This document shows, in pieces, positions 1 through 32,124 of a DNA stretch of 32,124 nt. The DNA is from an uncultured Spirochaetaceae bacterium. GTDB lineage: Bacteria; Spirochaetota; Spirochaetia; Sphaerochaetales; Sphaerochaetaceae. Location: NCBI GenBank assembly GCA_944389115.1, contig CALXLE010000006.1, positions 1 through 32,124 on the forward strand. Reading direction: 5' to 3'. The notes below the pieces were generated by a model. It was not told the origin of the DNA, ran no database searches, and saw only the letters and a program-made list of their open reading frames with translations. Position 1 is the first letter of the stretch. Each line of letters begins with the position of its first letter. The position numbers and the translations under genes are program-made.

Positions 1-80
1 GTAGGCATCTGCTGCTCGCAAGCTGTGAATACAACAAGCATCATAGCCGCGACCATGATTGTAAGAATCGTTTTCTTCAT
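1..80 (-). CDS. Putative lipoprotein, N-terminal fragment (cut by window edge)
   Basis: Only the first 26 residues are in the window, beginning MKKTILTIMVAAMMLVV. A charged start, a hydrophobic stretch and then FTAC form a lipoprotein signal with the lipobox Cys at about residue 21, followed by EQQMPT. This points to a lipid-anchored envelope protein, with the rest lying off the left edge. The ATG at 80 has a good ribosome binding site (AGAGGAG, 90-96). Function cannot be told from so little. Its promoter spacer carries a ten-G tract (described separately), as in phase-variable surface proteins. Confidence 0.75.
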   Translation of the reverse strand, partial: MKKTILTIMVAAMMLVVFTACEQQMP

Positions 81-112
81 TTGATTCTACTCCTCTGATT
101 AATATCACGGAT

Positions 113-144
113 AGGCTACCCCCCCCCCAGTTGTGTTTTGTCAA
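113..144 (-). promoter_or_regulatory. Promoter with ten-G tract in the -35/-10 spacer
   Basis: On the minus strand a perfect -35 TTGACA (144-139) is followed by a 20-base spacer ending in ten G (128-119), then TAGCCT (118-113) as the best -10. The lipoprotein ATG lies 33 bases further on. Twenty bases is longer than the usual 17, so at this tract length the promoter would be weak. Loss of about three G would restore normal spacing. The -10 is imperfect, so its assignment is an inference. Confidence 0.55.
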
Positions 145-190
145 GGAGTTTTTTGAAGATTTTTGATTCTTTTTGAAAATTGTTCTGCAA

Positions 191-222
191 TTAAAAACGG
201 CAGAGCCGATTAAGCCCTGCCG
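191..222 (-). terminator. Rho-independent terminator of groEL
   Basis: Arms 198-206 and 214-222 form a 9-bp GC-rich stem (one G-T pair) with a seven-base loop. On the minus strand it is followed by GTTTTTAA. It lies 22 bases after the groEL stop. Confidence 0.85.
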
Positions 223-244
223 CCTATTCATAGCTTTTTCGCTA

Positions 245-1867
245 TTACATTCCCATTCCTGGATTTGCCGGAGCTGGTGGCTCTGGAGCTGGAATGTCTG
301 TTACTGCACACTCAGTTGTGAGGATGAGCGATGCGATGGATGCTGCATTCTGAAGAGCAGATCTTGTTACCTTTACAGGATCAATGATTCCGCTCTCGAC
401 CATGTTGACCCACTTCATTGCATTAGCATCGAAGCCAACACCAGCCTTCTCGTTCTTGCACTTGTCAGCGATGATAGATCCATCAACACCTGCATTCTCT
501 GCAATCTGTCTGATAGGCTCCTCAAGAGCGCGGATAACAATCCTGTATCCAACCTTCTCCTCTTCGGAAAGCTTGGAAAGATCGTTAGCAGCAAGCTCCT
601 TGACTGCCTGTACAAGGGCAACACCACCACCAGGGATAACACCTTCCTCGATAGCAGCACGTGTAGCGGAAAGAGCATCCTCAACCCTGTGCTTCTTCTC
701 CTTGAGCTCAACCTCTGTAGCTGCACCGACGTTAACAACTGCAACACCGCCTGCAAGCTTAGCAAGCCTCTCCTGGAGCTTCTCTCTGTCATAATCAGAG
801 GTGCAATCCTCAATCTGCATCTTGATCTGTGCAATCCTGTCGCGGATAGCATCTGCAGAGCCAGCGCCGCTGATGATTGTTGTGTTCTCCTTCTCGACCT
901 TGACATTCTTTGCTCTGCCAAGCATGGAGATATCAGCATTCTCAAGCTTCATACCGAGCTCTTCTGTGATAACCTGTCCGCCTGTAAGGATAGCGATATC
1001 CTCGAGCATAGCCTTGCGTCTGTCACCAAATCCTGGAGCCTTTACAGCTACTACGCTGAGCGTTCCACGCACTGCGTTGAGAACGAGTGTTGCGAGAGCT
1101 TCGCCATCAACATCCTCTGCGATGATGAGAAGTGGCTTGCCAGACTGGGCAACCTTCTCAAGAAGCGGGAGAAGATCCTTCATCGAGGAGATCTTCTTGT
1201 CGTAGATGAGGATGTATGGGTTATCAAGGACAGCTGTCATGGTGTCCCTGTTATTGCAGAAATAAGCGGAAAGATAACCGCGGTCGAACTGCATACCTTC
1301 TACGAAATCAACTGTTGTCTCGATTGTCTTGGACTCCTCGACAGTGATGACACCATCCTTGCCTACCTTGTCCATTGCATTTGCGATCTCGTCGCCGATA
1401 GTCCTGTCGTTATTTGCGGAAATGGATGCAACCTGTGCAATCTCTTCCTTATCCTGGATCATCTTGGCTTCCTTCTTGATGCACTCGACAGCATCCTGGA
1501 CAGCCTTGTCGATTCCTCTCTTGATGCCCATTGGGTTAACGCCTGCAGCAACGCTCTTCATGCCTTCCTTTGTGATAGACCATGCAAGAACAGTAGCTGT
1601 TGTCGTTCCGTCGCCAGCGACATCATTTGTCTTAGCTGCAACTTCCTTGAGAAGCTGAGCACCCATGTTCTCAAACGGATCCTCGAGCTCAATCTCACGA
1701 GCAACTGAAACACCATCCTTAGTCACCGTAGGAGCACCGTATTTCTTATCAAGAAGAACAAGCCTTCCCTTCGGTCCAAGTGTAGTCATAACAGCCTTGG
1801 AAATCTTCTCAACACCGTTGACAAGCGACTTCCGGGCCTCTTCATTAAACTGAAGCTGTTTTGCCAT
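245..1867 (-). CDS. groEL: Chaperonin GroEL (60 kDa)
   Basis: This is the ATP-driven chaperonin that folds proteins in the cytoplasm as a double seven-member ring. The 540-residue length is normal. Visible family signatures are TLGPKGR at 29-35, the ATP/Mg loop GDGTTTAT at 85-92 (Asp86 corresponds to Asp87 of E. coli), a PGGG segment near 413-416 and the Gly/Met tail ending NPGMGM. The ATG at 1867 has AAGGAGAG about 9 bases upstream. No groES lies beside it in this window and no CIRCE operator was found upstream, so it is probably transcribed alone from its own promoter and ends at the hairpin at 191-222. Confidence 0.98.
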
Positions 1868-2147
1868 ATCCAGAATCTCTCCTTATATATATTCAAAAGA
1901 AACATAACAGCCTTATTCAGCTGCCAACTTGAAAAATATACATAAAGCGATAATCCGGCAAGAGGTATTGGCAAAAAGCTGGCAGAAGATGGCCCTCAGG
2001 TTGGATATTGCTGCAGAAAATCTGAATACAGAACCAGAGGATTCCTTCTAAATGACATCATTCAAACTGATTCATATATCGAACACTATGTTCATTTCTG
2101 TCTTATTTATGCGACAAAATGTATTGGAATCTCAAATTTCAAGCCAT
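1868..2147. other. groEL upstream region, no complete gene
   Basis: This stretch holds the groEL leader and, presumably, its promoter. A weak minus-strand candidate is TTGCCG near 1962 with TATATT about 15 bases downstream, but the spacing is short and I do not rely on it. No TTAGCACTC CIRCE repeat is present. On the plus strand a 47-codon open stretch (1908-2051) looks partly like a HigA antitoxin and is listed as a possible remnant. Nothing else is recognisable. Confidence 0.5.
1908..2051 (+). pseudogene. Possible remnant of a HigA-like antitoxin
   Basis: A short open frame without a proper start ends in KMALRLDIAAENLNTEPED and a stop. HigA-family antitoxins often carry a segment like MALRLAKALGTSPEFWLNLQ after the DNA-binding helices, and the intact HigA-like protein at 16915-17208 reads SIDIAAKLSNTLGTS at that place. 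The match covers only about 20 residues and the helix-turn-helix is missing, so this would be a decayed fragment. Chance similarity cannot be excluded. Confidence 0.3.
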
Positions 2148-2148
2148 T

Positions 2149-2175
2149 TTGCATACAACCAACAAAACTTATGCT
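2149..2175 (+). promoter_or_regulatory. Likely promoter of the small toxin-like gene
   Basis: TTTGCA or TTGCAT around 2149-2155 and TATGCT about 2170-2175 are spaced roughly 15-16 bases apart. Transcription would start near 2182, giving a leader of about 105 bases that begins just before the structured region. Confidence 0.45.
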
Positions 2176-2215
2176 AAAAACATATTCAGGGTGCTGAAGC
2201 ACGGCAAGCGGTTGT

Positions 2216-2283
2216 CCCTCCGACCGGGAGGGTTGCTGCAATCCTCCCGCCCCACCCTTATGGGCTATAAGGGAAAGGAGGTG
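2216..2283 (+). promoter_or_regulatory. Structured leader with mutually exclusive hairpins and ribosome site
   Basis: Hairpin A pairs CCCTCC (2216-2221) with GGAGGG (2227-2232). Hairpin B uses those same bases to pair GGGAGG (2226-2231) with CCTCCC (2243-2248), extended by TTG/CAA. A and B cannot form together. A third hairpin, CCCTTAT with ATAAGGG, stands directly before the strong ribosome site AAAGGAGGT (about 2275-2282). The CCTCC at 2243-2247 could also cover that site. Such leaders are typical of type I toxin mRNAs. Confidence 0.6.
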
Positions 2284-2287
2284 CGCT

Positions 2288-2368
2288 ATGAGTGATTATG
2301 AACTCCTGATGATTGTATTCACAGTTATTGGAATAGTAATAGCTACTTTAAAAAGCAACGGCCGCTAA
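2288..2368 (+). CDS. Small hydrophobic peptide, holin-like type I toxin candidate
   Basis: The gene encodes 26 residues, MSDYELLMIVF followed by TVIGIVIATL and a short basic tail KSNGR. It is one membrane helix with an acidic N-terminus and a positively charged C-terminus. This is the pattern of the short putative holin-like toxins (Hol_Tox type) and related type I toxins that damage the inner membrane. The start has an unusually strong ribosome site (AAAGGAGGTG) 5-6 bases upstream. The stop codon lies inside the stem of a hairpin that terminates both strands. A strong leftward promoter at 2470-2443 would make an antisense RNA against the 3' end. Family assignment is by resemblance; toxicity is inferred. 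Confidence 0.75.
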   Translation: MSDYELLMIVFTVIGIVIATLKSNGR

Positions 2369-2400
2369 GCCCTTCGAAAACTAGCGACCGCTTTGTTTTT
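2350..2400. terminator. Bidirectional rho-independent terminator of toxin mRNA and antisense RNA
   Basis: Arms 2359-2367 and 2382-2390 pair over nine positions with one mismatch around a 14-base loop. On the plus strand TTTGTTTTT (2392-2400) follows. On the minus strand TTGCTTTTT follows (2358-2350). It can end both convergent transcripts and overlaps the toxin stop codon. Confidence 0.75.
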
Positions 2401-2436
2401 CTTCGAGGGACGCCGCTTGCTGCAGCACCCTTTTCT
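2350..2436 (-). ncRNA. Predicted antisense (antitoxin) RNA
   Basis: A promoter on the minus strand (2470-2443) would start an RNA near 2436 that ends at the shared terminator, about 85 bases. It is complementary to the last few codons and 3' end of the toxin-like mRNA. Its 5' part repeats the sequence of the toxin mRNA 5' end. Convergent RNAs meeting at a shared terminator resemble txpA/ratA, bsrG/SR4 and par of pAD1. The RNA itself is predicted, not observed. Confidence 0.6.
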
Positions 2437-2442
2437 ATCAAT

Positions 2443-2470
2443 ATATTACCAGAAATCAGAAATCAGTCAA
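2443..2470 (-). promoter_or_regulatory. Strong sigma-70-type promoter for the antisense RNA
   Basis: TTGACT (2470-2465), a 16-base spacer and TAATAT (2448-2443) read leftward. No protein gene follows in this direction before the bidirectional terminator, so a short non-coding RNA is the natural product. Confidence 0.7.
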
Positions 2471-2500
2471 ATGAACGCCCAGATCCAATCCCGCAGGATT

Positions 2501-2746
2501 TTAGTCCAAGGCAATGTATTCGATACCATCTCCCAGAATTTCTTCAGGTTCAGGCATAATGGATCCTCTATCTGAGAAATATCCCAAATATGCTTCAAGC
2601 GCTTCCCTGGCATTCCTTCTAGCATCTTCGATGTCATCGCCATAAGCGATGCATCCATCCATTCCACTGCCGAGAAAGAACACACTATATCTTCCATCAT
2701 CCTCTCGATCGAACTTTGCTGGATATCCTTTCATCTGCTTTGTCAT
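2501..2746 (-). CDS. Orphan HicB-like antitoxin, short form
   Basis: The 81-residue protein has the HicB RNase-H-like fold pattern: YPAKFDREDDGRYSVFF, then GMDGCIAYGDDIEDARRNAREALEAYL. HicB proteins normally neutralise the mRNA interferase HicA and bind the hicAB promoter through a C-terminal DNA-binding domain. Here the protein stops after EYIALD, where the C-terminal domain would begin, and no hicA is next to it. It may be a truncated relic or a minimal HicB. The ATG at 2746 has only a distant GAGGAG about 17 bases upstream; the ATG at codon 5 is an alternative. It reads toward the antisense-RNA promoter, so its transcript could run into that RNA. Confidence 0.75.
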   Translation of the reverse strand: MTKQMKGYPAKFDREDDGRYSVFFLGSGMDGCIAYGDDIEDARRNAREALEAYLGYFSDRGSIMPEPEEILGDGIEYIALD

Positions 2747-2788
2747 ATCCGTAAGATAGCAATCTCCTCAGCTTCAGGAAAGCTTCAT

Positions 2789-3613
2789 TCAGCGCATTAT
2801 TACCATTGCAGATAGGAATACTGCCGAAGAGAATAGGCCTGAAAGGAGATTCACCATATCATTATCTATGAATGGGATGCCTCTTGCTCTCTCTAGCTTC
2901 CTGCCATTCTCCATGCTTTTCTCAGTAAGGGAACCATCCTCCTTCCTGTAGTGAACCTGGACGGTTGCACCTAAGAATGAATCGAACAAAGCTCCGATGA
3001 AGCCTGAGGCTGCTATTGCAAGAAGCTCCTGGAAGCTGCATCCAAAGGTTCCCATATCAAGAATCGCTATAAGAGCGGAGAATGCAAGCGCAGATAATGT
3101 TCCGATAGCAGACACCCCGCCAGAAAGTCCGGGAGGAACGGGAGTGAATGTGATTATCGAGATAGGAGGTCTCGATGACAGCATTCCGATCGATGATGCT
3201 GCAGTATCGGCCTCAGCCTCAGCAATCGCAGCAGCGAATGCTCCGATGAATACAGGGTTATGCGTTATACCGTAAAGGACCAGCATCAGAGCTGCAGGTA
3301 CACCATTGGCAATCACCTGCATCATATCACGCCGTCCAGTCTTCTCTGCAACTGTGTTCTTTCCATCGGATAGCCGTGAAAGCATCGAAGCTGAAACAAA
3401 GAAGAAAAGGAAGACAGCTACCCCAGACACTCCGCCTATATAGAAGACAATGAAGCCTAGAACTATCGAAGTTATCACACCGGAGATTGTCAGGAAGCGC
3501 TTTTTATATGAAAAGACAGCCGCGAGCGAAAGAAACACAGCGATTATGATAATCCGTGCATAAAGCGGCAGATCAAAGAACATTCCATCAAGAACAGAGG
3601 TCAGAGAGCGCAT
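2789..3613 (-). CDS. DUF92 integral membrane protein (VTE6-like isoprenyl phosphate kinase family)
   Basis: This 274-residue polytopic membrane protein carries the DUF92 hallmarks: GRRDMMQVIANG at 93-104, AEADTAASSIG at 133-143, GLSGGVSAIGT at 162-172, GALFDSFLGATVQ at 207-219 and NDMVNLLS at 251-258. Plant VTE6 of this family phosphorylates phytyl phosphate to the diphosphate, and bacterial members are largely uncharacterised. The ATG at 3613 has GGAGG four bases upstream. It overlaps by 13 bases the preceding gene, which encodes a phytol/dolichol-kinase-like protein. A two-step alcohol-to-diphosphate pathway in the membrane is therefore a reasonable inference. The substrate is unknown. Confidence 0.88.
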   Translation of the reverse strand: MRSLTSVLDGMFFDLPLYARIIIIAVFLSLAAVFSYKKRFLTISGVITSIVLGFIVFYIGGVSGVAVFLFFFVSASMLSRLSDGKNTVAEKTGRRDMMQVIANGVPAALMLVLYGITHNPVFIGAFAAAIAEAEADTAASSIGMLSSRPPISIITFTPVPPGLSGGVSAIGTLSALAFSALIAILDMGTFGCSFQELLAIAASGFIGALFDSFLGATVQVHYRKEDGSLTEKSMENGRKLERARGIPFIDNDMVNLLSGLFSSAVFLSAMVIMR

Positions 3614-4197
3614 AGAACCTCCACAGCACCTGCAGTAAGCAGAGGAACGGTAAGGTTATCCAGAGCTGATGGGGACACCCGCTCAGTCACCGTCGCAGCA
3701 AGAGCTGATACAGCTGCCCTGATCACTCCTATGCCTGTACAGGCAAGTATCACATTGAATGCAACGATGAACATCACTGCCGATCCCTCGATGCTCTTCC
3801 GGGTCTTTCCTAGAAGTGTCCCGGCAATGGCCGCAGCCCCATCCCCAAGTCCCATGACGAGCGTGCCTGCAACAACGGCCTGAACTGAAAGAATCCCCTC
3901 AATCATAAGAAAGATCATTACGGTGATAGACAAAGGAAAGAAAACAATGCCCGCACTGATATTACCGCTATGGATATAGAACGCAAGATTGAGAACTGTA
4001 AAAAGCACAGGGCCTATAAGCCGTGCAGCTGGGGACTCCATGCCATATGCCATTATGAATATCCATAACGACACGAGGATATGAACCGTTTTGCGGACGA
4101 ATATGGCCTGCACCCCCCTTCTTCCCATGCAGCATGCAGCAAGAAGAACGACAAGGATATACAAGAAAGAGACCAGAAGCCAGAGTATATCGTTCAC
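3601..4197 (-). CDS. Phytol/dolichol kinase-like (SEC59/VTE5 family) membrane protein
   Basis: This 198-residue multispanning protein shows the motifs of CTP-dependent polyprenol kinases: RKTVHI at 35-40, GDGAAAIAG at 118-126, KSIEGS at 134-139 and the late DNLTVPL at 180-186 preceded by an acidic residue. These enzymes phosphorylate isoprenoid alcohols such as phytol or dolichol at the membrane. The start is a GTG overlapping the stop of the DUF2207 gene as GTGA, with AGGAG just upstream, so translation is coupled. It is followed at once by a DUF92 gene. The exact alcohol used is unknown. Confidence 0.82.
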   Translation of the reverse strand: MNDILWLLVSFLYILVVLLAACCMGRRGVQAIFVRKTVHILVSLWIFIMAYGMESPAARLIGPVLFTVLNLAFYIHSGNISAGIVFFPLSITVMIFLMIEGILSVQAVVAGTLVMGLGDGAAAIAGTLLGKTRKSIEGSAVMFIVAFNVILACTGIGVIRAAVSALAATVTERVSPSALDNLTVPLLTAGAVEVLCAL

Positions 4198-6017
4198 CAG
4201 CTCCTGCCTCCCCCTCCAGAGAATCCTCCTCCAGAGAATCCTGATGATCCGGAGAATGTTCTTGCTCCGCCGCCTCCAGTATTCCTCGGAGGATCTATAT
4301 GATGGATATAATCATCGCGCCATCTTCTGCAGAAGGCAGAATAAATGAACGGATCGAATGGATATGGTGAACTATACCACTTTGCTTCAGTTATCGGGAT
4401 ATCCCTGAACTTATCTGCCCAGGAGTCAGCAAGTCCGAATACCATTGCATAAGGAAGCACATGATAGAAATACTCTGGATCCTCTTCGGATAGCTCCTTT
4501 ATCCTGTCCTTTTCTACCTTATCGATGAATTCTTTATATCCTAGAGCTTCTGCAAGCCTATCACTGCCATACCTGCTTCTTCTGGATATATGCGCGGCAA
4601 GAAACATCGAGACAGCAAGGAGGACAATGAATGCAATGACAGCAGGGCCGGCGAGAACTGTCGTGGATTCCGCAATAATTGCCACGGACATGAAGAATGT
4701 GATGAACGCAAGAAAGAAAAGCATAGCAAAGACCTGTGGCACCCTAAGCTTTCCAGCTCTTGCAGACTGCATTGATACGGACCTCAGAAGCATATAAGCC
4801 ATGAAGGAAGGAATGATTCCGAATGGCAGAAGCGCAGGATCTGCTGAAGCTGCAAGCAGGCCTCCTGCGAAGAGCGCGGCTATCAAAAGCATAGCAAATA
4901 CAGCTTTCCTGGCTTTAAGGGAGGAAGGTTCCTCTAAGGAATTGCTTCCGGAGAAAAATCTCGCAGTAAGAGGAATGACATTCCTCCTGAGTTTATCAGG
5001 GAAACCGTATGTCCTGAGCGTGACCGAATCCGTATGATCGGATATGAAGAATGCATTGAAAAGAACCTTTTCCCGTTCCGTGGCTTCATCAAGCTCCTTC
5101 AGTTTATCGAAGGAATAGGATGAGCCATCATCATTTATCCTTATATACCCTTTGTCAGCCCAGTAGATGAGCATAGCGGCAACGGCAGTGCTATCAAGGT
5201 TTCCTTCGATAAGGTACTGCGTATCCATCGGCGAAAACCCATCAGGAGGAGAGAACCTTACAGGGATTATAAGCTTTTCATCCCTGCCTCTGAGAAAATA
5301 GACGGCAAAGGCTATGGCCGCAGCTGCTGAAATGAGCCCCAATGCCGCATATATGAACCACGACCCATCCGGTATATCCTTGGCAAGATAGAAATACCCC
5401 TCATCCATCTCCACACGCAGCGTTATGCCATAACCTGCAGGGAGGGATGAATATCGTCCGGAAACAGTCAGGCCATCCTTTGAGAGATTGAAAGGCAGAT
5501 CAGCGGATGATCCATAGGCTCCATAGGTAACCCATATCCTGTCAATATCTACAGGAGATGGGAATGTTACAGAGAAAGAGACCACATCCATATCGCTGTC
5601 CCAGTAGCCTGGCGATACGATATTGTAATAGAGCTCATCATATTCATCATATTCATCAGCAGGGTACTGCATGGTATAGCCAAGGCTGAAATCCGCCGGA
5701 CCTGTAATATACCTGTCAGGATTACCCATGATCACGCTCAGGAAATCCCCGCTTCTATCCACCTCCGCAATCGATGTACCATGCACGTCGCCTATCTTTA
5801 TGCGCGTGCGGCCGAAATCATACTGGATATCCCTGATAAGCCCATGGGATGGCGAGGTGAAATTAAGAGATATATCCTCATCCACTGAGAGCTTCTTAGC
5901 CGCATCAGCAGTTATCCTGACCGAGTATTCCTCAACATGGAAATTCTCCGCAGAAAGCGGCGAAATAAAAGGGAGAAGCAGGATGAGAATGAGGAAGACC
6001 TTCCTAGAACCTGACAT
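4194..6017 (-). CDS. DUF2207 domain membrane protein
   Basis: The protein of 607 residues begins with a signal peptide (hydrophobic VFLILILLLPFISPLSAEN). An extracytoplasmic beta-rich domain follows, typical of DUF2207, then a transmembrane helix near 225-245. A cytoplasmic region comes next, then two to four helices around 375-475 and a flexible tail rich in Gly, Ser and Phe (SGGGFSGGGG) ending in W. Such proteins commonly accompany LemA, and their biochemical role is not established. The frame opens at a GTG (6023), but the ATG at 6017 is the more likely start. Both overlap the end of lemA, so translation is coupled. At the other end it overlaps the kinase gene by four bases. Confidence 0.88.
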   Translation of the reverse strand: MSGSRKVFLILILLLPFISPLSAENFHVEEYSVRITADAAKKLSVDEDISLNFTSPSHGLIRDIQYDFGRTRIKIGDVHGTSIAEVDRSGDFLSVIMGNPDRYITGPADFSLGYTMQYPADEYDEYDELYYNIVSPGYWDSDMDVVSFSVTFPSPVDIDRIWVTYGAYGSSADLPFNLSKDGLTVSGRYSSLPAGYGITLRVEMDEGYFYLAKDIPDGSWFIYAALGLISAAAAIAFAVYFLRGRDEKLIIPVRFSPPDGFSPMDTQYLIEGNLDSTAVAAMLIYWADKGYIRINDDGSSYSFDKLKELDEATEREKVLFNAFFISDHTDSVTLRTYGFPDKLRRNVIPLTARFFSGSNSLEEPSSLKARKAVFAMLLIAALFAGGLLAASADPALLPFGIIPSFMAYMLLRSVSMQSARAGKLRVPQVFAMLFFLAFITFFMSVAIIAESTTVLAGPAVIAFIVLLAVSMFLAAHISRRSRYGSDRLAEALGYKEFIDKVEKDRIKELSEEDPEYFYHVLPYAMVFGLADSWADKFRDIPITEAKWYSSPYPFDPFIYSAFCRRWRDDYIHHIDPPRNTGGGGARTFSGSSGFSGGGFSGGGGRSW

Positions 6018-6555
6018 CAACACGGGCTCTTTCCGCCTCCTCTGCCTCTATATAGTCTCTCTTATCGAAATGGAAAGCCGATGCAATTATGGATGAAGGG
6101 AATACCATCACCTTATCATTGAATGAACGGGCAACAGCATTGTAGTACTTCCTTGCATTAAGAATGCCTTCCTCTATGCCCGAAAGCTCATTCTGCAGAC
6201 TTACGAAGTTCTGGTTAGCTTTGAGGTCCGGATAGCTCTCAGCCAGCGCGAAGAGCCTATCAAGCGCAGCAGTAAGCCCCGCCTCCGCCTTTGCCCTCTC
6301 CTGCAGGGACTTCACGGAGACTGTCCTGTTCCTAGCCTCAATGACAGCATCAAGGGTGCTTTTCTCATGAGATGCATAGCCTTTAACCGTCTCGACAAGA
6401 TTCGGAACAAGATCATAGCGCTGCTTGAGGTGGGCATCGACGCCAGCTTCCGCTTCATCGGCCTTATTGCGAAGCCTGACAAGCCCGTTGTATGCAGTGA
6501 TTGCCCAGATCGCAACGATTATTATCAGGGCTATAATGATATAAAGTGCTATCAT
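6004..6555 (-). CDS. lemA: LemA family protein
   Basis: This 183-residue protein has one N-terminal membrane helix (ALYIIIALIIIVAIWAI) and then the LemA helical bundle: YNGLVRLRNKADEAEAGVD, LKQRYDLVPNLVETVKGYA and AVARSFNDKVMVFPSS. LemA proteins sit at the cytoplasmic membrane and their role is poorly known. The ATG at 6555 is chosen because GGAGG (6566-6562) lies six bases before it. The ATG at 6561 directly touches that site. It is the first gene of a leftward operon with the DUF2207 protein and the two isoprenoid-kinase-like proteins, and is divergent from argR. Confidence 0.93.
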   Translation of the reverse strand: MIALYIIIALIIIVAIWAITAYNGLVRLRNKADEAEAGVDAHLKQRYDLVPNLVETVKGYASHEKSTLDAVIEARNRTVSVKSLQERAKAEAGLTAALDRLFALAESYPDLKANQNFVSLQNELSGIEEGILNARKYYNAVARSFNDKVMVFPSSIIASAFHFDKRDYIEAEEAERARVDVRF

Positions 6556-6594
6556 TTTCATCCTCCATGCCTAAAGATATCATATTTTCAATGG

Positions 6595-6623
6595 TTGCAT
6601 CACTCTCTTCTTCACGGTAAAAT
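6595..6623 (+). promoter_or_regulatory. Promoter of argR-pgi
   Basis: TTGCAT (6595-6600), a 17-base spacer and TAAAAT (6618-6623) predict a start near 6630, within the palindromic operator and about 32 bases before the argR ATG. Confidence 0.7.
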
Positions 6624-6648
6624 TGCATAAGAACTGCATAAGTATGCA
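6624..6648 (+). promoter_or_regulatory. ARG-box-like operator at the argR start
   Basis: The perfect palindrome TGCATAAGTATGCA (6635-6648) is preceded by another TGCATA (6624-6629). It fits the classical half-site TGAAT...ATTCA except for C/G at one position of each half. It covers the predicted transcription start, as expected for autorepression by ArgR. Binding is inferred. Confidence 0.6.
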
Positions 6649-6661
6649 TTCTGGAGGATTA

Positions 6662-7132
6662 ATGAAGGAACGCCATAACAGACTCTCTGTAGTAAAGGAA
6701 CTTATCCGAAACAACAGGATAGATAATCAGGATACGCTTCTTGAGCTTCTCAAGAATGAAGGATACAACGTAACACAGGCTACGCTCTCAAGGGATCTCA
6801 AGATGCTGAAGGTAGGAAAGATATCCGATGGATGGTCTGGCTACTACTACACACTTCCTGAAAGCGATCTTGTGAGTGAATCAGAGAAAAGCTACATACA
6901 GGACGTAAGAAGAGGTATAATCTCCATTGAATTCTCTGGAAACTTCGGAGTAATCAAGACAAGACCCGGGCATGCGAATAGCGTAGGTTTTGCCCTTGAT
7001 GTCCTAGCTCTTCCAGAGATTCTAGGAACTGTCGCGGGGGATGATACGATCTTCGTCATACTCAGGGAAGGAATGACGAAGGAGGACCTTCTAGAAAGCT
7101 TCAATTCTCGTATCCCGGAGGTAAAGGAATGA
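6662..7132 (+). CDS. argR: Arginine repressor ArgR
   Basis: The protein has 156 residues, the usual ArgR length. A winged-helix N-terminal domain (NEGYNVTQATLSRDLKMLK) binds DNA, and a C-terminal domain (VIKTRPGHANSVGFALD, then GTVAGDDTIFVIL) binds arginine and forms the hexamer. The ATG at 6662 has GGAGG five bases upstream; an upstream in-frame ATG at 6623 lies inside the promoter and is rejected. Its 3' end overlaps pgi by four bases (ATGA), so the two are co-transcribed and translationally coupled. No arginine pathway gene is nearby, so targets elsewhere are expected. Confidence 0.95.
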   Translation: MKERHNRLSVVKELIRNNRIDNQDTLLELLKNEGYNVTQATLSRDLKMLKVGKISDGWSGYYYTLPESDLVSESEKSYIQDVRRGIISIEFSGNFGVIKTRPGHANSVGFALDVLALPEILGTVAGDDTIFVILREGMTKEDLLESFNSRIPEVKE

Positions 7133-8709
7133 TAACCTATAGCGATCTTGGAAAGCTCAGCAGTTTTTCCGCGCTCAAGAATGAGAAGACTGCTTCAGTA
7201 AAGGATGTGCTCACCGCAGAGCGTGTGAAGAGCTCCTCGATAACACTCGGAGGCGGTCTGAAATACAACTGGGCCGCAATGCCTGTGAATGACTGCATAA
7301 TCGATAAGCTCCAGGCACTCTCTGATGAAGCCCAGCTTGTCGATAAATACAAGGAGATACTCTCCGGAGTCATGATGAACACCGGAGAGAAGAGGCTTGT
7401 TCTGCACCACCTGACAAGAGGAAATGTGCTTGGCGCATCAATAACAGCAGATGATGAGGACAAGGACCAGTTCTATAAGGATGTCCTTGCATCGATAAAG
7501 GATTTCTCAGACAAGGTAAGAAGCGGCGAGATAAAAGGATCGACAGGAAAGCCTTTTACAACGGTCTGCCAGATTGGAATCGGAGGCTCTGATCTTGGCC
7601 CAAGAGCACTCTATCTTGCACTGAAGGGGTGGGCTGAAGGATCCGGTGTGAAGATGCTTGAAGGACGTTTCATATCGAACGTGGATCCTGACGATGCCGC
7701 ATCTGTCATCTCTGATCTCGACCCGGAAACAACACTGTTCATACTTGTCTCCAAGAGCGGAACAACCCAGGAGACACTCACGAACAGGGATCTTGTGCTC
7801 AAGACACTGAGCTCCATGGGTATCAAGGGCTATGAGCCTGCAAAGCACATGGTTGCCGTTACATCAAAGACATCACCGCTTGCAAAGGATGCATCGATGC
7901 TCGCATCGTTCTTCATCGATGATTACATCGGGGGAAGATACTCATCGACCTCTGCAGTCGGCGGCGTTGTCCTTTCGCTTGCATTCGGATTCAGTACTTT
8001 CCGGAGCCTCCTTGCAGGAGCTCATGAGGAGGATGTCCTTTCAACTCAGAAGGATATCAGGAAGAATGGTGCGCTGATGGATGCCCTCATCGGATTCTAT
8101 CTCAGGAATGTCCTATGCTATCCTTCAACGGCTATTCTCCCATACTCGCAGGCACTGTCACGCTTCCCTGCCCATCTCCAGCAGCTGGACATGGAGTCAA
8201 ACGGAAAGCATGTGAACAGATTCGGAGAGAAGGTGGACTACCCTACAGGCCCTGTGATCTTCGGAGAGCCTGGAACAAATGGCCAGCACTCATTCTACCA
8301 GCTGCTTCATCAGGGTTCGGATATAATCCCCCTCCAGTTCATCGGATTCAGGGAATGCCAGTACGGCAAGGATATCGAGACAGCCGGATCGATGAGCCAG
8401 ACCAAGCTCAATGCGAATCTTGCAGCGCAGATTGCCGCATTCGCCCGCGGAAAGGAAGACAGCAACCCGAACAAGGAGTTCGATGGCAACAGGCCGTCTT
8501 CGCTGATCTATGGAGACAAGCTTACGCCAGAGGCTCTTGGAGCCCTCCTCGCCCACTATGAGAATAAAGTGATGTTCCAGGGCTTCATATGGAATCTCAA
8601 CTCATTTGACCAGGAAGGTGTACAGCTCGGTAAAGTGCTGGCAAAGAAAGTACTTGCAGGCTGTGAAGGGGATGAGCTTCTCAAAGCATATGCGGATCTA
8701 TTGATCTGA
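7129..8709 (+). CDS. pgi: Glucose-6-phosphate isomerase
   Basis: This cytoplasmic enzyme interconverts glucose-6-phosphate and fructose-6-phosphate, joining glycolysis and the pentose phosphate route. The protein has 526 residues. Visible are IGIGGSDLGP at 149-158, the phosphate-binding SKSGTT at 208-213, GGRYSSTSAVG at 268-278, QLDMESNGK at 352-360 and the catalytic Glu/His region GEPGTNGQHSFYQLLHQG at 379-396. The C-terminal NLNSFDQEGVQLGK contains the active-site Lys. The start overlaps argR by four bases, an unusual partner. It ends before a strong hairpin at 8732-8758. Confidence 0.97.
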   Translation: MITYSDLGKLSSFSALKNEKTASVKDVLTAERVKSSSITLGGGLKYNWAAMPVNDCIIDKLQALSDEAQLVDKYKEILSGVMMNTGEKRLVLHHLTRGNVLGASITADDEDKDQFYKDVLASIKDFSDKVRSGEIKGSTGKPFTTVCQIGIGGSDLGPRALYLALKGWAEGSGVKMLEGRFISNVDPDDAASVISDLDPETTLFILVSKSGTTQETLTNRDLVLKTLSSMGIKGYEPAKHMVAVTSKTSPLAKDASMLASFFIDDYIGGRYSSTSAVGGVVLSLAFGFSTFRSLLAGAHEEDVLSTQKDIRKNGALMDALIGFYLRNVLCYPSTAILPYSQALSRFPAHLQQLDMESNGKHVNRFGEKVDYPTGPVIFGEPGTNGQHSFYQLLHQGSDIIPLQFIGFRECQYGKDIETAGSMSQTKLNANLAAQIAAFARGKEDSNPNKEFDGNRPSSLIYGDKLTPEALGALLAHYENKVMFQGFIWNLNSFDQEGVQLGKVLAKKVLAGCEGDELLKAYADLLI

Positions 8710-8731
8710 AACATGACAGCAAACATCACAG

Positions 8732-8765
8732 AGAGAGGCCGTTCGGTACGGCCTCTCTTGCTTTA
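8732..8765 (+). terminator. Terminator after pgi
   Basis: The 11-bp stem AGAGAGGCCGT (8732-8742) pairs perfectly with ACGGCCTCTCT (8748-8758) around a five-base loop. TGCTTTAATT follows on the plus strand. Confidence 0.85.
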
Positions 8766-8782
8766 ATTCCAGAAACAGAGAA

Positions 8783-11371
<2,589 letters not shown>

Positions 11372-11379
<8 letters not shown>

Positions 11380-12223
11380 TGCAATCCTCCTCGAGCATCT
11401 TATTCACAATACGCTTGCATTCCTCATACTGCTCCTCATTGAGAGCCGCATTATGGAAAGCAGCATTTCCTTCAGCGAACGGGAATCCTTTGCCTTTTAT
11501 CGTGCTTGCTATTATCGCAGTCGGTACGCCTTTGACTGCCTCTGCTTTATCAAGGGCATTGATGATCGAGGCATAATCATGGCCATCGATCTCAATGACA
11601 TTCCAGCCGAAAATCCTGAATCTGCCAGCGATATCGTTGATCGGGAACACATCCCCTGTAGGACCTGTAGCCTGGACCTTGTTGTAATCGACAATAACGC
11701 AGAGATTATCAAGCGAGTAATTGACTGAGGTCATCATTGCTTCCCAGATCTGTCCCTCAGCAAGCTCACCATCACCGCATACGCAATATACTCTTGCAGG
11801 TGAATTATCGAGCCTAAGAGCCATAGCCATACCATTGCAGATGCTCAACCCCTGGCCAAGCGATCCGGTTACAGCCTCGATTCCCGGCGTCTTATCGATA
11901 TCAGGATGTCCCTGCAGAACACTCCCGAGAGTCTTAACTTTCGCAAGTTCTTCCCGCGGGAAGAAGCCAAGCTCGACAAGCGCTGCATACTGAGCAAGCA
12001 CAGCATGCCCCTTGCTGAATACGAGCCTATCCCTATCAGGATTCTTCATGTTCGAAGAATCGATTCCCTTCATATGGTCAAAATAAAGGACGGAGAGCAC
12101 ATCAGCGATGGATGAGCTTCCTCCCAGATGTCCAACCTTCCCTGGGGGAATCATCTCAATGATATTAGCTCTGATCTTTGCTCCCATCTTCTTCAGATAT
12201 GGGATTTTCTCATTGTTGCCCAT
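11372..12223 (-). CDS. Transketolase, N-terminal subunit
   Basis: This 283-residue protein is the thiamine-diphosphate (pyrophosphate-binding) half of transketolase. It shows GHLGGS at 31-36, FSKGHA at 69-74, GSLGQGLS at 120-127 and the metal/cofactor motif GDGELAEGQIWEA at 150-162 ending at Asn181. AGGAGG precedes the ATG by about six bases. It is the first gene of a leftward pair, with the FadR-type regulator gene facing away upstream. That regulator may control it, which is inferred from position. Confidence 0.94.
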
Positions 12224-12478
12224 TTCAACCTCCTACTCATTCTCAAGGAAGACCTTAAGCATCTTCCACTTCCTGCTGACTTTTCTCCCATGGAAACCAC
12301 TGCTCCTCCTTATGTATGCACATCGACATCCTTCAGCTAGGATAGAACCTGACATTTCTACACATAGCAATGGTTCACCATAGTTATAATACATATTATC
12401 CCTATAGATTTCTAATTGTATTACATTTTAATCATATTCCACCTCGCTGAAGCTGTAAAGATAAATTCAAGAATTCTG
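12224..12478. other. Intergenic region between transketolase and fadR-like genes
   Basis: No gene is seen. The right half is AT-rich and should hold the leftward transketolase promoter. One short palindrome, ATAATA-CA-TATTAT at 12386-12399, lies there and shares the word ATAATAC with the operator in front of the regulator gene. I could not fix a convincing -35/-10 pair for the transketolase genes. Confidence 0.45.
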
Positions 12479-12507
12479 TTGAGATAATTCCAAGCATAAG
12501 TTATAAT
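12479..12507 (+). promoter_or_regulatory. Promoter giving a leaderless regulator mRNA
   Basis: TTGAGA (12479-12484), exactly 17 bases, then a perfect TATAAT (12502-12507). The ATG at 12515 is where transcription should begin, and there is no ribosome site, so the mRNA is predicted to be leaderless. Confidence 0.75.
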
Positions 12508-12517
12508 ACAACTTATG
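12495..12517 (+). promoter_or_regulatory. Palindromic operator over -10 and start codon
   Basis: CATAAGTT (12495-12502) and AACTTATG (12510-12517) are a perfect 8-bp inverted repeat with seven bases between. It spans the -10 box and ends in the ATG. A GntR/FadR regulator bound here would block its own transcription. Confidence 0.65.
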
Positions 12518-13198
12518 AAAGAAAAATCGGCCCTTGCAGAAAACGTACACGCCAGACTCAGAAAAGAGATTGAGAATGGAAGGTGGAAAGAAGGAGATAA
12601 AATCCCTTCTGAAAAACATCTATGTGATATGTTTTCAGTAAGCAGAACGACTATCAGAGCTGCTCTCCAGCGATTGGAAGCCCAGGGGTATATCAGGACA
12701 GAACAAGGATCAGGTACATATGTAGAGTCAGTAAAAACCGTACCAGGTATTACAAATACGATGAAAAAATGCGATCTCTACACTATTCTGGAATACAGAC
12801 TCATAATCGAAAAAGGAATAATCGGCCTTACCGCAAAAAGGATAACAAAAGAAGGAATAAACCAGCTGCAGGCTAATTACAATGCAATGAAGGCAGCTGT
12901 GGGAAACAATGAGGAATTCAGCAAACTCGACTATAGATTCCATTCTCTTCTTGCGGAGTTCTCCGGCAATGAAATCCTGATCAAGACAAGCCAGACTATC
13001 GAGCAGATACTAGAGAAAGCCCTAGATATGATTGTTGCAATCCTTGGATGCGGACTCGGACTTAAATACCACAAAGAAATAATCGAAGCATTGGAAGAAG
13101 GCAATGCGGAGAAGTGTGAGAAAATCATGGAAGAGCATATCCAGGAGACGATTGATGGTATCAGGATGCTCAAAGGTGAAGACGTCATAGATATTTAA
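12515..13198 (+). CDS. FadR-type (GntR family, FCD domain) transcriptional regulator
   Basis: The 227-residue protein has an N-terminal winged helix (NGRWKEGDKIPSEKHLCDMFSV, then RTTIRAALQRLEAQGYI) and an all-helical FCD effector domain from about 85. Likely metal ligands Asp139, His143, His186 and His208 are all present, so a metal-coordinated organic acid or sugar acid effector is plausible. The start codon lies within a palindrome and appears leaderless. It is divergent from the transketolase genes, which are candidate targets. Confidence 0.9.
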   Translation: MKEKSALAENVHARLRKEIENGRWKEGDKIPSEKHLCDMFSVSRTTIRAALQRLEAQGYIRTEQGSGTYVESVKTVPGITNTMKKCDLYTILEYRLIIEKGIIGLTAKRITKEGINQLQANYNAMKAAVGNNEEFSKLDYRFHSLLAEFSGNEILIKTSQTIEQILEKALDMIVAILGCGLGLKYHKEIIEALEEGNAEKCEKIMEEHIQETIDGIRMLKGEDVIDI

Positions 13199-13208
13199 AG
13201 CAGAAAGC

Positions 13209-13225
13209 CCGGGGAAAATCCCCGG
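13209..13225. repeat. GC-rich hairpin after the FadR-type gene
   Basis: CCGGGGA pairs with TCCCCGG around a three-base loop, 11 bases past the stop. There is no T-run on the plus strand, so it is at best a weak terminator. It may protect the mRNA 3' end. Confidence 0.45.
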
Positions 13226-13383
13226 ACAGGTACAAGATTAACGTACGATGGGAAGTTATGGTCTATTCTATGGCAGCCTCCTTAATGTGATTTGATATAT
13301 ATACGCAGTAAGTCCCCTGCTCTGCCAATCCGCGGATGAAAAATCATGGAAAATTTCTTTGAGGTGCGGGCGGAGGGGCCATG

Positions 13384-13412
13384 TTGTCCTCTTTTCCTCC
13401 TCTTAATATAAT
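13384..13412 (+). promoter_or_regulatory. Promoter of proS
   Basis: TTGTCC (13384-13389), a 17-base spacer and a perfect TATAAT (13407-13412). Transcription would begin near 13419, just before the ribosome site GAAGGAG. Confidence 0.75.
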
Positions 13413-13438
13413 GACCGGGAAGGAGAATTGATTCAGCC

Positions 13439-15196
13439 ATGAGAATGTCCAGAATGTTTTCAAGAACTCTCAGGGAGGCACCGAACGGAGCCGATACCAA
13501 AGGATATGAGTATCTGCTGAGAGCAGGATATATAAGGCAGATGGGAGCGGGAATATTCTCCCTGCTTCCACTGGGATTCAAAGCTACCCAGAAGATAGAG
13601 AACATCATCCGCGAGGAGATGAACGCAATCGGCGGCGAAGAGATGCAGATGCCAGTGGTCAATCCTGCCGATATCTGGAAAGAAACCGGAAGGTACTACT
13701 CTATCGACAAGGAGATGGGCAGATTCTCTGACAGGAACAACAGAGATATGGTCCTTGCGATGACACATGAGGAAGCCGTTACGGATATCGCAAGAGGCGA
13801 GATTGATTCCTACAAGCGCCTTCCGCTTCTGGTATATCAGCTGCAGACGAAGTGGAGGGATGATCCGAGACCCAGGGCAGGCCTCATCAGGGTAAGGGAA
13901 TTCACTATGCTTGATTCCTACTCCTTCAACAGGGATGCTGAAGGGCTTGATAAGATCTACCGTGATCATTACAGAGCATATTTCAGAATCTTCTCACGCT
14001 GCGGGCTGCCTTCAATCGCTGTAGGTGCTGATTCCGGCATGATGGGAGGAAAAGTATCGCATGAATACATGTATCTCTCACCTATCGGCGAGGATACGAT
14101 CATACTCTGTGACAAGTGCGGATACACAGCTAACAGGCAGATTGCCAAGTTCGGCAAGGAATATCTTGAAGAAGAAATGAAGCCTATCGAGAAGGTTGCA
14201 ACCCCAGAGTCAAAGACCATCGAAGCGCTTGCTGAATATCTGGAGATCGATCCAAGGAAGACAGCCAAATGCGTATTCATGGTCGGAACATTCATCAATG
14301 ACAAGAATGGCGAGGAAGAGGAGAAGCTCATCGTAGCACTTGTCCGCGGTGACTATGAGGTTGAGGAATCCAAGCTGTCAAATGCAGCTAGGGCAAATTC
14401 CATCAGGCCGGCACACGAGGAGGAGATCATGGCATGCGGAATGGTTCCTGGCTATGCCTCTCCGATTGGCGCAAAGGGAGATTTCATCTGCATCGTAGAT
14501 GACAGCGTTGCAAAGTCAAATAACCTTGTCGCAGGCGCAAACGATGCTGGCTACCACTACCTCAACACGAATTTCGGCCGTGATTATACAGGTGTCATTG
14601 CTGATATCGCATCGGCACGTGACGGTATGAAATGCCCTGTATGCGGAGCTCCTTTGAGAGCATCAAAAGGTGTTGAGATCGGCAACATCTTCCAGCTCGG
14701 AACAAGATACTCGAGCGCTATGAACTGCACATACCAGGATGAGAGCGGAAAGCAGATTCCTGTTGTGATGGGGTCCTACGGAATCGGAGTTGGAAGACTT
14801 CTTGCATGTCTTGCAGAGGAATACAACGATGAAGGCGGGCTCAAGCTCCCTGTCTCGGTAGCACCATACCAGGTACACCTTGTATCTCTTGTAAAGGATA
14901 CCGCTATTGCTGACAGTATCTACAATGATCTGATAGCAAAGGGCATCGAGGTCCTCTATGACGACAGAAAGGAATCGGCGGGTGTCAAATTCGCTGATGC
15001 AGATCTCATCGGAATTCCTCTCCGCATAACACTTGGCAACAGGAGCCTCAAGGAAGGAAAGGTTGAGGTAAGAATCCGTGCAACCGGAGAGACAACAACC
15101 TACCTCCTCTCTGATATCGCAGAGGAAATCAAGGCCGAGATTGCGAAAGAACAGGCAAAGATAGACGAAGGAATAGTCGAGAAGGAACTCGACTGA
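13439..15196 (+). CDS. proS: Prolyl-tRNA synthetase, bacterial type
   Basis: This class II synthetase charges tRNA-Pro in the cytoplasm. At 585 residues it is the long bacterial form. It has motif 2 (RPRAGLIRVREFTMLDSYSF, about 141-160), an inserted editing domain between about 225 and 390, motif 3 (GIGVGRLLACLAEE, about 446-459) and the C-terminal anticodon-binding domain (APYQVHLVSL onward). An AAGGAG lies about 12 bases before the ATG. It has its own promoter and is followed by a perfect 10-bp hairpin. Confidence 0.97.
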   Translation: MRMSRMFSRTLREAPNGADTKGYEYLLRAGYIRQMGAGIFSLLPLGFKATQKIENIIREEMNAIGGEEMQMPVVNPADIWKETGRYYSIDKEMGRFSDRNNRDMVLAMTHEEAVTDIARGEIDSYKRLPLLVYQLQTKWRDDPRPRAGLIRVREFTMLDSYSFNRDAEGLDKIYRDHYRAYFRIFSRCGLPSIAVGADSGMMGGKVSHEYMYLSPIGEDTIILCDKCGYTANRQIAKFGKEYLEEEMKPIEKVATPESKTIEALAEYLEIDPRKTAKCVFMVGTFINDKNGEEEEKLIVALVRGDYEVEESKLSNAARANSIRPAHEEEIMACGMVPGYASPIGAKGDFICIVDDSVAKSNNLVAGANDAGYHYLNTNFGRDYTGVIADIASARDGMKCPVCGAPLRASKGVEIGNIFQLGTRYSSAMNCTYQDESGKQIPVVMGSYGIGVGRLLACLAEEYNDEGGLKLPVSVAPYQVHLVSLVKDTAIADSIYNDLIAKGIEVLYDDRKESAGVKFADADLIGIPLRITLGNRSLKEGKVEVRIRATGETTTYLLSDIAEEIKAEIAKEQAKIDEGIVEKELD

Positions 15197-15213
15197 GTCT
15201 TATGCATGACTGC

Positions 15214-15243
15214 AAGGCTGCCCATAACCGGGCAGCCTTATTC
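15214..15243. terminator. Hairpin between convergent proS and aldo/keto reductase genes
   Basis: AAGGCTGCCC (15214-15223) pairs perfectly with GGGCAGCCTT (15230-15239). The following ATTCATTC is a poor T-tract, but the position between two gene ends suggests it serves as a terminator for both. Confidence 0.65.
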
Positions 15244-15245
15244 AT

Positions 15246-16388
15246 TCAGGCAAAAATGCTTTCTGCCTGTTTCATTCTCTCGCTGACATGTACTCCGAAC
15301 GGACATCTTCTTTCACAGCCCCTGCATGCCGTACAGTCCGCACCGTTAGCCGAAAGACTCTTATAATGGGCACGTACTGTAGCGGGAATCTCGTCATGCA
15401 TTAAGGCAAGATCAAGCAGCTTGTTAACCATCGCGATATCTATCCCCGCGGGGCATGGAGCACAATGTCCGCAGTATGTGCACTGGCCGGAATATGCATG
15501 CGCAGGAGCTCCTGCAAGTACCGTTGCATAGTCCTTCTCCTCCTCGGAGGCTGTCTCATAGGCGACTGCCGCATCAACATGCCCGATGGAATCAAATCCA
15601 GTTAGAACACTGGCGACAGCAGGCCGTGTAAGCGCATAATGGATGCACTGTACAGGAGTCAGGGCTACCCCGAAAGGTGAAGTCTTAGCATCAAGCAGCC
15701 TTCCTCCAGCATAGCCCTTCATCACGGTGATTCCTACCCCATTCTGCTCGCAGATGCGATACAGCTCTGCTCTCTCCGGGGTTATGCCGCCTGCATTGGC
15801 GTAATATTCATCCTTGAAGTAATCATTGAGATCCTCAGAGGCTGGAAGCATATCAAAAGCAGGATTCACAGAGAACAGTATCATCTCAATCTTGCCGCTC
15901 TCAGCAGCAAGTTTGGCAACTTCAGGATTATGGGTGCTCATGCCGATATGCCGTATGATTCCTTTTTCCTTAAGGGACAAAGCAAGGGCATAGAATTCTC
16001 CATCCATCAGCGCATGGAACTCTTTTGTCTCATCGACGAAATGGATCATGCCAAGATCAATGTAATCTGTATCGAATCTATCCAGAAGATCCTGGAATGC
16101 AGCCCGCACTATCCCGAGATCCCGTGATTTGACATACTGTCCATTCTGCCAGGTAGAACCAAGATGGCCTTGTATGATCCAGTGCTCCCTATTGCCTTTT
16201 ATGGCTTTCCCTATATTCGATCTCACCTCTGGATTGGACATCCAGCAGTCAAGGATATTTATGCCTTTGTCTGCGCAGTAATGGATAATCTCGCAGACTT
16301 CCTCTGTATTATGCCTTTCAAGCCATTCGGCACCCAGTCCGATCTCGCTTACTTCCAACCCTGTCCTTCCAAGAGCTCTGTAATTCAT
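15246..16388 (-). CDS. Aldo/keto reductase-like protein with C-terminal 2[4Fe-4S] domain
   Basis: The 380-residue protein has an aldo/keto reductase barrel (LGRTGLEVSEIGLG, DYIDLGMIHFVD, GIIRHIGMSTHN). A ferredoxin-like tail holds Cys303, 306, 309, 312 and Cys352, 355, 358, 362. The catalytic tetrad looks degenerate. Asp47 and His116 are present, but the Tyr region reads DCWMSNPEVR without Tyr and the Lys region reads IIQGHLGS without Lys. It may be an iron-sulfur redox enzyme of the same fold with a different mechanism. GGAGG stands seven bases before the ATG. It is divergent from the YhcH-type gene. Confidence 0.88.
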   Translation of the reverse strand: MNYRALGRTGLEVSEIGLGAEWLERHNTEEVCEIIHYCADKGINILDCWMSNPEVRSNIGKAIKGNREHWIIQGHLGSTWQNGQYVKSRDLGIVRAAFQDLLDRFDTDYIDLGMIHFVDETKEFHALMDGEFYALALSLKEKGIIRHIGMSTHNPEVAKLAAESGKIEMILFSVNPAFDMLPASEDLNDYFKDEYYANAGGITPERAELYRICEQNGVGITVMKGYAGGRLLDAKTSPFGVALTPVQCIHYALTRPAVASVLTGFDSIGHVDAAVAYETASEEEKDYATVLAGAPAHAYSGQCTYCGHCAPCPAGIDIAMVNKLLDLALMHDEIPATVRAHYKSLSANGADCTACRGCERRCPFGVHVSERMKQAESIFA

Positions 16389-16467
16389 CCAGCATCCTCC
16401 ATAGATGATGATTATACAGCTGTAATCGTAATCCGTGGTATCATTAAGAAAATTCCAAGGAGTACAG

Positions 16468-16914
16468 ATGATCTACGACAAACTTGAAAGAATCGGATTG
16501 TATTATTCTGCAATACCACATCTCGAAGAACTTGCAGAAGAACTGAAATCAATCGATCTCAGCACCATAGAGGCAGGAACATACTATACGAAGAAAAGTG
16601 GCATAAAATACATGGTTCAGGAGTATTCCACAGCCATGTCTAAGCAGCCGGAGGTCCATGCCGAATACATGGATGTCCAGATAGTGCTTGATGGCAATGA
16701 GAGATTCCAGGCTTTCCGTGCCATAGATAGTCTTCCTGATTCATTCAGCAAAGCTGATGACATTGGCTTTTTTGATATCGAAGATGGCGTAGACTTCCCT
16801 CTCAGGAAGAATACATTCATCATTGTTTTCCCATATGAACCCCATACACCAGGACTCAGCCTTGGGAATCAGGAGAATATAAGGAAGATAGTGGCGAAGA
16901 TACCATTCAACTAA
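16468..16914 (+). CDS. YhcH/YjgK/YiaL (DUF386) family protein
   Basis: The 148-residue cupin-like protein has the family pattern: HAEYMDVQIVLDG near 70-82 and PYEPHTPG near 125-132, which hold the metal-binding His and Glu residues. Members act on free sugars or sugar acids, for example as anomerases linked to sialic acid use (NanQ) or with beta-galactosidase (EbgC). The start at 16468 follows AAGGAG by five to six bases; an upstream in-frame start lacks a ribosome site. The substrate is unknown here because no sugar operon is attached. Confidence 0.88.
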   Translation: MIYDKLERIGLYYSAIPHLEELAEELKSIDLSTIEAGTYYTKKSGIKYMVQEYSTAMSKQPEVHAEYMDVQIVLDGNERFQAFRAIDSLPDSFSKADDIGFFDIEDGVDFPLRKNTFIIVFPYEPHTPGLSLGNQENIRKIVAKIPFN

Positions 16915-17208
16915 TCAATCGGATTCTGCAGATATCCCTTCAGCGCATAATCCAGAGAGCAGAGTATCATAAGAGTGCTGCAGATTAAGCCAGTAACCAA
17001 TACTGGTTCCAAGCGTATTTGACAGCTTTGCTGCTATATCAATTGACAGCTTCTGTTTTCCACCAATGATTCCATTAAGTTCATTTGGGGGAATATCAAG
17101 CATCAGTGCAAAATCGCAAGGACGCAGTTCTTTCTCCTCCAGAATCTCGTTGATGTAATATCCAGGATGAAATGCTATCTTATCACCAAATTCAATATAA
17201 TTGCTCAT
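16915..17208 (-). CDS. HigA-like antitoxin (XRE family)
   Basis: The 97-residue protein has the HigA pattern: HPGYYINEILEEKELRPCDFALML, a helix-turn-helix (PPNELNGIIGGKQKLSIDIAAKL), then LGTSIGYWLNLQHSYD. HigA antitoxins bind the mRNA-cutting HigB toxin and repress their own promoter. No higB is next to it. A Fic-family gene faces away from it across an AT-rich spacer with inverted repeats, so Fic may be its partner. This is inferred. GGAGG stands eight bases before the ATG at 17208. Confidence 0.88.
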   Translation of the reverse strand: MSNYIEFGDKIAFHPGYYINEILEEKELRPCDFALMLDIPPNELNGIIGGKQKLSIDIAAKLSNTLGTSIGYWLNLQHSYDTLLSGLCAEGISAESD

Positions 17209-17223
17209 GATATCCACCTCCAC

Positions 17224-17313
17224 GGATTAGATCATAATATGATTATATTGTATGTTTCTATTATTTTCTATTATTTTCTGCAATCATATTGTATAATATA
17301 GCAGGAGAAGATA
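17224..17313. promoter_or_regulatory. Divergent higA/fic control region
   Basis: This 90-base spacer is strikingly AT-rich. It contains AATATGATT near 17237 and its reverse complement AATCATATT near 17282, two copies of TATTATTTTC side by side, and a TATAAT (17292-17297) for the fic gene. The inverted copies are candidate binding sites for the HigA-like protein. Confidence 0.5.
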
Positions 17314-18378
17314 ATGAGCGTGATAAAAGTATCCGATATCCAGATAAGTCTGGAAATGACGAATAATCTGATTGCTGTGGAACGCTATGCTGTACAATGG
17401 AAACAGCGTGCCGATGAGATACCAAGGGAACTGCTATCAAGGCTCAGGAATGCCAGCGCATTTGAGAGCATCGGCTCTTCAAACAGGATAGAAGGCAATA
17501 CACTTACAGATGAAGAGGTCCAGAAGGTGCTTTCCGGTCTGAATATGAAAACATTCAGAACCAGGGATGAGCAGGAAGTAGCAGGATATGCGGAAGCCCT
17601 TGATATAATCTTCTCCGACTATGAAAGCATACCGCTTACCGAAAACCACATAAAGCAGCTGCATCAGATACTGATGAAGTATTCAGACAAGGATGAACGA
17701 CACAGAGGCGAATACAAGAAACTCGACAACTCCGTCGCAGCATTTGATGAAAATGGAAATGAAATAGGGATTGTCTTCAGAACAGCATCGGCATTTGAAA
17801 CACCGATGCTTATGGAACAGTTGGTAAAAGAGACCAATGACCTCTTCTGCAGCAACCTTCTCTCTCCGCTGATTACGATTGGGCTTTTCATAGTACATTA
17901 TCTGGCGATACATCCTTTCCAGGATGGAAACGGAAGAACCGCCAGGCTCTTAACGATACTCCTTCTCATGAGAGCAGGCTATTCATATATGCCATATTAC
18001 TCGATGGAAAAGCTGATCGAGGATACAAAGGATTCATATTACCGCTGTCTCAGGATGACACAGCTTACATTCCAGAATGAGAAGATAGACTATAGACCAT
18101 GGCTGGAGTATTTCATCGCGCTCTTAGCACGCCAGACAAAATGCCTGGATGAGAAAGTCCTGGAATACAGGTCAAGCACCCTCCTTCCCGGGAATGAGCA
18201 GAAGGTCATAGATATCATAAAAGAGCTCAATGGCGCAGGCTATGGTGATATATCGAAGCAGATCCTTGACATGAAGCCGAATACTCTCCGCCGCATACTG
18301 CGGCATCTCCAGTCGCTCCATATAATCGAGAAGCATGGAGAGGGAAAAGGCTCCTGGTACTGCTTCAGGCGCTCATGA
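17314..18378 (+). CDS. Fic family protein (AMP-transferase fold)
   Basis: Fic enzymes attach AMP or other phosphate compounds to hydroxyl groups of target proteins. The 354-residue protein has the full catalytic motif HPFQDGNGR at 200-208. An N-terminal inhibitory motif S-x3-E-G (Ser56, Glu60, Gly61 in SSNRIEGN) means it is a self-inhibited class II enzyme. The C-terminal 100 residues form a winged helix (GDISKQILDMKPNTLRRILRHL). GGAG stands about six bases before the ATG. It is divergent from the HigA-like gene and convergent with the malic enzyme gene. Confidence 0.94.
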   Translation: MSVIKVSDIQISLEMTNNLIAVERYAVQWKQRADEIPRELLSRLRNASAFESIGSSNRIEGNTLTDEEVQKVLSGLNMKTFRTRDEQEVAGYAEALDIIFSDYESIPLTENHIKQLHQILMKYSDKDERHRGEYKKLDNSVAAFDENGNEIGIVFRTASAFETPMLMEQLVKETNDLFCSNLLSPLITIGLFIVHYLAIHPFQDGNGRTARLLTILLLMRAGYSYMPYYSMEKLIEDTKDSYYRCLRMTQLTFQNEKIDYRPWLEYFIALLARQTKCLDEKVLEYRSSTLLPGNEQKVIDIIKELNGAGYGDISKQILDMKPNTLRRILRHLQSLHIIEKHGEGKGSWYCFRRS

Positions 18379-18383
18379 AGAAT

Positions 18384-18415
18384 GCCGCTGCAGCCGAGTC
18401 GGCCATAGCGGCATC
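18384..18415. repeat. Hairpin between convergent fic and malic enzyme genes
   Basis: ATGCCGCT and AGCGGCAT form an 8-bp outer stem with an inner GCC/GGC pair. No good T-run follows on either strand. It lies in the short gap between two gene ends, so a termination role is possible. Confidence 0.4.
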
Positions 18416-18430
18416 CATGGGAAGCGAAGA

Positions 18431-19714
18431 TCACTTCCAGTACTTTGCCATCCGCTCCTTCAGCGAGGCCCTGTACGCATCCCAGTCCTCTATCGGGCAG
18501 GCAGCAACGCCGTCCTCAACGGCAGCCTTGGCAACAGCGACTGCCTCATACTCTATCACCCTAGGATCGAACGGCTTTGGCACGATGTACTTCCTGCCGA
18601 ATGAGAAGTCCTCGCCTCCATAAGCCTTCCTCACCTCATCGGTTACAAGCTCATGCGCAAGCTTCGAGAGCGCCTTTGCGGCTGCCATCTTCATATTCTC
18701 CGTTATCCTCGAAGCCCTGACATCCAGTGCGCCGCGGAAGATGAACGGGAAACCGAGGACATTGTTTATCTGGTTCGGGTAGTCAGAGCGCCCTGTCGCC
18801 ATTATCACATCATCCCTCGCATCCATCGCGTCCTCATATGTGATCTCTGGATCAGGGTTCGCCATCGCAAACACTATCGGATCATTGGCCATGCTCCTCA
18901 GCATATCCTTCGTCAAACATCCTGCCACGGACAGCCCCATGAACACATCGGCGCCATCGACAGCCTCAGCTAGCGTCCTCTTAGCAGTATCCGCAGCAAA
19001 TTCGGATTTCTCAGCTGTCAGTCCTTCCCGGCCTTTGTATATGACTCCCTTGCTGTCAAGAAGAAGGAGATTCTCCTTCCTGACACCTGCCGCAATGAAC
19101 ATCCTTGCACACGAGATTCCTGCCGCACCCGCTCCATTGACGACGACCTTCATATCAGAGAGCTTACGGCCGGTTATCTCAGCAGCATTCATCAATCCCG
19201 CCGTTGCGATGATTGCGGTACCGTGCTGGTCATCATGGAACACTGGGATATCGCAGCGCTTGATAAGCTCCCTCTCAATATAGAAGCACTCAGGTCCCTT
19301 AATATCCTCAAGATTGATACCACCGAATGTCGGGGATATCGCAGCAATGATATCAACAAGCTTCTCAGGATCCTTCTCATTGATCTCGATATCGAACACG
19401 TCTATGTCAGAGAACCTCTTGAACAGCACTCCCTTGCCCTCCATGACGGGCTTCGATGCAAGAGCACCCCTGTTACCAAGACCAAGAATCGCAGTGCCAT
19501 TCGAGATAACTGCCACAAGGTTTCCCTTCGATGTGTATTTATATGCATCCTCGGCATTCTCCGCAATCTTAAGCACAGGCTTGGCAACCCCTGGAGTATA
19601 GGCCAGCGCAAGGTCCTCCGCTGTCGCGCACGGCTTCGTCGGCACTACCGAGACCTTGCCTGGAACTCCATCCTTTGAATGGTACTCAAGAGCTTTCTTC
19701 TCAAGTTCGTCCAT
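18431..19714 (-). CDS. Malic enzyme (oxaloacetate-decarboxylating malate dehydrogenase)
   Basis: This cytoplasmic enzyme turns malate into pyruvate and CO2 with NAD(P). At 427 residues it is the short bacterial type. Visible are the catalytic Tyr in [10 protein letters not shown] (about 39), [20 protein letters not shown], the metal-binding [22 protein letters not shown] split across about 148-168, and the Rossmann loop [13 protein letters not shown] near 190-202. GGAGGGAGA stands before the ATG. The gene appears monocistronic and somewhat richer in GC than its neighbours. Cofactor preference cannot be read from the sequence. Confidence 0.95.
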
Positions 19715-19747
19715 ATTCTCCCTCCATTAATCAATGAATGCAGAGAT

Positions 19748-19797
19748 ATTCTTTCAGCTGTTTATGCTATAGTCAATCTCTGGCCCTAAGGATTATA
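19748..19797 (-). promoter_or_regulatory. Promoter region of malic enzyme gene
   Basis: Two leftward options exist. One is TTGACT (19776-19771) with AAGAAT 17 bases later. The other is an extended -10, TGTATAAT, at about 19799-19792. Which one is used cannot be decided here. Confidence 0.45.
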
Positions 19798-19807
19798 CAT
19801 CGTACCC

Positions 19808-20689
19808 TCAGAAAAAGACCTCTTCTCTGACAGGGATGGACTCCATTGCCCCTTTCCTTGATACAGCAATGCCTGATGCCCTGGATGCAAAGAACAGAGC
19901 CTTCTGGATATCATAACCATCAATTCTGGATGCAAGGAAATAGCCAATGAAGGTATCGCCGGCAGCAGTAGTATCCAATACTGGATAATCAATTATATCC
20001 TGATGCCACACCCGGCCTCCGCTAATATAGCAGGCTCCTTCCCGCCCCAGAGTCAAGAGTATATCATTCGATGGGTACTTGGAGCCAAGCTCCTCGATAA
20101 GATGGTCCTTATCATCCGAAGAACATCCGGCAAGTCCTGCACCCTCTATCTCGTTGACAACAATCAGTCTGACCTTATCAAGGGGAAGATCATTTACGGA
20201 TGCATCAAAAGGAGCAGCATTAAAGCAGATATCCATACCGGCATCGATGGCTTTCTCCATGATTAGATCAAGATTGTTTATCTCGTTCTGCAGCACAAGC
20301 CAGTCACCGGATCCGAATGATCTGAACACCTCCTCAATCTCAGCTTCGGCAATGCAATGGTTCCCTCCAGGATAAAGCAGTATTGCATTCTGTTTCGAGG
20401 AGTCAATCTGAATGATTGCATGACCAGAGGCAGAATCCGTCACAGTAACGAAGCGTGTATCCACGCCATAGCTTCCCAGAAGATTGAGAATAAACTCACC
20501 ATCCTTTCCTATCTTCCCGGCATGGTATACCTCAAGACCAGACTTTGCCAGAGCAGCGGACTGGTTCGCTCCCTTTCCTCCTGCATTTCTTACCATCCCA
20601 GACGAAGATAGCGTCTCTCCCCCGAAAACGAAATGCGGTACGCTATACACATAATCTATATTGAGAGAACCATAATTCAGAACCTTCAT
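19808..20689 (-). CDS. PfkB-family sugar kinase, ribokinase-like
   Basis: The 293-residue protein has both PfkB signatures: NAGGKGANQSAALA at 35-48 and DTTAAGDTFIGY at 239-250, with Asp245 as catalytic base. Ribokinase phosphorylates ribose at O5. Here it follows a nucleoside hydrolase by three bases and a sugar-type ABC importer, so ribose set free from a nucleoside is the likely substrate. This is inferred from context. The ribosome site is weak (GGGG overlapping the hydrolase stop), suggesting coupled translation. It is the last gene of the operon. Confidence 0.88.
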   Translation of the reverse strand: MKVLNYGSLNIDYVYSVPHFVFGGETLSSSGMVRNAGGKGANQSAALAKSGLEVYHAGKIGKDGEFILNLLGSYGVDTRFVTVTDSASGHAIIQIDSSKQNAILLYPGGNHCIAEAEIEEVFRSFGSGDWLVLQNEINNLDLIMEKAIDAGMDICFNAAPFDASVNDLPLDKVRLIVVNEIEGAGLAGCSSDDKDHLIEELGSKYPSNDILLTLGREGACYISGGRVWHQDIIDYPVLDTTAAGDTFIGYFLASRIDGYDIQKALFFASRASGIAVSRKGAMESIPVREEVFF

Positions 20690-20692
20690 TTA

Positions 20693-21589
20693 CTACCCCA
20701 GAATCCTTTCCCTGAATGTGGCAAGAACACCCTCATTATCCACACTGCTTGCGCAGAAGATATTCCTATCAGGAATAGTATGTACTCCGATCTTGCTCTT
20801 CCGGAATGTCATGCCCCTTGTAAATTCCCCTTTCAGCTCAACAACGATATCCTCGGAAGAGAACTGGAAAAGCTCCGGTTTTATGAGTGAGATTATTGCA
20901 GATGGATCATGGAGGAATGTATGTCGTCCCCTTGCCTCCTTATATCTTCTCAGAAGTTCCCCGAGAAGATCGGTTATCGGGGAGCCATGTGCTCTTATCT
21001 CCTGATATAGCTCCTCCGTTACAGGGCATCTGAGCGTCGCATCCAATCCGACGGCATAGATCGGAACCCCGCTTGAGAATACCACGGAAGCCGCTTCAGG
21101 ATCACAGAAGATGTTCCATTCATCATAATGAAAATAGAAGGCTCCTCCCATCATCACAATCCTCTTTATGTACTTCACGGAATCTGGATGGAGCATGAAC
21201 AATGCTGCTATATTTGTCAGAGGGCCGATTGGGACAAGCGTAATCTCATTTCGGTTCTCCATAATCGTACGATATAGAAAATCTACGGCAGTGACATCGG
21301 AAGCAATCACTATAGATGCCATATCATCAAGGAATTGTATAGGCAGTACTTCCGTATCGGCCTCATTGATTATCGGATGGCCGATTCCTGCATACACGGG
21401 AATATCATCATGTCCAAGTATCCCGACAAGACGCCTAGTTATCCTGGCCCGTGCCATCGTATTACGGAAAACAGTTGTTATACCTTTGACCTCCAGTTCA
21501 GGGGACCGCAAAGCAAGTGAAATCGCAAGGGCATCATCAGCATCATCGCCAATATCCGTATCAATTATTATCTTCTCTCTGATATCCAT
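20693..21589 (-). CDS. Inosine-uridine preferring nucleoside hydrolase family
   Basis: The enzyme splits the N-glycosidic bond of ribonucleosides, giving a base and ribose. The 298-residue protein has the calcium-binding motif DTDIGDDADDALA at 10-22, the central VPIGPLTNIA and MMGGAFYFH, and DPEAASVVF further on. It lacks a signal peptide and is cytoplasmic. AAGGAG precedes the ATG and overlaps the end of the permease gene. It lies between the importer genes and the ribokinase-like gene, so uptake, cleavage and phosphorylation are encoded in order. The exact nucleoside is unknown. Confidence 0.93.
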   Translation of the reverse strand: MDIREKIIIDTDIGDDADDALAISLALRSPELEVKGITTVFRNTMARARITRRLVGILGHDDIPVYAGIGHPIINEADTEVLPIQFLDDMASIVIASDVTAVDFLYRTIMENRNEITLVPIGPLTNIAALFMLHPDSVKYIKRIVMMGGAFYFHYDEWNIFCDPEAASVVFSSGVPIYAVGLDATLRCPVTEELYQEIRAHGSPITDLLGELLRRYKEARGRHTFLHDPSAIISLIKPELFQFSSEDIVVELKGEFTRGMTFRKSKIGVHTIPDRNIFCASSVDNEGVLATFRERILG

Positions 21590-21592
21590 AAA

Positions 21593-22444
21593 TCACTCCT
21601 TCATTCCTGATGTGCTTATACCAAGCTTGTAATACTTTTGGAGAGGGAAGAAGAACGCCAAAGGTACTGCGATAGTAACGACGATAGAGGCGAATATCTC
21701 CCCCCACAGTGTTGCATATTCCTGCTGGAATACGGACTGTGCAATCTGTATGACCTGAACATTCGAGGCATTGGCTGCAAGAAGAGGCCACATATAAGAC
21801 TGCCACTGATAGAAGAATATCAATAGGCCTGCGCTGACCATTATAGGTTTGGAGAGAGGCAGGTATATTCTTCTGAAGATCATGAACTTGCTTGCGCCCT
21901 CCAGCATCGCCGATTCATAGAGGCTATGCGGAGTATCCTCATACGAGTTCTTGAAGAGAAAGATATACGTTCCATTTGCAATCGCAGGCAGTATCAGAGC
22001 TGTTCTTGTATTCACAAGATTAAGATTGTAGACAAGCGAATAGAGAGGTATTGCTATAGCCTCAAATGGTATCATCATCGTGACAATCACAAGTGTAAAC
22101 CAGAATGTCTTTGTCCTGAAGCGGATCTTTGCGAAAGCGAATCCTGCCATTGCATTGATCAGTATTCCGAATACTACCGTGACAAAGCATACCCAGGCTG
22201 TATTCCAGAGAGGCATTAGGAATCCATAGTCAACGAAAAGACTCCTGAACGATTCAAGGGTATACTTCTCCGGAACAAGCGTCCTCAGCGATAGCGGTGC
22301 AGCATATTTGAATATGTCCGATGCAGGTCTCAGGGATGAGACAAATGCATAGTACACGGGAAGCAGCAGGAATATTGCATAGGCAACCATGAAAGCATAC
22401 TTGATAACTAAAAGAATCATATCTGATGGGGTTTTCTTTCTCAT
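21593..22444 (-). CDS. ABC importer permease, MalG-like (CUT1 type)
   Basis: The 283-residue protein has about six membrane helices and the inner-membrane permease signature near 190-210 (ESAMLEGASKFMIFRRIYLPLSKP), where the EAA loop contacts the ATPase. The N-terminal YAIFLLLPVYYAFVSSLRP is typical of MalG-like subunits of sugar importers. GAGGT stands before the ATG at 22444. It forms the second half of the channel with the next upstream gene. No ATPase gene is in the operon, so a shared MsmX/MsiK-type ATPase encoded elsewhere is likely. Confidence 0.94.
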   Translation of the reverse strand: MRKKTPSDMILLVIKYAFMVAYAIFLLLPVYYAFVSSLRPASDIFKYAAPLSLRTLVPEKYTLESFRSLFVDYGFLMPLWNTAWVCFVTVVFGILINAMAGFAFAKIRFRTKTFWFTLVIVTMMIPFEAIAIPLYSLVYNLNLVNTRTALILPAIANGTYIFLFKNSYEDTPHSLYESAMLEGASKFMIFRRIYLPLSKPIMVSAGLLIFFYQWQSYMWPLLAANASNVQVIQIAQSVFQQEYATLWGEIFASIVVTIAVPLAFFFPLQKYYKLGISTSGMKE

Positions 22445-22453
22445 ATGCGCACC

Positions 22454-23368
22454 TCAGTACTTCGGTTTGAGAAGCTTCATCTCAACCATAACAACGGCAA
22501 ATGCAAAGATTATCAGGAGCGAGACCATCGCATAGGATTTACCGAAATCCGCATATACGAATCCCGTCTTATAAGCTTCATACATGATAAGATCTGTGGA
22601 TCCTTCAGGACCCCCGAGCGTGATCATATGCACCGGGATGAACATAAGAAGATTCGATATTGTATCTGATACGACGACGAACATCATCGATCTCTTTATC
22701 ATTGGGAGGATAATGCTCCATATTGTTCTGAGCCTTCCAGCGCCATCGATACGAGCAGACTCGAGTACGGACTGCGAGACATCCTGAATTCCTGTGAGGA
22801 GATAAAGCATCCAGTATCCGCATCCACGCCAGTTGCAGATCAATATCATACTCATCATAGCCTGTGTCTTACTTGTGAAGAACGGCTGGGCATCGATGCC
22901 GACAAGACCGAGGATGCTGTTAACAATTCCTTGATTAGGATTGAGCATGATATTCCAAAGCATACATGCCGATGTAAGTGCAATGGCAATCGGCATCATG
23001 AATATTACACGGAATGTAGAACTTGTCCTGCTCGGCTTTGATACAAGAAGAGCTAGAATCAACGCTATCACAATCTGCACAGGTGTTGTTATCAGATTGA
23101 ACTTCAGAGTGACAATCAGCGAATTTATGAATATGCTATCGCGGAAAAGCGATACGTAATTCTCGAATCCAACGAACAGAGTCTTTCCCGTAAGGAATGA
23201 TTCTGTGAAGAAGCTGCCAAAGAAAGACAGCAGTATAGGGTATATTTTGAAGATAATCAGAAGTAAGAGCGCCGGAACGACGAAGACTAGCGTCTCTATA
23301 CCTGATCTGATCTTGAATTTTCTTATTTCAGGATTATATCCCGGAGAAATCCCATTATTCCTGCTCAT
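22454..23368 (-). CDS. ABC importer permease, MalF-like (CUT1 type)
   Basis: The 304-residue protein has six helices starting with LVFVVPALLLLIIFKIYPIL and the EAA-loop segment ESARIDGAGRLRTIWSIILPMIKR split near 210-233. It pairs with the MalG-like subunit encoded nine bases downstream. The ATG at 23368 is preferred because AAAAGG lies six bases upstream; the ATG at 23374 touches that site. Still earlier in-frame codons fall outside any ribosome site. Confidence 0.93.
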   Translation of the reverse strand: MSRNNGISPGYNPEIRKFKIRSGIETLVFVVPALLLLIIFKIYPILLSFFGSFFTESFLTGKTLFVGFENYVSLFRDSIFINSLIVTLKFNLITTPVQIVIALILALLVSKPSRTSSTFRVIFMMPIAIALTSACMLWNIMLNPNQGIVNSILGLVGIDAQPFFTSKTQAMMSMILICNWRGCGYWMLYLLTGIQDVSQSVLESARIDGAGRLRTIWSIILPMIKRSMMFVVVSDTISNLLMFIPVHMITLGGPEGSTDLIMYEAYKTGFVYADFGKSYAMVSLLIIFAFAVVMVEMKLLKPKY

Positions 23369-23434
23369 AGACATCCTTTTCCAATGTGGGGCCAGATGAA
23401 CTGACCCCACTTATCTCATAACACAAGGAGCTTA

Positions 23435-24745
23435 TTATCTGCTGTAACGTGCCAGGAGGCCATCTATCCTTGAAGCTGCTTGATCAAGGCTTGTCTTCAC
23501 ATCCGATCCATTCCTTATATCCTCGATAGCCATATCGACAACATCAGACCATTCATTGTATCCAGGAGTCTTCGGGCGACCTACGGAATAGGCGTCAAGA
23601 TCTTCAGAGAGAAGCTTATAGACCTCATGTCCCTCATAATCATCAGCCGTTATGACCTCGATTCTTGACTTATTGCATCCGAGGTTACTCTGGCTGTCGA
23701 GGAAGATATCAGAGCCTTCCTCACACGTGATGAACCTCACGAACAATGCAGCCGCTTCCTTGTTCTTTGAATAAGCGTTGACAGCAACGTGCCATGAATC
23801 AGAACCAACAGCAGGAACACCATCCTCAAATGCGGGAACTGGCATGATACCAACGTTGAGCCCCTTCCCTGCAGCTCTTGCATAGCAGACCGGATCGCCG
23901 AAAATAAATGCACATCTGCCAGTATCAAAGAGCTCTCTACCTTCATTCGTCGCAACACCCTTCGGTGAAATACCGAGATCATTAAACCAACTCTGATAGA
24001 ACTTCATAGCCTCTATGCTCTCTTCGCTGTTGAGATAACCCGTTGCTGTTGTTCCATCTTCTGAAAGCCAGCGAGCCCCAAGGGAATTAGCAATCGGCAT
24101 TACATTCCATGCCCTATTCACCTGATCAGGGATGAGGCCCCATGTAGTGACATTGCCATTCTCCTTCTCAACGCACTGAGCTGCGATATCAACAAGCTCT
24201 TCCCAGGTCATGCGCTCTGCGGGATCCGATGAAGGATATGGTATGCCATGCCTATCAAGTATATCCTTATTGTAAACCATGATCATTCCGGATTCCTTCT
24301 TTGGGCCTGTCATCACCTTGCCATTATAGGATGCGGCATTGAGACCTGTTGATGTGAATGTATTCTCGAGATCCTCTTTTGACATGTAATCCTCGAACGG
24401 AGAGATATATCCCTTTACGCTGTAGGAAGCCACAAGCGGAGCATCAACATTAAATACATCGAAATCAGAGGCCTTTGACTGCATTCTCACCTCGACAAGC
24501 TCCATATACTGATCAAATGGATAGGATTCCGAACGAACCTTAATACCATATTTCTCATAGAACTTATCAAAGATCTCCTGCCCTACAGGACCATCCCATG
24601 GATCGGCATGAGAGTTAAGGTATACAAGTTCAGTCTCTCCACTGCTGCTTTTAACTGCCGGCTGTGAAGATTCGGAATTCCCGCCTGCAAACAGCAGAGC
24701 TGACAAAACAAGTAGAATGCTGATCAATCCGATTGCTTTCTTCAT
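23435..24745 (-). CDS. Extracellular solute-binding protein, family 1 (CUT1 type)
   Basis: The 436-residue protein has a signal peptide (MKKAIGLISILLVLSALLFAGG). There is no lipobox Cys, as is common among spirochaete binding proteins, so it is probably released to the periplasm by signal peptidase I. The body is family-1 sugar-binding: LVYLNSHADPWDGP, MTWEELVDIAAQCVEKENG and a late WHVAVNAYSKNKEAAALFVRFIT. It captures the ligand for the two permeases downstream. GGAGG stands five bases before the ATG at 24745; an upstream GTG (24751) overlaps that site. The downstream hydrolase and kinase suggest a nucleoside-like ligand, although the family usually binds oligosaccharides. Confidence 0.93.
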   Translation of the reverse strand: MKKAIGLISILLVLSALLFAGGNSESSQPAVKSSSGETELVYLNSHADPWDGPVGQEIFDKFYEKYGIKVRSESYPFDQYMELVEVRMQSKASDFDVFNVDAPLVASYSVKGYISPFEDYMSKEDLENTFTSTGLNAASYNGKVMTGPKKESGMIMVYNKDILDRHGIPYPSSDPAERMTWEELVDIAAQCVEKENGNVTTWGLIPDQVNRAWNVMPIANSLGARWLSEDGTTATGYLNSEESIEAMKFYQSWFNDLGISPKGVATNEGRELFDTGRCAFIFGDPVCYARAAGKGLNVGIMPVPAFEDGVPAVGSDSWHVAVNAYSKNKEAAALFVRFITCEEGSDIFLDSQSNLGCNKSRIEVITADDYEGHEVYKLLSEDLDAYSVGRPKTPGYNEWSDVVDMAIEDIRNGSDVKTSLDQAASRIDGLLARYSR

Positions 24746-24751
24746 TTCCAC

Positions 24752-25048
24752 CTCCAGATGATTGTTGGAACTACAAATTGATTTCCCCTCTCCTTTTCAG
24801 TTCCAACCCTTTTGCTATAGATAATGGTATCCCCCAGAAAAAAAACAGGAAAGAAAAAGTTTTCAGTTATTTTTGCAAATATTTGAAATATAATAGAAAA
24901 TAAATATTTTTAAATATTTATTTATAAAATATAATAATATCGATTATATAAAAATATATTTTTTGAAAAATTCGTAGCAATATAAAGTAGCAAAATGAAA
25001 ACTATGAATAGCAATTGAAATATTCCGTTTTTATGGCAGAATCAGAAT
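24752..25048. other. Intergenic control region between importer operon and LacI gene
   Basis: No gene is seen. About 24840-25020 is extremely AT-rich, with runs of A and T. Features are a 9-bp inverted repeat in the importer leader (24764-24772 with 24799-24807), four copies of TAGCAA words (24975, 24988 and 25009 on the plus strand; 24817-24810 on the minus strand), a short palindrome CAAATATTTG at 24876-24885, and a TTGAAA (25015-25020) that may be the -35 of the LacI gene. Confidence 0.5.
24764..24807 (-). promoter_or_regulatory. Long-loop hairpin in the leader of the importer mRNA
   Basis: GTTGGAACT (24764-24772) and AGTTCCAAC (24799-24807) are perfect reverse complements about 20 bases before the binding-protein gene. 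In RNA they would close a 26-base loop rich in purines (GAAAAGGAGAGGGG). It could be an operator or an RNA element controlling translation. Confidence 0.5.
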
Positions 25049-26041
25049 ATGAATGCAAAGCCGACCCTTAAAGAGCTAAGTGCGATCACCGGGATATCAA
25101 TGTCAACGATATCGAGAGCGCTGAACATGCCGCAGAAAGTAAAGTACTCAACGAGGCTCCGAATCGAATCCGCAATCCAGGAATTCCAGCGGCAGGGCCT
25201 GCATTCTAGGCGCGGTATAATTGGGATGATAGTCCCTGATATCGCGAACCAGTTCTTCCCTCTTATGCTTGAAGGCATAAACAGCGCGGCCGATGATTTT
25301 GATAATACCATCATGCTCTGCAACTCCGATGGCAGCAGAGAGAAAGAGGAAATAGCCCTAAAGAAACTGATGGACATAGATGTCGATGGAATAATATACA
25401 CAGCAACAGAACAGCCCCCTGCTCTGCTGACTGAGGTGATAAAGCACAACATCCTCCCGATTGTATTCCTTGATAGGGATCCGGGGCTACCGAACACCAA
25501 TGTCGTTACGACCGACAACAAGAATGGAATGTATCAGGCGACAAGGTATCTTATAACGCTCGGTCATCGTAAGCTGCTTTATCTGGGAGGACGCAAGGGA
25601 ACCTCGACGGATGAGGAAAGAATGGAAGGATTCCATGAGGCTATCACAGACACAGGTACAGATGAAGCCTGCACAGGAATCATGCATGGCAACTTCACAA
25701 TGGGACAGGCATACAAGGAGATATCAAACATGCTGGACCGTGATGAATTCCGGTATACGGCCATAGCAGCAGCCAATGATGTCATGGCAATCGGGGCAAT
25801 CAAAGCTCTGAATGATTATGGCATCATTGTCCCGAAGGATGTATCCGTAATCGGTTATGATGATATCCCGACAGCGGCATTCACCGATCTGACAACAGTG
25901 AAACAGCCATTCAGAGAGATGGGCCGCACGGCTATTCTCCAGCTGATAGCCGCAATAGCTGATTCGAACTCACCTCGTAAAAAGACAATGCTGCCAAGTA
26001 GCATCACATTCCGAGGCTCATGCTCTGTCGTAAAAGGATAG
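25049..26041 (+). CDS. LacI-family transcriptional regulator of the importer operon
   Basis: The 330-residue protein has an N-terminal helix-turn-helix and hinge helix (LKELSAITGISMSTISRALN), then a periplasmic-binding-protein-like effector domain (GIIGMIVPDIANQFFPLML, IVFLDRDPGL, VSVIGYDDIPTAAFTDLTTV). It is divergent from the importer, hydrolase and kinase operon and very likely represses it, with the imported compound or a product as inducer. No clear ribosome site precedes the ATG; a possible promoter (TTGAAA, then CAGAAT 16 bases on) would give a very short leader. Confidence 0.93.
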   Translation: MNAKPTLKELSAITGISMSTISRALNMPQKVKYSTRLRIESAIQEFQRQGLHSRRGIIGMIVPDIANQFFPLMLEGINSAADDFDNTIMLCNSDGSREKEEIALKKLMDIDVDGIIYTATEQPPALLTEVIKHNILPIVFLDRDPGLPNTNVVTTDNKNGMYQATRYLITLGHRKLLYLGGRKGTSTDEERMEGFHEAITDTGTDEACTGIMHGNFTMGQAYKEISNMLDRDEFRYTAIAAANDVMAIGAIKALNDYGIIVPKDVSVIGYDDIPTAAFTDLTTVKQPFREMGRTAILQLIAAIADSNSPRKKTMLPSSITFRGSCSVVKG

Positions 26042-26055
26042 AGCCCCAATCAATT

Positions 26056-27186
26056 CTACAAATAATCTGGGAATGACTCGCTGAATGGCTTCCCAATTGC
26101 ATTCTTTACCTTCATCATTAATGCCTTTGAATTGATGAGAACAGCACCTCTGACTATGCCATTCTCAGTGAATATAGTGCATCTTGATGCGTCGCTATCG
26201 ATGATGACATCGCTCTCATCTGTGATTCTCCCGAATGATGCAACATCGATTCCCGCGACCTTGAGCATGGCGGAAGGTTCAGACGGAACATAAGGGGATG
26301 TATCTCCTCCGATTATCGATGCGGCTTTGCTACCCATCTCCCTGGCATGCATTGCAAGCCCGAATGTACGGCCATCAAGCTCTGCAGCATCGCCTATAGC
26401 GAAGATATCGGGATCAGAAGTCCGTAGATGAGCATCGACAATGATTCCCTTATCCGTACTGAGTCCTGCCAGGGAAGCAAGGGAGCATTCTGCCCTGACT
26501 CCGGCTGAGAAGCACAGTACATCGGAAGGCACATCGGTGCCATCGGAGAGTCTCAGAGTGTGGTCATCTGCACTGACAGCTTTGGCTCCGGCATAGATAT
26601 GCACACCATCCTCTTCAAGCTTCTTCTGCAGAAGGAGCGCAGAATCCTTATCAAGCTGTCTTGGAAGGATATGCTCTGCGCTCTCAATAACATTCACTAT
26701 GATGCTGAATCCCTCAGCTATGGAATGGGCCAGCTCAAGTCCAAGAAGCCCACCTCCGATTACGGTGAAGCTTCCTGCGCCATCAAGAGCCTTTCTGATA
26801 GCGATGGCATCGGCTGCACTTCTGAGGGAGAATACGGTTCTGCGATTTCCTTCCAATGGGAAGACGAATGCATTGCTTCCAGTTGCAAGTATGAGCTTAT
26901 CATAGGGAAGGACGGATCCATCCTCCAGCTTCACAGAGTGCTTATCGCGATCTATCGAAGAAGCCTTCGAATGACAAAGACGTATTCCCTTTTCCTCATA
27001 CCATCCTGCAGGATGGATATAGAGCGATTCAGGGGCCATCCCTGCTATGATCTCCTCAATACGCATTCTGTAATACGGAAGAAAATCTTCCCCGAGAACC
27101 AGAGATACCTCCCAGCTGCCTGCAAGAGAGGATGCCGCCTGTACACCGGCTATTCCTCCGCCAACGATAACAATCCTTCCATTCAT
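26056..27186 (-). CDS. FAD-dependent pyridine nucleotide oxidoreductase (rubredoxin-reductase-like)
   Basis: The 376-residue protein has two dinucleotide-binding folds: GGGIAGVQAA at 9-18 for FAD and GGGLLGLELA near 142-151 for NAD(P)H. The FAD-binding IFAIGDAAEL lies near 264-273. There is no CxxxxC active site and no long C-terminal dimer domain. The length and layout resemble NADH:rubredoxin oxidoreductase and NirB-type N-terminal domains, which supply electrons for oxygen or nitrite reduction. No rubredoxin gene is nearby. The ribosome site is weak (GAAG beside the ATG). It converges with the LacI gene. Confidence 0.88.
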   Translation of the reverse strand: MNGRIVIVGGGIAGVQAASSLAGSWEVSLVLGEDFLPYYRMRIEEIIAGMAPESLYIHPAGWYEEKGIRLCHSKASSIDRDKHSVKLEDGSVLPYDKLILATGSNAFVFPLEGNRRTVFSLRSAADAIAIRKALDGAGSFTVIGGGLLGLELAHSIAEGFSIIVNVIESAEHILPRQLDKDSALLLQKKLEEDGVHIYAGAKAVSADDHTLRLSDGTDVPSDVLCFSAGVRAECSLASLAGLSTDKGIIVDAHLRTSDPDIFAIGDAAELDGRTFGLAMHAREMGSKAASIIGGDTSPYVPSEPSAMLKVAGIDVASFGRITDESDVIIDSDASRCTIFTENGIVRGAVLINSKALMMKVKNAIGKPFSESFPDYL

Positions 27187-27226
27187 TCTTCAATGATAGC
27201 AGGAAACAGACCTGCTATACACAAGA

Positions 27227-27256
27227 AACTGCCGGATTTCCCCGGCAGTTCCAATG
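27227..27256 (-). terminator. Terminator of the araA-kinase-araD operon
   Basis: AACTGCCGG (27227-27235) and CCGGCAGTT (27242-27250) form a perfect 9-bp stem with a six-base loop. On the minus strand TTTCTTG follows, a modest T-tract, 18 bases after the araD stop. Confidence 0.7.
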
Positions 27257-27268
27257 ATAGATATAATC

Positions 27269-27958
27269 TCACTTCTGTCCGTAGTAAGCATTGGCTCCAT
27301 GCTTGCGGAAATAGTGCTTGTCTAGGATTACCTGAGGCGCTGGCTTGGTATCAGGATTAATAGCCAGAGCTCTTGCTGCCATCTTTGCAACCTCCTCGAC
27401 GACAACGGCATTGTGGACCGCTTCGAAAGCATCCTTGCCCCAGGCGAATGGACCATGGTTGCTGCAGAGTACCGCGGGAACTGCAAGAGGATCCTTCCCC
27501 TCGAATGTCTCTGCAATGACGAGCCCTGTGTTCTTCTCATACGCCGTGTTTATCTCATCATCGGTAAGAGGCCTTGCGCAAGGTATCGGGCCATAGAAAT
27601 AATCAGCATGCGTTGTGCCATAGCATGGAATGGACTTGCATGCCTGAGCCCAGCTTGCTGCCCATGGGGAATGGGTATGCACGATGCCGCCGACTGTCGG
27701 GAATGCTTTATAAAGCACGACATGGGTAGGTGCATCGCTGGAAGGCCTGAGCCTGCCCTCAACAACGTTACCTTCAAGATCCAGTATCACGATATCATCA
27801 GCAGTCATGGTCTTATAGGAAACACCGCTCGGCTTTATCGCGATAAGGCCTGCTTCCCTGTCAATCTCCGATACATTGCCCCATGTGAACGTCACAAGCC
27901 CATACTCAGGAAGCATGAGATTCGCTTCCAGCACTTTCTTCTTAAGACCCTCAAGCAT
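27269..27958 (-). CDS. araD: L-ribulose-5-phosphate 4-epimerase
   Basis: This enzyme converts L-ribulose-5-phosphate to D-xylulose-5-phosphate, the last step from L-arabinose into the pentose phosphate pathway. The 229-residue length fits. Zinc ligands are His94 and His96 in [15 protein letters not shown] and His168 in [16 protein letters not shown] near 42-48 and RPSSDAPTH at 71-79 hold the phosphate and substrate. AAAGGAG precedes the ATG and overlaps the end of the kinase gene. It is the third gene of the arabinose operon. Confidence 0.95.
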
Positions 27959-27961
27959 AAA

Positions 27962-29557
27962 TCACTCCTTTCCCAGATGCTCTACAGCAGCTCTCTCGAT
28001 GGCAAGTCCCTCATGGTAGCGCCTGAAGAACTTATCAAAACCTTCAATATCCTTCTCATCCGGTGCGACTATGCTGCTCTCCGCCGAAGCGAAGACAATC
28101 GTATCAAGATAGGAGGAGAGATCCATATCCTTATGCGAGAGATAGTCGGCAAGAAGAGCGATTCCCCATGCACCGCCTTCGCCTGCAGTCTTTAGTACCC
28201 TGCATGGCGTCTTCGCCGCAGCTGCCATCACGCGCTGTCCGACTGCAGCGGTCTTGAAGAATCCGCCATGCCCGGAGAGCATATCAAGGCTGGCACCTTC
28301 CTTCTCGAAGAGGATATCAAGGCCGGTACGCATAGCGCATAGAGATGTGAAGAGCTCGGCACGTACGAAATTCGCAAGCGTGAAATGAGCATCAGGATGC
28401 CTTACAGAAAGAGGTCTTCCCTCAGAGAACCCTGTGATGTGCTCTCCAGAGATATACCCATAGCAGAGGAGTCCTCCGCAATCGGGATCGCCCTCAAGAG
28501 CCTTTGCCAGAAGCGTATCATAGAGAACAGGCTTGCGGACACTGAAGCCAAGAGCCTCGACAACCTCCCCAAAGAGGGAGAACCATGCATCATAGCCACC
28601 TGTGCAGTTATTGCTATGCGACATAGCGACAAGCCTACCATCCGGTGTCGTTACGATATCAAGGGAGGAGTAAGCCTTTGAAAGCGGCTTCTCAAGCACG
28701 ACCATCGCGAATACGCTTGTCCCCGCCGATACGTTTCCCGTTCTCGGAGCTACGGAGTTCGTCGCCATCATCCCGGTCTCCGCATCACCCTCTGGAGGAC
28801 ATAGCGGACAGCCAGCCTGAAGATTCCCCTCGGAATCAAGAAGCTCTGCTCCTTCCTTAGTAAGATACCCCGCAGTCTCTCCTGCAAGCAGCACCTTCGG
28901 GAAAACCTCGCGGAGCTTCCAGGGATACCCTGAAGCATAATGGCTATCGAAAAGACCGATGCAGTCCTCAGCATAATCCTTTGTTGCAGTATCAATCGGG
29001 AACATGCCGGAAGCATCGCCTATACCTATGGTCTTCTCACCTGTCAGCAGCTTGTTCACGTAGCTTGCAAGCGTAGAGACATGGGCAAGCTTATCAAGAT
29101 AGGGCTTCTTCTCCTTTATATCCTTCAGAAGATGGCTTATCGTCCAGCGCTGTGCAATCGGATGGCCGAATAACTCTGTAAGCTCATTCGCCTCGGCTTC
29201 CGTGATGTTGTTTCTCCATGTCCTGAAGGGAGTAAGGAGATTGCCATCCTTATCGAATGCCATATAGCCATGCATCATCGCCGAGACACCCATTGCCCTG
29301 ATCTTCTCAAGCGTTATCCCGTATTCTTTCCTGACATCTTCCTTAAGAGCCATATAGGAGGCGCGGAGACCTTCCTTTATGTCCTCGATGCTATAGGTCC
29401 AGACTCCATCAAGGTTCCTGTTCTCCCAGTCAAATGCTCCAGAGGCAACGGGATTGCATGCTGAATCAATGAGCACTGCCTTGATGCGTGTGGATCCGAA
29501 CTCTATGCCGATGACGCAGCGGCCATCGGCTATCTCCTTTCTCACATTCCCTTCCAT
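27962..29557 (-). CDS. FGGY-family carbohydrate kinase, probable L-ribulokinase
   Basis: The 531-residue protein has the FGGY ATPase fold: IGIEFGSTRIKAVLID (phosphate loop 1) and MGVSAMMHGYMAFD, with a late LSGHGGFFKTAAVGQRVMAAA and TAGEGGAWGIALLADY. It sits between araA and araD, where ribulokinase belongs, so phosphorylation of L-ribulose is inferred. The sequence looks closer to the clostridial and spirochaete FGGY proteins found in this position than to E. coli AraB. The ATG at 29557 has AAGGA seven bases upstream; earlier in-frame codons overlap araA. Confidence 0.88.
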   Translation of the reverse strand: MEGNVRKEIADGRCVIGIEFGSTRIKAVLIDSACNPVASGAFDWENRNLDGVWTYSIEDIKEGLRASYMALKEDVRKEYGITLEKIRAMGVSAMMHGYMAFDKDGNLLTPFRTWRNNITEAEANELTELFGHPIAQRWTISHLLKDIKEKKPYLDKLAHVSTLASYVNKLLTGEKTIGIGDASGMFPIDTATKDYAEDCIGLFDSHYASGYPWKLREVFPKVLLAGETAGYLTKEGAELLDSEGNLQAGCPLCPPEGDAETGMMATNSVAPRTGNVSAGTSVFAMVVLEKPLSKAYSSLDIVTTPDGRLVAMSHSNNCTGGYDAWFSLFGEVVEALGFSVRKPVLYDTLLAKALEGDPDCGGLLCYGYISGEHITGFSEGRPLSVRHPDAHFTLANFVRAELFTSLCAMRTGLDILFEKEGASLDMLSGHGGFFKTAAVGQRVMAAAAKTPCRVLKTAGEGGAWGIALLADYLSHKDMDLSSYLDTIVFASAESSIVAPDEKDIEGFDKFFRRYHEGLAIERAAVEHLGKE

Positions 29558-29567
29558 TTTCTTTTCC

Positions 29568-31043
29568 TTATCTTCTGTAGTATATCTCATTCCAGCGCAT
29601 TCTATCCTTGAAATCATCGATATCCAGGGAGCTGTCTATGACAAGGGCCTCGATACCCATAGCCTCTGCCCATCCCTTCATCTGATGCGCTGTGATGTTA
29701 TATGAGAATGAGGTATGGTGCCCTCCGCCAGCAAGAATCCATGCCTCGGCCCCGCGGATAAGGTCAGGCATCGGCTTCCAATATGCGGTAGCGACAGGAA
29801 GCTTCGGCATCGGCTCCGGAACTGGAAGGCATTCCACATCGTTTATTATGAGCCTGAGCCTTCCTCCCATATCGACCATCGAGACTGCGATGGCTTTCCC
29901 TGTCCTGCAAGTGTAGACCAGACGTGCGGGATCCTCACGGTTTCCCATCGATAGCGGGCATACCTTTATCGCAATATCCCCATCTGCAACGGAAGGGCAT
30001 ACCTCAAGCATATGGGCTTCAAGCACAGCCTCATTGCCAGGTACAAGATGGTATGTATAATCCTCGAAGAAGCTAGTGCCTTTATTGCCAGCCATCTCCT
30101 TCATGACCCTGACAAGAGCTGCCGTCTTCCAATCTCCCTCCGCACCGAAGCCATAGCCTTTCTCCATAAGACGCTGGATGGCAAGGCCCGGAAGCTGCTT
30201 AAGCCCTCCGAGATCCCCAAAATGCGTTACGACAGCATTGTATCCGTGCTCTGCCAGGAAGCGCTCGAATCCTATCTCGATTCCAGCCTGGACCTCCACA
30301 TGCCTCCTGAACTCATTCTCATCACGGCCCTCTGAAAGAATCCTGTATCTGGAATAGTACTCATCGGTAAGATTCCGTATCTCGGACGGAGTCACAGCAT
30401 CGACATACTTCACAGCCTCATTGACAGGCCAGGCATCGACAGTCCATCCGAACTTTATGGCTGTCTCCACTTTATCGCCTTCGGTATCAGCGACATCACG
30501 CATATTATCCGCAAGGCGGCATACCTTCACCTTTGCTGATGCTAATATGCCTATTGCGGTCTGCATCCATCCTGCAATCCTCTTCTGCACATCCTCATGC
30601 GACCAATGTCCGACGACAACCTCGCGCGGAATGCCAAGCCTTGTCATCATGAATCCAAACTCCCTGTCGCCATGGGCAGACTGATTCTCATTCATGAAAT
30701 CCATATCGATCGAAGAAAATGGCAGCGCTTCATTGTACTGCGTATGAAGATGGAGTATAGGCTTCCTCGCAGCCATAAGGCCCTTTATCCAGGCCTTTGC
30801 AGGGCTGAACGTATGCATCCATACAATGGTTCCTGCGCATTCCTCATCATCGTTTGCTTCAGAAAAGAACCTGAATATACCATCAGCTGTAAGCAGCGTC
30901 GGCTTATATACAAGCTCAAAAGGAAGATTGCCGCTTCCATTCAGAGCCTTCACCATAGCCTCTGCATGTGCTTTCACATGGTCAAGGCACTCATTCCCAT
31001 AGAGATCCTGCGAACCTGCCGCAAAATAGAACTTATAGCTCAT
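29568..31043 (-). CDS. araA: L-arabinose isomerase
   Basis: This metal-dependent cytoplasmic enzyme converts L-arabinose to L-ribulose. The 491 residues are close to the E. coli enzyme. The catalytic Glu and His residues are seen in GFGAEGDWKTAALVRVMK, FFEDYTYHLVPGNEAVLEAHMLEVCP and GGHHTSFSYN. AAAGGAG stands five bases before the ATG. It is the first gene of the operon with the FGGY kinase ten bases downstream and araD after that. A LacI-type operator lies 27 bases upstream of its start. Confidence 0.96.
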   Translation of the reverse strand: MSYKFYFAAGSQDLYGNECLDHVKAHAEAMVKALNGSGNLPFELVYKPTLLTADGIFRFFSEANDDEECAGTIVWMHTFSPAKAWIKGLMAARKPILHLHTQYNEALPFSSIDMDFMNENQSAHGDREFGFMMTRLGIPREVVVGHWSHEDVQKRIAGWMQTAIGILASAKVKVCRLADNMRDVADTEGDKVETAIKFGWTVDAWPVNEAVKYVDAVTPSEIRNLTDEYYSRYRILSEGRDENEFRRHVEVQAGIEIGFERFLAEHGYNAVVTHFGDLGGLKQLPGLAIQRLMEKGYGFGAEGDWKTAALVRVMKEMAGNKGTSFFEDYTYHLVPGNEAVLEAHMLEVCPSVADGDIAIKVCPLSMGNREDPARLVYTCRTGKAIAVSMVDMGGRLRLIINDVECLPVPEPMPKLPVATAYWKPMPDLIRGAEAWILAGGGHHTSFSYNITAHQMKGWAEAMGIEALVIDSSLDIDDFKDRMRWNEIYYRR

Positions 31044-31069
31044 GGTTTCTCCTTTACGATATTTGCCTA

Positions 31070-31087
31070 TGCGTTATCGTTAACGCA
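31070..31087. promoter_or_regulatory. LacI-type operator of the arabinose operon
   Basis: TGCGTTATCGTTAACGCA is a perfect 7-bp inverted repeat with a four-base centre containing CG, the usual LacI-family operator shape. It lies just downstream of the likely araA promoter, where a bound repressor would block transcription. Confidence 0.75.
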
Positions 31088-31091
31088 CTTT

Positions 31092-31121
31092 TAATTGTCT
31101 CATAGCCAACAGTAAAGTCAA
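31092..31121 (-). promoter_or_regulatory. Likely araA promoter
   Basis: TTGACT (31121-31116) is followed 17-18 bases later by ACAATT or CAATTA (31098-31092). The -10 is weak. The start would fall at the edge of the operator. Confidence 0.45.
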
Positions 31122-31130
31122 GGAAAAGAA

Positions 31131-32124
31131 TCAGAACCATGATCTATCTTCGGGGATATTCTCCTTTATGTAGATATCAACGGGAATATGAACGCTGCGC
31201 CGCTCCTGCCCCAGCACTATTGCCCGGTACAGGAACATAGCTGCCTCATATCCCTGGAGCCTTGGTCTCTGTCCTATCACAGCAGCAATCATTCCAGAAT
31301 CAAGAAGCTCCCGGTTCTGAGGAGAGAGATCGAAACCTATTATCGTGAAACGGGAGATATCATCGGAGGACATAACCGCATCAACAATCCTGTGGACTCC
31401 ATCATTGACAACAAAAAGCCCTACCCGTCCGCTTCGGCCGACCATATCAGGGATGATGGCGAAATCATCCTCCGTCGCGATATTTATGCTCGCCGTCGGA
31501 ACATTATCATGCATAGCCCTGTAAGCATTGAGAAAAGCCTCGGCACGCTTCCTGCCGTTGTATGCGCTGCTATATGTCTGTATAGTGAATACCGAATCAA
31601 GCGAAGAGTCAAAAAGGTCCATCACCCTGGCTGCCGTGCACCCAGCCTGCTCTGGGTCCTGTGAAAGATCATATAGCGGAGATATGCCAGGAAGCGATGA
31701 ATCGATGAATACTGCCGGTACCGAGCCGTACTTATCCATCACTCGCCTAGTTGCATCCCCCATCAGAGGTGCCATTATATATGCGGAGATATCATTGGCA
31801 AAGAGATGCTCACAGGCTGCAAGGAAATCATCGGGACTGCGCCTGTCATAGAAGGAGTATATTATTTCGACCTCAAGGGAATTGAGCTCCGTTCTTGCGG
31901 TCTCTATACCCTCCTTTATCTGCTGCCAGTAGCCAAACTCCGACTCAAGCGCAGGAAGCAGGACGCCGAATGAATACTGCCTGTTGTCCTGCAGTCTCCT
32001 TGCAAGCTGATTAGGCACATAACCGTTCTCCCTTGCGATACGGAGTATCAGGTCGATGTTCTCCTTCGATACCCTGCCTCTGTTATGGAGCACCCTGTCA
32101 ACCGTTCCTATGGATACTCCTGCT
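31131..32124 (-). CDS. LacI-family regulator, probable arabinose operon repressor (5' end cut)
   Basis: The reading frame runs off the right edge, so 330 residues are seen and the first few are missing. The visible N-terminus is the helix-turn-helix AGVSIGTVDRVLHNRGRVSK, followed by the hinge (GYVPNQLARRLQD) and a sugar-binding-type effector domain (SFGVLLPALESEFGYWQQI, VFIDSSLPGISPL, FTIIGFDLSP). It ends 88 bases before araA with a perfect LacI-type operator between, so control of araA-kinase-araD is a strong inference. The GTG at 32093 lies inside the DNA-binding helix and is not the start. Confidence 0.93.
   Translation of the reverse strand, partial: AGVSIGTVDRVLHNRGRVSKENIDLILRIARENGYVPNQLARRLQDNRQYSFGVLLPALESEFGYWQQIKEGIETARTELNSLEVEIIYSFYDRRSPDDFLAACEHLFANDISAYIMAPLMGDATRRVMDKYGSVPAVFIDSSLPGISPLYDLSQDPEQAGCTAARVMDLFDSSLDSVFTIQTYSSAYNGRKRAEAFLNAYRAMHDNVPTASINIATEDDFAIIPDMVGRSGRVGLFVVNDGVHRIVDAVMSSDDISRFTIIGFDLSPQNRELLDSGMIAAVIGQRPRLQGYEAAMFLYRAIVLGQERRSVHIPVDIYIKENIPEDRSWF

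Follow-up and report, generated by a model that had tools for sequence, protein, structure and literature searches.

A very probably phase-variable poly-G promoter before a lipoprotein gene, one of a genus-wide set in uncultured gut spirochaetes

The first nucleotides of this contig hold the promoter of a lipoprotein gene whose -35 and -10 hexamers are separated by a spacer carrying ten consecutive guanines. We read it, with considerable confidence, as a phase-variable promoter of the kind found at Neisseria meningitidis porA and Treponema pallidum tp0126, with switching deduced from comparison among relatives. The window, meaning the whole 32,124-nt stretch analysed, is the complete contig C6 of a 2.47-Mb metagenome bin of 167 contigs. 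An earlier note had described a TTGACA, a 20-base gap including the G10 run and then a -10 hexamer before a lipoprotein gene, and this arrangement was confirmed on the minus strand.

Read on that strand, the element runs from the -35 hexamer TTGACA (144-139) through ten bases of pre-tract spacer, AAACACAACT (138-129), and the G10 tract (128-119; C10 on the plus strand) to the -10 hexamer TAGCCT (118-113), giving a spacer of 20 nt in all. Six bases after TTGACA stands a WAC triplet, here AAC (130-132), and the same offset is kept in 86 of the 89 sites whose pre-tract spacer is at least 9 nt. The hexamer TTGACA, the spacer and the tract were read directly from the sequence, and length variation among relatives marks the tract as the presumed site of slippage. 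TAGCCT is a weak -10 that abuts the tract directly, and TANNNT follows nearly all lipoprotein-promoter tracts of this genome without having been a search criterion. Upstream of the -35, A-rich blocks (145-182, minus) resemble an UP element. Downstream, transcription is predicted to start at a purine some 7 nt past the -10 (105-106, minus), a site placed by the pyrimidine-A (YA) step of the genus, at which the window copy reads T-G-A, and a ribosome-binding site, AGAGGAG, follows at 96-90 (minus), where a purine-rich block is also seen in a profile built from 90 distinct sites. A generic promoter scan missed the element because it allowed spacers of only 16-18 nt, and a DNA hairpin sought in the promoter gave no signal (z 0.35).

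The controlled gene starts with an ATG at 80-78 and occupies positions 1-80 of the minus strand; its open reading frame exceeds the window end, and the gene is truncated because the contig ends there. The product begins MKKTILTIMVAAMMLVVFTACEQQMPT..., a signal peptide with a lipobox (MKKTILTIMVAAMMLVVFTAC-EQQMPT), and its full-length orthologue in the sister species G018 (L285), a lipoprotein of 398 aa, matches the Ig-like Big_3 domain of Pfam at 1e-5. The upstream neighbour on the same strand is groEL (245-1867, minus), an order shared with the sister species, and it is followed by an intrinsic terminator with a 13-bp stem and a U run (193-225, minus; -22.7 kcal/mol, z -3.7). This terminator separates the two genes, so the lipoprotein gene needs a promoter of its own.

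A functionless run of guanines arising by chance between genes would be ordinary by composition: although the G10 tract is the sole G or C run longer than six in the window, one tract of eight or more G in 32 kb was matched by 12 of 100 dinucleotide shuffles. The full arrangement is another matter. The composite TTGACA-N5..16-G7+-TANNNT occurs at 13 sites in this genome against about 0.005 expected per genome, and at 219 sites in 33 of the 48 congeneric species, and the reversed pattern had no match. This genus-wide recurrence, together with a 90% association with lipoproteins, refutes the chance reading, to which we give practically no weight. When tracts of eight or more G in this genome were listed by length alone, with no promoter motif required, most lay upstream of lipoprotein open reading frames, and nearly all of those had TTGACA before and TANNNT directly after. 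The composite was found in 4 of the 22 genera of the family, presumably Sphaerochaetaceae, and in 22 of 167 genera across the phylum, nearly all of them within one class. Homopolymers indifferent to strand were rejected as an account, since the 48 genomes have just 7 sites with a poly-C equivalent. One tract in this genome reads as poly-C and precedes a divergent lipoprotein gene by about 50 nt (L065:1394-1402, contig C147; CSQYPVWFYPFP).

The distribution has further features. Fifteen of the 48 congeners (e.g. G001-G005, G008, G021 and G026) have no poly-G promoters, fairly complete bins included, and in these the system is apparently lost or absent. Among the matches listed in a scan of named genomes, members of the genus stand with uncultured gut Spirochaetales and Spirochaetaceae; records L104 and L108 have, at identical contig positions, the sites of G035 and G012. 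The matches listed also include gut Firmicutes, Saccharibacteria and others, with the composite before secreted proteins; such bins of Saccharibacteria, Clostridia, Bacilli, Lentisphaerae, Alphaproteobacteria and Rickettsiales (L103, L114, L130, L144, L147, L158 and others) often carry it in that position, and among the non-spirochaete matches listed the modal spacing is again 19 nt.

The tie to lipoproteins is close. A lipobox open reading frame lies directly downstream, after a short leader, in 94 of the 104 sites read, compared with 37 of 185 open reading frames by a similar test in surrounding DNA of this genome (tract genes counted in) and none of 27 within the window; in related genera, lipoproteins follow 17 of 23 sites. 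The proposal that the controlled gene encodes a lipoprotein thus holds for the window copy, by its lipobox N-terminus, and for most of the related sites. From these signal sequences the product would be an envelope or surface-type protein, presumably exposed. Tracts also occur within coding regions. A coding G8 lies in the signal peptide of another lipoprotein of this genome (L047:3991-3998, contig C13, minus; MRKHLIGMLGGVLLLVLASCTQY) and is currently in frame, a candidate translational on/off switch in the same kind of protein. More G8-G9 tracts stand inside long open reading frames on C67 (L055:5023-5031), C149 (L067:4676-4683) and C47 (L051:4030-4037), at least the first and last of these in lipoprotein-like genes, and are possible frame-shift switches.

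Tract length varies where its surroundings do not. Lengths range from 7 to 12 G, and among 27 promoter pairs with at least 92% identity over 66 flanking bases the number of G differs in 22, while mismatches take up 2.7% of positions in the flanks of the same pairs. Beside groEL, at the orthologous locus, the sister species G018 has 9 G against 10 in the window; no other indel occurs in the 535 bases aligned, and the tract is preceded there by C and not T. A paralogue on contig C48 matches the window base for base along 184 bases, its 9 G being the one difference. Short-read metagenome bins might misstate homopolymer lengths, and the genus members examined all appear to be draft bins whose contigs often break at these genes. 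However, the tract recurs at the same place in 33 species and in single-contig relatives such as G454, so that only the exact length of a single copy could be wrong, and we consider an assembly or sequencing artefact very improbable. Loss of mismatch repair was rejected as the cause of the long tracts, as mutS has a match in 48 of 48 genomes, above the curated cut-off in 46; with mutS present, a mutator state is not required and the slippage rate need not be very high. The suggestion of a slipped-strand, phase-variable promoter therefore has its comparative signature, in the tract lengths of orthologue and paralogues, the recurrence in the genus and the lipoprotein tie, with slippage as the presumed process behind it.

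The 90-site profile reads, 5' to 3', A-rich blocks about 10 bases apart, TTGACA, WAC, the tract, TANNNT (mostly TAGNCT), the YA step and a ribosome-binding site. The YA step follows the -10 by about 7 bases; in 62% of genus sites it comes 11-12 nt beyond the tract, a steadier distance than that to TTGACA (36%), and by tracking the tract end it supports TANNNT as the true -10. Sites fall into class A, with at least 9 pre-tract bases and the WAC triplet, and class B, with 7-8 pre-tract bases, spacings of mostly 16-17 nt and tract lengths as in class A. A mature N-terminus of the form C..RY..IP.P is commoner in class B (8/12 vs 4/83).

The tract and WAC together could instead be a fixed operator or structural element, in which tract length is no switch or only tunes the distance from a regulator to the -10. 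Several observations lean this way: the constancy of the WAC offset, the near restriction of TTGACA-N6-WAC to G tracts in this genome (7 of its 9 matches, the remainder no more frequent than in the control), the rarity of poly-C equivalents, and a report that a CRP homologue acts jointly with poly-G at tpr promoters (PMC7864442). The narrow length distribution, with 9 G in 55 of the 104 sites, fits a selected fixed length as well as the usual poly-G mode, which is 9 G in Neisseria (PMC5953494) and in tprL in vivo. However, near-identical paralogous promoters differ by up to 4 G (8 vs 12 in G022), and promoters of a neighbouring genus keep tract and lipoprotein with WAC absent, which makes a fixed element unlikely in our view. 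A specific long-spacer design was also considered. Promoters of the MerR type have a 19-20 nt spacer carrying a dyad operator; the spacing fits, but here the spacer consists of WAC and a G run and has no dyad, and this candidate was rejected. A phase-variable promoter remains the preferred reading.

Which tract length corresponds to the ON state is a separate matter. Ten G had been taken as three bases too long, and hence as the low state, a reading that the genus-wide spacings do not support. The modal spacing over all sites is 19 nt (43/104), 18-22 nt is usual, and class A hardly ever goes as low as 17 nt, with four matches at 17 nt or less in 48 genomes, two of them with a G8 tract; the state of a copy is thus not readable from its spacing. 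The window copy, at 20 nt, is one base above the mode. Selection on total spacing was rejected because longer pre-tract spacers are not offset by shorter tracts (Spearman -0.05, p 0.6). Either class A genes are off in almost all cells and species, or 18-20 nt is the spacing at which they work. The first possibility follows if a 17-nt rule applies, with ON at 7 G; most cells would then have the 10-G copy and almost every promoter of the class OFF, and ON cells would be rare. Such a rule has precedent, since tp0126 is optimal at 17 nt (PMC7864442) and the output of an E. coli spacer library peaks at 17-18 nt, is high at 15-19 and is lower beyond (PMC8695583). Against it stand the scarcity of class A sites at 17 nt or less beside the 19-nt mode, the expectation that a promoter set never ON should decay, and the class B sites, which reach 16-17 nt with tract length unchanged. 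We regard the 17-nt rule as possible though somewhat improbable and, judging from the distribution of spacings, prefer a phase-variable promoter that would work at 18-20 nt.

Paralogues of the same genome can share far more at their 5' ends than in their products. Promoter and signal-peptide DNA can be 97-100% alike between them where mature proteins are about 25-46% identical, mostly about 25-30%, compared with a background of about 26% for pairs with unrelated promoters. For L285 and L292 (G018) the similarities of promoter, signal peptide and mature protein are 1.00, 0.98 and 0.25; for L258 and L259 (G012) they are 1.00, 0.98 and 0.29. Gene conversion or cassette exchange would explain like promoters on unlike bodies, and strong selection on the leader with fast divergence of the body would explain them equally. 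Contig ends in this genome (C6:1, C48:1 and C131:6932) and in several congeners (G010, G012, G014) fall in or beside a cassette; cassette repeats probably account for the ends at C6, C48 and C131. Because assemblies break at cassettes, the lipoprotein repertoires of these bins are under-counted. We tentatively sketch a mosaic system, a conjecture that we would sooner doubt than assert, in which gene conversion or cassette exchange keeps a cassette of promoter and signal peptide near-identical and the cassette drives many very unlike lipoprotein bodies, each with its own poly-G switch, and in which the composite TTGACA-N6-WAC-G8..12-TANNNT works at about 18-20 nt and not 17, perhaps through an A-form-like geometry of the G tract or a factor that reads WAC.

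In the mechanism we propose, positions 113-144 would be the core promoter, of sigma70 type, of a gene for a surface-type lipoprotein, set apart from groEL by the terminator. The spacer tract would gain or lose single guanines through slipped-strand mispairing, and each change would move the two hexamers one base closer together or further apart, which in B-form DNA is 0.34 nm and about 34 degrees. Such a shift may raise or lower transcription and, as this promoter would be one copy of a genus-wide multi-gene set, a population could contain cells with many lipoprotein combinations, with a presumed benefit through evasion or niche switching.

To our knowledge, most work on poly-G promoter switching concerns a few pathogens, and we found no report of phase variation in Sphaerochaeta among open-licence papers. 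That genes of a lipoprotein superfamily characteristically carry a poly-G promoter in most species of an uncultured genus of gut spirochaetes suggests that commensals ordinarily use combinatorial variation of their surface as a strategy. The more than 200 G-tract promoters also form a natural library on how spacer length and poly-G geometry set output, and with a homogenised promoter-leader cassette in front of divergent bodies one may ask whether lipoprotein genes exchange expression modules.

Among the known systems invoked by the earlier note, porA and tp0126 are apt comparisons and the tpr genes a looser one. T. pallidum tprE/G/J and tprL likewise have poly-G upstream of a spirochaete gene family, and the tprL tract is mostly 9 G with a range of 7-11 in vivo (PMC7864442). 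However, the tprL tract reaches into the -10 region and the start site follows after four bases, whereas here the tract stands before an intact -10, with TANNNT following it and the YA step 11-12 nt on. Tpr proteins are also unrelated to the lipoproteins here, the orthologue L285 matching Big_3 and no Tpr family; with the tract wholly in the spacer and no Tpr protein downstream, a tpr-type tract was rejected. At porA the poly-G lies between -35 and -10, and output is graded, being high at 11 G, about 2-fold less at 10 G and lowest at 9 G (PMC3639595). Unlike the present set, porA is one porin gene in a distant phylum, without a multi-gene cassette. The tp0126 gene, which encodes an OmpW homologue, shares a spirochaete host, a variable G tract between -35 and -10 and an envelope product, and its spacing is argued to set transcription (PMC7864442). 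It differs in being a single gene for an OmpW-like outer-membrane protein, compared with many lipoprotein genes here, and in its reported optimum of 17 nt, where the present class has its mode at 19 nt and also carries a WAC triplet. The promoters described here share with porA and tp0126 a G tract between -35 and -10 whose length differs between conserved flanks, with a lipobox gene downstream in nearly all cases, and by analogy their mechanism would work like that of these two promoters. New here are the host group, the scale and the tie to a superfamily of lipoproteins, together with the WAC triplet, the cassette organisation and the long modal spacing.
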